Shown: positions 1 through 64,000 of the stretch, one piece after another
How positions within the stretch are numbered: the first letter of the stretch is position 1
How the letters are laid out: every line of letters starts with the position of its first letter
Origin: Persicimonas caeni
Lineage (GTDB): Bacteria; Myxococcota_A; Bradymonadia; Bradymonadales; Bradymonadaceae
Reading direction: 5' to 3'
Length of the DNA stretch: 64,000 bases
NCBI RefSeq assembly: GCF_006517175.1
Contig: NZ_CP041186.1
Span: 4,863,074-4,927,073, forward strand
Translations under genes and position numbers: made by a program
The notes under the pieces: generated by a model
Seen by the model: only the letters and a program-made list of their open reading frames with translations
Databases searched by the model: none
What the model was told of the DNA's origin: nothing

Positions 1-2
1 AG

Positions 3-65
3 GGAGCTGCGCCCGCAGCGCCGACCTCCGAGGCCGTCGAGACGCAGGCAAGCCCCACGAAGTAA
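3..65 (+). CDS. Possible C-terminal tail of a gene entering from the left edge
   Basis: The frame starting at base 3 is open from the window edge to a TAA at 63-65 and reads as a short Ala/Pro/Glu/Thr-rich tail ending in SPTK. This composition is common at the C-termini of proteins in this window. It would converge on lspA, whose stop lies 23 bases further on. No domain is visible and only 20 codons can be read, so this could be chance. Confidence 0.3.
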   Translation, partial: GAAPAAPTSEAVETQASPTK

Positions 66-87
66 AGGTCGCTCGGTGAAGCTTCGT

Positions 88-642
88 TTAGCTGCTTGTC
101 TCGGGAGGGTCGGCTGGGGCTTCGGCGTCGTCGGGGTCGCTTGCAGCGCCGGGTTCTTCGGGGGCGCGCCACATGTCCGGGGTGAGGGCGAGTAGCACCA
201 CACCTGCCATGATCCAGACATCAGCGACGTTGAAAATGCCGGTGCGCAGCGAGCCGATGCCCATGTTCATGAAGTCGGTGACGCCGCCGTTGAAGGCGAC
301 GCGGTCGATGAGGTTGCCGATGCCGCCGCCGATCACCAACGAGGCGGCCACGACCGCCATCTTGGAGATGTCGGCGGTGCGCAGCACCCAGACGAGCAGG
401 CCGAGCAAAAAGACCGCCACCAACCCGGTGAAGATGAGCGTGCGCATCCCTTCGGGCAGGCTCGAGCCCATCCCCAGAAACGCGCCGTGGTTTTCGGCGT
501 AGGTCAGCCGAAAGGTATCGCCCAAATACGAGAGCGTGCCGCGGCCGTCGAGGTGCTGTCGCGCGGCCACTTTGGTGACCTGATCACAGCCCACGCTGCC
601 CAGAAGTACGAAGAGTACGATGGTGATCTTGCCAAGCTTCAT
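88..642 (-). CDS. lspA: Lipoprotein signal peptidase (signal peptidase II)
   Basis: This 184-residue inner-membrane aspartyl protease cleaves the signal peptide of prolipoproteins just before the lipidated cysteine. Four hydrophobic segments are visible. Family motifs are present in order: DQVTK near residue 20, NHGAFLG near 51-57, GNLIDR with Asp113, and FNVAD with Asp141, the last two carrying the expected catalytic aspartates. The C-terminus adds an acidic Pro/Ala-rich tail beyond the usual end. The ATG at 642 is preferred over an upstream start at 882 because an AGGAAA ribosome site precedes it and the signal-anchor begins there. At least ten lipoproteins are encoded in this window, so the substrate load is high. 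The Cys-rich lipoprotein locus lies just upstream on the same strand, 182 bases away. Confidence 0.95.
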   Translation of the reverse strand: MKLGKITIVLFVLLGSVGCDQVTKVAARQHLDGRGTLSYLGDTFRLTYAENHGAFLGMGSSLPEGMRTLIFTGLVAVFLLGLLVWVLRTADISKMAVVAASLVIGGGIGNLIDRVAFNGGVTDFMNMGIGSLRTGIFNVADVWIMAGVVLLALTPDMWRAPEEPGAASDPDDAEAPADPPETSS

Positions 643-824
643 TTCATTTCCTGCACACGAAGAGCCCTGGGGGCCAAAGGTTCTGTACCAGTTATATGGG
701 CAACTGGCCGGGCTGGCGAGATCTTCCCGTGGATTTTTGGGAGCGGTTGCAGCCGTCGCCCGGGTTCGCCAAATGATTCCAAATCGGGAAGCGAGTGTCG
801 AAGTACGAGGGGGCTTGGTTGGAG

Positions 825-1427
825 TCAGGGAACCAGGGTGCAGGTGTTCTGTTCGCAGACGGCACGGCGGCCTTGGGGGCAAGCGTCAGGTGAGCAAGTG
901 TCATCGGGACTGCCATCGCATGATGCGTTGAGGGTCTTTGTCCAAGCGGCCTCATTGACGGCGAGGTCGGGGCATTCACAGGTGCCGCGGGTGCAGAATT
1001 CGGGGTCGCTCGATTGGATGGGCGCGCAGTCGGAGTCTTCGGTGCAGCTTCGGTCGAGTTGCTCGGCGAGTCCCTGCGGATCTTGGGGCGACCACACCTC
1101 GCATCGATTCGCTGAGCACATCACATAGGGTTTGACCGTCGCGTTGTTGCACCAGTCAGTGGACAGTTCGTCACAATCGACTTCATCTTGGGCCCGCATA
1201 AAGTCGTCGAGCGCCTCTTGGTTGATGGCGGCGTTGCCGCCGACGCGGCACTGCAGGCAGGTCTGCTCGTTGACCAGCACTCAGTCGCGTGCGGTGTCGC
1301 AGGTCTGGTCGAATGCCTCCGCGTCGATGCGCTCGGGCGGTTCGTTGTGACAGGCCGAACCAAGCGTTGCGAACGACAGAAAAGTGAGCAGGGCAAGCAG
1401 GTAATGTGACTGGGTGCGGTTGGGCAA
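825..1427 (-). pseudogene. Cys-rich lipoprotein gene with an in-frame TGA (broken or recoded)
   Basis: Read through, this is a protein of about 200 residues. A TTG start at 1427, preceded by AGGGGGA, opens a signal peptide ending in a lipobox-like LGSAC. Codon 49 is TGA at 1281-1283. The same frame then continues without interruption for 151 residues to a stop at 825, and this part has 14 cysteines in spaced pairs such as TCLQC, CSANRC and CTRGTCEC. The TGA falls between ARD and VLVN. In Cys-rich proteins of this style a DCVLV sequence is expected there, so the codon is one base away from TGC or TGT. It could be a nonsense mutation, a sequencing error, readthrough or selenocysteine. A GTG at 1280 directly after the stop could restart translation but would give a protein with no signal peptide. 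The function of the extracellular part is unknown. Confidence 0.65.
1281..1283 (-). other. In-frame TGA at a probable cysteine position
   Basis: The codon separates a perfect signal-peptide/lipobox start from an intact Cys-rich continuation in the same frame. A short hairpin (GGTC/GACC arms with an 8-base loop) can be drawn a few bases downstream, but its loop is closer to the TGA than is usual for a bacterial SECIS and lacks an obvious GGU. I therefore do not call a SECIS element. Confidence 0.6.
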
Positions 1428-1513
1428 AGCAGGTCCCCCTAGGGTGGTGAGTCGTTGATTGTAGATGCATCGTAGCTCCGGAAACATCCAGATATAAATC
1501 GGCCCCCTCCCCC

Positions 1514-1559
1514 GGTGCCAGACACCGTGTCTGCAAGCTGAAACACGATGTCTGGCACC
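1514..1559. repeat. REP-like hairpin (long stem)
   Basis: Arms GGTGCCAGACA (1514-1524) and TGTCTGGCACC (1549-1559) are perfect 11-base inverted copies. After one mismatch the stem extends by CGTGT/ACACG. The inner word CAGACACCGTG recurs at 1613-1623 and, inverted, at 3000-3010, tying this hairpin to the adjacent Y1 transposase. Confidence 0.8.
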
Positions 1560-1608
1560 ATTTCCACAAACAGAAATCCCACCCCGATCTCGCCCCACCC
1601 CCGGGACA

Positions 1609-1623
1609 GTGTCAGACACCGTG
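1609..1623 (+). repeat. Left end repeat of the REP transposase unit
   Basis: GTGTCAGACACCGTG occurs here and its reverse complement occurs with one mismatch at 3000-3014. The first 11 bases are themselves palindromic (GTGTC-A-GACAC). The two copies bracket the transposase gene. Confidence 0.7.
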
Positions 1624-1785
1624 TGGGTTAGCTTTCATGCGCATCACGGCGCGATCGGGGAGCCGATCTTCTGCCGCGTCTCCGCAAAAAATTTAGCTCG
1701 ATCACGCAACGAATATCCCCCTTTTGCCGAAAACCGTAATGAGGGCTGTAGACGAACCTTCATCTATTCACGGAGCACGGCACCC

Positions 1786-2748
1786 ATGGGACACCCGCTG
1801 CGAAATCAGGAAAAGGACGCCATTTACGAACTCGGCAACCGCACGCTGCACCAGATCTATGCGCTTTTGCCCGAGGAGCAGGTCAACGCCATCATCCTGG
1901 GACTGCTGTCCAAGTACGCCTGGATGTATGGGGTCGAGATCTTCGCGTTTTGCTTCATGTCCAACCATTTCCACATCCTGGCGCGCTGCCGCTCGCTGCA
2001 GATGCATCTGTTCATGCGCGACTTCCAGAGCCAACTGGCCAAAAAGATCAACAAGCTACGCAACCGCACCGGTACCTTCTGGGAGCGCCGCTACACCGCG
2101 ACCAAGGTCCTGACCGACGAGGCGATGCTCCAGCGTCTACGCTACATCGTGTGCAACCCGTCTGAATCGAACCTCGTGCACCACCCGAAGCAGTGGCCGG
2201 GCTTGTGCTCCTGGGACATCCACAAGAGCGGAAAGCCGATGGTGGGCGAGGTGGTCAACCGCAAGACGTACTGGGCGGAGAAGCGCAAGCGGAAAAACAA
2301 GGATAAGACCGAAGCCGAGCTCATCGAGATGGCCACCGAGCGGTACGCCCTCGAGATGGCCAAGCTTCCGCAGTGGCAGGGCCTCGACGACGAGGCGTAC
2401 CACCAAAAGATCGTCGACGAGTGTCACACACACGCTGGGGAACTCGCCAAACTGCGCACTGTGCCGTGCCCGGGGCCTAAGAAGGCACTCAGCGTGAAAT
2501 GGAGCGACTCTCCCAGGAAGCCGAAGAAGGCGCCTCGGCCGCTGTGTCACAGCGGCGATTTCAAGCAGCGCCAGGAGTACCGCGAAGACCGACGACTTCT
2601 CGTCGACCGGTACCGAAAGGCGGTCGGCAGGTGGCGCGAGGGCAAGTCGGATGTCGAATTTCCCGACGGCACCATTCCGCCGGGCCGCCAGTTCTGCGTG
2701 GGCGGCAGCTGCGATATCCGCCGTGAGCCGCCACCGTCGCTCAATTGA
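1786..2748 (+). CDS. REP-associated tyrosine transposase (Y1_Tnp family, RAYT-like)
   Basis: This 320-residue protein belongs to the HUH/Y1 transposase superfamily (PF01797), which nicks single-stranded DNA through one tyrosine and recognises hairpin-forming REP sequences. The metal-binding HUH motif is seen as CFMSNHFHIL. The segment LRYIVCNP about 70 residues later carries the probable catalytic tyrosine. The GTFWERRY block between them is also typical of RAYTs. The C-terminal half is longer than in minimal IS200-type enzymes and is rich in Lys/Arg. I chose the ATG at 1786 with a GGAG about ten bases upstream. Palindromic repeats on both sides fit a REP/RAYT unit, in which one domesticated transposase serves dispersed hairpins instead of being a simple insertion sequence. 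The gene appears intact. Confidence 0.88.
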   Translation: MGHPLRNQEKDAIYELGNRTLHQIYALLPEEQVNAIILGLLSKYAWMYGVEIFAFCFMSNHFHILARCRSLQMHLFMRDFQSQLAKKINKLRNRTGTFWERRYTATKVLTDEAMLQRLRYIVCNPSESNLVHHPKQWPGLCSWDIHKSGKPMVGEVVNRKTYWAEKRKRKNKDKTEAELIEMATERYALEMAKLPQWQGLDDEAYHQKIVDECHTHAGELAKLRTVPCPGPKKALSVKWSDSPRKPKKAPRPLCHSGDFKQRQEYREDRRLLVDRYRKAVGRWREGKSDVEFPDGTIPPGRQFCVGGSCDIRREPPPSLN

Positions 2749-3108
2749 GCCGCCCCCCATTTGCCGTGCCAGCCATTGTACCCGCCCGTTTGCGCCTTCC
2801 CGAGCCGCGAGCCCGCCGAACTATGTCTTCAATAGCCCACAATAGTCTTCGTACACGGTGACTCGAGGCGAATAGAGAACGAGAGGAGCGACGGTCGCCT
2901 AGGAGCCTCGGTCTGACAGGAAAGGGGCATGGATCTACGCCATTTGGGCGTTGCCATTCTGGTAGAAACCCGGCGCAGAACCGCACGGAGAGGGCTTTAC
3001 ACGGTGTCTGATACTCGTTTGTGTGTGGGGGGCATTGGGGGGCATTTGGTTCGCGCTTTGGCTGCTGCGTTTGCCGTGCGCCGTCGGGTGAACTACATTG
3101 GACGAGCC
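2749..3108. other. Intergenic region right of the transposase
   Basis: It contains the right-hand inverted repeat (3000-3014) and no independent gene that I can support. An ATG at 2929 with a good AGGAAAGGGG site is in frame with the following small membrane protein and could be an alternative long start. The extra 60 residues are Arg-rich, unlike a signal peptide, and run through the repeat, so I left them out. Confidence 0.5.
3000..3014 (-). repeat. Right end repeat of the REP transposase unit
   Basis: The reverse complement reads GTATCAGACACCGTG, differing at one base from the left copy at 1609-1623. It lies 252 bases after the transposase stop. Confidence 0.65.
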
Positions 3109-3423
3109 ATGAGCGACGATGACCACACAGGCGGGGGAGGAAAGGGCTGGCTTTGGAGCATCCTGGGCGTAGTTGCCCTCGTGATCGGCCTGCTCGTTCT
3201 GATTGGCCTCTCCGCCGTCCTCATCAAATGGGGGATCATTGCGCTGTTGGTCTACGGTGCGTTCGTCCTCGCCCGCCGCCTGCTTGGAAAGTCGTCCTCG
3301 GAGCAATCCTCCGCGCCAAAACTCCTGCCTGAAGCAGACCGTTCCTCCGATCCCCTCGCCCTCCTCGAGCAAGAGCGAGAGCTCGACAAGCTCAAGGCGC
3401 GTATGGGCGATGATGGCGACTGA
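3109..3423 (+). CDS. Small membrane protein of unknown function
   Basis: The 104-residue protein has a Gly-rich N-terminus, then one long or two short hydrophobic segments (about residues 13-55), then a charged C-terminal tail. The tail ends in a predicted short helix containing LLEQERELDKLKARMGDD. The arrangement resembles small membrane proteins with a cytoplasmic coiled tail, but I recognise no family. The start at 3109 is the only internal ATG before the hydrophobic part. Its ribosome site is weak, and a longer start at 2929 is possible. It stands upstream of a DUF2254 membrane protein in the same direction, separated by 128 bases. Confidence 0.6.
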   Translation: MSDDDHTGGGGKGWLWSILGVVALVIGLLVLIGLSAVLIKWGIIALLVYGAFVLARRLLGKSSSEQSSAPKLLPEADRSSDPLALLEQERELDKLKARMGDDGD

Positions 3424-3551
3424 GTGACTTCGTCAAGTCCGCCGCAACAGCCCAAAGATATCAACCTGGGCCCCGGGCGTGCATAGTTTTGCAGAGAAGC
3501 CTTCTGCTTTGCCTGAAGGCGTGAACCTGCACTCCGTCTACCCATGGGCCG

Positions 3552-4901
3552 ATGAAGCCACGTGAGCTGAGCTTCTGGATCAAAATTCGCGAGAGCATGT
3601 GGTTTCTGCCCTCCGTGCTGGTGTTCGGAGGGTTGGTGCTCGCTCCAGTCATGATCTGGATCGACGCCAATTTCGGCCCCCAGATCGATGAGATTCTGCC
3701 CTTCGCCTATGACGCGGGCGCCCCGGGCGCACGGGTGATCTTGGGCACCATCGCCGGGGCCATGGCCACCGTCGTCGGTATCGCCTTTTCCATCACCATC
3801 GTCGTCCTGCAGCTCGCCGCCGGCCAATACTCCCCGCGGGTGATCACTACGTTTCGCCGCGACCGCGGCCAGCAGGTCGTCCTGGGGACCTACTTGGCCA
3901 CGTTCATCTACGCCTTGCTGGTGGTGCGCCAGGTCGAAGGTCCGTTCGAGGGCGACGATGCCTTCATCCCCGGCTTGTCCATGCTCGTGGCCCTAGGGCT
4001 GGCCGTGCTCTGCCTGGGGATGCTGGTCTACTTCGTCCACCACACCTCCGAGCAGCTTCGTGTCTCGGACATTTCCCGACGCATCCATGAGGACTTGCTC
4101 GACATCGGTGAACACCTCTACCCGGAAGGCATCGGTGAATCGCACGAGAGCGAGCTGGAGGACCGTGACCTAGTCGCGCAACTCAAGGGGTCGGAGCGCC
4201 CTTCGGCTCTGATTCGTTCCTCTGAGTCGGGCTACCTGCGCCAGGTGGACACCGATCAGGTCGAATCACTCGCCGATGATTCGGTCGAGGCCATCAGAAT
4301 TTGCCCCCGCATCGGCGAGTTTGTCGTCAAACGTGGCCCGCTCGTCGAGCTTTACTTCGACTCGGAGCTTTCGTGCGACGACTTCGAAGACCTCGAGAAG
4401 GACGCGCGCAGCGCTTTTCTCATCGGGCCGCGTCCCACCGTGGCCCAAAACCCGGAGCTCGGAATCCAGCAGCTCGTCGATATAGCCCTGCGCGCGCTGT
4501 CTCCTGGAATCAACGATCCCACGACCGCCGAGCAGGTGCTCGCGCAACTCGGCGACTGGATTGCCCGCCTCGCCCACCAGGATTTCCCGCGAGAGGTCCG
4601 CCTCGTCAACGGGCGCACGGTCGTTGCCCCGCGCCCTTCCTTCGAAGACCACCTGCGCGAGGCGTTCGAACAGATTCGCCGGGTCGCGGCCCCTCAGGTC
4701 CACGTGCTCCACAGTCTGCTCGACGTCTACACCCGCATCATCGAGACCGAGCCGCCTGACGACCGACTGCGACCGCTGCGTCACCAAGTCGAGGCGGTTG
4801 CTCGCCTGGCTACTGAAGAGAATGTCCCCGAACCCCACGAGCGCCAGGACCTCGTCGACCACGCCAACCAGATACTCGCCCAACTTCCGCCCGACCAGTA
4901 G
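3552..4901 (+). CDS. DUF2254 predicted membrane protein
   Basis: This 449-residue protein matches the DUF2254 family (PF10011) in layout. Two transmembrane segments lie near the N-terminus (about 17-35 and 62-95). They include the conserved stretch around VGIAFSITIVVLQLAAGQYSPR and are followed by two more segments (about 110-165). The remainder is a large soluble domain with the family block LGIQQLVDIALRALSPGIND. Function is unknown; the family is a membrane protein of envelope-rich bacteria. It starts at the ATG at 3552, 128 bases after the preceding gene. A long AT-richer spacer follows it, so it probably ends its transcript. Confidence 0.85.
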   Translation: MKPRELSFWIKIRESMWFLPSVLVFGGLVLAPVMIWIDANFGPQIDEILPFAYDAGAPGARVILGTIAGAMATVVGIAFSITIVVLQLAAGQYSPRVITTFRRDRGQQVVLGTYLATFIYALLVVRQVEGPFEGDDAFIPGLSMLVALGLAVLCLGMLVYFVHHTSEQLRVSDISRRIHEDLLDIGEHLYPEGIGESHESELEDRDLVAQLKGSERPSALIRSSESGYLRQVDTDQVESLADDSVEAIRICPRIGEFVVKRGPLVELYFDSELSCDDFEDLEKDARSAFLIGPRPTVAQNPELGIQQLVDIALRALSPGINDPTTAEQVLAQLGDWIARLAHQDFPREVRLVNGRTVVAPRPSFEDHLREAFEQIRRVAAPQVHVLHSLLDVYTRIIETEPPDDRLRPLRHQVEAVARLATEENVPEPHERQDLVDHANQILAQLPPDQ

Positions 4902-5164
4902 CTCCACCTCGCGGCCCGTCTGCCTGCCTCCCACCTACCTTCTTCATCTACCATTTTTTGTGTTCAATACGCCTCGGTCGAGTTGCGTGTTGAATAAGGA
5001 AAAAAGCTAAAGGGGATTGAAGGTTCTTCATCTTCTCGTAGCTGTTAGCATGAAAGTTTTACTGTAAATAAAATTGTACATAAATAGCAGAAAAGCCTTG
5101 CTCTTCAAAAACTTACCCTTTAGAGTCCAGTTATTGCCGAAGCTCATGGGGCGAGTTCAAGCTC

Positions 5165-5266
5165 TTGAGTTTCGGCGTGTTTTTCGTTTGCTCGGTAAGC
5201 TGGAGCTTCCGTCGGTTGATTCCAGCTTCCGAGTAAACGAAAAGCGTCACCGATAACGAAACTCAG
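5165..5266. promoter_or_regulatory. Long imperfect hairpin in the leader of the glycosidase-like lipoprotein gene
   Basis: The inner arms at 5181-5204 and 5221-5243 are inverted copies with one mismatch and one extra base (TTTTCGTTTGCTCGG against CCGAGTAAACGAAAA). The outer arms TGAGTTTCG (5166-5174) and CGAAACTCA (5257-5265) are perfect. If transcribed this would make a stem of about 100 nucleotides. It may be an attenuator, a small RNA or a mobile palindrome; the sequence alone does not decide. Confidence 0.5.
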
Positions 5267-5311
5267 TTCGGTGTCCTCGTTGGACGCCGAGAGGAAAACG
5301 CACTTCCTAAA

Positions 5312-5327
5312 GCACAATTTATTGTGC
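5312..5327. promoter_or_regulatory. Palindromic candidate operator
   Basis: GCACAATTTATTGTGC has perfect 7-base arms around a TT centre and lies 29 bases before the ATG of the first glycosidase-like lipoprotein, the usual place for a repressor or activator site. Confidence 0.45.
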
Positions 5328-5355
5328 CGAGAAGTACAAGCAGTTCGGTACGCTT

Positions 5356-6774
5356 ATGTTCAACACAGCAGTATTTTTCCGTCGTAATCTCTTCGCCCTT
5401 CTCCTCGTCTTTTCGGCCGCCGCGGTCGGCTGCGGTGGTGCAGCAGATAAAGACGACGCCTCCTTCGACTCCAAAAACTCGGGAGGCATCCTCGAGGAAG
5501 GGTCCTCGCCGTCCACGGACGGATCTGACGATGCTGGAGACGATCCCTACTCAGTAGGCGATCCCAGCGACGAAGAGAGCCCAGTGTTAGTCGGCGACAT
5601 AAACGATGACGAGCAGCCCAGCGCTGATCTCGAGGCCGACACGAAGTCTGACACCGACACCGACACGAAGTCTGACACCGATCAGTCCGGCGATCAGACC
5701 GGTGATCAAACCGATGGTGGCGGCCAGACCGCCGACGCGCCGCCCGCCTCCAATGGCAGCAATCCCCTGGCCTTCTTGAATCGCTCGGACATGCGCGCCA
5801 TGTGGGTCTGGAGTGAGATTCCGGGCGCCAAAGAGATCGTCGAGAATATCGGCGGCGCGCAAGACGAGCTGTTGCAGTTCGCCGCCGCCCCGCACGGTGA
5901 CTCGTCGCGCGCGCTCAACCGCCTCTACTTCGAAGCTCGCGGCCACACCAACGCCGATCGCTGGTCGCAACCGCGCGCGGTCACCTATGATCCGCTGCTC
6001 GACACCTCCAAGCAGGGCGCGCTTCGCAGCTTCCTTCGCCGCGCGCACTCCCAAGGTATCGACGTCGAGTACCTCGACGGCCAGGCCATCTGGGTCGCCA
6101 GCGACGCGCTGGCTGAGGTCCCCAAGCAGATCTGCCGCGATATCGTCGCCTTCAACAAGACGACCAACGACGTGGCCGAGCGCCTCGACGGCGCCCACTT
6201 CGACATCGAGCCGCACACCGTGCGCGAGGGGCCTTATGCCGGTCTTTGGTGGGAAAACCGCCTCGACGGCGGCTACAACGCCGAGTGGACCCAGCGTTGG
6301 AAGGGCATCATGAACTCGTGTCGGGCGATCTTCGACGCCTACGAGGCCGAAACGGGTCACAAGCTGATCTTGGCCTCCGACGTCGGCGCCGACTATGCCT
6401 ACTACAACAAGCCGATCCTCGAGTTCTTCAACGGGCCGAACAGCCCCGTCGATTATATCGGCATCATGAACTACTACGACAACCGCCCCAACGCGAACGG
6501 TCAGCCGTCGTTCTTCTTCGGCGAGAGCGAAGGCGGCACGGTGACCGGCGGTGTCGAGCAGAACTTGGAGCTTTGGACCAACACCCCGTTGGTGTTCGGC
6601 CTGGAGACCGGCCCGACCTCGATCGCGCCTGACTGGATGTCGTTTTACCAGGAGGGCTACAACGCGATGAACACGGTGGTCGACCAGCTTCGCAGCGACT
6701 ACGGCACGACCCAAGCGCTGGGTGTGGCCATCCATCACTACAGCCCGAACTCCTATAAAGACCTGAATCCGTAA
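5356..6774 (+). CDS. Lipoprotein with a glycosidase-like TIM-barrel domain (copy 1)
   Basis: This 472-residue surface or periplasmic lipoprotein has a signal peptide with lipobox AVGC (Cys26). An Asp/Thr/Gly-rich linker follows to about residue 135. It repeats short D-T-K-S-D units. The C-terminal domain of about 335 residues begins with RAMWVWSE, a first-strand pattern seen in glycoside-hydrolase-like barrels. It carries HFDIEPH (Asp283, Glu285) and IMNYYDNRPN, resembling DxE-type catalytic strands such as those of GH18-like families. Substrate and exact family are unknown. A close paralogue follows directly, with about two thirds of the domain identical by eye. The start ATG has only a weak ribosome site. 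A terminator follows at 6787. Confidence 0.75.
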   Translation: MFNTAVFFRRNLFALLLVFSAAAVGCGGAADKDDASFDSKNSGGILEEGSSPSTDGSDDAGDDPYSVGDPSDEESPVLVGDINDDEQPSADLEADTKSDTDTDTKSDTDQSGDQTGDQTDGGGQTADAPPASNGSNPLAFLNRSDMRAMWVWSEIPGAKEIVENIGGAQDELLQFAAAPHGDSSRALNRLYFEARGHTNADRWSQPRAVTYDPLLDTSKQGALRSFLRRAHSQGIDVEYLDGQAIWVASDALAEVPKQICRDIVAFNKTTNDVAERLDGAHFDIEPHTVREGPYAGLWWENRLDGGYNAEWTQRWKGIMNSCRAIFDAYEAETGHKLILASDVGADYAYYNKPILEFFNGPNSPVDYIGIMNYYDNRPNANGQPSFFFGESEGGTVTGGVEQNLELWTNTPLVFGLETGPTSIAPDWMSFYQEGYNAMNTVVDQLRSDYGTTQALGVAIHHYSPNSYKDLNP

Positions 6775-6786
6775 TACGTACGGGGG

Positions 6787-6828
6787 CTGGCGCTGCGGGC
6801 TTCGACCCGCAGCGCCAGTTCGTTTTGC
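6787..6828 (+). terminator. Rho-independent terminator after lipoprotein copy 1
   Basis: A perfect 13-base stem, CTGGCGCTGCGGG with CCCGCAGCGCCAG, closes a 6-base loop and is followed by TTCGTTTT. It lies 12 bases after the stop and separates the two paralogues into different transcripts. Confidence 0.85.
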
Positions 6829-6879
6829 CCGAAAGTTTCTGACCCCATTGACGTACCTCGCAGTCGAGCAGTTTACATC

Positions 6880-8340
6880 ATGTTGGAGCACGCAGTAGCG
6901 CTTCACAGACGACTCCTTATCCTCGCCGCCTGCTTGGGGATCACGGCCGCCGGATGTCTCAATCCGGCCTCGGACGACGAAATCCCCTTCGATTCTACAG
7001 ATACAGACTATTCAGACGTCGCCCACGCCCTGAGAGACGCCGGTAGCTCCGATCCGGATGGCTCGAGCATGCCATCGGATATTGGCATGGGCGGGGATAT
7101 CTACCCCTCGCCCGACGCAGACACGGTCCCTGACACCGGATCGATGGACACCGGATCGCTCGCTGACAGCGGTTCCGACGCAGACACGGTCCCTGACACC
7201 GGATCGATGGACACCGGATCGCTCGCTGACAGCGGTTCCGAATTCGACGCGGGAACGACCCCTGACACCGGATCGGCAGACGTAGGAACACCTCCGGATA
7301 CTGGAACAGCTCCGAATCCAGCACCGACTCCCAGCACACCGTCTTTCCTGAACAGCTCGGACACCCGCGCCCTGTGGCTGTGGGCCGACGCCGAGACGTC
7401 GAAGGCCTTTTTGGATAACCGCTGGGGGATGCAAGACCAGCTCATGCAACTCGCCGCGGCTCCGCACGGCCAGCCGGCGCGTGCGCTCAACCGCCTCTTC
7501 TTCGAAGCGCGCACCTACACACGCGTCGACATGTTCGATCGGCTGCGCGCGGTCACCTATGATCCGCTGACCGACCCGACCGAGCAGGCCAAGCTTCGCG
7601 CGTTCAACAGACGTGCACATGCCCAGGGCGTGGCCGTCGAGTACCTCGACGGACAGGCGCTCTGGCTGGCGAGCGACGCCAACGCCCAGTGGCCCAAGCA
7701 GGTGTGCCGCGACGTGGTCGCCTTCAACCAGACGACCAATGATCCCGACGAGCGCCTCGACGGCGTCCACTTCGACATCGAGCCGCATACCGTCCAGGGC
7801 GGCCCCTACGGCGGCGGTTGGTGGCAGAACAAACTGCCCAACGGCTACAACGCCGATTGGACCCAGCGCTGGAAGGACATCATGAACTCGTGCCGGGCGA
7901 CCCTCGACGCCTTCGAGGCGCAGACTGGCCACCATCTGACCCTGACGGTCGATCTGGGCGCCGATTACGCGTTCTACAACAAGCCAATCCTCAACTTCTT
8001 CAACGGCGCCAATACCCCGGTCGATTACGTCACGTTGATGAATTACTACGACAATCGGCCCAACCAGAACGGCGACCCGTCGTACTTCTATGGCTGGAAC
8101 GACGGCTACGCGACCACCGGCGGAGTGATCCAAAACCTCGGGTTCTGGACGAACGTGCCCGTGCTCTTCGGCATCGAGACCGGGCCCACCGGGATCGCCG
8201 CCGACTACATGTCGTTCTACCAAGAGGGCCACACCGCCATGTATTCGGTGGTCGACACCCTCACCCAAAACTACAGCGGATCGGGTATGCTCGGCGTCGC
8301 CTTTCATCCGTGGGGATCTTTCAAGGATTTACAACCGTGA
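6880..8340 (+). CDS. Lipoprotein with a glycosidase-like TIM-barrel domain (copy 2)
   Basis: The 486-residue paralogue of the preceding gene has lipobox TAAGC, a long Asp/Gly/Ser/Thr linker and the same C-terminal domain. The domain keeps RALWLWAD, HFDIEPH and LMNYYDNRPN, so the putative active-site residues are conserved in both copies. Flexible linkers differ completely between copies while the domains align along their length, suggesting an old duplication with linkers free to drift. The linker here contains a perfect tandem 63-base repeat. Likely anchored in the outer membrane and acting on a polysaccharide, but this is inference from the fold-like motifs. It is followed by its own terminator at 8372. 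Confidence 0.75.
   Translation: MLEHAVALHRRLLILAACLGITAAGCLNPASDDEIPFDSTDTDYSDVAHALRDAGSSDPDGSSMPSDIGMGGDIYPSPDADTVPDTGSMDTGSLADSGSDADTVPDTGSMDTGSLADSGSEFDAGTTPDTGSADVGTPPDTGTAPNPAPTPSTPSFLNSSDTRALWLWADAETSKAFLDNRWGMQDQLMQLAAAPHGQPARALNRLFFEARTYTRVDMFDRLRAVTYDPLTDPTEQAKLRAFNRRAHAQGVAVEYLDGQALWLASDANAQWPKQVCRDVVAFNQTTNDPDERLDGVHFDIEPHTVQGGPYGGGWWQNKLPNGYNADWTQRWKDIMNSCRATLDAFEAQTGHHLTLTVDLGADYAFYNKPILNFFNGANTPVDYVTLMNYYDNRPNQNGDPSYFYGWNDGYATTGGVIQNLGFWTNVPVLFGIETGPTGIAADYMSFYQEGHTAMYSVVDTLTQNYSGSGMLGVAFHPWGSFKDLQP
7114..7239 (+). repeat. Perfect tandem repeat, two copies of 63 bases
   Basis: Bases 7114-7176 and 7177-7239 are identical and encode two copies of a 21-residue Asp/Thr/Gly/Ser segment in the lipoprotein linker. 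The absence of any difference implies a recent slippage or duplication event. Confidence 0.9.
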
Positions 8341-8371
8341 TCCGTTTGTTTGTGTGAATGGTCGATAAATG

Positions 8372-8403
8372 GCCGGCGCCTCTTTTCGGGGCGCCGGCTT
8401 TTT
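8372..8403 (+). terminator. Rho-independent terminator after lipoprotein copy 2
   Basis: GCCGGCGCC and GGCGCCGGC form a perfect 9-base stem, followed by TTTTT. It is 31 bases after the stop codon. Confidence 0.9.
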
Positions 8404-8464
8404 GGTATTTCGAAGCCGGAAGGTTTTGATTAGAAAAGATCGAACTCTGGGCCAGGAGATCCCG

Positions 8465-8776
8465 ATGTCGAAAGCTCTAACTCGATTCCGTTATATTGCC
8501 ATCGCCGAGGGCATCTCGTTCCTCGCGCTGCTGCTGGTGACCATGCCGCTCAAGTACATGATGGACATGCCCACGCCCAACAAGGTGGTCGGGATGATCC
8601 ACGGCGTGTTGTTCATCCTCTATGTGGTGATGGGCATGCAGGCCGCCACTGACGAAGAATGGTCCCCCAAGTTCATGCTGCTCGCTTTCTTGGCCTCGTT
8701 GGTCCCCGGCGGCACCTTCATTCTCGACCGCAAGCTCAAACCCGAGCCTGAGGCCTCGGCCGAACCCGCCGAATAG
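8465..8776 (+). CDS. DUF3817 small integral membrane protein
   Basis: The 103-residue protein has three hydrophobic segments and fits the DUF3817 family (PF12823). Conserved features are the RYIAIAEGISFLALL start, PLKYMM and a GxxHGxLFxLYV-type second segment. The function is not known. The ATG at 8465 is preferred over one at 8369 because an AGGAG lies five bases upstream and the extra residues would overlap the terminator of the previous gene. The tail is rich in Glu/Pro/Ala. A 9-base inverted repeat follows at 8787. Confidence 0.85.
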   Translation: MSKALTRFRYIAIAEGISFLALLLVTMPLKYMMDMPTPNKVVGMIHGVLFILYVVMGMQAATDEEWSPKFMLLAFLASLVPGGTFILDRKLKPEPEASAEPAE

Positions 8777-8786
8777 AGCGCGCGGC

Positions 8787-8811
8787 CAATTCGCGGCGAA
8801 GTCGCGAATTG
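8787..8811. repeat. Inverted repeat between DUF3817 and endonuclease genes
   Basis: CAATTCGCG (8787-8795) and CGCGAATTG (8803-8811) are perfect inverted arms around a 7-base loop. No T-run follows, so it could be a weak terminator or a protein-binding site in front of the nuclease gene. Confidence 0.5.
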
Positions 8812-8869
8812 TGCTAAGGTTTAGGGGCAGGGTAATGCTCGGCTACTGCGATCCGTTTGGGAGATCATC

Positions 8870-9577
8870 ATGCACACTCGCCGTCACGATCTGTCCCTTT
8901 TGCTCTTCGCCACCGTCGGCGCCTTTTTGTTCTACGGGCTGCTCCACGAGACGATGCGACCGCCCGAGCCTCATCCGGGGCTGCGCGACGACGCCCTCCA
9001 AGACGCGCTGCGCGAGGATTGGAGCCATCAGGAGTTGTCGTATTTTCAGGCGCGAAAATACCTGTGGGGCGAGATCGACGGCGACGGCCGTCACGCCGAG
9101 GGGGCCTACACCGGCGAGGAGATCGAGTACTTCAAGCAGCCCCTGCCCAACAATGGGGCCGTCGAACACGCTTGGCCGCTGACGCGTCTGCCGAAAGAGG
9201 GGCGAAGCGATCTGCACCACATGTTCGGGGTCATCGGCGAGGCCAGGGCGGCGCGCATCAACCTGCACTACGGCGATGTAACCGTGGCGGTCTGGTCGCG
9301 CGGCGGGTCGCGCTCGGGGCCCGGCTCGGGCTTCAAGCCGGTCTTCGAGGTGCGCCCCGAACGCCGGGGTGATGCCGCTCGCGCGATGTTCTACGTGGCC
9401 ACCATGTACGATCTCGATATCCCCAGCGCCGAGGAGAAGGTGCTTCGAAGCTGGCACCACGAGGACAAGCCGTCGAAGGCCGAGCGCATCCGAAACGATC
9501 GCATCGAAAAGCGCCAAAAATCACGCAATCCCTTCATCGATCACCCCAAGCTGACGAGTCGCATCAGCGACTTCTGA
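8870..9577 (+). CDS. Secreted endonuclease I family nuclease
   Basis: This 235-residue protein belongs to the endonuclease I family (PF04231), secreted enzymes that cut DNA (and often RNA) without sequence specificity. A short N-terminal signal or anchor segment (about 8-25) is followed by the family blocks VEHAWPLTRL and SDLHHMFG, which form the His/metal site. Further on are RGDAARAMFYVATMYD and RNDRIEKRQKSRNPFIDHP, the last being the family signature near the C-terminus. All key parts are present and the length is typical. It likely provides extracellular DNA digestion for nutrients or biofilm turnover. It converges on the DUF4388 gene with only three bases between stops. Confidence 0.9.
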   Translation: MHTRRHDLSLLLFATVGAFLFYGLLHETMRPPEPHPGLRDDALQDALREDWSHQELSYFQARKYLWGEIDGDGRHAEGAYTGEEIEYFKQPLPNNGAVEHAWPLTRLPKEGRSDLHHMFGVIGEARAARINLHYGDVTVAVWSRGGSRSGPGSGFKPVFEVRPERRGDAARAMFYVATMYDLDIPSAEEKVLRSWHHEDKPSKAERIRNDRIEKRQKSRNPFIDHPKLTSRISDF

Positions 9578-9580
9578 TCA

Positions 9581-11302
9581 CTACCACTGCCCGACGCTCG
9601 TGCGAGCCAGAAGCACCGGCAAAAGCCGGGCCGCCTTGCTGTTGTCGGGCGCGATCTCGAGCAGCCTTTGCACGTAGTCGAGCGCGCTGTGGTACATCTT
9701 GCGGCGCACCGCGGCGGCCGCGAGCGTCTCGAGTTGTCCGGCGGTGCGCCGACGCGCTGCCGCAGACACTAACCGGTTGCGGTAGCGTTGGCGTTTTTTC
9801 GGCTCGCTCAACACCTCGTAGCTCGCCGCCAGGTGCTTTCGCACCGCGCGCAGCCGAATCCTCTCCTTACCATTGAGCCCCAGCGGCTGGTTGAGCGTCT
9901 GGAAGGCCGAGCGCAACTCGGTGTAGCGCTTCTCGACCTCGGAGTCGTAGGTCGCCCAGTGAAGCCCGAACAACGTGAAGTAGTTCTCGCGCTCCATGCG
10001 CGCCTCCATGACCTCCAGGCGCGCGATCGCCTCTTTGTACTCCTCGGCCCAACTCGATGATTGCAGCGACGACAGGCCCGGCGACTGCACCGACAGCAGG
10101 CCGACGGCGTCGAGCGCGCCCAGAAGCGCGACGGTCTCGTCGCTGGGAAGCGGCGACAACTCGAGGACCTTCTCGAAGAGCCGCGGCTTGGCGAGCACCC
10201 GGTCGACGAGTTGACGCTCGTGAAGCTTCAAGCCGAGTTGGTTGAAGCTGAACATCAGGCTCGTGCGGCGCTCGAGTTGCATGCCGCGAAGCTTCTCCTC
10301 GGTGCGTCCGCGCCGTCCGGAGAACCGGCCGCTGTGCGCGTCGCGCATCTGGTTGAAGACGACGCCGACCATCGGAACCGACGTGATCAACAGCGACGAC
10401 GGCACCTCGTCGAGGCGATAGTAATCGGCCTCGCCCAATTCGGCGTCCAGCAGCCTGCGCAGCAGGTAGCGAAGCCGCGAGCTGATGGAGGCGCGCACCA
10501 CCTCGGGCGGCGCCAGGTGCGGCATCCCCAGGAGCGCCTTGGCCGGACTGACGCCGTGTTGGCGGGCAAACGCCTCCACCTCCTCGGCCGCCTCGGGGCT
10601 GAGCTTCCCGCCGCGCACCATGAACGACAGCAGCGCTCGCTTCGGGGAGCTTGGCAGCAGCCGAAGGTCGTAGAGTTGGCCGTCGCGGATCACCAGTTGG
10701 GCGCGACGCCGCCCGCTCCTGAGCTCGAGCAGTCCGGTTCCGGGCCGTGAGACGAGGGTGAGCAGCACGCGACGAAGCGTGGTTTTGTGAGATACGTCCC
10801 AGTGTTGGGCCGGGGCGGTCTCCATTGGGCGCAGGTCGACCGACGGGGTGACATCGGCGGGCGGCGGGTCGGGTTCGGTTGGCGTTGGCGCCGACCGTTG
10901 CGCCTGGTCTTGTCGAGCCTGGTCCTGTCGAGCCTGCTCCTTTCGCGCCTCATTGGGAAGAGGAGGCGGCTGGGCGGGGAACTTGCCGGCGTCGCGTCGT
11001 TTCCTCCGGGTCTTGAACACCCCGGCTTCGGGCATGACGCCCTCGATGCTTCGGCCGAGTTGAACTTCGACCGTCGGCGGCTCGACGTCGGCCTCGCTGG
11101 TCGGAGCCTCCTGCACGATCGCCTCGGAGTCGCGCGCATCGAGCCGTTCGATGCGTCCGATCGCGTCGTCGGCGTGCTCGGAGATCTCCTCGAGGATCTC
11201 GGCGATGCTTGGCTCGTCTCCCTGGCGTTTGGCCGCGCGTTTCTTGGCGCGCTGAGCCAATCTGAGCGCGAGCCTGCGGCGTTTCTGGTCGTCGTTCGAC
11301 AT
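9581..11302 (-). CDS. DUF4388-like protein with a degenerate J-like domain
   Basis: The 573-residue cytoplasmic protein starts with a basic coiled region. A Pro/Gln-rich linker with tandem ARQDQ units follows. Next is a segment (about 170-270) that resembles DUF4388/PATAN-type modules, with phrases like GTGLLELRSGRRRAQLVIRDG. Near residue 440-520, NYFTLFGLHWATYDSEVEKRY and ASYEVLSEPKKRQRYRN look like helices I-II and IV of a J domain, but no HPD motif is present, so it should not stimulate DnaK in the usual way. A TPR-like end follows. Such fusions are common in predatory or social deltaproteobacteria, often in signalling. The start at 11302 has GGGGAGG upstream. Confidence 0.75.
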   Translation of the reverse strand: MSNDDQKRRRLALRLAQRAKKRAAKRQGDEPSIAEILEEISEHADDAIGRIERLDARDSEAIVQEAPTSEADVEPPTVEVQLGRSIEGVMPEAGVFKTRRKRRDAGKFPAQPPPLPNEARKEQARQDQARQDQAQRSAPTPTEPDPPPADVTPSVDLRPMETAPAQHWDVSHKTTLRRVLLTLVSRPGTGLLELRSGRRRAQLVIRDGQLYDLRLLPSSPKRALLSFMVRGGKLSPEAAEEVEAFARQHGVSPAKALLGMPHLAPPEVVRASISSRLRYLLRRLLDAELGEADYYRLDEVPSSLLITSVPMVGVVFNQMRDAHSGRFSGRRGRTEEKLRGMQLERRTSLMFSFNQLGLKLHERQLVDRVLAKPRLFEKVLELSPLPSDETVALLGALDAVGLLSVQSPGLSSLQSSSWAEEYKEAIARLEVMEARMERENYFTLFGLHWATYDSEVEKRYTELRSAFQTLNQPLGLNGKERIRLRAVRKHLAASYEVLSEPKKRQRYRNRLVSAAARRRTAGQLETLAAAAVRRKMYHSALDYVQRLLEIAPDNSKAARLLPVLLARTSVGQW

Positions 11303-11510
11303 AGGCCTCCCCTGGCAACTAGGACGCACCGCGGCCCACCCCGCGGCGCAGAACACAACACTGTTAGAACTGTCGGTAGGCCGACCGAACTAGAGTACTG
11401 TGTGAGGCCTAAACGGGCAAGGTTGTCGCTAAAACTCTATAGAAAACAAGGGTTTGTGTTTGATCTGTTTTTGGCGGGGATGTGTCGTGAGGATGACCCA
11501 TCACCCCGAG

Positions 11511-11572
11511 CCCCCAGCTCCATTTCGCGTCGCTACATCGCGCAGAGAGCGCGCAGCGACCGGAGCTGGGGG
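11511..11572. repeat. Palindromic element downstream of the secreted protein gene
   Basis: CCCCCAGCTCC (11511-11521) and GGAGCTGGGGG (11562-11572) are perfect 11-base arms. The interior includes AGCGCGCAGCGACCGGAGC, almost identical to a stretch at 12518-12536. The element lies 24 bases beyond the stop of the minus-strand gene ending at 11596. Confidence 0.7.
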
Positions 11573-11595
11573 ATGAGGAGGGGGAGGAAAGAGGA

Positions 11596-12165
11596 TCAGT
11601 CGAACATCGAGAAGACCGCCCCGCTGGTAGGATGCGAGGCGGGCACGCACAGGGTGCCCCGAATGTCGCTGTAGAAGCCGCTGCCGTCCTCGAAGCCGAA
11701 GCCGTTGATGAACAGCGTGCCGCTGGCGCCTGTGAAGAGCCCGGTGCCCGAGACCACACGGTCGAACTCGGTGAACGCACCGCCGGCGGTGTCGAAGATG
11801 CCCACGTCGCTCATGACCAGCTCACCGAGCGCCGTGCTGATGACCAGCTCGCCGGCGTAGGTCCACGTCGTCGACGGCTCGACCGGCGGAGTGACTACGC
11901 TCGCCTCGCCGACGACCCCGCCGCCGATGCCTTGGGCGGTGTAGCTAGCGACGCCCAAGATCGCGCCGGTGGGCGTGGTCACCTGCCCGGCGGTGCACAG
12001 GCCCACCGGACTGGTGCACCCCTCGCTAAAGAAGGTCGCGGTCATCTCGGCGAACACTGGCACGCACAACTCGCCATCGGACGCCTCGGCGTCGGGCAAG
12101 GCGGCCATCAACACCACGGTGAATGCAGCCACGAAACTCAGCCATGCATCTCGACGACGTCCCAT
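11596..12165 (-). CDS. Small secreted protein, possible dirigent/allene-oxide-cyclase-like barrel
   Basis: The 189-residue protein has a clear Sec signal peptide (about residues 1-28, ending DAEA). The mature part has four cysteines and many beta-type segments. The sequence FTGASGTLFINGFGF...GTLCVP recalls the glycine-rich strands of small barrel proteins in the allene-oxide-cyclase/dirigent-like group, but I would not assign it firmly. The ATG at 12165 has an excellent AAGGGAG site, better than the ATG 39 bases further out. No neighbour suggests a role; palindromic repeats lie both downstream and beyond its promoter side. Confidence 0.65.
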   Translation of the reverse strand: MGRRRDAWLSFVAAFTVVLMAALPDAEASDGELCVPVFAEMTATFFSEGCTSPVGLCTAGQVTTPTGAILGVASYTAQGIGGGVVGEASVVTPPVEPSTTWTYAGELVISTALGELVMSDVGIFDTAGGAFTEFDRVVSGTGLFTGASGTLFINGFGFEDGSGFYSDIRGTLCVPASHPTSGAVFSMFD

Positions 12166-12559
12166 CTTCGACTCCCTTGCAGACAAACCGACGGCCCGCG
12201 CCAAACTCGTCCCTGCGGACGGACTTTCGGCCCTCGATTCGCGTGGTTACCACCCAATTCAAATTGTTCGACGCGTTTGCGTTGTCTTCAATTGTAGCGG
12301 GGAGAGCGGCGTGGTTCAAATAGTGGCCGAGATTTTAATGTGTGATTGAGCGGGTCGTCCTGCGTTGGGGGTGAGTGGGATGCGTTTCCGTGGGCGACGT
12401 TCGACGCGCAGGTTCCGGCATTGTTGGGGCTCAAACGGAGCGCCGGAGCCGTCGTGACGCCGCGAAGCTGCGAGCCCGGAGGGCGATAGAGAGTTTGATA
12501 GCCCCCAGCGCAGGGAGCGCGCAGCGCGACCGGAGCTGGGGGACTGGGGTGAGGACGCT
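12166..12559. other. Intergenic region with the second copy of the palindromic element
   Basis: It contains the promoter side of the small secreted protein gene and the repeat at 12502-12542. No protein-coding gene is supported; open frames here are short and compositionally unremarkable. Confidence 0.6.
12502..12542. repeat. Palindromic element downstream of the amidohydrolase gene
   Basis: CCCCCAGC (12502-12509) and GCTGGGGG (12535-12542) form the stem. The interior GAGCGCGCAGCGCGACCGG matches the copy at 11511-11572. It lies 17 bases past the stop of the amidohydrolase gene, the same relative position as the other copy. Confidence 0.7.
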
Positions 12560-14470
12560 CTACTCCGCCGCCGCCCGGAAGGTCTTTGGGGCGGGGAGTT
12601 CGACGCGGCGGTTGCGCAGCGCGCGCCCCATCTTGACCTGGCCGAGCGCGTCGGTCAGCTCGCCGCCGTCGACGGCGAGCTTGCCGCCGATGACGACCAT
12701 GGGGACGACGCCCTCGGAGCGGTTGACCAGTTGGTTGTGCTCGAAGACTTCGCGGTAGACGTTCTCGATGTTGGACTCGGAGTCGTAGCCGCGAAGCTTG
12801 TCGGGGTCGACAAGCGTCAGGTCGGCGGTGGCGCCGCGGTCGATGCGCCCGGCGTCGAGGCCGAAGAAGTCGGCCGGCTCGCGCGTCAGCCGGCGCACGG
12901 TGTAGGCGACCTGGTCGAGCGACTCCTTCTGGGCGATCTGCAGCGCGCGCAGGTTGACGTCGTAGAACGCCATGTTGGTGATGTGGGCGCCGCTGTCGGA
13001 GAAGCCGGGCAGCATCTGCGGGTCCATGAGCAGGTCGCGGCGCGGTCCCTCGTCGAGGTTGGCGGCGTAGGTGTACCAGTACAGGTCGAGGTCGAACTGG
13101 CGCAGCAGTCCCAAGAAGAAGTCGGCGTCGTCGGGAGGCGCGGCGCCGAAACTGTCGAACGTCTCGCGCTCGGCCTGCGAGCGCGCCTCGACGTCGCCGT
13201 TCTGGTAGGACATCAGCCGCTGGTAGACCTCCTGCATCGTGGCGCCGTTCCATTCTTTGACCGGACAGGTCTCAATGACCATGTCCTCGAGGTTGCGCGT
13301 CAGGGTGTGGTCCTCGATGCGCAGCCATCGCTTCAGGCGCGCCAGGCCGAAGCCGCGCTTTCCGCTGAACCACATCTTGCGAAACTGGGCGCGCCACTCG
13401 GGGTCGTCGAGCACGCGCATGCGCGCCTCGCGGTCCTCGAGGTCGGGCTCGTTGAGCCGGCGAAGCTCGGGGATCTCCTCGGCGAGCGGGGTGACGGGGC
13501 CTTCGGACCACACCTTGAAGGGCGCGGCGAGGGCCTGCAGCCGGAAGTTGCCGTCGACGATTCGGGAGTTGAGGATGCGGGTGAGCACGCGCCCCAGCGC
13601 GCCGAGCATGCGGTTGGTGCGCACGTCCATCGCCGCGACGGCGGTGATCCGAAGCGGTTTGCCGTGCAGCCGGCCGCTGGAGAGCAAGAAGTTGCGCAGG
13701 GTCTGCGGTGGGCTGTCCTTGGGCGGCGTGGCCTGCCAGACCGCCTCGTACTCGCGCACCACATCGGTCAGCGCCTTGAGCTCTTTGTAGGTGCCGTACT
13801 GGGTGGGGATCTTGCTTCGCCGGTTGGGGTCGTTGGCCAGGTAGTGAAAGGGAAGGGCGTCGGTCGAAAAGCCGGCGTAGCCCTCCTTCATGCCCTTCTC
13901 GACCAGGGCGCACATCTCGTCGAGCTCTCGCTCGGTCGGATCACGCGCGATGCTGTCTTCGAGCCCCATCACCTCGATGCGCAGCATCGAATGGGGGATG
14001 AGCGGGACGACGTTGGGCCCCAGCGGGAGCTCGTCGAGGTGGCGAAGGTAGCCCTCGGAGTCGTCCCAGTCCTCGGCGACGCTCGCCGCCTTCTCGAGGA
14101 TATGCTTGGGCATATTCTCGACGCGCGCGAAACAATCGACGATGGGATCGGCGCCGCCGTTGCGCTGGGCGCCGAAGGCCAGCCCCAGGCTGCAGTTGCT
14201 CATGACCACGGTGGTCGTGCCGTGGCGCACCGACTCGGGCAAGCTTGGCTCGAGCTCGACCTCGAGGTCGTAATGGGTGTGGATGTCGAGCAGGCCCGGC
14301 ATCAACCACTTGCCGGCGGCGTCGACGACACGCTCGGCCATCGACGCGTCGAGATCTTCACCCCGGGCGGCGACTCTACCGTCTGTAACCGCAAGATCCC
14401 CACGTTGGGGCGGCTCACCGGTACCGTCGAAGATGATCGCGTCTTTGAACAGCAGATCCCATTTGGCCAC
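12560..14470 (-). CDS. D-aminoacylase/N-acyl-D-amino-acid deacylase family amidohydrolase
   Basis: This 636-residue metal-dependent hydrolase belongs to the amidohydrolase superfamily. It has the opening block DLLFKDAIIFDGTGEPP, then PGLLDIHTHYD with the HxH metal ligands, MSNCSLGL with the Cys ligand typical of D-aminoacylases, and a late FSDSGAHITNM block carrying the catalytic Asp. The C-terminal part (GRIDRGATADLTLVDPD) is the usual beta-sandwich return. It would hydrolyse N-acyl-D-amino acids or a related amide. It starts at GTG 14470 with AGAGGA six bases upstream, giving the standard N-terminus; the longer open frame to 14575 adds unrelated residues. It is divergent from the LuxR-type regulator at 14645. 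Confidence 0.88.
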   Translation of the reverse strand: MAKWDLLFKDAIIFDGTGEPPQRGDLAVTDGRVAARGEDLDASMAERVVDAAGKWLMPGLLDIHTHYDLEVELEPSLPESVRHGTTTVVMSNCSLGLAFGAQRNGGADPIVDCFARVENMPKHILEKAASVAEDWDDSEGYLRHLDELPLGPNVVPLIPHSMLRIEVMGLEDSIARDPTERELDEMCALVEKGMKEGYAGFSTDALPFHYLANDPNRRSKIPTQYGTYKELKALTDVVREYEAVWQATPPKDSPPQTLRNFLLSSGRLHGKPLRITAVAAMDVRTNRMLGALGRVLTRILNSRIVDGNFRLQALAAPFKVWSEGPVTPLAEEIPELRRLNEPDLEDREARMRVLDDPEWRAQFRKMWFSGKRGFGLARLKRWLRIEDHTLTRNLEDMVIETCPVKEWNGATMQEVYQRLMSYQNGDVEARSQAERETFDSFGAAPPDDADFFLGLLRQFDLDLYWYTYAANLDEGPRRDLLMDPQMLPGFSDSGAHITNMAFYDVNLRALQIAQKESLDQVAYTVRRLTREPADFFGLDAGRIDRGATADLTLVDPDKLRGYDSESNIENVYREVFEHNQLVNRSEGVVPMVVIGGKLAVDGGELTDALGQVKMGRALRNRRVELPAPKTFRAAAE

Positions 14471-14580
14471 GGTTGATCCTCTTCTGCCTGAGTCCAGGAA
14501 GATTGGCGAATCTCGGTTTGGTGCTGCAATGAGTATGAGCACATTCTGCCAGTTTTGTAACAAGTAGCAAGGCAAGCAAC

Positions 14581-14609
14581 TTTCAAGGTTGTTGTCTCTG
14601 GGCTACAAT
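14581..14609 (+). promoter_or_regulatory. Putative promoter for the LuxR-type regulator
   Basis: TACAAT at 14604-14609 is a good -10 sequence. A weak TTTCAA lies 17 bases upstream at 14581-14586. The element is 35 bases before the ATG at 14645. Confidence 0.35.
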
Positions 14610-14644
14610 CGCCGTGCCCTTGTTTCGAGAGCCGGTTCTGAACG

Positions 14645-15421
14645 ATGGAAGTACTCGATAGTTGCGATTGGCGTGCGATCGCCGATTTGTGGGCGGAGCT
14701 CAATGAGTTTGGGTTGAGTGAGTCCGAAGGAGCGTGGGTCCATTTTCGCCAGCGCGTGCACCAGATGCTCGATGTGGACCGCGGGCTCACTGTCGTCCTC
14801 GAGGAGGTCGCCGAGCCGGTCGACAATCCACTGTATCGATGCCTGCCTCTCGTCACCCTCCACCACGGCCCGGAGGCCGAACAGTTCAATCGATTAGGCC
14901 ACGAGTGGATTTTTCGGGAGCCCGGCTATGGGAACGAGCCCGCCATCCAATACCTCGCCGCCAGGCACGGGCAAGCTCGCACGGTCAGTCTGCGCCGGAG
15001 CGTCGACCAGCGCACCTTCGACGGCTCGACGATGCGTGGGTATTTTGATGTCCTCGAGGTCGAGGATCGGCTCTTCAGCGCGTTTCCTGTCGCCAATGGG
15101 CTCGAGATCAATATCGGGGTCGACCGCGTCCGCGGCTCGCGGGTATTTGGGCTGAGGGAGCAGCAGATGCTCCACACCATCGTCCAGGGGATCCTGCCCC
15201 TGGCCCGAGCATACGTGCGAAGCCGGGGGCTGATGCCAGGCCAGCAGGAGTTGAGCGCCCGCGAGCAACAGGTGCTGTCCTATTTGCTCGGTCCGCTGTC
15301 GGAAAAAGAGATCGCCGACCGCCTCGATTTGAGCACGGGCTACCTGCACCAGGTCGTGGTGCGCATCTATCGGAAGTTGGGCGTGCGAAGCCGCCCCGAG
15401 CTCATGGCCCAGTGGCTCTGA
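14645..15421 (+). CDS. LuxR-family transcriptional regulator
   Basis: The 258-residue protein ends with a LuxR-type helix-turn-helix (about 195-258): LSAREQQVLSYLLGPLSEKEIADRLDLSTG is followed by HQVVVRIYRKLGVRSR. The N-terminal 190 residues form an unrecognised sensory region without the conserved residues of acyl-homoserine-lactone-binding domains or a receiver, and no luxI-like synthase is nearby. It starts at the ATG at 14645 and reads away from the amidohydrolase gene. It could control that gene or the giant lipoprotein gene downstream, 156 bases away, whose leader contains a palindrome. Confidence 0.85.
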   Translation: MEVLDSCDWRAIADLWAELNEFGLSESEGAWVHFRQRVHQMLDVDRGLTVVLEEVAEPVDNPLYRCLPLVTLHHGPEAEQFNRLGHEWIFREPGYGNEPAIQYLAARHGQARTVSLRRSVDQRTFDGSTMRGYFDVLEVEDRLFSAFPVANGLEINIGVDRVRGSRVFGLREQQMLHTIVQGILPLARAYVRSRGLMPGQQELSAREQQVLSYLLGPLSEKEIADRLDLSTGYLHQVVVRIYRKLGVRSRPELMAQWL

Positions 15422-15462
15422 AATCCTCGCAAATGCGCATATTCTGCGCCTCAGCCGGCCGG

Positions 15463-15482
15463 ATGGTACCCATTAGTACCAT
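15463..15482. promoter_or_regulatory. Palindromic candidate operator before the giant lipoprotein gene
   Basis: ATGGTAC (15463-15469) and GTACCAT (15476-15482) are perfect arms around a 6-base centre. The site is 42 bases beyond the LuxR-type gene and 95 bases before the giant gene, a plausible regulator binding site. Confidence 0.35.
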
Positions 15483-15577
15483 TGCTCCGCGTGCCCATTT
15501 CTCGGACCCTTGTCGCCTAACGATTTCGTAAAAGGTGCTGCCTCAGATCGAGGCGGGTTCGAGAAAGGGTCAGGGAT

Positions 15578-18500
15578 ATGAGGGTTTCAAAGTGGTGGGT
15601 CATCGGGCTCGTTGCGCTGATGGTCTTGCTGGGCGCTTGCGGCGACGATACCGGCAAGAGTGGCAAGACGAATCTGGAGGACGTCGGCGTGGACGCGCCC
15701 GACGGCGGCGACACCGACTCTGTCGAGCCCTATGCGTGTGAGCCGGATCCGCAACTTGTCGGACAGAAGATCTCCTGCGTGCGCGACGAGCATTGCCCGT
15801 GCGGCACGAGTTGCTGGCTCGGCCAGTGCCAGGCGCGCTGCGAAAAGGACGACGAGTGTGCCGACGACGAGTATTGCGACGGCTTCGGCCAGTGTCGCGC
15901 GACGGACGACGCGGCGACGGTGCATTTGCCCGAGCGCCACGACCTGGGCCGGCTCGAGCCGCGCCAGAAGCTCGCCACGCTCACCGATGCTCGTCCGCTC
16001 GCCTCGATCTTGGTGCGCGCGGTCGACGGTCCGGTCGTGGCCGGCCGCGTGGGCGCTGGTGAGGGGCTTCAGGTAGCGGTCACCGACGGGGACGCGCCGG
16101 GCGATGCCGACTTTGCCGCCGAGGTCCTCATCGACCAGCGTGTCGAAGCGGACGGGACGGTTACGTTGTGGGCCCGGCGAGACCCGGGGCACACCGATGA
16201 CGAGCCGCTGACCAACCAGGTGGGGATCTGGGATTCGAGTGGACATCATACCTCGGTGACCGTCACCGAGCGGACCTCGCTCGTCGGCGGGGCCACTGAC
16301 GGGCCCGAGCTCGTCGGCACCTACACTGGCGTCGCCCGCCTGGTCGCCCGCGGAAGCGTCGGTGGCCTCGGGCTCAATATCACCACCCCGCGACGCGAGC
16401 AGTCGGTGCCGATCACCGCTCAGATTTTCGATACCGGCAGCGGCATGCGCCTGGTGATCGAAGACAATCTGCGCGTGCTCCACCCGCAAGGGGAGTGGAT
16501 CGGTGAGCTGAGCGCCGATGCCCAAGACCTGGCGCTTCCGGCCTTCGAAGCGCTCGCGCTCGACCAGATCGCGCTGTCCAATTCCCAGGTGATCGCCACG
16601 CCGAGCGACATGCGCGTCGACGCCGATCCGAGCGCCGCCGATTGGGACGGGGTGCTTCGCTTCGGCTTCGACCTGCGCTACGCGGGCATCACAGACACGG
16701 CGGCCATCCCCATGTCGCGCTGGATGGTGACGCTGTCGCGTACCGGCGACCTGCCCGACGGAGCCGACGCCCCCGAGGCGCAGTCCGACGCCCAACTCGC
16801 CTACGACACCGCCCAACTCGCCGACACCGAGTTCGTCGCCGAGACCGGCATGGCCACCGTGGCCAGCGCTTATCCTGATTTCGATTCCAAATGGGAGGCC
16901 ATCCGTCAGGTCGCCGACCGCTCGATCGGTGGCACCGACATGGGCGTTTGCGTCGCGCCGTACTTGCCGTTTGTCTCCGACGACGATCGCTCCGCCTACT
17001 ACAATAGCTTCTACTACTCGATCTTCCCCGACGTGTACGCCGCGAATGTCGGCGCGCTGAACCAGCCGTACACAATCACGCCGGTCTTTGCCTACGATAG
17101 GGCTCCGAACTCGCCCGGCGGATGGACCGTGAACAACGACAAGACCAAGACGGTCAGTGAGCTGGCCGGGGCCGGTGTGCCGTTGCTCTCGGAGATCTTT
17201 GCCGGCGTCTCCGACCAGTCTCTGGAGCTGTGGAGTGCGCAAGTGCCGGTCGCCAGCGGGTTCTATCACGATGTCACCCCGACGACGCCCAGCGGGTTCC
17301 GTCAAGCACCCGAGATCACGCTGGCCGACGGCACCACCGTCAACCATGCGCTTCCCTGTGACATCGACCTGAGCGACTCGCCCGATACGGTCGCCTTCGA
17401 CGAGGGGTACGGCTCGTCAGTCTTCGATGTGACCCTCGACGTGCCCAACCAGCGCTTCGATTTCTGCCAAGAGGCCGCCGATCGGCTCGACTGCCGCATC
17501 GTGGATGTGACGTCGGTGCTCACGCCCGAAGAGCGTGACATGTATCCGGCTCAGTACATCGATTTCGACGTGACCATGCAGCCGGGCGACTCGTTTTCCT
17601 ACCAGATCCGCGCCAATATTCCGGACGTGCGCTTCAGCAAGGTGTGCATCCCGCCGTCCCTCCCGAAGCGCTGCGCCGAGGGCTTGGCCTGTGAGAACGC
17701 CAACACCGGCAGCGGCTCGCTCGAGATCGAGCCGCTGTCCGACAGCGGGCAGTCGGCTTCGTCGGGCGACCTGACGTGCGGAGAGAGCGGGCGCCATTTC
17801 GCCTTCGAGATGGACGAAGCCGGCCTGACGGCGGACACGCTCGTCGAGGATTGTGTGGCCGACTCCGAGGCGATCGAGCGCGTGCTGGCCTCGCCGACGG
17901 GCACGACCGAGCGGGACAAGCTCGCCGCGATGGGCTGGTACAACTCCGAAGGTTGCTTCAGGCCCATACAGCTGCTGGGCACGGTGGGCCGGGCGACCGA
18001 GGCGGTGCGCTACTGGCGCGACGAGACCGGAGCCGAGGCGACGCTGGCCGATCTGATAGCCATGCGCATGCTGCAGCGTTGGACGGACGCCCATGCCTTC
18101 ATCGCCAGTGAGGCGACCCACAGCACTCCGTTTGCTCACCTGGATGCGACGGTCAACTCGGATAGCCTCGACGGGCTCGAGGCGCGCTTGGACCAGTCGC
18201 TTCGCGCCTGGCGCCTGCTGATGCATCCGCGCGTGGCCACTGCCCTGATGAGCCTGAGCCCTGAGGCGCTTCGCCACCCCGACTACCGTCAGATGGTCGG
18301 CGCCGGGTTCACCGAGGAGGGCTATCACCGGCAGGATGAGGGCTTGGTGGTCTCGATGGCCGAGCTGCTCGACGCTCAACTACGGCTCGGGCAGGCGATC
18401 GCCGAGCGCTACGCCTACGAGGGCGCCCAGGAGGTGCCCGCCTCTCTGGTTCGGCTCCAGCAGGCCCACCTGGTCGCCGAGAGCTTGATTCAGGCGCTCA

Positions 18501-21253
18501 CCGAGCGAAGCCGCGACGTCGACGGCAATTACGGGGAGTGGGACGAGAACTTCCGCGCCGTCGAGCGGCGGGTTATGGGCAGCTGGGTTACGCTTCTCAA
18601 CCGCGTCGACGGGCTTCTCGAAGGCCGCAATCCCCTGGGCATCGAGGATACCGACTTGCCGCTGTATTTCCGCGACTTCCGGGTGGACGCCACCAGCCGA
18701 TTCACCGCCATCACCCGCTTTTTGCTCGGCCAGACCAATGGCTCGGAGGCCTGGGCCGCCTCGCTGGTGCGCGACGCAGTCGACGCCTACGACACGGCCA
18801 AGGACGCCTATCTCGACGAGAGTTCGCGAGCGATGAACGAGGAGGCGACCGCCACGGCCAAGGCGCTGCGGGTCGCCGACGAAAAGACCGACTTCGGCCT
18901 GATGATGATCGACTTTTGTGGAAGCGAGGCCTTTGGCGACGTCGGTCCGGGCGACGTGCACGACAGCATCGATCAGGCCACGTTCGACGCCTCGACGTGC
19001 TGGTTCCGAAGCGAGCGCACTGAGTGCGCGCCGGGGCAGGCATCGAGTGAAGACGCGGTGACCTACAGCCTGTGCACCAGCGCGCTGGCCGCACTGGGGC
19101 CCAACGGCATCGGTCGACGCCCGGCGTATGCGACGGTCAACGTGCAGGGCAAAGACTTCCGCTACTATGCCATGGTCCGCGGCTGGGAGTTCGACAACCC
19201 GGTGCTCGGCTCGTTCTACGAGCAGATTTTGGAGAATTGGACCGGGTTCCCCGCCCAGATCAACGTGACGATGCGCACCACCGCGGGAGCCTGTTTCCGC
19301 ACCTCGGAGGGGACCACCGTGTGTGCGCGGGACGAGGTCGACCGGCCGGTCAACGTGACCTACGACCCGCAGACGCACCAGCCGTATAACCCCTGCAAGA
19401 ACACCGCAGTGCCCAACTTCCCGGGGATTCTGCCCGAAATCGAGCAGTTGGGCGACGGGAGTTATGAAGCCGTGTGCGCGCCCAACCAGGCGCTGGGCTT
19501 CGAGGGCACCACGCTGCGCATGCCTTTGTCCGGCGCCGCCGCCAAGCAGTTGCGCGGCACCTACACCAACGGTGTGCTCACCGAGCAAATTGCAGGCCGC
19601 TGCCGCGAGTTCGTGCCCGGCCATGATCCGACCCCGGTCGCCCGTTGGGCCGACGCACCGCAATCGTGCTACGGCGGCTCGGTGGGCGCCGAGGTCTACG
19701 CCACACGCACTCTGGTGACCGACATCGAAGTGGCGCGCGACGCCGTCGAGCAGCATACCGAGGCGTACCGTATCGCCATGCAGTCGTGCTTCATCCAGCA
19801 GCAGGGCAACCAGCAACTCATGGAGGCCCAGCGAAGCTTCGACGCCGAGATGAACCACCTGCAGACGGCCAAGCAGATCGCCGACACCGTGGCGACCTGG
19901 GCGTACTCGACAGGCGATTGTCTGTCGGAGGTCTCCGGCGCAGATGAGCCGTGGGACTACGGACTGGCCGCCGGTACCTGCGCGGCGTACGCCGTCGGGT
20001 CGGCCGCCGACACAGCCAGCATCGCCTACGACGCCGACATGCAGCGCGCCGAGCGCGCCCACGAGACCACGATGATGGGCATCGAGCAGTCCACCGAAGA
20101 GGCGCGCTGCTTCAAAGAGGCGGAGCTCGAGCTGGTGGGGCTGCGCGCGGCGTACTTGGAGATTCAACGGGCCCAGCAGGAGCTCGCGTCGAGCTACCTG
20201 CAGGCACAGCACGCCGTGGAGGTGCTCGAAGCCGAGTACGACGCCGGCCTGATCGACGTGGAGACCGCCGAGACCGCCGCGATGTTCGTTCCCTCTCAGA
20301 GCCCCTGGTATAACGAGGAGCTGGCCGACTACGAACGCAAGCTTCGCCTGGCGCGCCGAGGCGCCTACCTGGCGGTGCGCGCGGTAGAGTACGAGTTCCA
20401 GATGACCTCGAGCTACCGCTCCGACGTGCTCTTGGCCGAGACGCCGCTCGAACTCGAGCAGGTCCTGACCGAGCTGCGCCAAGAAGCCAACACCAACAGC
20501 GTGGCCGGCGCGCGGCCGGCCGAGTTGACCGAGGTGGTCAGCCTCAAAGACCACCTGCTGCAACTCGGCGACCGCTCCGAAAGCACGCCCGCAGGGTGGC
20601 ACGCGCTGTCGGACACCGAGCGCTTCCGCAAAATGCTCGTCGACCCGGCCTACGAGGTCTACGAAGACGGCGTCTTCATCGGCCGGCGCATCCCCTTCAA
20701 CATCGCCCCGCTCAGCGTGCTCGATCGCGGCGAGTTCCAGGGCGTGCCCATCGTCAGCGACAACTCGTGCGCCGAGCGTCTCTGGTCGCTCAACGTGACC
20801 ATCCAAGGCGAAGACGGCGAGGTCATCCGGGGCGTCAGCCCGACGATCAACCTGGAGGTGCGCAAGCGCAACACCTTCTTCAGCAACCTGTGTGACGCCG
20901 CGCGAGGCGACTTCCAGGTCGCCAGCGTGCGCCCGGCCCGAAACCTGTTCCGCGAGCCGGGCGTCGGCGAGGGGATCAGCGGCATCACCGGCCAATCGGA
21001 AGCCGACGGCTTCTCGAAGGCCCGCGTGCAGGCTCGCCTGAACATCGCCCCGCAGGAATTCGCCAGCGACTCGTATACCGACGGCGCCAGCGCCGAGTTG
21101 GCCGCCCGCGGGCTCTTCGGTGAGTACGAGCTGTTCATCCCGGCGACCAGCCTGGCGCCGGCGTCGAACGGCCTGCCCAGCGGGGACGGGCTGGTGCTCA
21201 ACCAGGTCGACGATATCCTGCTGCGCGTCGACTACGTGTCGGTGGCGCGGTAA
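15578..21253 (+). CDS. Giant lipoprotein of 1891 residues, function unknown
   Basis: The protein begins with a signal peptide and lipobox LGAC (Cys21), so it should be lipid-anchored at the envelope. Residues about 50-110 are Cys-rich with spacings such as CPCGTSCWLGQCQARC and DEYCDGFGQC, resembling EGF/dickkopf-like modules of lipoproteins in this group. The next 500 residues look beta-rich, then a mainly alpha-helical region follows. Residues about 1400-1620 are rich in Ala, Glu and Gln with QRSFDAEMNHLQTAKQ-type heptads and probably form a coiled coil. The last 250 residues are again mixed, with few cysteines. I recognise no enzyme motif. The gene is uninterrupted over 5.6 kb with uniform codon use, implying selection. 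The size, anchor and coiled coil suggest a structural or binding surface protein, which is inference. Confidence 0.8.
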   Translation: MRVSKWWVIGLVALMVLLGACGDDTGKSGKTNLEDVGVDAPDGGDTDSVEPYACEPDPQLVGQKISCVRDEHCPCGTSCWLGQCQARCEKDDECADDEYCDGFGQCRATDDAATVHLPERHDLGRLEPRQKLATLTDARPLASILVRAVDGPVVAGRVGAGEGLQVAVTDGDAPGDADFAAEVLIDQRVEADGTVTLWARRDPGHTDDEPLTNQVGIWDSSGHHTSVTVTERTSLVGGATDGPELVGTYTGVARLVARGSVGGLGLNITTPRREQSVPITAQIFDTGSGMRLVIEDNLRVLHPQGEWIGELSADAQDLALPAFEALALDQIALSNSQVIATPSDMRVDADPSAADWDGVLRFGFDLRYAGITDTAAIPMSRWMVTLSRTGDLPDGADAPEAQSDAQLAYDTAQLADTEFVAETGMATVASAYPDFDSKWEAIRQVADRSIGGTDMGVCVAPYLPFVSDDDRSAYYNSFYYSIFPDVYAANVGALNQPYTITPVFAYDRAPNSPGGWTVNNDKTKTVSELAGAGVPLLSEIFAGVSDQSLELWSAQVPVASGFYHDVTPTTPSGFRQAPEITLADGTTVNHALPCDIDLSDSPDTVAFDEGYGSSVFDVTLDVPNQRFDFCQEAADRLDCRIVDVTSVLTPEERDMYPAQYIDFDVTMQPGDSFSYQIRANIPDVRFSKVCIPPSLPKRCAEGLACENANTGSGSLEIEPLSDSGQSASSGDLTCGESGRHFAFEMDEAGLTADTLVEDCVADSEAIERVLASPTGTTERDKLAAMGWYNSEGCFRPIQLLGTVGRATEAVRYWRDETGAEATLADLIAMRMLQRWTDAHAFIASEATHSTPFAHLDATVNSDSLDGLEARLDQSLRAWRLLMHPRVATALMSLSPEALRHPDYRQMVGAGFTEEGYHRQDEGLVVSMAELLDAQLRLGQAIAERYAYEGAQEVPASLVRLQQAHLVAESLIQALTERSRDVDGNYGEWDENFRAVERRVMGSWVTLLNRVDGLLEGRNPLGIEDTDLPLYFRDFRVDATSRFTAITRFLLGQTNGSEAWAASLVRDAVDAYDTAKDAYLDESSRAMNEEATATAKALRVADEKTDFGLMMIDFCGSEAFGDVGPGDVHDSIDQATFDASTCWFRSERTECAPGQASSEDAVTYSLCTSALAALGPNGIGRRPAYATVNVQGKDFRYYAMVRGWEFDNPVLGSFYEQILENWTGFPAQINVTMRTTAGACFRTSEGTTVCARDEVDRPVNVTYDPQTHQPYNPCKNTAVPNFPGILPEIEQLGDGSYEAVCAPNQALGFEGTTLRMPLSGAAAKQLRGTYTNGVLTEQIAGRCREFVPGHDPTPVARWADAPQSCYGGSVGAEVYATRTLVTDIEVARDAVEQHTEAYRIAMQSCFIQQQGNQQLMEAQRSFDAEMNHLQTAKQIADTVATWAYSTGDCLSEVSGADEPWDYGLAAGTCAAYAVGSAADTASIAYDADMQRAERAHETTMMGIEQSTEEARCFKEAELELVGLRAAYLEIQRAQQELASSYLQAQHAVEVLEAEYDAGLIDVETAETAAMFVPSQSPWYNEELADYERKLRLARRGAYLAVRAVEYEFQMTSSYRSDVLLAETPLELEQVLTELRQEANTNSVAGARPAELTEVVSLKDHLLQLGDRSESTPAGWHALSDTERFRKMLVDPAYEVYEDGVFIGRRIPFNIAPLSVLDRGEFQGVPIVSDNSCAERLWSLNVTIQGEDGEVIRGVSPTINLEVRKRNTFFSNLCDAARGDFQVASVRPARNLFREPGVGEGISGITGQSEADGFSKARVQARLNIAPQEFASDSYTDGASAELAARGLFGEYELFIPATSLAPASNGLPSGDGLVLNQVDDILLRVDYVSVAR

Positions 21254-21267
21254 CTGCGTCGGGCCCC

Positions 21268-21290
21268 GGGGGCGGCCTTCGCCGCCCCGC
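21268..21290 (+). terminator. Strong GC hairpin after the giant lipoprotein gene
   Basis: GGGGCGGC and GCCGCCCC pair perfectly around a CTTC loop 16 bases after the stop. There is no T-run, so it may stabilise the 3' end or terminate with help. Confidence 0.5.
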
Positions 21291-21398
21291 GCCCGCCGCT
21301 TCTCGCAGGGCCCTCGACCCGGTTGCAAGGTCAGCCAATAGATACTCTGGGAATTTCGCGTGACATTCGCTCGCTAATTGTACAGTATAACTGCGACT

Positions 21399-21414
21399 GA
21401 ATGAGCGTTCATTC
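21399..21414. promoter_or_regulatory. TetR/FadR-like operator before the acyl-CoA dehydrogenase gene
   Basis: GAATGAGCGTTCATTC has perfect GAATGA/TCATTC arms around four bases. This pattern is typical of operators for TetR-family fatty-acid regulators. A TATAAC -10-like hexamer lies directly upstream at 21386-21391, so a bound repressor would block transcription. Confidence 0.6.
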
Positions 21415-21464
21415 GTTCCCAAAACCCGACCCGGGTACAAGACACACAAGAAGAGAGGCTGATC

Positions 21465-23231
<1,767 letters not shown>

Positions 23232-23253
23232 ACGACTCGGGTCGTCGAGACCA

Positions 23254-23290
23254 AAAAAGGCCCGCCGGCGCTGCGCCGGCGGGCCTTTTT
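23254..23290. terminator. Bidirectional terminator between acyl-CoA dehydrogenase and CBS genes
   Basis: GGCCCGCCGGCG and CGCCGGCGGGCC form a perfect stem around CTG, with A6 before and T5 after. It can end transcripts from both convergent genes. Confidence 0.92.
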
Positions 23291-23315
23291 GCGTGTGAGC
23301 GTTCGAGTCGGTGGT

Positions 23316-23768
23316 CTAGCGGTTCGAGCGGGTCTGCTGGCCGCCGCTGGGCTTGGAGATCTGCTGGACGACCTTGCCGGTCTCACGCTGTGGCTCGTTG
23401 CGCGCCAGGTCGGCCTGGGCGAGCACTCCCACGACGTTGTTGTTGTCGTCGACGACGATAAGCCGGCGGATCTGGTGTTGGCCCATCAGCTGTTCGGCCT
23501 CGTTGTCGTCGGCGTCCTGGTTGATGCAAATGGGGTTGCCGCTCATGACGTCCGAGGCGTTCAGGTCCAGCGGGTTTTTGCCCTGCGAGACCGCACGGAT
23601 GGTGATGTCACGATCGGTGACCGTGCCCAGCACGTTCGATTTTCCGTTTTGCTCGACGATGGGGATCATTCCGCAGTCGCAGTCGTCCATCATCTTGGCG
23701 ATGTCCTGCAGCGACGTGTTCTTCGACGCGCACTGCGGCTTGCTTGTCATCAGGTCTTTAATGCTCAT
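23316..23768 (-). CDS. CBS-domain pair protein
   Basis: The 150-residue cytoplasmic protein consists of two CBS motifs in tandem, a fold that binds adenosine nucleotides and senses energy state. Typical phrases are MSIKDLMTSKPQC at the start, GTVTDRDITIRAV in the first repeat, and ASDVMSGNPICI and RRLIVVDDNNNVVGVLAQADLA in the second. A Gly/Gln/Arg-rich tail follows. The ATG at 23768 is chosen because GGAGG lies seven bases upstream. It converges with the acyl-CoA dehydrogenase gene and shares its terminator. The partner it controls is not evident. Confidence 0.88.
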   Translation of the reverse strand: MSIKDLMTSKPQCASKNTSLQDIAKMMDDCDCGMIPIVEQNGKSNVLGTVTDRDITIRAVSQGKNPLDLNASDVMSGNPICINQDADDNEAEQLMGQHQIRRLIVVDDNNNVVGVLAQADLARNEPQRETGKVVQQISKPSGGQQTRSNR

Positions 23769-23894
23769 GGCGTTCCTCCACGGGTGCGAAGGGATTGGTG
23801 CGATGGTTTCGTGCGGACGCAAGCGTCCGTTCTGTTCGTCCTACGAACCTAGACACACACGCAAAGCTGATGACCCCTGGGGGCGGGCCGGGGG

Positions 23895-25367
23895 CTAGTC
23901 GGCGGTGGGGAGTTCGACGATGGCGACGGTGCCGCCGTCGTCGGGCCCTTCAAAGTGGATGGAGCCGTCGTGGCGGTCGATGATGGTCTTGGCGATGGCT
24001 AGCCCCAGGCCCACGCCGCCGTAGTCACGGGTGTCGGGGCCGTCGGCTTGGGAAAAGCGCTCGAAGATGCGGGCACGAAAGCCGTCGTCGATGCCGGGGC
24101 CGTGGTCGCGGATGCTCAGCCGCGCCACTTCGACGGTGCGGCTGATCTCGATCTCGATGACGCTGTCGGCCGGCGAGAACTTCTCGGCGTTGGCCAACAG
24201 CTTGGCGACCGCGGCGCACAAACGCTCGCGGTCGGCGGTGATCACCACAGGTTCGTCGGGGGCGTGTACCGACAGGGCGTGCGTCTCGTGCAGGTCGCTG
24301 CGTTGGTCGAGGGCGTCGACGAGGACGTCGTACAACTCGACCTCCTCGAAGGTAAACGTGTCGGAGACTTCTCCGGTGAGCGCGCGGACCTCCAAGAAGG
24401 CGTCGACGACCTCGACGAGCCGGTCGGCGTTCTTTCGAGCCATGTTGATCATGTGGGTGAGCCGAGGACTCTCGAGGACTTCCTCGTCGTGGCTCAGCAG
24501 CGAGATCAGGCCTACCAGCGGGGTCAGCGGGGTGCGCAACTCGTGGCTGACCAGGGCGATGAGTTTGTCTTTGAGTTGCTCGACTTCGTGGCGGGCGGTG
24601 ACGTCTTGGACGGTGCCGCGAAGGTAGATGAGTTCCTCGCCGTCGTAGACTGGCTCACCGTAGGCACGAACGATGATTCGGGTGCCGTCCGGTCGAGTGA
24701 TCGGATGCTCGAGGGTGTACGGCAGCCCTTTGTCGAGCGTGCGTTCGACGGCACGCCGGATCATCTCGGCGGTCTTTGGGTCGAGCAGCTTCTGATAGGT
24801 CTCGAAGTCGAACCCGGCCGCCTGTGGCTCGAGGCCGAAGATGCGAAAGCATTGGTCCGACCAGGTGATCGTATCCCGGTGGATATCCCACTCCCAATCG
24901 CCCAACTTGGCGACTTGTTGGGCGTAGGCCAGTCGCTCTCGGCTGCGCTCGAGCGCCTCTTGGGCGAGGTGTTTGTTGGTGATGTCAGTCAGGATGCACC
25001 GAAACCGAACGGGCTGGCCATCTTCGCGCACCACGGTGGTGGCGTCACGAAACCATCGCCACTCGCCGTCGGCGGTGCGCATCCGATACTCGAAGTCGTA
25101 GCGGTCGGCGCGGTCGTGCAGTCTGTTGCACGTGGCGATGACGGCGTCGAGGTCGTCGGGATGGACGATCTCTTTCCACAGATTTGGTTCGTCGTTGGCG
25201 TGATCGAGCGAATACCCCAAGATCCGCTCGATCTGGGGGCTCACGTAAGTGGTGGTGAAGTCGCCCGCGTCGAATTCCCAGACGATGGCATCGATCGACT
25301 CGAGAATCTCCTGGCTATGCCGCGCTTCGAGCGTGTTGTATCCCCCGTCTGGCGTGTCCCTTCCCAC
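23895..25367 (-). CDS. PAS-PAS sensor histidine kinase
   Basis: The 490-residue kinase has no obvious membrane segment and is probably cytoplasmic. A PAS domain with PAC region covers about 20-135 and a second covers about 150-265. The HisKA helix follows with SHELRTPL and phosphoacceptor His275. The ATPase domain has an N-box-like LLANAEKFSP, DHGPGID and GGVGLGLAIAK. No receiver is fused and no response regulator gene lies beside it, so it is an orphan kinase. The start is a GTG with GAGG upstream. Downstream of it is the CBS protein; upstream is the ribbon-helix-helix-like protein, all in the same direction. Confidence 0.9.
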   Translation of the reverse strand: MGRDTPDGGYNTLEARHSQEILESIDAIVWEFDAGDFTTTYVSPQIERILGYSLDHANDEPNLWKEIVHPDDLDAVIATCNRLHDRADRYDFEYRMRTADGEWRWFRDATTVVREDGQPVRFRCILTDITNKHLAQEALERSRERLAYAQQVAKLGDWEWDIHRDTITWSDQCFRIFGLEPQAAGFDFETYQKLLDPKTAEMIRRAVERTLDKGLPYTLEHPITRPDGTRIIVRAYGEPVYDGEELIYLRGTVQDVTARHEVEQLKDKLIALVSHELRTPLTPLVGLISLLSHDEEVLESPRLTHMINMARKNADRLVEVVDAFLEVRALTGEVSDTFTFEEVELYDVLVDALDQRSDLHETHALSVHAPDEPVVITADRERLCAAVAKLLANAEKFSPADSVIEIEISRTVEVARLSIRDHGPGIDDGFRARIFERFSQADGPDTRDYGGVGLGLAIAKTIIDRHDGSIHFEGPDDGGTVAIVELPTAD

Positions 25368-25467
25368 GGTTGCCTCGTAACGCTAGTGCGCAAGAATGCA
25401 TCGACCGACCGATGGCCGATCGATTAGTTCGAACATAGACGGAGCATTCGGGACTGCCAGTGCGATT

Positions 25468-26070
25468 TTAGCGCTCGAAGATGACTCGCTGGCGATACTC
25501 TCGGTACTCTTTGGTCTCGCGCAACTTGTCGAGGATGACCTCGTACTCGGCCTTGGTCAGTTTGTCCTTGAGGATATTCTTGACCTTGCCGCCTTCGATA
25601 GGACCGGCGTCGGAGAAGAAATTCGCCAAGATCTGGGCAGCCGCCTTCGGACCATGACCTTCGAGTTGCTCCAGGCAGGCCTTGGCGACGTCGGCCACCG
25701 AGCCGTCGACCTCGGGCACCTCGATCGGTTCCGGCTCCGGTTCCGGCTCGTCCTGGGGCTCGGCTTCCGGCTCCGTCTCTGGCTCGGCTGCCGGCTCGGG
25801 CTGCGGCTCGGTGTCTTGTTGCGGTTCCGGCTCGGAGTCTTGCTTCGGCTCCGGCTCGTCGGTCTGTTCGGGAGCCTCGCTCGGCTCGTCGGCCGGCTGC
25901 GACTCGGCGGGCGCGGCCTTGCCGCCGCCCTCGAGGCCACGCTGCAGCAACTCGAGCGCCATCTCCGAGTAGGTCTTGTCCTGCTCGTCGGCCAACGCTT
26001 TGACCTTGTCGATGATGTCAGTGCCATGCGGGTCGCGGGAACGGACAACCAACTGCGCATTATAACCCAT
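25468..26070 (-). CDS. Protein with RHH-like N-terminus and Glu/Pro-rich linker
   Basis: The 200-residue protein has three parts. The first 47 residues (YNAQLVVRSRD, then ALADEQDKTYSEMALELLQR) look like a strand followed by two helices, as in a ribbon-helix-helix DNA-binding or dimerisation unit. Residues about 50-120 are a Pro-Glu-rich linker. Residues about 120-200 form a charged helical domain ending EYREYRQRVIFER. I cannot name a family for the last part. The start ATG is preceded by GGGAG. It sits between two sensor kinases transcribed in the same direction but with gaps of about 100-150 bases. Whether it binds DNA is inference from the predicted secondary structure. Confidence 0.6.
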   Translation of the reverse strand: MGYNAQLVVRSRDPHGTDIIDKVKALADEQDKTYSEMALELLQRGLEGGGKAAPAESQPADEPSEAPEQTDEPEPKQDSEPEPQQDTEPQPEPAAEPETEPEAEPQDEPEPEPEPIEVPEVDGSVADVAKACLEQLEGHGPKAAAQILANFFSDAGPIEGGKVKNILKDKLTKAEYEVILDKLRETKEYREYRQRVIFER

Positions 26071-26222
26071 ACTTCACTCCCAACTGCCCAACGTCTGAAA
26101 TCGCGGCAACGTCATTTAGATTAACATGGAAACGATAGGTCGCTGATCAACCTGAGGCCAAAACCTGCAGATCAACTCGGCCAGATGGCCCTAGGCTGAC
26201 TCAGGATGGACGTGACCGCAAG

Positions 26223-28793
26223 TTATTTACCGGGAAGGTGCATTCGGACGACGAAATTGTCCTCGACGACGACGACGTCGAGTCTCCCCCCATGGGCCCG
26301 CACGACCTCGTCAGCGTAGCGTACGTCCATGTGCAGCGAGTCGTAGTTGGCCGTCTCCTCGCGGGTCGTGCTCGGTGAGGGCACCGCCTCTTCGAAGACA
26401 ATTTCGATGGTGGCGCTGTCGTCTGTCGCTTTGAATCTCACGGCCGGCACATCGTTTGCCGGCTCCGAACGCGCCGCGAGATGTGCGATGGCGGCGACCA
26501 GGCGCTGGCGATCCCAACGACCGCTCTTTCGCTCGGCTCCCTCCTCGACGGCGACTCGACTCACCACGCGGCTCTCGGCTTCGAGAACGCCCTGGACTGC
26601 ATCGCTCAGCTCTTCGAGGCGAATTGGCTGCAGGTCGAGCGTGGCGCTGCCCGCTTCGAGTTCGGCCATGTCGAGCGCGCGCTCGAGAATTTGGCTCATC
26701 GTCGCACTCGAGCGCGCCAACCTCTCGGCGAGGTTGGCCTCGGGGGCGTCGGCGTCGGCGTGGTGCTCGAGGATGGCGCTGCTAAATTCCACCGCGCTCA
26801 ACGGGCTTCGCAGGTCGTGCACCAGTTGACGTATCAGGGGGAGCAATTCGGCGGGACGGGCTTCGTTGCCAGTCTCGTTGCGATCTGCGAGGGCGCTATC
26901 ATGTCGCTCGACGGACTTCTGGATGGCCTCGGGGTCGTCCGCGAGAATCGCGGCGCGCAGCTGCTCCGGCGAGACGGGCTTGGCGAGGTGGGCGTCGAAT
27001 CCAGCCTCCAGCGAGTCGGCGATGTCGCGGTCCTGCCCATACCCGGAGATAGCCACCATGCGGGTGTCGGCGTAGGCGGGGAGTTGTCGGAGTCGGCGCA
27101 CGAGGTCGCGTCCGCTCATGTCGGGCAGGCCAATGTCGAGCAGCACCACGTCGAAGTCGTCATTCTTGGCTTTGTCGAACCCCTCGGCTCCGGTGGCCGC
27201 CAGCTCGACGGTGCTGCCGGCATCTTGCAACAACACTGCCATGAAGTAGGCCGCGTCGACGTTATCGTCGACCGCGAGCACTCGCAGCCCGTCGAGGCGC
27301 CCGGGCAGCGGGTGGGCCTCGAGCGCGTCCGTCGGGATATCTTGGGCGCGGGGAAGGGTGACGACGAACTCGCTTCCCTGGCCGGGCCCCTCGCTACGCA
27401 CCTCGATAGTTCCCTCGTGGAGCTCGACGAGTTGCTTGGCCAGCGCCAAGCCGATGCCAAGGCCGCGACTGCGCTTGCCTTCCCCCTGTCGAAACGGCTC
27501 GAAGATGGCCTCGAGATCTTCGCGGCGAATGCCGCGGCCGGTGTCGCGCACGTGAATGGTGACGGTGTCGTCGTCGGGCTCGATCCACACTGAGATTCGG
27601 CCCTCGGGCGGAGTGTAGGAGACGGCGTTGTCGAGCAGGTTTGTCACGATTTGCTCGAGGCGGGTGGCGTCGGCGTCGACAGCCACGTCGGGCACCTCGG
27701 GGACCTCGACGGTATGGCCGAAATCGTCGGAGCGCGGGCGCACCGAGGCGACGGCCGAGGCGATGATCGGTGCCAGCGGTTGCACCCGGCGCTCGACGTT
27801 GAGTCGCCCACGCGTGATGCGAGTGACGTCGAGCAGGTCGTCGAGCAGCCGCGACATCTGAGTGACGTGGCGTTGGACCATCGGAAGCGCCTGACGCGCC
27901 GGCTCGCCGCCGCGATCGACCACGCGCACCCCGTTGGCGATGGCCGCCAGCGGATTGCGCAACTCGTGGCCGAGCATCGCCAAGAACTCGTCCTTACGTC
28001 GGTCTGCGTGGCGCAGCGTGATCTCGGCGCGCTTGGTCGCTTCGATGTCGGTGGCCGTTCCGTACCAGCGCACGACCTCGCCGTGCTCGTCATACGCGGG
28101 GACGCCGCGGCTCAGGTACCATCGATAGGTTCCGTCCTTCACCTTGATCCGGTGCTCGATCTCGTACAACTCACCGGTTCGCACCGAGTACTCCCAGGCA
28201 TCGATGGTCGCCGCGCGGTCGTCGGGGTGAACCACCGGGCTCCAGCTCCACCCGCCCTCGGTGCCGTACGCGATGCCCTCGAACTCCTCTCGCCGTTGAT
28301 TGTAGTAGTCGACCGTCCCGTCAGCTCGTGCCGTCCAGACGAGCTGGGGCATGGCGTCGGCGAGTTCCTCGAACCTCTCCTCGCTCTGGCGGCGGGCGGC
28401 CTCAGCGGCATGCTGCTTGGTCAGATCTCGCGCAAACAGCACCGCTCCCACCTGCTCGCCGCTCTCGTCGCGCAGGCCGCGGTAGGTCAACTCGTAGATA
28501 CGTCGGTGGCGCTGTGGGTCGCCAAAGGTCGAGGTCATCGTGAACTCTTCGCCGGCCAGGGCGCGCTTCCACAAGTCGAGGCCGCGTTCTTGATCATTGG
28601 GCAGGTGCGCCAATGCCTCGGCGAGACTGGTGCCCACTTCGACCTCCACGCCGTAGGCGGCGTGAAATTCGTCGCGAAATTCGTCGTTGAACGCGATGAA
28701 CGTGAAATCCTGCGAGATGACGCACACCGGTGCCGAAGCTGCTGCCAAGATCCCCTGGAGCAGCAGTCGAATTTCGGAATCTCGAAAGGGCAT
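26223..28793 (-). CDS. Hybrid PAS histidine kinase with internal receiver and second HisKA-like module
   Basis: The 856-residue protein contains two PAS domains (about 10-130 and 140-255), a HisKA helix with GHELRNPL (His276), and an ATPase domain with NLLDNAVSYTP, DTGRGI and RGLGIGLALAK. A receiver domain follows, with AVDDN and phosphoacceptor Asp553 in LLDIGLPDM. After that comes a second HisKA-like stretch, VHDLRSPLSAVE (His659), followed by a region of ATPase length that lacks clear G-boxes. The tail may be a degenerate kinase or a phosphotransfer-like module. The start is uncertain: the ATG at 28793 begins the PAS domain, while an ATG at 28856 would add 21 residues. No membrane segment is seen. 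Confidence 0.87.
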   Translation of the reverse strand: MPFRDSEIRLLLQGILAAASAPVCVISQDFTFIAFNDEFRDEFHAAYGVEVEVGTSLAEALAHLPNDQERGLDLWKRALAGEEFTMTSTFGDPQRHRRIYELTYRGLRDESGEQVGAVLFARDLTKQHAAEAARRQSEERFEELADAMPQLVWTARADGTVDYYNQRREEFEGIAYGTEGGWSWSPVVHPDDRAATIDAWEYSVRTGELYEIEHRIKVKDGTYRWYLSRGVPAYDEHGEVVRWYGTATDIEATKRAEITLRHADRRKDEFLAMLGHELRNPLAAIANGVRVVDRGGEPARQALPMVQRHVTQMSRLLDDLLDVTRITRGRLNVERRVQPLAPIIASAVASVRPRSDDFGHTVEVPEVPDVAVDADATRLEQIVTNLLDNAVSYTPPEGRISVWIEPDDDTVTIHVRDTGRGIRREDLEAIFEPFRQGEGKRSRGLGIGLALAKQLVELHEGTIEVRSEGPGQGSEFVVTLPRAQDIPTDALEAHPLPGRLDGLRVLAVDDNVDAAYFMAVLLQDAGSTVELAATGAEGFDKAKNDDFDVVLLDIGLPDMSGRDLVRRLRQLPAYADTRMVAISGYGQDRDIADSLEAGFDAHLAKPVSPEQLRAAILADDPEAIQKSVERHDSALADRNETGNEARPAELLPLIRQLVHDLRSPLSAVEFSSAILEHHADADAPEANLAERLARSSATMSQILERALDMAELEAGSATLDLQPIRLEELSDAVQGVLEAESRVVSRVAVEEGAERKSGRWDRQRLVAAIAHLAARSEPANDVPAVRFKATDDSATIEIVFEEAVPSPSTTREETANYDSLHMDVRYADEVVRAHGGRLDVVVVEDNFVVRMHLPGK

Positions 28794-29058
28794 AGAGGCT
28801 CGGTTGGAGAGTGTTGAAGACCGCGAGGATACTTGAAATAAAAACGTAGCATACACCCAGGGCGCATGCAGCCGCTTCCGGCCTCGCAGATGCTACGCTG
28901 AGCTGACTCCTCTCTCAAAGATGGGAACCATCGGCCGGCTGTGAACTCGAAGGCTCGGTCTTGTCGGCCAGCCTTCTTGTCAGCTTAGCTGTGGGAGGGC
29001 ATGCTTGGCGCGAACCGCAATGAGACGCTGTGGGCGCTGCAGACGCCCACGCGCGTCA

Positions 29059-29088
29059 TGTCGCGATACCGACTGTCGCTATACCGAG
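29059..29088 (+). repeat. Tandem 15-base repeat upstream of the MscS-like gene
   Basis: TGTCGCGATACCGAC (29059-29073) is followed directly by TGTCGCTATACCGAG (29074-29088), two differences in 15. It ends eight bases before the ATG at 29097, overlapping the ribosome-site region. Confidence 0.45.
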
Positions 29089-29096
29089 CGTAATCG

Positions 29097-30470
29097 ATGA
29101 GACTCTCCCTACGACAAGTCACCGCCGTGTGGGCCGGCGCTTTGCTGCTGGTATGCCTGACGGCACTGACGGCGTCCTACGCGCAGCAGCTTCCGCTGCA
29201 GGAGCAAGAGGCTGACAGGCAGCAGGAAGCTGACAAGAAGCCGGAGGTCGACGCCAAAGACGCTCCGGTCGATCCCCGCGCTCAAGACGACGCCATCCGC
29301 GACCGGTTGAGTACGATCTTCGGCACCGTCGAGGAGCTCTCCGGGGTCGACGCGACGGTCCAATCAGGCGTGGTGCGCCTGAGCGGCGAGGTGCCCGGGC
29401 CGGAGTCCTCCCGGCGCGCCGAGGAACTGGCCGCCGGCCTCGAGGGCGTGGTCTATGTCGACAACGACATCACCGAGGCGCGCGAGTTCTCCCGGCGCAT
29501 CGAGCCCGCCGTCGACAAGCTCGGCGAGCTGGTCGGTGCGGCGGTGGTCTACTTGCCCTTATTCGTCGTCGGGCTGGTCATTCTGGGGTTGTTCTGGATG
29601 CTGGCGAGCGGCGTCGCCCGCATCGACTTTTTGTTCCGAAGGCTCTCCGACCGGCCGCTCGTCCAGAATATCGTGCGCCAGGTGGTCAGCACGCTGGTGT
29701 TCTTGTCGGGCGTCATTCTGGTGTTGGAGGTCTTCGACATCACAGCGCTGGTCGGCGCGGTGCTGGGCACCGCCGGGGTGGCCGGCGTGGCGCTGGGCTT
29801 TGCGTTTCGCGACATCGGCGAGAACTACCTCGCTAGCATCTTCTTGAGCCTGCGCCGCCCCTTCAACCATAACGACCACGTGCGCATCGAGGACTTCGAG
29901 GGCAAGGTCGTGCGTCTGACCACCCGCGATACGGTGCTCATGACCCTCGATGGGAACCACGTGCGCGTGCCCAATTCGCTGGTCTTCAAGAGCGTCATCC
30001 ACAACTTCACGCGCAACCCGCGCCGGCGTCTGGACGTCACCGTCGGGGTGGGCGTCAACGAAGACCTGGTCGAAGCGCGGCGCACCGGCCTCGACGCCCT
30101 CGATGCGATGGAGGGCGTGCTCGCCGAGCCGCCGCCGTTCGCTCGGGTGACCCGCCTGGGCGACTCGAACGTCGAGGTGACCTGGTACGCTTGGGTCGAC
30201 CAGAACGAATACGACTTCCTCAACGTGCAGAGCGAGGCCAGATATATCGTCAAGGCCGCGCTCGACGCCGCCGGCTTCGACCTGCCCGAGCCGATCTACC
30301 GGGTCAATCTTATTGACCCGAGCAAAGAGCCGGCCGAAAAGCTCGCCCCTAAAAAGCCCGCCCAGCCGGCGCCGACCTCGATCGTCAATCTCGAGGCCGA
30401 AGCCGAGATCGACGACCAGATCAGCGAAGACCGCCAGCACTCCGACGAGCCCGATTTGTTGGAAGGATAG
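29097..30470 (+). CDS. MscS-family mechanosensitive channel with N-terminal BON domain
   Basis: The 457-residue protein has a signal peptide ending near TASYAQ, then a Gln/Glu-rich stretch. A BON domain at about 65-130 (TVQSGVVRLSGEVPGPESSRRAEEL) probably faces the periplasm or binds membrane. Three hydrophobic segments follow (about 148-172, 195-215, 220-245). The pore-lining helix is Gly/Ala-rich (LVGAVLGTAGVAGVALGFAF). The MscS beta domain carries the family pattern DHVRIEDFEGKVV, VRVPNSLVFKS and NFTRNPRRR. It releases solutes on hypo-osmotic shock. The tail is acidic. It converges with the aldo/keto reductase gene. The ribosome site is weak. Confidence 0.9.
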   Translation: MRLSLRQVTAVWAGALLLVCLTALTASYAQQLPLQEQEADRQQEADKKPEVDAKDAPVDPRAQDDAIRDRLSTIFGTVEELSGVDATVQSGVVRLSGEVPGPESSRRAEELAAGLEGVVYVDNDITEAREFSRRIEPAVDKLGELVGAAVVYLPLFVVGLVILGLFWMLASGVARIDFLFRRLSDRPLVQNIVRQVVSTLVFLSGVILVLEVFDITALVGAVLGTAGVAGVALGFAFRDIGENYLASIFLSLRRPFNHNDHVRIEDFEGKVVRLTTRDTVLMTLDGNHVRVPNSLVFKSVIHNFTRNPRRRLDVTVGVGVNEDLVEARRTGLDALDAMEGVLAEPPPFARVTRLGDSNVEVTWYAWVDQNEYDFLNVQSEARYIVKAALDAAGFDLPEPIYRVNLIDPSKEPAEKLAPKKPAQPAPTSIVNLEAEAEIDDQISEDRQHSDEPDLLEG

Positions 30471-30471
30471 A

Positions 30472-30528
30472 TTCGGTGCGAGTGCTTCGAGTTCTCGCGA
30501 AAGAGGGACGCGATGCCCCCGCACCGAA
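30472..30528. terminator. Candidate bidirectional terminator between MscS-like and aldo/keto reductase genes
   Basis: TTCGGTGCG (30472-30480) and CGCACCGAA (30520-30528) are perfect outer arms. The sequence between can fold further (TTCTCGCG against CGCGA). There is no T-run, so intrinsic termination is uncertain. Confidence 0.4.
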
Positions 30529-30532
30529 CAGC

Positions 30533-31372
30533 TCAATCGCTCATCTGGCTGAGCGTCTCGAAGTCCTCGTCGCTCAAGTCGATGTCGCGCGCGGCGGTAT
30601 TCTCCTCGAGGTGCTCGATGGAGGAGGTGCCCGGAATCGGCAGCATCACCGGCGAGCGCTTCAACAGCCAGGCCAGCGCGATCTGGCTGGGCTTGGCGTC
30701 GTAGTTTTTGGCGATGTCTTCGAGGCGCTCGTCCTCGGCGAGTTCGCCGGTGTTGAGCGGGTACCAGGGGATGAACCCGATGTCGTGCTCGGTGCAGTAG
30801 TCGACGACCGGGTCGTGCTCGCGGTCGCCCAGATTGTAACGGTTTTGCACCGTGACCACCTCGACCATCTCGCGGGCCTGTTCGATCTGGTCGACCGAGA
30901 AGTTCGACACACCGATGTGGCGGATCTTGCCGGCCTCCTGCGCCTCTTTGAGCGCGCCCAACGAGTCCTCGAGGGGCACGTCCGGGTCGGGGGCGTGTAG
31001 CTGGTACAGGTCGATTTGGTCGACCTCGAGGCGCCGAAGCGAGTTGTTGATGGCGCGCTCGAGATGCTCGGGGCGCCCGTCACGCGGCCACTCGCGCGGC
31101 CCGAGGCGAGTCAGCCCGCCCTTGGTGGCGATGTGGACGTTCTCGTAAGGCTTGAGCGCCTCGCACAACAGATATTCGCTGACCTCGGGGCCGTAGGAAT
31201 CGGCCGTGTCGATAAAGTCGATGCCCAGCTCGACGACGCGCTCGAGCAACTTCTTGGCCTGCTCGCGGTCGTCGGGCCAGCCCCAGATGCCCTCGCCGGT
31301 GATACGCATGGCTCCGAAGCCGAGCCGATGCACCGTCATGTCGCCGCCGATATCGAATGTATCGTTTGCCAT
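30533..31372 (-). CDS. Aldo/keto reductase
   Basis: The 279-residue NADPH-dependent oxidoreductase is a TIM barrel reducing aldehydes or ketones. The catalytic tetrad can be read as Asp55 and Tyr60 in FIDTADSYG, Lys in ATKGG and His in YQLHAPDPD. The nucleotide-binding end includes IPGTSS. The length is on the short side but complete. Among three possible ATGs the one at 31372 has GGAG six bases upstream. It is divergent from the SDR gene at 31455 with an 82-base gap. Substrate unknown. Confidence 0.9.
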   Translation of the reverse strand: MANDTFDIGGDMTVHRLGFGAMRITGEGIWGWPDDREQAKKLLERVVELGIDFIDTADSYGPEVSEYLLCEALKPYENVHIATKGGLTRLGPREWPRDGRPEHLERAINNSLRRLEVDQIDLYQLHAPDPDVPLEDSLGALKEAQEAGKIRHIGVSNFSVDQIEQAREMVEVVTVQNRYNLGDREHDPVVDYCTEHDIGFIPWYPLNTGELAEDERLEDIAKNYDAKPSQIALAWLLKRSPVMLPIPGTSSIEHLEENTAARDIDLSDEDFETLSQMSD

Positions 31373-31454
31373 TTTCATCTCCACGTTATGTTTGTGTCAC
31401 TAAAACATGCGACGAGAGATTAAGAGCGAAACGGACTCAGACAAGGAGATGCTG

Positions 31455-32174
31455 ATGAGCGAGGGTCAACGGAACGAGGGCAAGGTATGTGCGGTGGTCG
31501 GCGTGGGGCCGGGAAACGGTGAGTCGTTGGTGCGCCGGTTTGCCCAGGAGGGCTACCGGGTGGCCGCGATGGCGCGCCACGAGGATGAGCTCGAAGAGTT
31601 GGTGGGCGATATCGACGGCGTCGAGGTCTTCGGCTGCGATGCGACAGACGAGGCCAGCGTCGACGGGGCGTTCGACCGGGTCGCCGAAGAGCTCGGCGAG
31701 GTCGACACCTTGCTCTACAACGCCGGCACCGGCGTGTGGGGCAAGCTCATGGAGGTCGAGGCCGACGACCTCCAGATGAGTTGGAAAGTCAACACGCTGG
31801 GGCTATTTCACTGCGCCCAAAAGGTCGTGCCTAAGATGCTCGACAACGGCGGCGGCACCATAGGGGTCACCGGAGCGACTGCGGCCATGCGCGGAAAGCC
31901 CTTTACGACCGCCTTCGCCCAGGCCAAGGGCGCCCAGCGTATGCTCGCCGAGTCGATGGCCCGCGAGCTCGGCCCCAAAAATATCCACGTCTTCTACTAC
32001 GTGGTCGACGGCGTCATCGACAGCCCGCGCACCCGCGAGATGATGTCGGACAAGCCCGACGAGTTCTTTCTGAAGCCTGACGACATCGCCGAGGCGGTGT
32101 GCGCGGTGGCGCACCAGCCGCGCTCGGCGTGGACCTTTCAGTTGGATCTGAGGCCGTTTGGTGAAGAATGGTAG
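31455..32174 (+). CDS. SDR_c10-type short-chain dehydrogenase lacking the catalytic tyrosine
   Basis: The 239-residue protein has a Rossmann fold with a non-standard glycine motif VGVGPGNGESL, NAG at LLYNAGTG, and an active-site segment reading AFAQAK where YxxxK is expected. Phe therefore replaces the catalytic Tyr while Lys remains. Both features match the described SDR_c10 subgroup, which has an incomplete tetrad. It may bind NAD(P) without classic dehydrogenase activity or use another mechanism. The start ATG at 31455 follows AGGAG by a good distance. It converges with the zinc protease gene, eight bases between stops. Confidence 0.85.
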   Translation: MSEGQRNEGKVCAVVGVGPGNGESLVRRFAQEGYRVAAMARHEDELEELVGDIDGVEVFGCDATDEASVDGAFDRVAEELGEVDTLLYNAGTGVWGKLMEVEADDLQMSWKVNTLGLFHCAQKVVPKMLDNGGGTIGVTGATAAMRGKPFTTAFAQAKGAQRMLAESMARELGPKNIHVFYYVVDGVIDSPRTREMMSDKPDEFFLKPDDIAEAVCAVAHQPRSAWTFQLDLRPFGEEW

Positions 32175-32182
32175 GGAGTGGC

Positions 32183-32875
32183 TTAGTCGCGACTCCCGCC
32201 GAGCACTCCCAGCCGGAACAACCAGTACAGGAGCTGCAGGATTGCCGCCACGGCGGCTGCCACGTAGGTGGCTGCGGCGGCGGTGAGCACCTGGCTGACG
32301 CCGTCGAGCTCGCGCGAGTCGACGATGTTGTAGTTGGCCAGGGCGCGCTTGGCGCGCGAGGAGGCGTCGAACTCGACGGGCAGGGTCACCAGGGTGAAGG
32401 CGACGAATCCGGCGAACAGAAACACGCCGATCTTCGCCAGGCCCGCCAGCCCGATGACGAGGCCGATGATCATGATCCAGACGCCAAGGTTGGTGCCGAT
32501 ATTGGCCACCGGCACCATCTTCTGGCGAATGGTCATCGGCATGTAGCCCTCCTTGTGCTGGATGGCGTGGCCGACCTCGTGGGCGGCGATGCCGGCGGCG
32601 GTGACCGAACGGCCGTTGAAGATGTCCGAGCTCAGTCGCAGCGTGCGCGAGCTCGGGTCGTAGTGATCCGACAAGAAGCCGTGGGCCTGCTCGATGTCGA
32701 CGTTGGTGATGCCCTCGGCCTGCAAAATGGCGCGGGCCACATCACGACCCGTCATGCCGCGGCCGATGGCCACCTCGGCCCACTTGTTGACGCGATTCTT
32801 TACCCAGAACTGGGCGCCCAGGCTCAACGCGAACCCGACGCCGATGATGATCAGATACAGTGGGTCGAAAAACAT
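32183..32875 (-). CDS. YugP-type membrane zinc metallopeptidase
   Basis: The 230-residue integral membrane protein matches the Zn_peptidase_2/YugP family (PF04298). The zincin motif HEVGHAIQH is near residue 99, preceded by FNGRSVTAAGIAA. An N-terminal transmembrane segment and three more segments (about 120-165 and 195-222) frame the soluble catalytic part. The conserved EFDASSRAKRAL block is also present. It is an inner-membrane protease of unknown substrate. The ATG is preceded by GGAGG. Confidence 0.9.
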   Translation of the reverse strand: MFFDPLYLIIIGVGFALSLGAQFWVKNRVNKWAEVAIGRGMTGRDVARAILQAEGITNVDIEQAHGFLSDHYDPSSRTLRLSSDIFNGRSVTAAGIAAHEVGHAIQHKEGYMPMTIRQKMVPVANIGTNLGVWIMIIGLVIGLAGLAKIGVFLFAGFVAFTLVTLPVEFDASSRAKRALANYNIVDSRELDGVSQVLTAAAATYVAAAVAAILQLLYWLFRLGVLGGSRD

Positions 32876-33115
32876 GGTCTTACCTCCGCATGAGACCCAA
32901 AGGTTGACGCTCTAAAAACATCCGTCCGAAATTTCTCATTCCAACCCGTCGACACCTAGTGAGACAAAAACGCCCTCGCAAAAAATTCCGCACCATTTGA
33001 ATGAAACGCGCCTCCGCGACGTCTGCTTAGCAACCGTGAGAAAGTTGCTCTGCGACGTTGAATTGGCTAAACCCGTACAGTGTCTTTTCCAGATAGATCA
33101 TTTTGGAGGCGTTTC

Positions 33116-33724
33116 ATGCTCGCGAAAAGAAAGTTGATCCTCTCGGTGCTCGTGGTGCTCGCCGTGCTATTGAGCGCCGGTTCGGCGTTCGCCGACGGTG
33201 TCGGCTCGACGGCCTCGGCCAAAAAGCAGACCCGGCTGATGTCGGTGACGTTTTCGCCGGTGCATCTGCTCTTTCCCATCGTCGAACTCACCGGCGAATT
33301 CAAGGCCGATGATAACTGGGGCGCGGCCATCATCGGCGGTTACGGCTCGCTCACTCAGAATGACGGGGTGCTCGGCGAGCAGACCTACGATGTGTGGGAA
33401 GTCGGCGGCCAGTTCCGCTACTACGCGCTGGGTGACTTCGACCATGGCCTGCAGGTCGGCGGCGAGGTGCTCTACGTCAACGTCAGCAACGACATCGAGA
33501 CGTCCAGCGGCACGGTCAGCGGTACTGGGGAAGGCGTCGCGGTCGGTCCGTTTATCGGCTATAAGATCGCCACCGACTTGGGCTTTACCTTCGACGGACA
33601 GCTCGGTTACCAACGCGTCGGCATCGGTGCCGAGGCCAAGAACGAGTCGTCCGGCGACTCCGTCACGGATGAGAGCAGTGACTGGGGCCCCCTGCTCAAC
33701 CTGAATATCGGTTGGTCGTTCTAA
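33116..33724 (+). CDS. Predicted outer-membrane beta-barrel protein
   Basis: The 202-residue protein has a clear Sec signal peptide (about 1-28, ending SAFA) and a mature part of alternating hydrophobic strands with Gly/Tyr/Phe turns. It ends in LNLNIGWSF, with a terminal Phe as expected for Bam-inserted barrels. An ATG at 33116 preceded by GGAGG is the evident start. The alpha/beta hydrolase gene begins three bases after its stop, suggesting co-transcription. The function is unknown; it resembles small barrels of about eight strands. Confidence 0.75.
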   Translation: MLAKRKLILSVLVVLAVLLSAGSAFADGVGSTASAKKQTRLMSVTFSPVHLLFPIVELTGEFKADDNWGAAIIGGYGSLTQNDGVLGEQTYDVWEVGGQFRYYALGDFDHGLQVGGEVLYVNVSNDIETSSGTVSGTGEGVAVGPFIGYKIATDLGFTFDGQLGYQRVGIGAEAKNESSGDSVTDESSDWGPLLNLNIGWSF

Positions 33725-33727
33725 AAC

Positions 33728-34582
33728 ATGCCGGACGCTGACGCATCGCACACCTGGCGCCACTACACGTGGCGCGCCCTTCGCCTCGTGGTGGTAGCTT
33801 ACGTGATCTACGCCGGACTCCTCGCCTTATTGCAGCGAAAGATGATCTTTCCGGGGACGGATCTGCCCGCCGGCAAGCCTACAGGGCTGGCCGAGGCCGG
33901 CGGGGAGCAGATTTGGCTACAGAACGAAGAGGGCAAGGTCGAGGCCTGGTTCTTCCCCGGCAAGGGCGTCAGCGTCGACAAACCTGGCCCGGCGGTCATC
34001 ATTGCCCACGGAAACGGCGAGCTCATAGACGGCTGGGAAGTGGGCACCGCCGGCAGGTACCGCCAGGCGGGCGTGAGCGTGCTCTTGCCCGAGTATCGCG
34101 GCTACGGACGCTCCGACGGCACACCCACTCAGAAGCATATCACTCGCGACTTCGTGCGCTTTTACGACCGCCTGGCCTCACGGCCCGAGGTCGACGGGGA
34201 GCGCATCGTCTACCACGGCTTCTCCCTGGGCGGCGGCGTCCTCGCCTCGCTGGCGAGAAAGCGCAAGCCGGCGGCGTTCATCCTGCAATCGACGTTTACC
34301 CGCATCGCCGACATGGCGCGCGGCGTGCCGGTGCCCGAGTTCCTGATCACCGACCCCTTCGAGACGCTCTCGGTGGTCGAGTCCCTCGACATTCCCGTGC
34401 TCGTCGTCCACGGTGAGCGCGACGAGGTCATTCCGTTCGAGCACGGAAAGAGACTTGCCAAAGCGGCCAAAGACGCCGATTTTCTGCCCCACGCTGGCGG
34501 CCACCACCTGATGACCGATCAAGTGGCCTTCTGGCGCGCCGTGCGCAAGCTGTTCGTGCGCGCGGGCATTTTCGCGAAGTAA
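33728..34582 (+). CDS. Alpha/beta hydrolase with N-terminal membrane anchor
   Basis: The 284-residue protein resembles BEM46/serine-aminopeptidase-like hydrolases. An N-terminal segment (about 12-33) is hydrophobic and may anchor it. The core shows IIAHGNGELID (oxyanion region), nucleophile Ser in YHGFSLGGG, Asp in VLVVHGERDEVIPFEHG and His in HAGGHH, making a complete triad. Its substrate is likely an ester or amide, not identified. It follows the barrel gene with a three-base gap. Confidence 0.85.
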   Translation: MPDADASHTWRHYTWRALRLVVVAYVIYAGLLALLQRKMIFPGTDLPAGKPTGLAEAGGEQIWLQNEEGKVEAWFFPGKGVSVDKPGPAVIIAHGNGELIDGWEVGTAGRYRQAGVSVLLPEYRGYGRSDGTPTQKHITRDFVRFYDRLASRPEVDGERIVYHGFSLGGGVLASLARKRKPAAFILQSTFTRIADMARGVPVPEFLITDPFETLSVVESLDIPVLVVHGERDEVIPFEHGKRLAKAAKDADFLPHAGGHHLMTDQVAFWRAVRKLFVRAGIFAK

Positions 34583-34692
34583 GTCAGGGCAAGATGCCCT
34601 GCCTCCGAAGCAAGTTCGACCTTTGGAGGCAGACCTTCTAGGTCTGGAGACATACCCTCGCAACGAAAACACGACCCAAGACCTCACGACCC

Positions 34693-35595
34693 ATGCCCCA
34701 AGACCCAGCCACCACGCCTCCCGAAGAACTCGGTCCTCCGTGGACGCTGCTCAAGATCCTGCGGTGGACCACCCACTTTTTCGAGACGAAGGACGCCTCC
34801 GACAGCCCCAGGCTCGATGCCGAGTTGCTGCTCGCCCACGTCCTCGGTTTCGACCGGGTCAAGCTCTACACCCATTTCGACCGGCCGATGGGCTCCGACG
34901 AGCTGGCGAGCTACCGCGCGCTCATCAAGCGTCGGGTGAGCGGAGAGCCGGTGGCGTATTTGTTGGGCACCAAGGGGTTCTGGGACATCGAGCTCGACGT
35001 CGACAAGCGCGCGCTCATCCCGCGCCCGGAGACCGAGGTCCTCATCGAGGAGGCGCTCGAACTTGTCGGGAAGGAGGACGAGGCTACGCTGGTGGACGTG
35101 GGCACCGGCACCGGCGCCATCGCGTTGGTCATGGCCAAAGAGCGGCCGAATCTGCGCGTCATCGCCACCGATGTCTCCGAGGATGCCTTGGCGCTCGCCC
35201 GTCAAAACGCCGAGAAGCTCGAACTCGACGAGCGCGTTGACTTCGCCCACGGCGACCTACTGTCGGGTGTCGCGCCGGAGGTGCTTCCCGTCGACATCGT
35301 GGTGAGCAACCCCCCTTATGTGGCCGAAGACGAGCGCGACGAGGTCATGGTCGACGTCAAGGACTACGAGCCCGACGGCGCTCTCTTTGCCGGCCCCGAC
35401 GGCCTCGACGTCATCCGTCGGCTCATCCCTCAGGCTTTCGACGCGCTCGCGTCGGGCGGGCACTTTGTGTGCGAGCACGGCTGGCGGCAAGGCGACGCTA
35501 TGCGCGAGCTGCTCGAAGAGGCCGGCTTCGTCGACGTACACATCCGCAAGGACTACTCGGGCCACGACCGCATCGCCCGTGCCCGCAAGCCGTAG
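34693..35595 (+). CDS. prmC: Peptide chain release factor N5-glutamine methyltransferase
   Basis: The 300-residue enzyme methylates the Gln of the GGQ motif in release factors RF1/RF2 using S-adenosylmethionine. An N-terminal helical domain (about 1-85) binds the release factor. The methyltransferase domain has DVGTGTGAIALV as motif I and the diagnostic NPPYV, near residue 210. EPVAYLLG and ALIPRPETE are also characteristic of PrmC/HemK. Length matches the family. No prfA lies next to it here. Confidence 0.95.
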   Translation: MPQDPATTPPEELGPPWTLLKILRWTTHFFETKDASDSPRLDAELLLAHVLGFDRVKLYTHFDRPMGSDELASYRALIKRRVSGEPVAYLLGTKGFWDIELDVDKRALIPRPETEVLIEEALELVGKEDEATLVDVGTGTGAIALVMAKERPNLRVIATDVSEDALALARQNAEKLELDERVDFAHGDLLSGVAPEVLPVDIVVSNPPYVAEDERDEVMVDVKDYEPDGALFAGPDGLDVIRRLIPQAFDALASGGHFVCEHGWRQGDAMRELLEEAGFVDVHIRKDYSGHDRIARARKP

Positions 35596-35912
35596 ACGGC
35601 AGAACGCGTGGTTCACCGTAAAGGACGTCAACAAGAGCTTTCTTTGCCGTCCTTTGCGTCCTTCGCGACCTTTGCGGTTCCATCTGCTTTCGAGCAAAAC
35701 GTGACTTTTATGGGGGCGTGTCGAGATTGTCGCACCGGTGCGTATGGACCTCCTCGCCGCCTCTGGATCGCGGGCGCGGCGGTTTGACACAGTGCGTCAT
35801 ATCCGCTAATTAGCACGTCCGGGCTCGAAATTTTCGGCGAATGAGGCGATTTTGTCGCCGCCAATCCATATATTTTGATGTTGCTCAACGATCTTTAGAA
35901 GAGGCAAGTGCG
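35596..35912. other. Intergenic region with degenerate short repeats
   Basis: No gene is supported. It contains four imperfect units of about ten bases at 35641-35680 and the AT-richer promoter side of the HhH/methyltransferase gene, whose ribosome site is GAGG just before 35913. Confidence 0.5.
35641..35680. repeat. Degenerate tandem repeat of about 9-10 bases
   Basis: Units CTTTGCCGTC, CTTTGCGTC, CTTCGCGAC and CTTTGCGGT follow one another. The pattern looks like a degenerate microsatellite and not coding sequence. Confidence 0.5.
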
Positions 35913-37295
35913 ATGGCCAAGAAAGCAAGCAAGCAAACCATCGAGGAACTCTCCCAGGTGAAGTATGTGGGGCCGGCGAAGGCGGAAGCTTTCGTCAAAG
36001 AGCTCGGCATCGGCTCCATCGAGGAGCTCTATGAGGCGTCCAAGAATGGCAAGCTCGAGAAGGTCTCCGGAGTGGGCGCTGCGCTCTCGAAAAAGATCCA
36101 CAAGGCCGCCGGTGAGGCGTTGAAGGCCACCGGGCCGGCCGAGGTCGCCGAAGAGCCGGCCAAGAAGGCCAAAGAAGCCCAGAAGAAGGCCAAAGAGAAG
36201 AAGGCCAAAGAGAAGCAAGAGGCCAAGGCAAAGGAAGCCAAGGCCAAAGCGGCCGAGAAGGAGGCCGAGGCCAAAAAGGAAGCCAAGGCCAAAGAGGCCA
36301 AGGCAAAGGAAGAAGCCAAGGCGAAGGCGGTCGAGACCAAGAAGAAGGCCGAGAAAAAGGCCAAAGAGGTCAAAGAGAAGGTCGAGAAGAAAGCCAAAGA
36401 GACCGTCACCGAGGAAGTGCCTCCGACGCCGGAGACCGCCCGCAAACGCGCTCCGGCCAAGCCGGCCGCGCGCACCGAAGATCGCGTCGAGCAGTTCATC
36501 GCCACGCTGCGCTGCCCGGCGTGTGGCCACGACGAGTTCGACCGTGGTGCGACCACGCTGACCTGCACCGCCTGCCGGCGCGAGTACAACTTCCACAACG
36601 GCGTGGCCGACTTGGCCCCGCCCAAGCCCAGCGGCCGAAGCGTCACCCAGCGCATCATGGAGTCGCGCTTCTACGCGCGCTTCTACGAAGACGTCATGCG
36701 TCCCAAGCTGACCGGCGTGGTCAGCGACCGCAGCCTCAGCGAGGAATACGCGCTCAGCTCGGAGATGCTCGAGCTGGACGATAACACCCGTCTTCTGGAC
36801 GTGGCCGCGGGCACCGGCAACTTCACCCGTTACTTCGCCCAGCAACTCAACGAGCAGGGCGCCGGCGACGACAGCCTGGTGGTGGGCATGGACCTGTCGT
36901 GGCCGATGCTGGAGACCGCGCGCACTTACCTTCGCCGCGACGGCCTCGACGAGCAGGTCTTCTTGATCCGTGGCGACGCCACGCGCATCCCCGCTCGCCG
37001 TGCCGCCTACAACAGGCTGCACTGCGCCGGAGCGCTTCATATGATGAAGAATATCGACGAAGCGCTGCGCAACTTCGCGCGCATCCTCGAGCCGGGCGGC
37101 ATCTGCGTCATCGGCACCTTCATCCTGGGTGACGGCATGATGCGTCGGCTGGTCAAGCGTGCCGCCGAGCTGCCCACCCAGTTCCACTGGTTCAGCCGCG
37201 ACGAACTGCACCAGCGCCTTCGTCGCGCAGGCTTCGAGGTCGTCGAGGACAGCGTCGCCGGCGATGCCATCACGGTCAAAACGCGGCGTACCTGA
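35913..37295 (+). CDS. HhH - Lys/Ala/Glu coil - zinc ribbon - SAM methyltransferase fusion
   Basis: The 460-residue protein combines three modules. Residues about 10-75 hold helix-hairpin-helix elements (QVKYVGPAKAEAFVKE and VSGVGAALSKKIHKAA), a non-specific DNA-binding fold. Residues 80-170 are almost entirely Lys, Ala and Glu and should form a long charged helix. Residues 200-225 are a zinc ribbon with Cys201, 204, 218 and 221. From about 245 to the end is a class I methyltransferase with motif I LLDVAAGTGNFT and VVGMDLSWPML. The last part resembles UbiE/Methyltransf_11 proteins. The start at 35913 has GAGG; an upstream ATG at 35841 is unlikely. The substrate is unknown; the DNA-binding module suggests chromatin or a nucleic acid, which is inference. 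Confidence 0.75.
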   Translation: MAKKASKQTIEELSQVKYVGPAKAEAFVKELGIGSIEELYEASKNGKLEKVSGVGAALSKKIHKAAGEALKATGPAEVAEEPAKKAKEAQKKAKEKKAKEKQEAKAKEAKAKAAEKEAEAKKEAKAKEAKAKEEAKAKAVETKKKAEKKAKEVKEKVEKKAKETVTEEVPPTPETARKRAPAKPAARTEDRVEQFIATLRCPACGHDEFDRGATTLTCTACRREYNFHNGVADLAPPKPSGRSVTQRIMESRFYARFYEDVMRPKLTGVVSDRSLSEEYALSSEMLELDDNTRLLDVAAGTGNFTRYFAQQLNEQGAGDDSLVVGMDLSWPMLETARTYLRRDGLDEQVFLIRGDATRIPARRAAYNRLHCAGALHMMKNIDEALRNFARILEPGGICVIGTFILGDGMMRRLVKRAAELPTQFHWFSRDELHQRLRRAGFEVVEDSVAGDAITVKTRRT

Positions 37296-37336
37296 GCAAT
37301 TAGCCCAACAACCAGTTGCAGGGCGTTTCAAAACAC

Positions 37337-37394
37337 GGCCCCTTGGACCTTTCATGCCTCGGAAGCATGACAGGTTTAAGGGGTCGTCTTTTTT
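37337..37394 (+). terminator. Imperfect hairpin terminator after the methyltransferase fusion gene
   Basis: Arms at 37337-37357 and 37365-37385 match at most positions (CATGC/GCATG inside, CCCCTT/AAGGGG outside), followed by a T6 run. It also faces the end of the convergent minus-strand gene. Confidence 0.7.
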
Positions 37395-37416
37395 GGGTGG
37401 GGTGGTTTTCGAGGCT

Positions 37417-37980
37417 CTACAGCAACGCGCGGCGAATGGCTTCGTGCAGTCCGCCTTCGTCGGAGACCGGCGAAATGACGTGGTCGCACCCAGCCTCGCG
37501 CAGCTTGGCCGAATACTCTTCGTCGCGGTCGTGCAGCGCGATGATGCACACCGGGCGCAGCTCGCGGTTCTCGCGAATGGTCGTGCAAAGCCCCGACAGA
37601 TCGATGCCGTCGAGCCGGTCGTCGACGATCGCCACGTCGGGCTGCCACTGACCGATGGTCAGCAGTGCCTGCTGGGCGTTGTCGCTGGAGTCGTAATCGT
37701 GCTGCTGGCCAAACTGCAGGGCCAGCTCGTCGATCCGCTCCGGGTTGCTGTGCACCAAGAAGACCCGCTTGCGCTCACGCTCGGCGAACGGGTTGGGCAT
37801 GCAGTGGCGATTCAGAAAATCATCGAGCACCTTGCGCTCGATGCGGTAGTGGCCACCGGGTGTACGAAACGCGCGAAGCTCCCCCTTGTCGATCCAGTTC
37901 TTGATCGACGTGATGTTCGCGTTGCAGATCTTGGCTGCTTCGAATGTAGTATAGACTTCTTTGTCGAGATCGACGTCCAT
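37417..37980 (-). CDS. HTH_17/MerR-like DNA-binding protein with degenerate receiver
   Basis: The 187-residue protein starts with a MerR-like or excisionase-type helix-turn-helix (about 8-60): YTTFEAAKICNANITSIKNW is followed by the wing sequence RTPGGHYRI. Residues about 70-187 have the receiver fold outline, with VAIVDDRLDGIDLSG at the phosphoacceptor strand. However, the N-terminal acidic pair is replaced (FLVHSNPER) and the conserved Lys near the end is replaced (VISPVSD), so it is probably a pseudo-receiver. The start ATG has GAGGGA upstream. No kinase is adjacent. It likely regulates transcription through protein or ligand contacts instead of phosphorylation. Confidence 0.75.
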   Translation of the reverse strand: MDVDLDKEVYTTFEAAKICNANITSIKNWIDKGELRAFRTPGGHYRIERKVLDDFLNRHCMPNPFAERERKRVFLVHSNPERIDELALQFGQQHDYDSSDNAQQALLTIGQWQPDVAIVDDRLDGIDLSGLCTTIRENRELRPVCIIALHDRDEEYSAKLREAGCDHVISPVSDEGGLHEAIRRALL

Positions 37981-38266
37981 CGTGGTCCCTCACTGACTCA
38001 GATGGCAGGCGCCGGCGTGTCTACATCTTTGGGGTCCCCCGACCTGAAAAAAGGACACACCGCCTTGGGTTTTTATCCGACATCCGACGCGCCTTTGAGC
38101 GCGTCGAGCGTCGTCAATCGAGTTGATGTGTTTTATGCATAATCGATCTTGAAGGTCAAGTTACCTAGGTCCGAACGACATTTGTTTGACACACGAATAC
38201 TCTCGCTGGAGAGCGTGGAAAGGCACGCGCAACGCCGACGCAAAAGTGCGTGGAGCCGCGAACGCG

Positions 38267-39217
38267 TCAGTGACGGGGAGGTCTGCTCAGATCGTCGAGA
38301 ATACGGTCGAGTGAGTACTCGTGTGCGAAGCCAAGCTTTTGGCGCGCCAGCGAATCGTCGACCATGCACACGTATTTGATGTGGTCGAGCTCGGGCACCG
38401 GCCAGTCACTGACCTTCAGCGACCAGCCTGCTTTGAGCATCATGCGAGCCATCGGTTCGGGCACCGGCCGCGGTGTCTTGCCCATCTTGTCAAAGAGCAG
38501 TGACAGGGGAACCGGCGACGGACCGGCGATATTATACACGCCGCGTACTCCGGGCGTCAGCGAGCGCTCGACGGCCGAAACCACATCCTCGACGTGGATC
38601 AGCTGGATCATCGGGTCGAAGCCCATCACCGTGATCGGGCGCTCCAGGCGCAGGTAGCGACTCGGCGCGTTGTTGACTCGCCCCACGATATGTACCGGGC
38701 GCAAGATGACCGTCTCGATCTCGGGGTGACGCCAGAAAAACGTGTTGCAGAACATGTCCAGCGCGATCAGGTCGCGAATGGCGTCGAATTTTTGGCCCCC
38801 CATCAACGGCGCATCTTCTTTCAAGAACTGGTTGTTCGTGGGATCGGGGCCGTACACGTTGGCGCTCGACAGCACAATGATCTTGGGCACGCGGTGCTCG
38901 GAGGCCAACTGGAAGATCTTTTGGGTGCCCACGATGTTGAACGCGTGGTGCTCTTCTTGGCGGGTGCGCGGGTCGTGCATGATGTTCAGATGCACCACCG
39001 CATCGATGCGCTCGCGGCGAAAAACGTCCTCTGCGCGGCGTCGACGAATGTCGACATTTTCGACATCGATGTCCTTGGGCATGTGGTGGACCGGGCGTCG
39101 ATCCATGCCGATGATCTCGTAGCGGCGGTGCAGCCGGCGGGCCACCGCGCGGCCGAAATTGCCCCCGATGCCGGTGATCAGGACTCGTTGTTTTCGTCCA
39201 CGTCGTTTGCGACTCAC
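38267..39217 (-). CDS. NAD-dependent epimerase/dehydratase family protein
   Basis: The 316-residue extended SDR has an Arg-rich start followed by the Rossmann motif LITGIGGNFG (GxxGxxG). Asp in the cofactor loop (IGMDRRP) points to NAD. The usual YxxxK is not clearly visible: VLSSANVYGPDP is followed by a region without a good match, so activity on nucleotide sugars is uncertain. It could be a reductase of the NmrA or atypical type. The start is GTG at 39217, which overlaps the preceding stop as GTGA and has GGAG seven bases upstream. It is the last gene of a run from pssA. Confidence 0.8.
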   Translation of the reverse strand: MSRKRRGRKQRVLITGIGGNFGRAVARRLHRRYEIIGMDRRPVHHMPKDIDVENVDIRRRRAEDVFRRERIDAVVHLNIMHDPRTRQEEHHAFNIVGTQKIFQLASEHRVPKIIVLSSANVYGPDPTNNQFLKEDAPLMGGQKFDAIRDLIALDMFCNTFFWRHPEIETVILRPVHIVGRVNNAPSRYLRLERPITVMGFDPMIQLIHVEDVVSAVERSLTPGVRGVYNIAGPSPVPLSLLFDKMGKTPRPVPEPMARMMLKAGWSLKVSDWPVPELDHIKYVCMVDDSLARQKLGFAHEYSLDRILDDLSRPPRH

Positions 39218-40092
39218 CAAAACACTCCTTCACGTTCGTCGAGGCCGCGGTCGATGAGCTCTCGAAGCGCGTCTTTCACCCGGTCGACCTGCGCGTTGAT
39301 CACGCGGTCTTCATCGTCGGGGGCACCCTCGAAATGCATCGGCTCGCCGAAGTAGAGCCGGTATTTGACCGGCAGCGGCAGCGCGCCCAGCGGCCCGAGC
39401 AGAGGCCAGGTGGGCGTGATCGGGAAGGCGGGCATGCCCAAGAGTTTGCCGAGTGACTCGAAGTTCCAGATCGACGGCATCTGCTCTTCACCGCCGACCA
39501 CACCCACCGGCACGATCGGTGTATTGGTCTCGAGCGCCAGGCGCATAAACCCCAGCCCGAAGCGCTCGAGCTCGTAGGCGCGGTCGTAGGTTTTGTTGAT
39601 GCCACGGATGCCCTCGGGAAAGACCAGAATACAGCCGTCGCGGCCCAATAAAATGCGGCAATTCTCGCGAGTACCCACCACTTGGCCGGCGCGCGCCAAA
39701 AACCACGATACGAAGGGAATGGTCGGCACCCAATGCTCGACCATGCTGCGCACCATGCGCGCCGGTTTCTTGTCGAAGAGCAGGGCACAGCCCAGCAAGA
39801 AGCCGTCGATGGGGATCTGGCCGGTGTGGTTGGCCACCAAGAGCACGCGCCCCGAGTCGGGGATATTCTCGATGTCGACGACCTCCGTGCGAAAGTATTT
39901 GCGGTACAGCCGCTCGGCCACCGGCACGATGTACTTGAGGAAGTCGGGCTCGAACCCGAAGGGGTCGAAGCCGTACTCGTTTTGGCCCGCCTCCATGTTC
40001 TGGATATTGGCCCAGATGGACGGGTCGATCGTATCGACCAGTGTCTCGTCGATGCGCTCGCGAAGCCGCTTTATCGGTTGCGTCAGACCCAT
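39214..40092 (-). CDS. PlsC-like acyltransferase
   Basis: The 292-residue protein belongs to the 1-acyl-glycerol-3-phosphate/DAGAT-type acyltransferases. It carries VANHTGQIPID (NHx-type motif with the Asp slightly further away than HxxxxD), GRDGCILVFPEGIRG and IVPVGVVGGEE. A hydrophobic stretch near the motif suggests membrane association. It probably acylates a lysophospholipid or related acceptor. It starts at the ATG at 40092, and its stop overlaps the next gene's GTG by four bases, indicating coupling. The upstream PHP lipoprotein stop is 19 bases away. Confidence 0.87.
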   Translation of the reverse strand: MGLTQPIKRLRERIDETLVDTIDPSIWANIQNMEAGQNEYGFDPFGFEPDFLKYIVPVAERLYRKYFRTEVVDIENIPDSGRVLLVANHTGQIPIDGFLLGCALLFDKKPARMVRSMVEHWVPTIPFVSWFLARAGQVVGTRENCRILLGRDGCILVFPEGIRGINKTYDRAYELERFGLGFMRLALETNTPIVPVGVVGGEEQMPSIWNFESLGKLLGMPAFPITPTWPLLGPLGALPLPVKYRLYFGEPMHFEGAPDDEDRVINAQVDRVKDALRELIDRGLDEREGVFW

Positions 40093-40111
40093 AATCACTC
40101 GATCGTGTCGA

Positions 40112-42766
40112 TCAGTTGCAGAATTGGTTGACCGCCTCGAGCGACAAGGCGCGCGCGCCGGGGGCTTCCCAGGCGTCCGCGTCGCCGTCAGCGTCGCCGT
40201 CGACGTCGACGTAGATGGGGTTGGAGAAGCCGACGACCGGCTTGCTCGAGCTTACCTCGCCGGACGGCGAGGCACCGTACGTGAAGAAGACGACCCACGA
40301 GTCGTCGTCGAAGGTAATCGACACCGTCTGGTCGAAGTCGAGGTGCTCACCGGCTTGGCTCGAGCGGTCGAACGTCTCGACGACCTCGCCGTTGACCACC
40401 GCGATGAGGTGGTCGGCCTGAGCCCAGTTGGGCGTATGAACGCGCACCGGGAAGTCGAGGCTTTGACCGGAGTCGATCGTCAGGGTGTCGCCCGGAAGCT
40501 TGTCGTCTGCGAAGTCGATGAAGGTATGCGCGCCGACGCTGACCTTTCCGGTTCGCATCGCCCCGCGCACGTCGGCGTGGGTGACCTCCCCGGGGGCCTT
40601 ATCGATGTGCAGGTAGTTTCGCGGCAGGCCCGACTCTCCGGAGAGCCCGTGGGTGTCGGAGTTGCCCAGGCCGGTAAACCGGTGTCCGGTGTTCAAAAAG
40701 CCGCTCCAGTCGGCGAAGAGCCTACAGGTATTGTCGAAGCGGTTGATGATCTCCATGGTGTCGAAGTCGGTGGTGAACCGGAAGTCGTCGACGCTATCGG
40801 GGCCGACCTCGGGGTCGAAGCCGACCAACTCGAGCATGCCCGAGGAGCTACGGCGCGAGTGGTTGAGCTGGACGATCGGGTCGCTGGCCAGCCCGCGCGC
40901 GATGTCGACGAGCTCGGGGATATAGCGCTTGGTCGGCTCGCCTGCGTTGTCGACCACGGCCAGCGGCACGGTGCCGCGGCCTCGCTCGTCGGCCTTGTAA
41001 TCCATCGGGTAGAGGCCTACGTGGGTCTCGAGCGGCGAGATCTCGACGCCCGGGAGGTTGGTGATCTCGTCTTCGAGGCCGTACGCGGCGATCAACGCGT
41101 TCAGGTCGGTGACGGCTTCGTGGTCGGTCGAGGCGAACACCTCGACGCCCACCGAGGCGTTCTCGAGCAGGCGCGCCTCTACGCCTGCCTCGCTGTCGAG
41201 GCTCGGCTCCATATGCTGGTGGAAGTCGCCGGCCAACCAGCCGGTGGTGTCGAAGGCGCGCGAGAGCTGGAGGCTCTCGGTGGTCGTCTCACCGGCCGTC
41301 AGCGTCACGTCGATCGCGGTGGAGTCGTACTCGGGGCCGCGCATCACCACGACCCGATAGGTGCCGGGCGCCATGGGCAGCTCGAGCGAGCCGTGCAGCG
41401 CCGGGCCGCTCCAGCTGGCGGCGCCGCCGCCAATGAGGACGCGCGCGCTCAGCGCCTCGCCGCCGTCGGCGTCTGCCACGTCGAGCTTCAGGGTCGCCGG
41501 CGTCTCGATCGTGACGGTGTGCGTCTCGCCCGAGACGTCGAGGGTGTGCTCGTAGGGCTGAGCGCCCGCCCAAGCGTCGATCGTGAGGTCGTAGGTGCCG
41601 TCTTCGAGCAGGAGGGTCACTTCGCCGTTCTCGTCGGTCACGCCCCAGCCGACGGACTGATCGTCGCGAGCGGCGAGGACGCTCCGACCGGCGGCCGGCT
41701 CGCCGGCTTCGGTCTCGATGGTCAGCGTGCGGCGTGTGCCGGCGATCTCTTCGTCGCTGCGTAGCTGGGCGCTCAACTCCTGGATGGACGCCAGTGTGCC
41801 GTCGCCCACCGCGAACCAACGCTGATAGATACCCTCTTCGCCCGCGGCGAGTTGGATGCGCTGGGCCCGTGAGCCCGCCCAGGGAAGCCCTTGCTGGGTC
41901 AGGCCGAGCTCTCGGGCCTCACCTTCGGGAATGATCCAGCCGTACGAGCGGCCCTCGGACAACGAGGCGAGCCAGTTGTAGGTGCCCCCGGGGGCGCCCA
42001 AGCCGCGTCCGGGCGTCCACAGCTGGGCGCGGTCGCCAAAGCCGAACCAGTCGCCCACGAAGAACGAGCGGTTGCCGTCGGTCGGGTTGGTATAAAAGCT
42101 GACGATCTCGACGACGTCGCTGTCGGGCTCGAGGCGGTATTCGGTGACGATTTCGAGGCCCTGCGGCTCGCCCAGCGAGCGGCCGCTGAGTCCGACGAGG
42201 TGAGCCAGGGCGATGTCGTGTGACGTGACCTGCAATACCGCCGCGCCGCCGTCAGTGCCGTCGCGAATCACCTCGACGCTGTCGGCGTAAGTGGTGCCCG
42301 CGTTGACCAGCGGCATCACGAAGTCGAGCACCTCGTCGCGATCGTCGCCCGCGCGCTTGGCGTCGACGAGCTTGCCACCCGAGAAGACCTCGAAGCGGTT
42401 GGTCGTCTCCGACTGGATGCACACTTCGATATTGGCGTTGTAGAGCTTGAAGTCGCCGGTGCGACAGTGCGCCCAGATCCCCGTAAAGCCGGTCTCTTCG
42501 CCCGTGATTTTGCCTACGCGCGCTTCGCCGGCAGACGCCGGCTCGTCGACGTTGGCGTAGCCGTTCGGATCGACGCCGTCTTGCGGAGTCGTGCGCTGCA
42601 GACCGTCGGGGCCTGTGTCGGCAGTATCTCGGGCGACATCGGAGGTGTCGGCGGGGCCGGCGTCGGGGGTGACGCCGGTATCGGTGGTTTCTTTTTTGTC
42701 GTCGTCACCGCAGGCGGTGAGGCTCAGGACGACGAGAAAACACGACAACAGAACGCGCTTAGACAT
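40112..42766 (-). CDS. Lipoprotein with C-terminal PHP-type metal-dependent phosphoesterase-like domain
   Basis: The 884-residue protein has a signal peptide with lipobox LTAC (Cys18) and an Asp/Thr linker. About 350 residues of beta-sandwich type sequence follow, including two carboxypeptidase-regulatory-like repeats (EAGEPAAGRS...DENGEVTLLLEDGTYDL). The C-terminal third shows PHP motifs: GDFHQHMEPSLD, ASTDHEA, NHSRR and GNSDTHG, giving the expected His/Asp metal ligands. PHP domains usually act on phosphate esters or similar, and a lipid-anchored extracytoplasmic version is unusual. It ends near the acyltransferase gene in the same direction. Confidence 0.8.
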   Translation of the reverse strand: MSKRVLLSCFLVVLSLTACGDDDKKETTDTGVTPDAGPADTSDVARDTADTGPDGLQRTTPQDGVDPNGYANVDEPASAGEARVGKITGEETGFTGIWAHCRTGDFKLYNANIEVCIQSETTNRFEVFSGGKLVDAKRAGDDRDEVLDFVMPLVNAGTTYADSVEVIRDGTDGGAAVLQVTSHDIALAHLVGLSGRSLGEPQGLEIVTEYRLEPDSDVVEIVSFYTNPTDGNRSFFVGDWFGFGDRAQLWTPGRGLGAPGGTYNWLASLSEGRSYGWIIPEGEARELGLTQQGLPWAGSRAQRIQLAAGEEGIYQRWFAVGDGTLASIQELSAQLRSDEEIAGTRRTLTIETEAGEPAAGRSVLAARDDQSVGWGVTDENGEVTLLLEDGTYDLTIDAWAGAQPYEHTLDVSGETHTVTIETPATLKLDVADADGGEALSARVLIGGGAASWSGPALHGSLELPMAPGTYRVVVMRGPEYDSTAIDVTLTAGETTTESLQLSRAFDTTGWLAGDFHQHMEPSLDSEAGVEARLLENASVGVEVFASTDHEAVTDLNALIAAYGLEDEITNLPGVEISPLETHVGLYPMDYKADERGRGTVPLAVVDNAGEPTKRYIPELVDIARGLASDPIVQLNHSRRSSSGMLELVGFDPEVGPDSVDDFRFTTDFDTMEIINRFDNTCRLFADWSGFLNTGHRFTGLGNSDTHGLSGESGLPRNYLHIDKAPGEVTHADVRGAMRTGKVSVGAHTFIDFADDKLPGDTLTIDSGQSLDFPVRVHTPNWAQADHLIAVVNGEVVETFDRSSQAGEHLDFDQTVSITFDDDSWVVFFTYGASPSGEVSSSKPVVGFSNPIYVDVDGDADGDADAWEAPGARALSLEAVNQFCN

Positions 42767-42885
42767 GACTCGATCACGCAAACAGAAGACATTGATGGGG
42801 CAACGCGCGCCGAGTTTAATACAGATGGGGGGGCAATTGCTAGACAACGTCACGGTGCCCGGCAATGCTCCGGTGGGTCTTTGCG

Positions 42886-43677
42886 TTACCGGTCCTCTTC
42901 GACAGTCTCGACCACGTAGTCTTCCTCGTCGTCTTCGACGGTGCCGAACAGGTTGCGGCCGAGGTCGACCAGCCCGCCGCCGAGGCCGACGACGATGTAC
43001 ATGATCATCAGGGTCACGAAGGCGACGCTCGGCTCGGCCACGGCGCTGACGCCGGCGGCGAGCACGAGCAGCAAGGCCAGGGCGATGCCGCCGCGACCGC
43101 GCACGTTGAAGTCTTTGAAGGTGCGGTAGCGCACGTTACTGACCATCAGACCACCCAAGATCACTGACATGCCGGCGACGTTCCAAGAGGCGCCGGTGGC
43201 GGTATGTCCGGTCAGCGACAGGTGAGCCATGATGATGGAGACGACCGCGCCGGCGGCCAGCGGTGTGGGCAGTCCTTCGAAGTACTTGCTCTTGCCGCCA
43301 TCTTCGGCGGCTTTGACGTTGAAGCGGGCCAGGCGCATGATGGCGCAGGCGGTGAAGACGAATCCGAAGAAGATGCCCAGCATCCCCAGCGGTTGCATGC
43401 CCCAGCTAAAGAGGAGCAGGCCGGGAGCCACGCCGAAGCTGACTGCGTCGGCGAGGCTGTCGAGTTGCACGCCGAACTCGCTCTGGGCGTTGGTCATGCG
43501 GGCCACGCGTCCGTCGAACAGATCGCAGAGCATGCCGGCGACGATGAGCCAGGCGGCCAGCTTGAGCTGGTCGACCGAGGCCGCCGTCAGCGACAGATAG
43601 ATACTCGACACCCCGCAGAAGACGCTCGACAGCGTCAGCAGGTTTGGAAAGATGTACTTCGATTTGCTCAAATCCAT
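42886..43677 (-). CDS. pssA: CDP-diacylglycerol-serine O-phosphatidyltransferase
   Basis: The 263-residue integral membrane enzyme makes phosphatidylserine from CDP-diacylglycerol and serine. The CDP-alcohol phosphatidyltransferase motif is complete: CDLFDGRVARMTNAQSEFG followed by QLDSLAD. About six hydrophobic segments follow the family arrangement, and the type is that of Bacillus-like small PssA. The C-terminus is acidic. It is the first gene of the minus-strand run with the PHP lipoprotein, acyltransferase and epimerase, all envelope-related. GAGG precedes the ATG. Confidence 0.9.
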   Translation of the reverse strand: MDLSKSKYIFPNLLTLSSVFCGVSSIYLSLTAASVDQLKLAAWLIVAGMLCDLFDGRVARMTNAQSEFGVQLDSLADAVSFGVAPGLLLFSWGMQPLGMLGIFFGFVFTACAIMRLARFNVKAAEDGGKSKYFEGLPTPLAAGAVVSIIMAHLSLTGHTATGASWNVAGMSVILGGLMVSNVRYRTFKDFNVRGRGGIALALLLVLAAGVSAVAEPSVAFVTLMIMYIVVGLGGGLVDLGRNLFGTVEDDEEDYVVETVEEDR

Positions 43678-43950
43678 AGGAGATCCTCGCTCGGCAGCGC
43701 GTACGCCTGCTGCAAAACACAGCTGATTCCCGCTCTAGACTGCCGTCGATAGTCGGTTCACGGATAAGTAAGTTACCGGAAAGTGTCAAGTTGAATGAGG
43801 CCGCATGGCGATTAAGTGGCTTACATGTGGCGGTTTTTGACGAGTCCGGCCGTGGAGAAGAACGTCGATGGCTGGCCGCGGCGGTTTGCCGAATTCGGCC
43901 GGTGTACCTACTGTTAGGGAGAGACTTCTACGTTTCTGACCACTCCACAC

Positions 43951-44934
43951 ATGCGCCGACTTGATATCCAAGAGTTTCGCGACCGGCTCGACCAGTTCGA
44001 CCGCGAAGTCGCCCGCACCCCCGACGTCGATCGCTTTTGCTCGGCGTCGTGTTGGGTGATCCCGGCTTTCGAGGCGCTCAGTCCCGACCACGACCTGTGG
44101 GTCTGGGAGGCGTCGAAGACCGAGGGCTTTGTGGCATTGTGCAAGGGTTCGCACCCCCGCGTCGGCCGCTACTTGCAGCCGCTGGAGGCTTCCTGGGGGT
44201 TGGCCAGCCCGATCATCGGCGCCGACGTCGAGGGGGTGACCCGCGAATTCGTCAACGAGGCGCGCCGCATGGCCGATAAGTGGGATATCCTCTTTTTGAC
44301 GGGCATCAGCGAAGACTCGCGCCAGTTCGAGGAGTTGGTGCGCGGTTTCCAGTCCGACCACTTCATGGGAGTCGGCCCGTCGATGGGCCGCCAGTACGCC
44401 GGCTTGGAAGGCGGCGTCGAGGGATTCTTGTCGCGACGCTCGTCGAAATTTCGGGCCAATATCCGGCGCTCGCTGCGCGACGCCGACGATGCCGGCATCA
44501 AGTTTCAGTACCTGTCGGAGTTCGACGAGGCCGAGTGCGAGCGTGTCTTCGACAGGATCATCCGCGTCGAACGAGAGAGCTGGAAGGGCCGCCAGGGCGT
44601 GGGGATCGCCGCCGGGCGCATGTACGACTTCTACAAGCGCATGCTGCCGTGTCTGGCTGAAAAAGACGCGCTTCGGGTCATCTTCGCGACCCTCGACGAC
44701 ACCGACATCGCCTACTGCTTCGGCGGCCTCTTCCAGGACACCTACCGTGGCCTGCAGATGAGCTACCACCAGTCCTACGGCGACCACTCGCCGGGCAACC
44801 TCGTCCAGATCGAGATGATCCGCAACCTTCACGACGAGGGGATCGGGGTCTACGACATGGGCCAATCGATGGACTACAAGTCGAGCTGGACCGACGGGGA
44901 GTTCGAGACGGTGGCGGTGATCGTGAGGCGCTGA
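43951..44934 (+). CDS. GNAT/FemAB-like acyltransferase (Acetyltransf_6 type)
   Basis: The 327-residue protein resembles BioF2-like/FemAB-fold proteins (PF13480). The central segment SRRSSKFRANIRRSLRDADDAG and the late AYCFGGLFQDTYRGLQMSYHQSYGDHSPG fit that group, in which the second half-domain binds an acyl or aminoacyl donor. It is predicted cytoplasmic with no signal peptide. The role may be cell-wall or polysaccharide modification, which is inference. The ribosome site is weak. It converges with the phosphopantetheinyl transferase gene. Confidence 0.75.
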   Translation: MRRLDIQEFRDRLDQFDREVARTPDVDRFCSASCWVIPAFEALSPDHDLWVWEASKTEGFVALCKGSHPRVGRYLQPLEASWGLASPIIGADVEGVTREFVNEARRMADKWDILFLTGISEDSRQFEELVRGFQSDHFMGVGPSMGRQYAGLEGGVEGFLSRRSSKFRANIRRSLRDADDAGIKFQYLSEFDEAECERVFDRIIRVERESWKGRQGVGIAAGRMYDFYKRMLPCLAEKDALRVIFATLDDTDIAYCFGGLFQDTYRGLQMSYHQSYGDHSPGNLVQIEMIRNLHDEGIGVYDMGQSMDYKSSWTDGEFETVAVIVRR

Positions 44935-44947
44935 CCGCGGCGGGGCG

Positions 44948-45655
44948 TTAGCTGTCGAAAGGCCGCACTTCGATTTCGTGCACACCATCCACACAAAGCG
45001 CACCTGCATACCCGGCAGCTATCTGCAGATCGCTCAGCTGCCAGGCTTCCGGCTCGCCATCCTCCACCCACAACAGCCGCGGATCGTCGTCCACGCTCAC
45101 CTCGAAGGTCTTGAGGCCCAGCGCCAGTCCTTGGCCGGTCGCTTTCATGAACGCTTCTTTGCGCGTCCAGCACCGGTAAAACCTCACGAGACGCTCCCGA
45201 TCGGTGTCAGGGGCCATGACGGTTTCGCATTCGCCGGGGGCAAAATGGTGCTCGGCGACCAGGGCGAGGCTCTTGCGGGGGCGGATCTGCTCGAGGTCGA
45301 CGCCCACGGGCCGGTCTTGGCAGAAGGCGAGGAGGCTGTAGGTGCCGGAGTGGGAGACGTTGAATTCGACGCTCGTGTCGGCCACGGCTGGTTTGCCGTG
45401 GTTGCCGTTCACGAAGTCGATTTCGCAGGGAGTTTTGTCGAGATAGGCGCCCAACAGCCGGCGGAGCTGGCTGCGGGTGAGGGTGTAGCTGATTCGGTCG
45501 CGCTCGAAGCGAAACCGCGCAGCACGCGCGGCCTCGTCGTCGGTGAGTAGCTCGGCGGCTCGAGCGACCAGGGGGGCAGGCTGCTCGAGCGACAGCCGCC
45601 ATACGTCGACCGTGTTCGGCTGCAGCTCGAGCGCGTCAGGTGGGGCCTGCCACAT
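44948..45655 (-). CDS. 4'-phosphopantetheinyl transferase (Sfp type)
   Basis: The 235-residue enzyme transfers the phosphopantetheine arm of CoA to carrier-protein serines in fatty acid, polyketide or nonribosomal peptide synthases. It shows EFNVSHSGTYSLLAF, GVDLEQIRPR (with the Mg-binding Asp/Glu) and FYRCWTRKEAFMKATGQGL, the full Sfp-type signature. No synthase gene is in the window. AGGA lies before the ATG. It is followed upstream by the small acidic protein and TPR genes in the same direction. Confidence 0.93.
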   Translation of the reverse strand: MWQAPPDALELQPNTVDVWRLSLEQPAPLVARAAELLTDDEAARAARFRFERDRISYTLTRSQLRRLLGAYLDKTPCEIDFVNGNHGKPAVADTSVEFNVSHSGTYSLLAFCQDRPVGVDLEQIRPRKSLALVAEHHFAPGECETVMAPDTDRERLVRFYRCWTRKEAFMKATGQGLALGLKTFEVSVDDDPRLLWVEDGEPEAWQLSDLQIAAGYAGALCVDGVHEIEVRPFDS

Positions 45656-45691
45656 TGGATTGTCCTGGCCACATTGAGTTGACCTGGCGAT

Positions 45692-45979
45692 TTATTGAGG
45701 GCCGAAGTCCCAGCCCTCGAAGAATTCGTGGACGCGAAGCACCACGCTGAAGCTCTGGTCTTCGAGTTCGTCGGCCGGGCCGAGCTCGGCGACCGCGTGG
45801 GTGGCGTCTTCGACTTGGACGTCGACCGGTGCGTCGTTCATGAACACGACCACCTCGTCGTCGATCGACAGGTCGCAGGCGTCTGCGTCCTGGCTGACCA
45901 GCTCGAGGCGCAAGATATCGTCGTCCTCGATGGTCAAAAAGACCGAGAGGTTGTCGTCGGAGTGGAGTTGCTCGTGCAT
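45692..45979 (-). CDS. Small acidic protein of unknown function
   Basis: The 95-residue protein is strongly acidic with alternating short hydrophobic stretches and likely beta structure (SVFLTIEDDDILRLELVSQD). I recognise no family. It starts one base after the stop of the TPR gene (TGA-C-ATG), so translation is probably coupled and the two products may act together. It lies in front of the phosphopantetheinyl transferase gene, 36 bases away. Confidence 0.65.
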   Translation of the reverse strand: MHEQLHSDDNLSVFLTIEDDDILRLELVSQDADACDLSIDDEVVVFMNDAPVDVQVEDATHAVAELGPADELEDQSFSVVLRVHEFFEGWDFGPQ

Positions 45980-45980
45980 G

Positions 45981-47234
45981 TCACTGCTCGCGGTTCAATT
46001 GGATGACCAGGTTGCCGGGCGGTCGTTCCATGCCCTCGACCTGGGGAAGCTCGACCTCGATGCGGCCGAGTTCGGGGTTTTGCTCGATATACTGCGGGAT
46101 CTGGTCGAGGACCTGGCGAATCGCGTTCTCGTAGCCCGGAGGGGCGGCGTCGGCGTCGCCGAAGATCTGGCGCATGATCGCGCGTACGTCGACCGGCTTA
46201 TTGGGATTGACCGGCACATTTCGCGACGGGTTGAGCAGCGAGCCGTAGACAAACTCGGGAAGGCGCGCGGCGCCTTCGGCTTTGTCCTGCTCTTCCTGCG
46301 CTTTGTCGCTCTTGCCGATCTGGTCGTAGGCCGCCGCGCGCAGGGCGAACAGGTCGGGGTAGTCGCGCGGGTTCTTCATGCGGTCTTCGGCCTCTTTGAG
46401 CGAGGCAACCGCCTCGCCGCCGATGCCGCCGGTGATCTGTGCGGCGGCCAACGCGAGGTAGCCCCAGGGCTCGTCGGGCAGCAGGTCGATGGCGACCCGA
46501 GCGTCGTCGGCGGCGGCGTCGGCGCTGCCGAGGCCCAGCGCGAGCTGGCTTCGAAGCAGCGCGCCGGGGGCGGCGAACGTGGGATCTTCGCCCTCGTCGA
46601 CCAGCAGCTCGAGGGTCTCACGTGCGCCGGCCGAGTCGCCGTTAAGCGCCTGGAGACGCGCCAGGTTCAGGCGCGACTCCTCGTCATACGGGTCGGAGTC
46701 GACGGCGTAGCCGAGGTCGCGCTGGGCGTCCTCGAGTTGGCCCCAGCGCAGCGCGATCATGCCGCGGATCGCGAACGGCTGGCCTTCCTGGTCGTCGAGC
46801 TCGATGGCGCGATCGAGGTCGATCATCGCCGCGCGGTGAAAGTCGAGGTAGTCGTGGACCATGGCGCGGCCGACGATGGCCGTCCACAGCTCGCCGTCTG
46901 CCTGCACCGCCTGGTTGAACGCTTGGCGTGCCTCGTCGATCTTGTCGGCGTAGTAAAGCGCGTAGCCCTTGAATGCCAGCAGGCGGGCACGATCTTCGTG
47001 ATCGTCGACTTCCTCGATCGAGTCGTTTACCAGTTCGACGCACGCGTCGTAGTCGTCGGACTCGAGGGCAATCTCGGCCTCGAGGATGCGCAGGCGCGGC
47101 TGGGGCCCGTGTTCTTCGATGGCGGCCTCGAGGCGCTCTTGGGCCTCGTCGAGGTCGTCTTCGGCGATGAGGTCGTCGATCTCGGCGACCACGTCGTCGA
47201 GAGTTTGGGATTTGCCAGATTCTTGGTCTGCCAT
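45981..47234 (-). CDS. TPR-repeat protein
   Basis: The 417-residue acidic cytoplasmic protein consists mainly of tetratricopeptide-like repeats (about 15-320), for example LLAFKGYALYYADKIDEARQAF and FAIRGMIALRWGQLEDAQRDL. The C-terminal 100 residues are less repetitive and end in LPQVEGMERPPGNLVIQLNREQ. TPRs mediate protein contacts; the partner is unknown. I took the ATG at 47234 instead of a GTG further out because the N-terminus MADQESGKSQ is compact and follows an AAGG. It is divergent from the polyprenyl synthase gene. Confidence 0.8.
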   Translation of the reverse strand: MADQESGKSQTLDDVVAEIDDLIAEDDLDEAQERLEAAIEEHGPQPRLRILEAEIALESDDYDACVELVNDSIEEVDDHEDRARLLAFKGYALYYADKIDEARQAFNQAVQADGELWTAIVGRAMVHDYLDFHRAAMIDLDRAIELDDQEGQPFAIRGMIALRWGQLEDAQRDLGYAVDSDPYDEESRLNLARLQALNGDSAGARETLELLVDEGEDPTFAAPGALLRSQLALGLGSADAAADDARVAIDLLPDEPWGYLALAAAQITGGIGGEAVASLKEAEDRMKNPRDYPDLFALRAAAYDQIGKSDKAQEEQDKAEGAARLPEFVYGSLLNPSRNVPVNPNKPVDVRAIMRQIFGDADAAPPGYENAIRQVLDQIPQYIEQNPELGRIEVELPQVEGMERPPGNLVIQLNREQ

Positions 47235-47430
47235 GGGTTCGCCTTCTTCTTCGTGGGAATTCACGGCGGTAAATTGTCATGGTCGCTCGGAGGCGTCAAT
47301 GGTTGGCGTGGCAGAGCCAACAAGCAAAGCATTCCAAATCGAACTCGACTTATGCTATCCACCCGAACCATATTCGCGACCGCACGCATCTAAACGCAGC
47401 CCTAACCTACTCACACCCTAAGAATACGCC

Positions 47431-48462
47431 ATGAGCGAGATGATGACGAACTTCGAGCGCCTGCGAGACACCTACCTTGGCGAAATCCACGCGTTGATCG
47501 ACCGGGTCGTCGAGGACGAGGCGCCCGAAGGCTCGTCACTGGTGGAGATGTGCCGCTACCACATGAAGACCGGCGGCAAGCGATTACGCGCGCTGTTGCC
47601 ACTGGCGGTGGCCGAGGCGTTCGGCGCCGAGCCGACCAAACTGGTGCCGTTGGGCGCGGCCTGCGAGATGCTGCACAACGCCACGTTGGTCCACGACGAT
47701 CTGCAGGATCGCGATCAGATCCGCCGCGGCGAAGAGACGGTGTGGGTGCGCTTCGGCGAGCCGCGTGCGATCAACTTGGGAGACGCGATGCTCTACTGGA
47801 CGCTGCTTCTGGCGGGGCGCCTGGAGTGTCCGGCCGACAAGCGCCAGCGCATCTCGTCGCGCATCTTGCGCGAGACGCTGCGGGTGGTCGACGGTCAGGA
47901 GCGTGAGTTTTTGCTCAAGGACGTCACCTCGCCGTCCGTCGACGACTATTTCCGCATGGTCGAGGGCAAGACGAGCGGGCTCTTTGCACTCCCTCTCGGC
48001 GCCGCGGCCGACTTTTGCGACGCGCCCGAAGACGTCATCGACGAACTCGAGATCGCCGCCGGCCATCTGGGCGTGCTCTTCCAGATCCAGGACGACGTGC
48101 TCGATCTGTACGCTGACAAGGGCCGCGAGCACCGCGGCACCGACATCTGTGAGGGTAAGATCTCGGCGCTCGTGGTTCACTTCTTGACCCACGCCCCCGA
48201 AGACGAGGCCGCCTGGCTTCGCGACGTGCTCGACCGGCCGCGCGACGAGGTCAGCCACGACGACATCGATCGAGTCATCGACGCGTTTCGCGAGCACGGC
48301 TCGCTCGACTTCGCGCTCAACGAGATCGACCGGCGCCGCCGGCTTGCCTGCGACACCAAATTCTTCGCCGACTACCCGGCGATCGAGGGGCTGCTGCGCG
48401 GCATGGCCGAGGTCTTCTTGAAGCCGATCCAACACGTGATCGCCGCGGAGCAGCAGGCGTAG
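47431..48462 (+). CDS. Polyprenyl diphosphate synthase
   Basis: The 343-residue isoprenoid chain-elongating enzyme has the family layout. LVHDDLQDRDQIRRGEETVW is the first Asp-rich motif (DDxxD) and FQIQDDVLDLYAD is the second. GGKRLRALLPL at about residue 45-55 binds the pyrophosphate. Product length cannot be read from sequence alone; octaprenyl or geranylgeranyl types are both possible. It would supply quinone side chains or lipid carriers. It is expressed away from the TPR gene. Confidence 0.9.
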   Translation: MSEMMTNFERLRDTYLGEIHALIDRVVEDEAPEGSSLVEMCRYHMKTGGKRLRALLPLAVAEAFGAEPTKLVPLGAACEMLHNATLVHDDLQDRDQIRRGEETVWVRFGEPRAINLGDAMLYWTLLLAGRLECPADKRQRISSRILRETLRVVDGQEREFLLKDVTSPSVDDYFRMVEGKTSGLFALPLGAAADFCDAPEDVIDELEIAAGHLGVLFQIQDDVLDLYADKGREHRGTDICEGKISALVVHFLTHAPEDEAAWLRDVLDRPRDEVSHDDIDRVIDAFREHGSLDFALNEIDRRRRLACDTKFFADYPAIEGLLRGMAEVFLKPIQHVIAAEQQA

Positions 48463-48591
48463 CGCATCGCAAAGACCGCTTCTGTGCAAAAATTTCGTGC
48501 GATCGCAGCGTGTTAGCGCCTTGCGAAGGATGGGGTGGGCGACTACAACTTCGGTGGAATCTTAACCGCCCCCACGCAAGCGCATGCTGAC

Positions 48592-49503
48592 ATGAGTGAA
48601 GACAAAACCACTGGCTGCCCCGTCGCCCACTCGCCGGCGTCTTCCGACGACGATCAAGAACTCTTGAGCTACGGCTCGTACCTGAGGGTGCCCGAGTTGT
48701 TGGAGCTGCAGGAGCTCAAGAGCGAGCCGCCGGCGCACGACGAGCTTCTGTTCATCATCATCCACCAGACCTACGAGCTCTGGTTCAAGCTGATCTTGTT
48801 CGAGCTCGACAGCGTACGCGACGCGATGCGAAACGACGACCCGTACGAGGCGTCGCGACTTCTGCAGCGCGTGCTGACCATCGAAGGGCTTCTGGTCCAG
48901 CAGATCCACGTGCTCGAGACGATGACCCCGCGCGATTTCCTGAGCTTTCGCTCCGCGCTCATGCCTGCCAGCGGTTTCCAGTCCGCCCAGTTCCGGGAGG
49001 TGGAGTTCGCCAGTGGCATCAAGCAGGGTGGTGAGGTGATGAAGAATATGCAGATGCTCGAGCAGGAGCGCGAGCGTCTGGAGCGTCGGCTCGAGGAGCC
49101 GAGCCTGCGCACCGAGTTTTACGAGCTTCTCCAACGACTCGGCTACGAGGTGGCGGTGCCGCCCGAGGAAGGCGAGGCCGACGAGGAGACGCGTCAGAAG
49201 GTCTTCGACGGCCTACACGACGTGTACGAGAACCCCGAGAATCACTTTCACGTGTACAATTTGGCCGAGGCTCTGGTCTCCCACGACCAGAATATCTTGC
49301 TGTGGCGTTTCCACCACGTGCGGGTCGTCGAGCGGCTCATCGGCACCAAGCCCGGGACCGGCGGCTCGTCGGGCGTGGGCTATCTGTCGTCGACCCTCGA
49401 AAAGCGCGCTTTCCCGTTGTTGTGGGAAGTGCGCGGTCAGCTGAGCGACGAGGCGCTGTACGGCACTCGCCGCGGCCCCACCCAGCCGCCGCTTGGCGAA
49501 TAA
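48592..49503 (+). CDS. kynA: Tryptophan 2,3-dioxygenase
   Basis: The 303-residue haem enzyme opens the indole ring of tryptophan to N-formylkynurenine, first step of the kynurenine pathway. Signature blocks are clear: LLFIIIHQTYELWFKLILFE, SFRSALMPASGFQS and LWRFHHVRVVERLIGTKPGT, the last providing the haem-ligand His, followed by GGSSGVGYL. The rest of the pathway is not adjacent. The ATG at 48592 gives the usual N-terminus; an upstream start at 48535 would add 19 residues with no clear ribosome site in either case. Confidence 0.93.
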   Translation: MSEDKTTGCPVAHSPASSDDDQELLSYGSYLRVPELLELQELKSEPPAHDELLFIIIHQTYELWFKLILFELDSVRDAMRNDDPYEASRLLQRVLTIEGLLVQQIHVLETMTPRDFLSFRSALMPASGFQSAQFREVEFASGIKQGGEVMKNMQMLEQERERLERRLEEPSLRTEFYELLQRLGYEVAVPPEEGEADEETRQKVFDGLHDVYENPENHFHVYNLAEALVSHDQNILLWRFHHVRVVERLIGTKPGTGGSSGVGYLSSTLEKRAFPLLWEVRGQLSDEALYGTRRGPTQPPLGE

Positions 49504-49507
49504 ATCG

Positions 49508-49561
49508 CAGAGCACCTTGTCTTCTCAGAGCACCTTGCCTTCTCAGAGAACCTTGCCTTCG
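49508..49561. repeat. 18-base tandem repeat, three copies, covering a stop codon
   Basis: Units at 49508-49525, 49526-49543 and 49544-49561 differ at only a few positions (core CAGAGCACCTTGCCTTCT). On the minus strand they encode EGKVL followed by TGA, then EGKVL and TGA again, then EDKVL. The lipoprotein ends at the first of these stops. Confidence 0.7.
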
Positions 49562-50370
49562 AGGGTGTAGTCGAATTGCGACTCGCCCTCGGAGGCGCCG
49601 AGCACCCCTGCCTTGAACGACCAGATCGAGTTGCTGTTCTTGACGATGATCGTCCATGTCTCGGTGTTGCCATCACGCACGCACTGCATGGATCGATATT
49701 GGTCGTCGCGCCCCTCATCACAGGGAACGCTCGCCCCGCCGACGCGCACGTCGAGCCCCCATTCGGAGTCGATGCACATCTCGGGCACGGTCAGCTTGAC
49801 CTGCATTCGGAACTGGGCGTCACACGGCGCGATATTCATGCCGAAGTAGTCGCCCTCTTCGTCGTAGCACATCGTGCCGTTGATGGTCGTCGACCAGTCC
49901 TCGGGCTGCTCGAGCGAGCCGTAGCAGCCCAGGGTGGTGTCCTTGAACTCGTCGGCGTCGATCCACTCGTCGTTGTCGTAATTGTCGTCGTTCTCGCAGG
50001 TGACCGTGAAGGGGTCGACCGCGCACGTCTCGTCGCCGCCGGAGTCTTGCCTGCCGGAGTCTTGGCCACCTGAATCTTGGCCACCTGAATCTTGGCCACC
50101 GGAGTCTTCGCCCGTGGAAGCATCGTCGCCCGTCGAAGTGTCTGGGCTCGAGGCGTCGGGGTTTGGCGAATTGTTCTGGGTGTTGTTTCCGGTGTCGGTG
50201 CCCGTCTGAGGCTGACAACGTCCGGCGACACAGGTCTCCCCGCTAAAGCAATCGTCGGAGGTGGAACATGCCTGCGGATTGTCCGAGCAGCCGCTCGCGG
50301 CCAGGCACGTCAACAGGAGAGCGGTAGCTGCGCTGGTCGCGGCGTTCGTACGGAGGCGAGTCGACATCAT
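49543..50370 (-). CDS. Cys-rich lipoprotein, copy 2 of a tandem pair
   Basis: The 275-residue protein has a signal peptide with lipobox ASGC, then CSTSDDCFSGETCVAGRCQ, a typical Cys knot of this group. A linker with SGGQD units follows, then a C-terminal domain of about 165 residues. This starts CAVDPFTVTCENDD and includes NDEWIDADEF, a motif shared with the neighbouring paralogue. Function is unknown. The ATG at 50370 overlaps the stop of the upstream gene (ATGA) with no ribosome site of its own, so translation is coupled. A second ATG directly follows. The end lies in an 18-base repeat. Confidence 0.75.
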   Translation of the reverse strand: MMSTRLRTNAATSAATALLLTCLAASGCSDNPQACSTSDDCFSGETCVAGRCQPQTGTDTGNNTQNNSPNPDASSPDTSTGDDASTGEDSGGQDSGGQDSGGQDSGRQDSGGDETCAVDPFTVTCENDDNYDNDEWIDADEFKDTTLGCYGSLEQPEDWSTTINGTMCYDEEGDYFGMNIAPCDAQFRMQVKLTVPEMCIDSEWGLDVRVGGASVPCDEGRDDQYRSMQCVRDGNTETWTIIVKNSNSIWSFKAGVLGASEGESQFDYTLEGKVL

Positions 50371-51131
50371 TGGTGTAGTTTGACCGTGATTTCGTAGGGG
50401 ACTTGAACTTTCTTGTCGCTCGACCCGTGGGAGACGGCGAAATAGGCTGCTCGGTTTTCGCTCTGGACCGGCGTTTGCTCGACGATGTGCTGGATGCGCA
50501 GGCCGCCGTTTTCGAGCGGAGTGCAGTTCGTGTTCGCGTCGTCGCACGAGTGGTTCTTGAACTCGAAATTGACCAACTCGGTGGTGCACTGGTTGGTGGG
50601 GCGGAACTCGAAGTCGATGTAGTAGGCGAAGTCTTTGCAGGTGTTGTAGCTGAAGTCGTAAAAGTCAGCCGTCTCCAGCGGGCACAGCGTGGCGCTGAAG
50701 GTCTGGTCGATGGGTCGAAAGTCGAGCCGACACCCGAAGGCCTCGTTGGCGTCGAAGATATGCTCCGACGCAATCCACTCTTCGTTGGGCTCGTACTCGT
50801 CGTTTTGGCAGGTCTCGCCGAACGGGTCGGCGACACACTCGGGCTCGCCGTTGTTGTTATTCGACGAACCCGTGTCGTCTCCGCTCGTGCCGGAGTCGCC
50901 TTGCGTGCCCGAATCGCCCTGCGTGCCACCGTCGGCCGAGGTGTTGTTGTCGGGCGTACCGTTGTTGGAGGCGTCCGATTCGGTCACCACCAGGCACTTA
51001 CCGCCTCGGCACACCTCGCCGCCGAAGCAGTCGTCGGTCGTCTCACACGCTGCCGAGTCGGAGCAGGCGGAGAGTGCGGCAGCCGCACAGCCGAGAAAGA
51101 CCAGGCTTAGGATTGTTCGCAACGTATTCAT
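50367..51131 (-). CDS. Cys-rich lipoprotein, copy 1 of a tandem pair
   Basis: The 254-residue protein shares the layout of its downstream neighbour: lipobox LSAC, CETTDDCFGGEVCRGGKCL, an Asn/Gly/Asp/Thr linker, then CVADPFGETCQNDEYEPNEEWIASEH and a C-terminal domain with six further cysteines. The domain has no recognised enzyme motif and may be a binding module at the cell surface. An ATG at 51131 is favoured over one two codons upstream because it starts a normal signal peptide. Both genes are likely transcribed together from upstream of 51131. Confidence 0.75.
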   Translation of the reverse strand: MNTLRTILSLVFLGCAAAALSACSDSAACETTDDCFGGEVCRGGKCLVVTESDASNNGTPDNNTSADGGTQGDSGTQGDSGTSGDDTGSSNNNNGEPECVADPFGETCQNDEYEPNEEWIASEHIFDANEAFGCRLDFRPIDQTFSATLCPLETADFYDFSYNTCKDFAYYIDFEFRPTNQCTTELVNFEFKNHSCDDANTNCTPLENGGLRIQHIVEQTPVQSENRAAYFAVSHGSSDKKVQVPYEITVKLHQ

Positions 51132-51282
51132 GAGCATCACTCTAACGTGCGTGTCGGCCGGAATCCAGTAGCGGGACGTGCTGCAGAGGCGTGTCGCCTT
51201 AAATAGACGCAACCGCGCTCATGTGCTAATGGCAGAGCCGTTACTTTTTAGCTGATTGTATTGCCCGTTGGAGTGAATTGTC

Positions 51283-53034
51283 ATGAATAACCGCAATGCG
51301 CGTTTGTACTCGTTGTTGGTCGCGTCACTGCTTGCCTTTGGCGCGCAACCCGCTTTTGCTCAGGAAGCCGAAGGGGCCGACGACGCCGCCGAAGAGACCA
51401 AGACCGAAGGTGAGCAGGCCGAAGAAGGCCAGGACGAGGCTGAAGAAGCCACCGAAGCCACCGAAGCCACCGAAGAAGGCGAAGACGCTAAAGAAGACGA
51501 GGACGGCGAGGACGACGAACCCGCCGAGAGCGCGCACGGAAGTTACGAGTGGAAGCCCTCTTGGGGTGGTGGTGTCGAAGCCGGCGTCTTCTTCAGCGAC
51601 CTCGATCGCTGGAACAGGAACCTGCTCGAAGACGAAGCGCAGTTCGACACGAGCACCATCTGGCACTTCGACGGCGCCGTCGAAGCCTCGTTCATCGAGG
51701 GCACGCGCCTGTCGGTGTTCGGAGGATTCACCACGCCGTTTGCCGACAACCCCTCCCTGACCGCCTGGTATGTGGGCCTCGAGCCGGCCTTCGCCTTCCG
51801 CCGCGACGAGTGGGAGATGGCCGTGGGCCTGAGCACCGGTGTGGGCGGGACCAACCTGTCGGTCGATCCCGACAAGAGCGCCGACACCAAGCTCGTGTTG
51901 CTGCGTCCGTTTTTGGAGGTCCGCCGCTATCTGAGCGAGAGCGCTGCGGTTTACGTGCGCGGCGGCTTCAACCAGTGGCTTCCGTTCGACGTGGCCACCG
52001 AGGGCGGCCTGCAATTCGGCGAGGACGTCCGGGATACCAACGAAGAGGAGCTCGACGAGGGCGGGGCTTACCTGGCCCTCGGCGTGCGCTTCGGTAGCTA
52101 TCCCGAGCACGTCAAGATCGTGCCCGACACCGACGGCGACGGCTTCCGCGACGACGTCGACAGCTGCCCCGAGAAGCCCGAGGACGAAGACGGCTTCGAA
52201 GATGAAGACGGCTGCCCCGAGCTCGATAACGACGACGACGGCATCAATGATGACGTGGACGAGTGTCCCAACAAAGCCGAAGACAAAGACGGCTGGAAGG
52301 ACGAAGACGGTTGTCCCGAGACCGATGATGACACCGACGGCGACGGCATCCTCGACAAAGATGACGAGTGCCCCGAGAAGGCCGAAGACAAAGACGGCTT
52401 CGAAGATGAAGACGGCTGCCCCGATCCCGACAACGACGAAGATGGCATCGCCGATGCCGACGACGAATGCCCCAACCAGAAGGGTGTCGCCGAGAAGAAC
52501 GGCTGCCCGCTCAAGCGCGTTGTCGTGACGCTCAAGCGGATTATGATCAACGAGAAGGTCTTCTTCGAGTACAACAAAGCTGACATCCAAGAGAAGTCGT
52601 TCGACCTGCTCAACGAGGTCGCCCAGGTCATCAAGGACAACCCGCGGATCAAGAAGATCGAGATCCAGGGCCACACCGACCACAAAGGCAGCGACGACTA
52701 CAACATGGAGCTGTCGGACAAGCGCGCGAAGTCGGTCCACGACTACCTGGTCGAGCAGGGCGTCGACGCCGATCGCCTGACCTCGAAGGGCTACGGCGAG
52801 ACCGACCCGCTGGTGCCGCTCGAAGAGGGCCAAGAGGACAAGGATGAGACCGAAGAGGCTGCGGCCCAAAACCGCCGCGTCGAGTTCGTCATCCTCGAGC
52901 AGGAAGACGTCAAGAAGGTCGTGCCCGAAACCGAAGTCCCCGAGGACGCCGCCGAGGTCGAAGAGACCGACGAGACGGTGCCTGTGAATGGTTCTGATGA
53001 CGAAAAGAAAGAGGATGACGAGTATGCCGAATAA
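51283..53034 (+). CDS. OmpA-family outer-membrane protein with TSP3 repeats
   Basis: The 583-residue protein begins with a signal peptide ending AFAQ, then a highly acidic stretch of Glu/Ala. A region of about 190 residues follows with beta-barrel character. About four thrombospondin type 3-like Ca-binding repeats (DxDGDGxxDxxDxCP pattern, about 285-405) come next. The C-terminal OmpA domain (about 425-545) has VFFEYNKADI, IEIQGHTDHKG and NMELSDKRAKSV, which bind peptidoglycan. A final acidic tail ends it. It anchors the outer membrane to the wall, the calcium repeats acting as spacer. The ribosome site is GGAG. The next gene overlaps its end by 11 bases. Confidence 0.93.
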   Translation: MNNRNARLYSLLVASLLAFGAQPAFAQEAEGADDAAEETKTEGEQAEEGQDEAEEATEATEATEEGEDAKEDEDGEDDEPAESAHGSYEWKPSWGGGVEAGVFFSDLDRWNRNLLEDEAQFDTSTIWHFDGAVEASFIEGTRLSVFGGFTTPFADNPSLTAWYVGLEPAFAFRRDEWEMAVGLSTGVGGTNLSVDPDKSADTKLVLLRPFLEVRRYLSESAAVYVRGGFNQWLPFDVATEGGLQFGEDVRDTNEEELDEGGAYLALGVRFGSYPEHVKIVPDTDGDGFRDDVDSCPEKPEDEDGFEDEDGCPELDNDDDGINDDVDECPNKAEDKDGWKDEDGCPETDDDTDGDGILDKDDECPEKAEDKDGFEDEDGCPDPDNDEDGIADADDECPNQKGVAEKNGCPLKRVVVTLKRIMINEKVFFEYNKADIQEKSFDLLNEVAQVIKDNPRIKKIEIQGHTDHKGSDDYNMELSDKRAKSVHDYLVEQGVDADRLTSKGYGETDPLVPLEEGQEDKDETEEAAAQNRRVEFVILEQEDVKKVVPETEVPEDAAEVEETDETVPVNGSDDEKKEDDEYAE

Positions 53035-54139
53035 CTCGCCGTACATCCTGATCGCCGCTGCGCTGGCTCTCGGGTTCGCCTCGTGCGAGCCGAAGGGCGG
53101 CGCCGGCGCCCGTGTCGACGAAGCCTCCGGTTCTGCGCCGGGGGCTTCGTCGTCTTCCGAACCTTCGGCCGAGCCGGCCGTGATGGAGCCACAGGGCTTC
53201 GTCCAAGAGGCCGAGCTGCGCAGCCTGCCCGGCGGTGTGGTCGACGGCGACACCTTCAAGGTGGTCGGCTATGCCGAGAGCCTTCGGCTGCTCAACATCA
53301 ACACCGAAGAGTTGCTGCACAAACGCGCCGACCGCGCCAAGGCCGCCCAGAACTGGAAGGCCTACCTTCGCGAGCAGACAAAGGGAGAAGGCTTCGAGAC
53401 CTTCGGCACCCCGATGGGCCAGGAGGCCAAGGAATGGGCCCGCCAATTCTTCAAGGGCGTCGATCCGAAGGCCGACGAAAAGAAGATCTGGCTCGAGTAC
53501 CAATCGGCCACGCGCACCCACGGCTTCTTCGACCGGCATCTGGTCTACGTGTGGGTCAAAAAGGACGGCGATTGGGTGAACTACAACCTCGAGGCCGTCC
53601 GGCAGGGCATGTCGCCGTACTACACAAAGTACGGCTACAGTGATCGACTCCACGACGAGTTTGTCCGAGCCGAGCGCGAAGCCCGCGAGCATAAGCGCGG
53701 CATCTGGGCTCCGGGGGCGAAGTCGTATCCCGACTACCCCGAGCGCATCGCCTGGTGGAATCGGCGGGCCGACCAGATCGCCAAGTTCCGCGAGCATTTC
53801 GACGACAACCCGCGCTTTGTCGACCTCGCCACCGACACCGCGTTCGCCACGCTGCGCACCCGCTTGGGCCGCCGTGTGGTTGTCTTTGGCGAGCCCACCT
53901 CGTTCAAAGAGCGCGGCGACCCGCAGCGCATCCGCATGAGCTACCGCTACCGGCGCGATTTTCCGATCGTCTCCTTCGAGCCGGTCGACATGACCAAGAG
54001 CGGCGTGAACCCCGACAAAGAGGAATTCATCTACGTCGAGGGCGTGGTCAGTATGTATCGCGGCGATCCGCAGCTTCGGTATGACGAGAAGAGTTGGATG
54101 CGGTCGGGAAAGGAGCCGCCGGTGGGGGAGGACAATTGA
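53024..54139 (+). CDS. Lipoprotein with a staphylococcal-nuclease-like (SNase) domain
   Basis: The 371-residue protein has a signal peptide with lipobox FASC and a Ser/Ala-rich linker. The SNase/TNase-homologous core follows from about residue 70: GGVVDGDTFKVVG, SLRLLNINTEE and, near the end of the fold, REAREHKRGIWAPG. This nuclease fold cuts DNA or RNA with calcium; an insertion of about 50 residues separates the core strands. A C-terminal region of about 140 residues is unassigned. Its ATG lies 11 bases before the end of the OmpA gene, so the pair is coupled, with GAGG ten bases upstream. It may act with the OmpA protein at the surface. Confidence 0.8.
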   Translation: MPNNSPYILIAAALALGFASCEPKGGAGARVDEASGSAPGASSSSEPSAEPAVMEPQGFVQEAELRSLPGGVVDGDTFKVVGYAESLRLLNINTEELLHKRADRAKAAQNWKAYLREQTKGEGFETFGTPMGQEAKEWARQFFKGVDPKADEKKIWLEYQSATRTHGFFDRHLVYVWVKKDGDWVNYNLEAVRQGMSPYYTKYGYSDRLHDEFVRAEREAREHKRGIWAPGAKSYPDYPERIAWWNRRADQIAKFREHFDDNPRFVDLATDTAFATLRTRLGRRVVVFGEPTSFKERGDPQRIRMSYRYRRDFPIVSFEPVDMTKSGVNPDKEEFIYVEGVVSMYRGDPQLRYDEKSWMRSGKEPPVGEDN

Positions 54140-54161
54140 GGCGGTTTAGTTCGCAAAATCA

Positions 54162-54278
54162 GGCGCCTCGGTTCGCGAAAGCTTTCTACATGAGCAATTA
54201 AGGACATAGGGGCTGCGAGCCGAGACACATTCCCGGTATGCAACCCTTATGTCCTTAATTGCTCATGTAGCGGGCGCC
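54162..54278. repeat. Inverted-repeat element left of the ChaN-like gene
   Basis: Arms at 54186-54212 and 54244-54270 are inverted copies matching at 26 of 27 bases (core CTACATGAGCAATTAAGG). GGCGCCTCGGTTC precedes the left arm at 54162-54174, and GGGCGCC follows the right arm. A related element with opposite arm order lies at 55204-55286. Confidence 0.85.
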
Positions 54279-54300
54279 ACCTATCTGCAAGGCCCTCTCT

Positions 54301-55185
54301 ATGAAACCATCTATTTCAATCTTCCTCCTCTTCGCCATGCTCACCGCCTGCGCGACGGGGCCGCAGCCTACGTCAGAGCCTGCGGCTCAGCAGAAGCTCG
54401 CGCCAGGCATCTACGCCACCGACACCGGCGAGGAACTCACCGAGGAGCAGTTGCTCGACCGACTCGCCGAGCATCAGTACGTGGTGGTCGGCGAGCAGCA
54501 TGACGACGCGTGGCACCACGAGATCCAGGCGCGCGTCTTGCGTGGCTTGGCTGAGCGGGTCGACGAGGTGGCGCTTGGCATGGAGATGTTCCAGCGGCCG
54601 TTTCAGGGGCCGCTCGACGCCTATGTCGCCGGGGAGATCGACGAAGAACAGATGCTCGAGCAGACCGAGTGGGCCGAGCGCTGGGGCTTTGGCACTGAGA
54701 TGTATCGCCCGCTGTGGCTCTTCGCGCGTGAGCAGGCCGCGCCCATCATCGCGCTGAACGCGCCGCGCGAGCTCTCGCGCAAGATCGCCGAGGTGGGGCT
54801 CGAGGGGCTGGACGAGGCCGAGCGCTCGGAGATTCCCGAGCTCGATCTCGATAACCAGGCGCATCGCAAATACGTGCGCCGGGCCTTCGAGCAGCACGAC
54901 ATGGAGATGAGCGACGAGCGATTCGAGCGCTTCTACACCGCCCAGGTCGTCTGGGACGAGACGATGGCCAACACCGCCGTCGAGTTCGTGCACAACCGCG
55001 CTGATGTCGACACGATGCTCATCGTCGCCGGCGGCGCCCACGCCCACCGCGGTTTCGGTATCCCACCGCGCATCGAGCGACGCACCGACGCCGACGTCGT
55101 CACCCTCCAACCGGTCACCGACCCTCAATCGGCCACCATGGAGCAACTGGGCGTGGCGGCCGACTTTGTGTGGATCAAGGAATGA
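54301..55185 (+). CDS. ChaN-like haem-binding lipoprotein (DUF399/Cofac_haem_bdg family)
   Basis: The 294-residue protein fits PF04187 (ChaN-like). A lipobox LTAC lies near residue 17. The conserved VVVGEQHDDAWHHEIQARVL contains the residues for iron or haem binding, followed by VALGMEMFQRP and, near the end, LIVAGGAHAHRGFGIPPRIE. In characterised relatives two monomers hold haem, suggesting iron handling or a related role at the envelope. The length fits the family. Its start lies 30 bases after a long inverted repeat, and a second such repeat begins 18 bases after its stop, so the gene sits between two palindromic elements. No close SD is visible upstream. Confidence 0.85.
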   Translation: MKPSISIFLLFAMLTACATGPQPTSEPAAQQKLAPGIYATDTGEELTEEQLLDRLAEHQYVVVGEQHDDAWHHEIQARVLRGLAERVDEVALGMEMFQRPFQGPLDAYVAGEIDEEQMLEQTEWAERWGFGTEMYRPLWLFAREQAAPIIALNAPRELSRKIAEVGLEGLDEAERSEIPELDLDNQAHRKYVRRAFEQHDMEMSDERFERFYTAQVVWDETMANTAVEFVHNRADVDTMLIVAGGAHAHRGFGIPPRIERRTDADVVTLQPVTDPQSATMEQLGVAADFVWIKE

Positions 55186-55203
55186 AGGCGTAGCAAATCG
55201 CAA

Positions 55204-55286
55204 CCCCTATGTCCTTAAATGTCTATGTAGAGGGCGCCTCGGTTCCTGAAGAAGGCAATCTACATGAGCAATTAAGGACATAAGGG
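55204..55286. repeat. Inverted-repeat element right of the ChaN-like gene
   Basis: Arms at 55204-55230 and 55260-55286 are imperfect inverted copies of the same 27-base sequence, arranged in the opposite order to the left element but joined by GGCGCCTCGGTTC (55233-55245). The left arm is the more diverged one (TTAAATGTCTATG against TTAATTGCTCATG). Confidence 0.8.
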
Positions 55287-55413
55287 CTACGCATCGTCAC
55301 GTTTACTTGACTGGGACCGAGCCAGCTACTAGGTTCGCCGCCCGCGTTCGGCTCGCCTCCAATCCCTGCACGGGCGGCCGCACCACTGATCGAGCACACG
55401 AATAGAGGCCCAT

Positions 55414-55668
55414 ATGGCACGCGTAACTGTCGAAGATTGCCTGGAAAAGGTCGAAAACCGCTTCGCGCTGGTGATGATGGCAACCCAGCGCGCCCGCGAA
55501 ATCCGCAAGGGCGCTCCGCGCATCTTCCCGTCGGGCAACAAAGAGCCGGTGCACGCGCTCCGCGAGATCGCCGCTGGTTTCGTCAAGTTCGACGACCGCA
55601 GCAAGCGCAAGCTTTCGCGCGTTCTGTCGCTTCCGGAGCTCGGCGAAGAGGGCGAAGAGACGGTTTGA
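55414..55668 (+). CDS. rpoZ: RNA polymerase omega subunit
   Basis: The 84-residue protein matches the small omega subunit that helps assemble the beta-prime subunit. [33 protein letters not shown] is the characteristic N-terminal block. GAGG lies before the ATG. Length is typical. It converges with the conserved hypothetical gene ending at 55680. Confidence 0.95.
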
Positions 55669-55679
55669 CGCCGGCTTTT

Positions 55680-56291
55680 CTAGTCCTTCTTCTTTTTCGT
55701 GCTCTGGGGCACCAGCCCTGCACTCTTCAGATCACTGAGGTCGAGACTCTCGCCGCGTCGTAGCTTTTGAAGCACGGGGCTAGGGTCACGGCCTTTTTGT
55801 GCCTTCTTGGGCCGACCGAGGCATTTGAACGCCTCGACGAAGCCGTCGAATTTGTCGGCGAGCTCCTCGTAGATCTGCTGGAAGAGACCTCCCGGATCCT
55901 TGAACATCATCAGGTCGCTCAGTTGGCCATATGCGATCCGGCCGACATTGCGGTAGTATTGCGAGCTGACGGTGCCGCGCCGGGTAAGGTGGGCGTCGAA
56001 AAAGCCGCAGTTGAACAGGCTGACGTCTCCCAGGCGCCTGTAGGCGACGATGCGTTGTTCGCCCGGGGCGTTCATCGCGTCACCGAGCAAAAACGCCGCC
56101 GGCTTCTGGAAGCCGACTTCCTGGGCTAGCTGGGGGTCGAGGCGTACGAAGTTCTCGAGCAGGTGCACCAGATACGCCTCGGTATTCTCGGTGCTGTCGA
56201 CACCGATGGCGTCGAATGCGGCCTTGAGTTCTTCACGAAAATAGTTGAGAAGATTACTCGTACTCTGAATCGATCCCTGCGATCCCTTCAT
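55680..56291 (-). CDS. Conserved-looking cytoplasmic protein of unknown function
   Basis: The 203-residue protein is mainly helical with no signal peptide. Distinct segments include LLNYFREELKAAFDAIGVD, AYRRLGDVSLFNCGFF and YYRNVGRIAYGQLSDLM. A Lys-rich tail with APQ/STKKKKD ends it. I recognise no family. A very strong AGGAGG precedes the ATG at 56291. It is divergent from the PEGA operon and the shared 51-base gap must hold both promoters. Confidence 0.65.
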   Translation of the reverse strand: MKGSQGSIQSTSNLLNYFREELKAAFDAIGVDSTENTEAYLVHLLENFVRLDPQLAQEVGFQKPAAFLLGDAMNAPGEQRIVAYRRLGDVSLFNCGFFDAHLTRRGTVSSQYYRNVGRIAYGQLSDLMMFKDPGGLFQQIYEELADKFDGFVEAFKCLGRPKKAQKGRDPSPVLQKLRRGESLDLSDLKSAGLVPQSTKKKKD

Positions 56292-56342
56292 TTAAATCCT
56301 CCTGCACGTACTGCGTTGATCGAGCGAAGCCAGTATACCAAA

Positions 56343-58013
56343 GTGCCAGATGCGACGCCAAGATATCGTTGTTTTTCCTTGATATTCGCCGTCTTGGCGG
56401 TCCTCTCCGTGAATTTGGGCGACGTCGAGCACTCGTACGCTCAGGATCCCGAGCCGGGCGCGCAAGGCGCACCAGACGCGAAATCGGAGACCCAGCAAGC
56501 AGCTGCGGCCTCGCGCAAGGAAGTCGTTTTGTGGACCTTCCGGGCACCGGGATTGCCGCAGACGATGCTGCCGAAAATGCACCAGGGCCTCGAGGCATCC
56601 CTCACCGGTGAAACTGGACGCCATCTATTCGGTGAAAAGGCATTCCGGACCTACGTGGCGCAGAAGAGCGCTCCGACGCCCGATTGCTTGAAGGGGCTCG
56701 AAGCCTGCGTGTCGCCCCAGACACTCGCCTTCGATGCATTGGGGCTGACGATGGTCATCCGCGTCGACGTGACTCGGAACGCCGATGGCCTGACGGCGAA
56801 TTACGCGCTGGTCGATCGGCGCGGCGAGGTCGCCCGCGAAGCGAGCGTGCAGGGCAAGACGCCTCGCGAGCTTGCGTTTGCGCTGGCCGGCGAGATCTTC
56901 GACGCCACTGCCAGCATCACGCTTCGCAGCGAGCCCGAAGGCGCGCAGGTCGAGATCGACGGCGAAGCCGTGGGCACCACCCCGCTCAATTATCGCCTCC
57001 CGGTCGGCAAACACACCTACACGATGCGCCTGGCCGACCACCGCGTGGTCGAGGGCTCGTTCGAGCTGGAGAGTTCGGGCGCCAAGGATATCCACGAGAA
57101 GCTCGACGAGCTTCCCGGCGTGCTCTTGGTCCGCGACGCGCCCGACGGCGCCAAGGTCTTCGTCGACGGCGAGGAGCGCGGCCTGGCCAGTGAGCGCCTC
57201 GAGCTCGAACCGGGTACCTATACGGTCGAGATTCGCGCTAAGGGCTTCGACACCCACAGCGAAGAGGTCACGCTCTCTGCCGGTCAGGTAGCCGAAAAGC
57301 GCGTGCGCCTCGAAAAGAGCAACCCTTTGCTCAAGGACATCGAGCCCAACTCCATTGCGGTCAACAGCTATATCGGCCGGCTCTCCTTCGACCAGAGCCT
57401 GCACATGACGACGTTCCGCGATGCACGTGGCGATTCGGCAGGGACGGACTTCGAATTCTTGGGCTTCGCCAAGGAGGACCAACCCTCGGTGCTGGGAGAG
57501 GACCTGCGCCGGCTGACCGCGCCGAGCGGGTTGCGCTTCGACTTCACCTACAGCTGGGAGAATTTCGGGCTCGTCCTGCTCTCGGCTTCATATGCTTCGA
57601 GCAGCCTCGACCAAAAGGCGTTCGTCGACTCGTCCGCCTCCGACAACCCCATCAGCGTGACGGTAACCGACATGAGCCGGTTGCAGCTTCGTCCGCTGCA
57701 GGTGCGCTACCGGCACTTCTACAAAAACTTTGCGCCGTTCGTGGAGTTGGGCACCGGCATCAATATCCAGTGGGTCGAGGTCGACGGCGAGCTCCTCGAG
57801 CAGCCGGTGACGTTGTCGAACTCCGAGGCGTTCTGGACGCTCGGGTTGGGCGGCTCGTACTTCTTTACGCCCAACGTCTTCGGGATGCTTCGCTACAGCG
57901 CGCAGTTCTACTTTGACGACGGCTTGGGCACCGAGAACGTGCTCAGCGTGGGCGCCGGGGTGGCGCTTCCGAACTTGTTTGGTTTCGAGCCCGAACCGCC
58001 GGAGAAATTATGA
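56343..58013 (+). CDS. PEGA-repeat protein with C-terminal beta-barrel-like region
   Basis: The protein (about 556 residues) begins with a signal-like hydrophobic segment (SLIFAVLAVLSVNLGD) ending near SYAQ. The start is uncertain: GTG 56343 is used, TTG 56316 is possible, and neither has a clear ribosome site. Two PEGA-type repeats follow (LRSEPEGAQVEIDGEAVGTT and VRDAPDGAKVFVDGEERGLA), which bind extracellular matrix or protein partners. The last 190 residues have alternating strands with many aromatic residues, like an outer-membrane barrel. The following TPR gene overlaps its stop by four bases (ATGA). Role inferred: surface attachment or export. Confidence 0.75.
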   Translation: MPDATPRYRCFSLIFAVLAVLSVNLGDVEHSYAQDPEPGAQGAPDAKSETQQAAAASRKEVVLWTFRAPGLPQTMLPKMHQGLEASLTGETGRHLFGEKAFRTYVAQKSAPTPDCLKGLEACVSPQTLAFDALGLTMVIRVDVTRNADGLTANYALVDRRGEVAREASVQGKTPRELAFALAGEIFDATASITLRSEPEGAQVEIDGEAVGTTPLNYRLPVGKHTYTMRLADHRVVEGSFELESSGAKDIHEKLDELPGVLLVRDAPDGAKVFVDGEERGLASERLELEPGTYTVEIRAKGFDTHSEEVTLSAGQVAEKRVRLEKSNPLLKDIEPNSIAVNSYIGRLSFDQSLHMTTFRDARGDSAGTDFEFLGFAKEDQPSVLGEDLRRLTAPSGLRFDFTYSWENFGLVLLSASYASSSLDQKAFVDSSASDNPISVTVTDMSRLQLRPLQVRYRHFYKNFAPFVELGTGINIQWVEVDGELLEQPVTLSNSEAFWTLGLGGSYFFTPNVFGMLRYSAQFYFDDGLGTENVLSVGAGVALPNLFGFEPEPPEKL

Positions 58014-59014
58014 GGCGCGCTCTGACCATCACAATCGCGACTCTGCTCCTGGGCGCAGGTCTTCTGCTGGGCCAAGGCGTCGCCCACGCCGCGCCCGAGG
58101 CACCCACCGATGGCTACGACGTGGTCATCAAAGTGGCCAACAGCGCCTACAACGACGGCAAATACAAAGAGGCGGCCAGGGGCTTTATTCAGGCGATCCA
58201 GTCGCGCCCGGAGCGCGCGGTGCCATATCGCAACCTGGCGCGCACCTACTTCTGGCAGTCCCAGTACGCCGAGGCGGTCGCCTACTACGACATGTACCTG
58301 CGGCTGGCGACCGACGCCGACGACCGCAAGCAGGTCCAGTCCGAGCGCAGGCTCGCCTCCTCGCGTGCCGGCGAGCAGGTGTGGACGACGCCCGAGCCGC
58401 AGCGCCAGGCGCTCGGCGCCCTCGAAGAGCAACTCGAGAAGGGCGCTGCCTACGCGCCGGGCGGCGGTGGCGCTTGGGGGCTTTACAACACGCTGCTTCG
58501 CACCGGCTTCGCCCAGCCCGAGTTGGCCAAGCTTCGCCGTCGGCTGGTCAGCAAGCTCCTCGACGAGTTCGAGGGGACGCTCGTGCCCGATGCAAATCAG
58601 CCCACGCCGCGCCTCGATCTGGATGCGTGGCAGCTCCAGCAGGAGCGCTTGGAGGCCGCTCGCCAGCTCACCCACGACGAGGCGCTGCTCGCCATCATCG
58701 AGCGTCGCTCGGCGCTCGTTGGAGTGGGCTTGGCCCTGCTCAATGGTCAGTACGACGAAGTGGTCGCCACGGCCGGCCCCGCGCTCGAAAAGAACCCCGA
58801 CATGCCGTTCGTGCGCTGGCTGCAAATCACCGCGCTCGTCGAAGAAGGCGAGCACGAAAAGGCGCTCGACGCCGTCGAGGCGCTGGCCAAGCAGCTCGCG
58901 CAGACCCGCCCCAACCAACTCGGCTACGCCAAGATTCTGCGTGCGTCTATCTTGCAGCGTATGGGCCGAGGCGACGACGCCGCAGATCTGTACCTGGGTC
59001 TGATCGAGAAATGA
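58010..59014 (+). CDS. Secreted TPR-repeat protein
   Basis: The 334-residue protein has a Sec signal peptide (about 1-27, ending AHA) and TPR-type helices (KVANSAYNDGKYKEAARGFIQ and LARTYFWQSQYAEAVAYYDM). Its ATG overlaps the stop of the PEGA protein gene, so both are co-translated. It probably works with that protein in the periplasm. A short gap of three bases leads to the next gene. Confidence 0.82.
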   Translation: MRRALTITIATLLLGAGLLLGQGVAHAAPEAPTDGYDVVIKVANSAYNDGKYKEAARGFIQAIQSRPERAVPYRNLARTYFWQSQYAEAVAYYDMYLRLATDADDRKQVQSERRLASSRAGEQVWTTPEPQRQALGALEEQLEKGAAYAPGGGGAWGLYNTLLRTGFAQPELAKLRRRLVSKLLDEFEGTLVPDANQPTPRLDLDAWQLQQERLEAARQLTHDEALLAIIERRSALVGVGLALLNGQYDEVVATAGPALEKNPDMPFVRWLQITALVEEGEHEKALDAVEALAKQLAQTRPNQLGYAKILRASILQRMGRGDDAADLYLGLIEK

Positions 59015-59017
59015 GCC

Positions 59018-59551
59018 ATGGCCAGAGCCTCGCACATAAGAGCCTCGCATATGCTGGTCGTCGTCCTTCTGAGCGTCGGCGCGTCGAGCGTGGGCGTGCT
59101 GGCCGGCTGTGATCGCAGCCCCGAAGAAGCTCCCGCGGCGTCTGCCGGCGCAGGGGCGGGCGTCGACGCCGAGAAGCTCGTCGAGACGCTCGAGCGCGAA
59201 GGCGTGGCTGCCGAAGCGCGCCTCGAAGCGATTCACAAAGCCCGCGACGCCAAGGTCGCCAAGGCCATCCCGGCGCTCCAAAAGCTGCTGAAATCGCCCA
59301 ACCCCGAGATCGTCGTCGCCTCGGCAGCCGCGCTCAACGGGCTCGACGCCAGAGAGGCGACCGGAAGCGTGCTCGAGGCGGCGGGGCGCCTGGGGCGCGA
59401 GAATCATTACGAGCAGCTTCGTCAACTTCTGTTCATCATCGGTGATATCGGCGGTCCCGAGGCGCGCACGTATCTCGAGACGGTCGCCGACAGCCACGAC
59501 GTGCCTCCGATTCGCCACACCGCCGGGCAGGTGCTCGAGCGGATGAATTGA
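59018..59551 (+). CDS. HEAT-repeat-like lipoprotein
   Basis: The 177-residue protein has a signal peptide with lipobox LAGC. The mature part has repeated helices such as AIPALQKLLKSPNPEIVVASAAALNGL and QLLFIIGDIGGPEARTYLETVAD, resembling HEAT-like repeats. It is three bases after the preceding stop and 18 bases before the crotonase gene. It is probably a periplasmic protein-binding partner of the PEGA/TPR proteins. Confidence 0.75.
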   Translation: MARASHIRASHMLVVVLLSVGASSVGVLAGCDRSPEEAPAASAGAGAGVDAEKLVETLEREGVAAEARLEAIHKARDAKVAKAIPALQKLLKSPNPEIVVASAAALNGLDAREATGSVLEAAGRLGRENHYEQLRQLLFIIGDIGGPEARTYLETVADSHDVPPIRHTAGQVLERMN

Positions 59552-59569
59552 GCTCAACAAGGGATTGTC

Positions 59570-60334
59570 ATGAGCGTGCATATCGAAGAACGCGATGCCG
59601 CCCTGTGGGCGACGATCGATCGCCCCGACGCGCTCAACGCCGTCGACTACGAAGTGATGGAGGGCTTGGAGTCGGCGCTCGACCGCCTCGAGTCCGAGGC
59701 GCAGTGGCGCGCGTTCGTGCTCACCGGCGCCGGCGAAAAATGCTTCGTGTCGGGCGGCGACCTCAAGAAATTCGCCGATCTGACCACCGCCGAGCAGGCC
59801 GCCGAGATGGCCGGGCGCATGAAGGCGATTCTGGCGCGTCTCGAGGCGCTCGATTGCTGGACCATCGCCTGCATCAACGGCGACGCCTACGGCGGCGGCT
59901 GTGAGACGCTGCTCGCCTTCGATTTCCGCGTCGCCGCCGAAGGTGCGCGCTTTGGGCTGACGCAGGCCAACTTTCACGTGACCCCGGGCTGGGGCGGGCT
60001 GACGCGGCTCGTCGAGGCGATCGGGCGGCGCCAGGCGCTTCGCTGGCTGGGCGAGGCGACGGTGGTCGACGCCGAGCGCGCGTTGCAGGCAGGCCTCATC
60101 GACCGGGTCGTGCCCCGAGCGGCGCTGGAGCAATCGGTGATTTCGCTTGTCGAGCGTCTGGCCGAGCAAGATCGCGAGCTGATCGGCGCGCTCAAGCACG
60201 GCGCCATGCAAGCGCGGGAGATGGGGCGAACCGAGGCGATCGAGGCCGAGCTCGAGCCCTTTTGCGACCTGTGGGCCGGCGACGAGCACGCCCGGCGGGT
60301 CGAGACATTTTTGAGCCGAAACGACGACGAGTGA
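59570..60334 (+). CDS. Enoyl-CoA hydratase/isomerase family protein with altered active site
   Basis: The 254-residue crotonase-fold protein keeps the oxyanion-hole signatures: SGGDLKKFADL and CINGDAYGGGCETLLAFD. The second block normally supplies one catalytic Glu. At the second catalytic position, where PEI is usual, the sequence reads FGLTQANFHVTPGWGG, so Gln stands where Glu is expected. This suggests an isomerase, decarboxylase or another reaction. It lies inside an operon of envelope-type genes and tmk with small gaps, which gives no clue to substrate. Confidence 0.85.
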   Translation: MSVHIEERDAALWATIDRPDALNAVDYEVMEGLESALDRLESEAQWRAFVLTGAGEKCFVSGGDLKKFADLTTAEQAAEMAGRMKAILARLEALDCWTIACINGDAYGGGCETLLAFDFRVAAEGARFGLTQANFHVTPGWGGLTRLVEAIGRRQALRWLGEATVVDAERALQAGLIDRVVPRAALEQSVISLVERLAEQDRELIGALKHGAMQAREMGRTEAIEAELEPFCDLWAGDEHARRVETFLSRNDDE

Positions 60335-60337
60335 CAG

Positions 60338-60997
60338 ATGGCAGATCTTTCGAAGAACGCACCGTTCGTGGTGATTGAAGGCCTCGACGGGGCGGGGACC
60401 ACCACTCAGACCGCGCTGCTCGTCGAGCGGCTTCAGGCAACAGGCCAGGAGGCGATCTCGACGCGCGAGCCGTCCGACGGCCCGGTGGGCGTGCTCATCC
60501 GCCAGATGCTCTCCAAGCGCGTCGTCACGCCCCGAGCCGACGGCTCGGTCGGGCCGGTGGGCCGCGAGGTGCTCGCGCTCTTATTCGCCGCCGACCGCCT
60601 CGATCACGTCGAGGCCGAAATCGAGCCGGCGCTCGCCGCCGGCAAGGCGGTCATCAGCGACCGCTACTACCACTCCAGCTTCGCCTACCAGGGCGACGTC
60701 GACGCCTCCGACCACTTCGACATCGACTGGGTGCGCACGCTCAACGAACGCGCGCGCACCCCGGACGTGACCTTCTTTTTGGAGGCGCCCGTCGACCTGT
60801 GCCTCTCTCGCATGAGCGGGCGCGGCAGCCGCGACATCTACGAGACGCGCGAGAAGCTCGAGCGCCTCGAGCGGCGCTACGCGCAAGTGATGGGAGCGTT
60901 GGAGGAGGAAGGCGAGCGCATCGTGAGGCTCGACGCGAGCCTCGCTATCGACGAATTGTCCGACGCGATCTACGCCATCGTGACGGGCGAGTCGTGA
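60338..60997 (+). CDS. tmk: Thymidylate kinase
   Basis: The 219-residue enzyme phosphorylates dTMP to dTDP, needed for DNA synthesis. It shows VVIEGLDGAGTTTQTALLVE at the P-loop, where Walker A Lys is replaced by Thr. ISDRYYHSSFAYQG is the DRY motif with a substrate-binding Tyr pair, and MSGRGSRDIYE is the LID with Arg residues. All other parts match Tmk and length is normal. It is the last gene of the operon starting with the PEGA protein, three bases after the crotonase gene. The stop is followed by the convergent glycosyltransferase, three bases away. Confidence 0.92.
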   Translation: MADLSKNAPFVVIEGLDGAGTTTQTALLVERLQATGQEAISTREPSDGPVGVLIRQMLSKRVVTPRADGSVGPVGREVLALLFAADRLDHVEAEIEPALAAGKAVISDRYYHSSFAYQGDVDASDHFDIDWVRTLNERARTPDVTFFLEAPVDLCLSRMSGRGSRDIYETREKLERLERRYAQVMGALEEEGERIVRLDASLAIDELSDAIYAIVTGES

Positions 60998-61000
60998 AAC

Positions 61001-62146
61001 TCAACTCGACAAGACCTTCGAATATACCTGCAACGTCTTTCGAGCTGTGAGCGGCCAGCGAAACTCGGCGGCGCGGCGTTGTCCGCGGTCGACGAGGCTG
61101 TTGTAGAGGCTGTCGTGAGTCATGACCCGGCGGATGGCGTCGGCCATCTCGCCGGTATTGTGCGGGTCGACCTTCAGCCCGCCGTTGGCGGCGACGGTGC
61201 GCATCGGCTCCAGGTCGCTGACGACGGTGGGAACCCCCATCGCCATCGCCTCGAGCACCGGCAGTCCGAACCCTTCGACAAGTGACGGGAACACGAACAT
61301 GCGCGCGTGGCCAAGGACCTGACGAAGCTCGTCGTCGCTCAAAAAGCCCGTGAGCGTGACGTGCTCGGCGACCTGAGACCACTCGATCTGGGGGCGCAGC
61401 GCCTCGCAGTTGCCGACGAGCACCAGGTGACCCGCGTCGAGCTCGGGGCGCACCCGGGCGAAGGCGTCGATGAGCCGGTTTAGGTTCTTGTACGGCTTGC
61501 CGTTGCCGATGGCGACGATATAGGGCGTCTCGTTCTGCACCAATTTGGGCAGTACGCCCGTGGGGGGCGGGGCGGGGCGGAAGAACTCGGGCGTCACGCC
61601 GTGATAGACCGTCGTAAAGTGGCCGCGCCGCAGCCAGGGGCGTGCGCGTTGGGCGGTCGGCTCCGACACACAGATGACGTGGTCGGCGGTCTTGAGCGCG
61701 TAGGGGATCGCCGCCGAGGCGAACGCGCGGATCGCTTCCGCCTGCAGCCAGGTCGGCTGCGACTGGTGCGGGTAGTCAATCCAGACCAGGTCGTGCAACG
61801 TGACGACGATCTTCGAGGCCCCGCTGCGGCCCCGCCTCAACCCCACCGGCAAGATGTGGAACAGGTCGTGGTAGATGTCCGGCGCGCCGTGCTCGCGAAA
61901 GACCCGCTTGAGGGGGCCCGCGCCAAGCAAGAAGTTCTCCATATTGTCGATCGGCCGATCGACGAACACCTCTTTCAATCTGTACCCGAGCACCTCGATC
62001 GGCTCGCGATTGGAGCTGTGCCGAATGACGATGAACTCGTGCTGGGGCGCCTGACGCACGAGCTCGGGGATGAGGCTCAGCGCGTAACGAGCCACGCCGG
62101 CGGGCGTCTCGGTGATATTGCGTGCGTCTAGGTAGATTCTTGCCAT
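61001..62146 (-). CDS. Glycosyltransferase family 4 (GT-B) protein, first of two
   Basis: The 381-residue enzyme transfers a sugar from a nucleotide sugar, probably in polysaccharide or lipopolysaccharide assembly. The GT-B pattern is visible: N-terminal LDARNITETPAGVARYALSL, then VAIGNGKPYKNLNRLIDAF, and the C-terminal EX7E region in FPSLVEGFGLPVLEAMAMG. The start is the ATG at 62146; upstream codons in the frame are Pro/Thr-rich and include the repeat region. A second GT4 gene follows upstream with a shared repeat between them. Confidence 0.9.
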   Translation of the reverse strand: MARIYLDARNITETPAGVARYALSLIPELVRQAPQHEFIVIRHSSNREPIEVLGYRLKEVFVDRPIDNMENFLLGAGPLKRVFREHGAPDIYHDLFHILPVGLRRGRSGASKIVVTLHDLVWIDYPHQSQPTWLQAEAIRAFASAAIPYALKTADHVICVSEPTAQRARPWLRRGHFTTVYHGVTPEFFRPAPPPTGVLPKLVQNETPYIVAIGNGKPYKNLNRLIDAFARVRPELDAGHLVLVGNCEALRPQIEWSQVAEHVTLTGFLSDDELRQVLGHARMFVFPSLVEGFGLPVLEAMAMGVPTVVSDLEPMRTVAANGGLKVDPHNTGEMADAIRRVMTHDSLYNSLVDRGQRRAAEFRWPLTARKTLQVYSKVLSS

Positions 62147-62175
62147 GTCGAGGTCGGCGAAACTTGGGGCAGGGG

Positions 62176-62328
62176 GAGTGGTTGAGTGGTTCGGTGGATC
62201 AGTGGTTTCTTGGTTGAGCGGTGTCTCGGTCTTGGGGCGTTGTCGACTATGTCCGCCAAGCGGGGGCTGCGCGATGCAGCTCAGGGGCTCGAACAAGAAA
62301 CCACTCAATCACTGAATCACTCAACCCC
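62176..62328. repeat. Degenerate inverted repeat between the two glycosyltransferase genes
   Basis: Units like GAGTGGTT repeat at 62176-62217, and complementary units (CACTCAATCACTGAATCAC) repeat at 62301-62325. Within them AGTGGTTTCTTG (62201-62212) and CAAGAAACCACT (62294-62305) are perfect 12-base inverted copies. The second half lies partly over the end of the upstream glycosyltransferase gene. Confidence 0.6.
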
Positions 62329-63480
62329 TTCGAGCGTTTGGCGATAAATCGATAGCGTATCTTGGGCGCACTTGCGCCAGGTGAATTTGGCGGCGTGTTC
62401 GAGGCCGCGTTGGCGTTGTTGTTGCCAGAACTCGTCGTCGTCGAAGAGCTTTCGCAGCGCGCCGGCCAGCTCGGAGGGCGACTCCGGGTCGGCGGTCAGC
62501 GCGGCGGGGCCGGCGACCTCGCCGGGCGCGCCGTAGGTCGAGGTGACCACCGGGGTGCCGCACGACATCGCCTCGAGCGCCGGCAGGCCGAAGCCCTCGT
62601 ACAGTGACGGGAACAAAAACGCGTGCGCCAAGCTATACAACGCGCGCAGCTCGTCGCCGGTGACGTAGTCGAGCTGGATGATGCGCGAGGCGACGTCGGG
62701 GTCGGCCATCAACTGCTTCAGACGCGTGGCCGGCCCTCGGGTCAGTCGGCGCACGAGCACGAAGTAGACGTCCGGGTCGTGGCGAAACGCCTCGATGAAT
62801 CCGGCGAGCGCGCCTGCGTGGTTTTTGTACGGCGAGCCCTGACCGACCACGAGCACGAAGCGCGAGCGTGGTGTGAGCCATTTTGAGAGCAGCGGCCAAC
62901 CTTTTTCGGGGGCCATCGGACGAAAAAACGGGTCGACACCGTTGTAGGTCACGTGAACGCGGCCGGCCTTCTGTGGGAAATAGTCTTCGATCGAACGCCG
63001 CGAGTGATGCGACACGGTCAAAATGCGCGTGGCCTGCGCGGCCGAGCGCGGGATCAACTGCTGATAGAATGTGCCGGTGACCAGCTTCCGCCACCAACTG
63101 TCGGTGCAGTAGTTCTTGTCGAGCAGCCACATGATATCGTGCAACGTGAAGATACACGGCACGGGCACGTCGGCCGGCAAGATATTGAACGGCGAATGAA
63201 ACAAGTCGACGCCGCGAAAATCGATGCTCTTGGTGAGTAAAAATCGCGTGCGCAATGAATTTGGGGCGGCCGCATACGTCTGACACGATACCCGAGGCGA
63301 TTCGAACGGCCGAGGCCGGCTCGGATGGGTGATGAGCTTCAAGCGCAACGTATCGTCGAGCTCGAGCAGCTGCTCGATGAGGTTTTCGGTGTATCGCCCA
63401 ATGCCGCTCGACTGATCGCTGATATAGCGCGCGTCGAGCATCACACAGGCGTCGGTATGAGACGAATGGGCTGCAGGCAT
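62317..63480 (-). CDS. Glycosyltransferase family 4 (GT-B) protein, second of two
   Basis: The 387-residue paralogue of its neighbour has LDARYISDQSSGIGRYTENL, LHDIMWLLDKNY, VLVVGQGSPYKNHAGAL and FPSLYEGFGLPALEAMSCG, the GT4 signature including the Glu pair of the EX7E motif. Order of gene expression suggests an operon running from this gene to the neighbour. The acceptor is unknown. The start has AGGA upstream. It is divergent from the RND transporter. Confidence 0.9.
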   Translation of the reverse strand: MPAAHSSHTDACVMLDARYISDQSSGIGRYTENLIEQLLELDDTLRLKLITHPSRPRPFESPRVSCQTYAAAPNSLRTRFLLTKSIDFRGVDLFHSPFNILPADVPVPCIFTLHDIMWLLDKNYCTDSWWRKLVTGTFYQQLIPRSAAQATRILTVSHHSRRSIEDYFPQKAGRVHVTYNGVDPFFRPMAPEKGWPLLSKWLTPRSRFVLVVGQGSPYKNHAGALAGFIEAFRHDPDVYFVLVRRLTRGPATRLKQLMADPDVASRIIQLDYVTGDELRALYSLAHAFLFPSLYEGFGLPALEAMSCGTPVVTSTYGAPGEVAGPAALTADPESPSELAGALRKLFDDDEFWQQQRQRGLEHAAKFTWRKCAQDTLSIYRQTLEGVE

Positions 63481-63613
63481 CGAGCCGGTCCTGCTCTAAA
63501 GTCTTAGAAAACTGTTCGAATCGCGTCGTCGAACGTAGTATGAAGCAGCTGTTAGCTGCCAGCCCGTGTACCCTAATCGAGTCCGGCAACTCTGCAAGTC
63601 CAGAGATTTTGCG

Positions 63614-64000
63614 ATGACAGGCCTTCTCAAACGATTCATAGCCGTCTTCTTCCGGCGCATCGTCGGCCGCCACTACCTGGTGATCAGTGCGCTGAGCCTT
63701 CTGTTGAGCGGTTTGGCCATCTGGGTCATCGCCACTCGGTGGAATATCAACAGCGACTTCAAGGCGCTGCTGCCGCAAACCTCGGCGGCCTATCAGGCCA
63801 TGGAGGAGGTCGGCGATCGCGTCGGCAGCGGCTCGGCGCTCTTTGTGGTGATCGACTCGCCCGACGGCGAGGCCAACAAGCGCTTCGCCAAGGTCTACGC
63901 CGAGAAGCTGCGCGGGCTGCCCGAGGTCGCGCTCGCCCACTACCACAACGACAAGAGCTTCTTCAAAAAGCACCAGCTGCTCTACCTCGACGAGCCCGAC
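63614..64000 (+). CDS. MMPL/RND-type transporter, N-terminal part only
   Basis: The 129 codons before the window edge show an N-terminal transmembrane segment (about 20-45, HYLVISALSLLLSGLAIW). A soluble stretch starting NINSDFKALLPQTSAAYQAMEEVGDRVG follows, typical of RND-type lipid exporters such as HpnN or MMPL proteins. The start ATG follows AGAGATTTTGCG with weak ribosome site. The gene continues beyond the window. It is divergent from the glycosyltransferase pair with 133 bases between. Confidence 0.8.
   Translation, partial: MTGLLKRFIAVFFRRIVGRHYLVISALSLLLSGLAIWVIATRWNINSDFKALLPQTSAAYQAMEEVGDRVGSGSALFVVIDSPDGEANKRFAKVYAEKLRGLPEVALAHYHNDKSFFKKHQLLYLDEPD

Follow-up and report, generated by a model that had tools for sequence, protein, structure and literature searches.

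Inverted doublets of REP sequences have been described as REPINs (PMC3116915), and transposase genes that are flanked by their own repeats are also known (PMC2817692). A survey of TnpAY1 transposases (PMC6006769) reports, in the sections of it that we draw on, canonical REPs with subclasses 2.2, 2.4, 2.5, 2.7 and 2.8, and atypical structures with subclass 2.6 and class 3. The same sections describe subclass 1.2 as low-copy enzymes with a Y---Q--HH motif that generally lack IS200 end structures and come mostly from Cyanobacteria and Bacteroidetes, and name no REP partner for them. Our search of the open-licence literature returned no paper on REPs in Myxococcota, so an earlier report is possible.

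We analysed a 64-kb window (G000:C1:4863074-4927073) of the Persicimonas caeni genome, a single contig of 8,047,206 bases, in which a gene for a ChaN-like lipoprotein (chaN) lies between two elements made of inverted arms (Table 1). Both elements had been predicted from the sequence, with their arms in opposite order, and both are real: the arms pair, GGCGCCTCGGTTC has an exact match in each element (at 54162 and 55233), and the arm sequence has three matches in the window against 0.00 expected, far above chance. The left element pairs over 40 nt (54186-54225 with 54231-54270, 85% complementarity) and folds as RNA with -75.8 kcal/mol (z = -10.1). In the right element the order is reversed (inverted arm, outer block, arm); 55199-55231 pairs with 55259-55291 at 79% complementarity, and the predicted fold has -44.9 kcal/mol (z = -4.6). 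While arms and order stand as first described, the arm is about 32 nt long rather than 27, the left element extends through 54294 rather than ending at 54278, with a second outer block (CGGGCGCCACCTATCTGCAAGGCC) after its right arm, and one of the four arms (55199-55230) has diverged. The end of the left element (window 54285-54300, GCAAGGCC) places AAGG a few bases upstream of the chaN ATG, and the inserted element may thus supply the Shine-Dalgarno sequence of chaN.

Table 1 Features at the chaN locus (window positions) and the associated transposase gene.
Feature	Position	Strand	Remarks
SNase-domain protein, upstream neighbour	52988..54139	+	synteny anchor
Left element, outer block, REP-like, inverted type	54162..54185	-	GGCGCCTCGGTTCGCGAAAGCTTT
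Left element, arm	54186..54217	+	CTACATGAGCAATTAAGGACATAGGGGCTGCG
Left element, variable loop	54218..54238	.	
Left element, inverted arm	54239..54270	-	GTAG at its end
Left element, right outer block	54271..54294	+	CGGGCGCCACCTATCTGCAAGGCC; end 6 bp upstream of chaN ATG
chaN, ChaN-like lipoprotein, enclosed gene	54301..55185	+	PF04187, E = 7.4e-66
Right element, diverged inverted arm	55199..55230	-	GTAG at its end
Right element, outer (REP-like) block	55231..55259	+	common to its two arms
Right element, arm	55260..55291	+	CTACATGAGCAATTAAGGACATAAGGGCTACG
RNA polymerase omega subunit (rpoZ), downstream neighbour	55414..55668	+	synteny anchor
Y1/HUH (TnpA-type) transposase, 162 aa	G000:C1:4646506-4646991; L064:2699-3187	minus (in L064)	inside close pair of family elements

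The genome-wide search for the arm that the original prediction proposed finds it in many unrelated places, as pairs and singly. At up to three mismatches the host genome has at least 84 matches (reversed-pattern control: 0), and a wider pattern gives at least 159 (about 160; control: 1), which merge into at least 72 loci; these figures were obtained by pattern and model searches and are minimum values. The element has a regular plan: a 24-nt outer block, CTAC and a 32-nt arm, a loop of about 21 nt, the inverted arm with (G)TAG, and a further outer block. A regular copy spans 85 bp between the outer ends of its arms, the loop being variable. A covariance model built from 25 such copies recovers full-length palindromes with a best E value of 3.2e-35 (150 of 2150 candidates scored), and the inverted doublet can form a single long hairpin, as expected of a REPIN. 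REPs have a GT(A/G)G foot immediately followed by a short imperfect palindrome that pairs well; at the foot of the arm here TAG is retained and the first G varies (GTAG, TTAG, ATAG), so that the motif is strict only as TAG. Beyond each (G)TAG the outer block of about 24 nt reads NNGGCGYTNC....CTGCAAGGCC or, flipped, ..ACCGAGGCGCC, and it folds weakly and unevenly. Conservation falls away about 24-28 nt outside TAG, which indicates that the ends of the element are defined. By itself, the 24-nt block has at least 319 matches in the host genome (control: 16), and it recurs in several palindrome families whose inner arms differ, as though families had exchanged ends and arms.

Larger units containing these palindromes were also seen. 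Four units of about 260 bp, each with a palindrome and an outer block, stand in tandem at L182 (G000:C1:6260470-6262070), with similar arrays at L181, and a repeat of about 250-320 bp, found in four copies (L036, L037, L072 and L075) that are mostly 89-97% identical, contains the family element as an extended hairpin.

The family is high-copy, dispersed and extragenic, as REPs and REPINs are: 46 of 54 loci are clearly intergenic by gene prediction, the neighbouring genes being co-directional at 29, convergent at 13 and divergent at 4. The remaining eight overlap ORFs, and these appear to be cases in which the longest-ORF rule over-extended the start. None of 56 related genomes has a true match; a single copy at three mismatches in G012 was treated as chance.

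We considered whether the repeats are retained as RNA or DNA signals, such as terminators, mRNA stabilisers or 5'-leader regulators, their spread then not being mainly selfish. Their predicted hairpins are very stable, most copies lie downstream of genes with few between divergent ones, and the left element ends just 6 bp ahead of the chaN start, all of which would suit such a role. However, covariation in the hairpin is low, with compensatory change in 3 of 27 pairs and a covariation term of -0.29 of -28.4 kcal/mol, a pattern more in keeping with a DNA element whose arms decay once inserted than with a conserved RNA. No Rfam family matches at gathering score, the weak matches being eukaryotic miRNA models, and the family is absent from relatives which have the same gene order. 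We consider retention as signals quite unlikely to be the main explanation; a host role may have been gained after insertion.

chaN, the gene between the two elements, is single copy in the host genome and is syntenic without arms in five relatives (G003, G011, G013, G016 and G018): four have the order OmpA-SNase-chaN and one has OmpA-chaN-rpoZ-hyp-PEGA-TPR. The intergenic gap before chaN in relatives is 33-367 bp (three measured), and that after it 518 bp (one relative). Judged by this gene order, chaN is an ordinary vertically inherited gene, neither part of the element nor a mobile cassette. The original prediction had also suggested a cassette carrying chaN, and had named vertical inheritance of the gene without the arms as evidence against it, which is what the relatives display. 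Its other suggestion, a pair of insertions, is supported by the genome-wide dispersal of the arms.

Some features of the pair could nonetheless be read as marks of one mobile unit, a composite transposon or gene cassette comprising both elements and chaN. The opposite arm order makes the bracket symmetrical. Close pairs of elements are enriched across the genome, with four gaps below 1.3 kb where 0.57 are expected (P = 0.003) and ten below 3.5 kb where 1.9 are expected. A minority variant of the arm, GA at arm positions 7-8, is present in 11 of 104 arms, including all three detected at chaN. But the same arms bracket other genes too, a point the original prediction had raised: other close pairs enclose an FAA-hydrolase gene, and hemB beside other genes of a haem gene group (gene names from reading translations). 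Together with the single chaN copy and the armless neighbourhoods in the five relatives, this makes a common cassette extremely improbable. The excess of close pairs and the common GA variant at chaN instead point, weakly, to local copying. If the repeats spread as proposed below, brackets like the one around chaN are a product of their insertion and do not indicate gene mobility.

The host genome has 26 Y1_Tnp genes, and one of them, encoding a 162-aa protein (Table 1), is flanked by 207-nt direct repeats of exactly the chaN-type element. A scan of 20 other Y1 loci found the arm at none of them. The 162-aa transposase aligns to the TnpA proteins of ISDra2 and ISHp608, with the HUH motif and the catalytic Tyr117 conserved, and the two His and the Tyr are invariant among its paralogues. 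These are divergent single copies (33-47% identical; six matches in the host genome). Palindromes of a second arm family (at least 99 arms) flank the paralogue at 668084, and copies of a third (at least 25 arms) surround that at 6666507. Each family thus has one transposase gene among its own repeats, as in REP/REPIN systems. At the third paralogue (L098, G000:C1:6664516-6668872), the upstream family-3 copy is much more distant than at the others. Three more paralogues have direct or inverted repeats on both sides.

This bracketing extends beyond the host. With bracketing defined as repeats of 40 bp or more no farther away than 600 bp, 17 of 22 homologues from the host and related genomes are bracketed and 5 are not, compared with 32 of 2000 random intervals and 11 of 2400 (0.5-1.6%). 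Two homologues on Bacteroidota plasmids with Y---Q--HH are bracketed as well, and a classical TnpA adjoining TnpB is not. Such repeats could alternatively arise from a Y1 gene inserting into or beside a repeat. The sharp borders and inverted ends of about 24 nt would also be in keeping with ordinary MITEs with terminal inverted repeats, moved by a putative DDE transposase, with the Y1 genes merely lying among them. Against this stand the three Y1 paralogues, each with an arm family of its own around it, and the homologues in other genera and on Bacteroidota plasmids, which have unrelated repeats on both sides; we regard such MITEs as an unlikely source of the family.

A RAYT- or MITE-like origin had been guessed at the outset, essentially correctly, since copies of the repeat are spread over the whole genome and two of them enclose a Y1 transposase gene. 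A canonical RAYT was rejected as the enzyme of the element: the longer RAYT-like genes have no arms nearby. One of these lies in the window itself (1609-2748, plus strand) and encodes a 379-aa Y1 transposase-like protein which scores 62 bits against NF047646 (REP-associated tyrosine transposase), below the cut-off of 80. With it, the host genome has about 20 long Y1 genes of this kind, a high copy number for a RAYT-like gene.

As is the case with REPINs or BIMEs and their RAYTs (TnpA_REP; PMC3116915, PMC2817692), inverted doublets of short palindrome-like blocks here form one long hairpin in high-copy, extragenic elements, and a Y1 gene lies between copies of the repeat, with one transposase to each family. 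Unlike in those systems, it is the inner arms rather than the outer REP-like blocks that are most conserved, TAG faces inward (a 'TT' dimer) and GTAG is not strict, and the spacer is long, conserved and palindromic. TT dimers of GTAG-tagged REPs (PMC3733652) also have GTAG inside the dimer, and some of their spacers have complementary ends; their spacers are usually variable, however, whereas in the present family it is the spacer that is conserved best.

The enzyme differs from class 2 RAYTs. The tyrosine motifs of four paralogues are YIAHQKDHH, YVVHQKDNH, YVAKQKKRH and YVDKQKEHH, and none of them matches the YI--NP listed for subclasses 2.4-2.8 in the relevant part of the survey's table (PMC6006769). 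Y---Q--HH with HUH is exact in the transposase of the element and in the paralogue at 1381367, and one H is changed at 668084 and 6666507. In this motif, and in being short, low in copy number and near IS200 TnpA, the enzymes resemble subclass 1.2 as those sections of the survey present it (PMC6006769); they differ in occurring in Myxococcota-type genomes and in being bracketed by dispersed palindromes. An autonomous IS200/IS605 element (subclass 1.1), with identical copies and hairpin ends, was not found: the paralogues are single copies that have diverged, and the NCBIfam IS200 score of 47.4 is below the cut-off of 55. Class 3, again as described in those sections (PMC6006769), likewise has several related genes per genome, each beside high-copy atypical structures without GTAG, but its motif is YV--EQ and its structures have a CnGA foot, which we did not see here. 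By analogy, then, the system would work like a REPIN-RAYT pair but is not a class 2 RAYT, because its enzyme has the Y---Q--HH of subclass 1.2.

We think it likely that the chaN elements belong to a REPIN-RAYT-like system, in which non-autonomous hairpins would be mobilised in trans by their own Y1 transposase and the chaN pair would represent separate insertions. The two elements belong to a dispersed palindromic family of REPIN/BIME-like build, in which two inverted REP-like outer blocks face a long conserved inner inverted repeat; the family would be non-autonomous, and its copying would rely on folding as single-stranded DNA. The repeats are probably copied by the small single-strand-DNA transposase that they enclose, the TnpA-type protein of G000:C1:4646506-4646991, whose gene is the only scanned Y1 gene enclosed by the chaN-type repeat. 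In the manner of IS200/IS605 and REP systems, this enzyme would bind folded single-stranded DNA, cut close to the feet of the hairpin and re-insert it elsewhere, acting in trans on hairpins, probably at replication forks. chaN would already have been present when one copy inserted upstream and one downstream of it, and the later of the two may have been copied locally from the earlier.

More tentatively, and with slightly less than even confidence, we suggest that TnpA subclass 1.2 in general comprises transposases of dispersed palindromic repeats. The subclass would then be a second lineage of REPIN-RAYT type, derived from the IS200 side and separate in origin from class 2 RAYTs; each paralogue would drive one arm family of its own, and the outer block would be common to the families. 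If so, a subclass of transposases that is said to have no IS features would gain a DNA partner, and three related enzymes matched one to one with three palindrome families in a single genome would make the rules of recognition directly testable.
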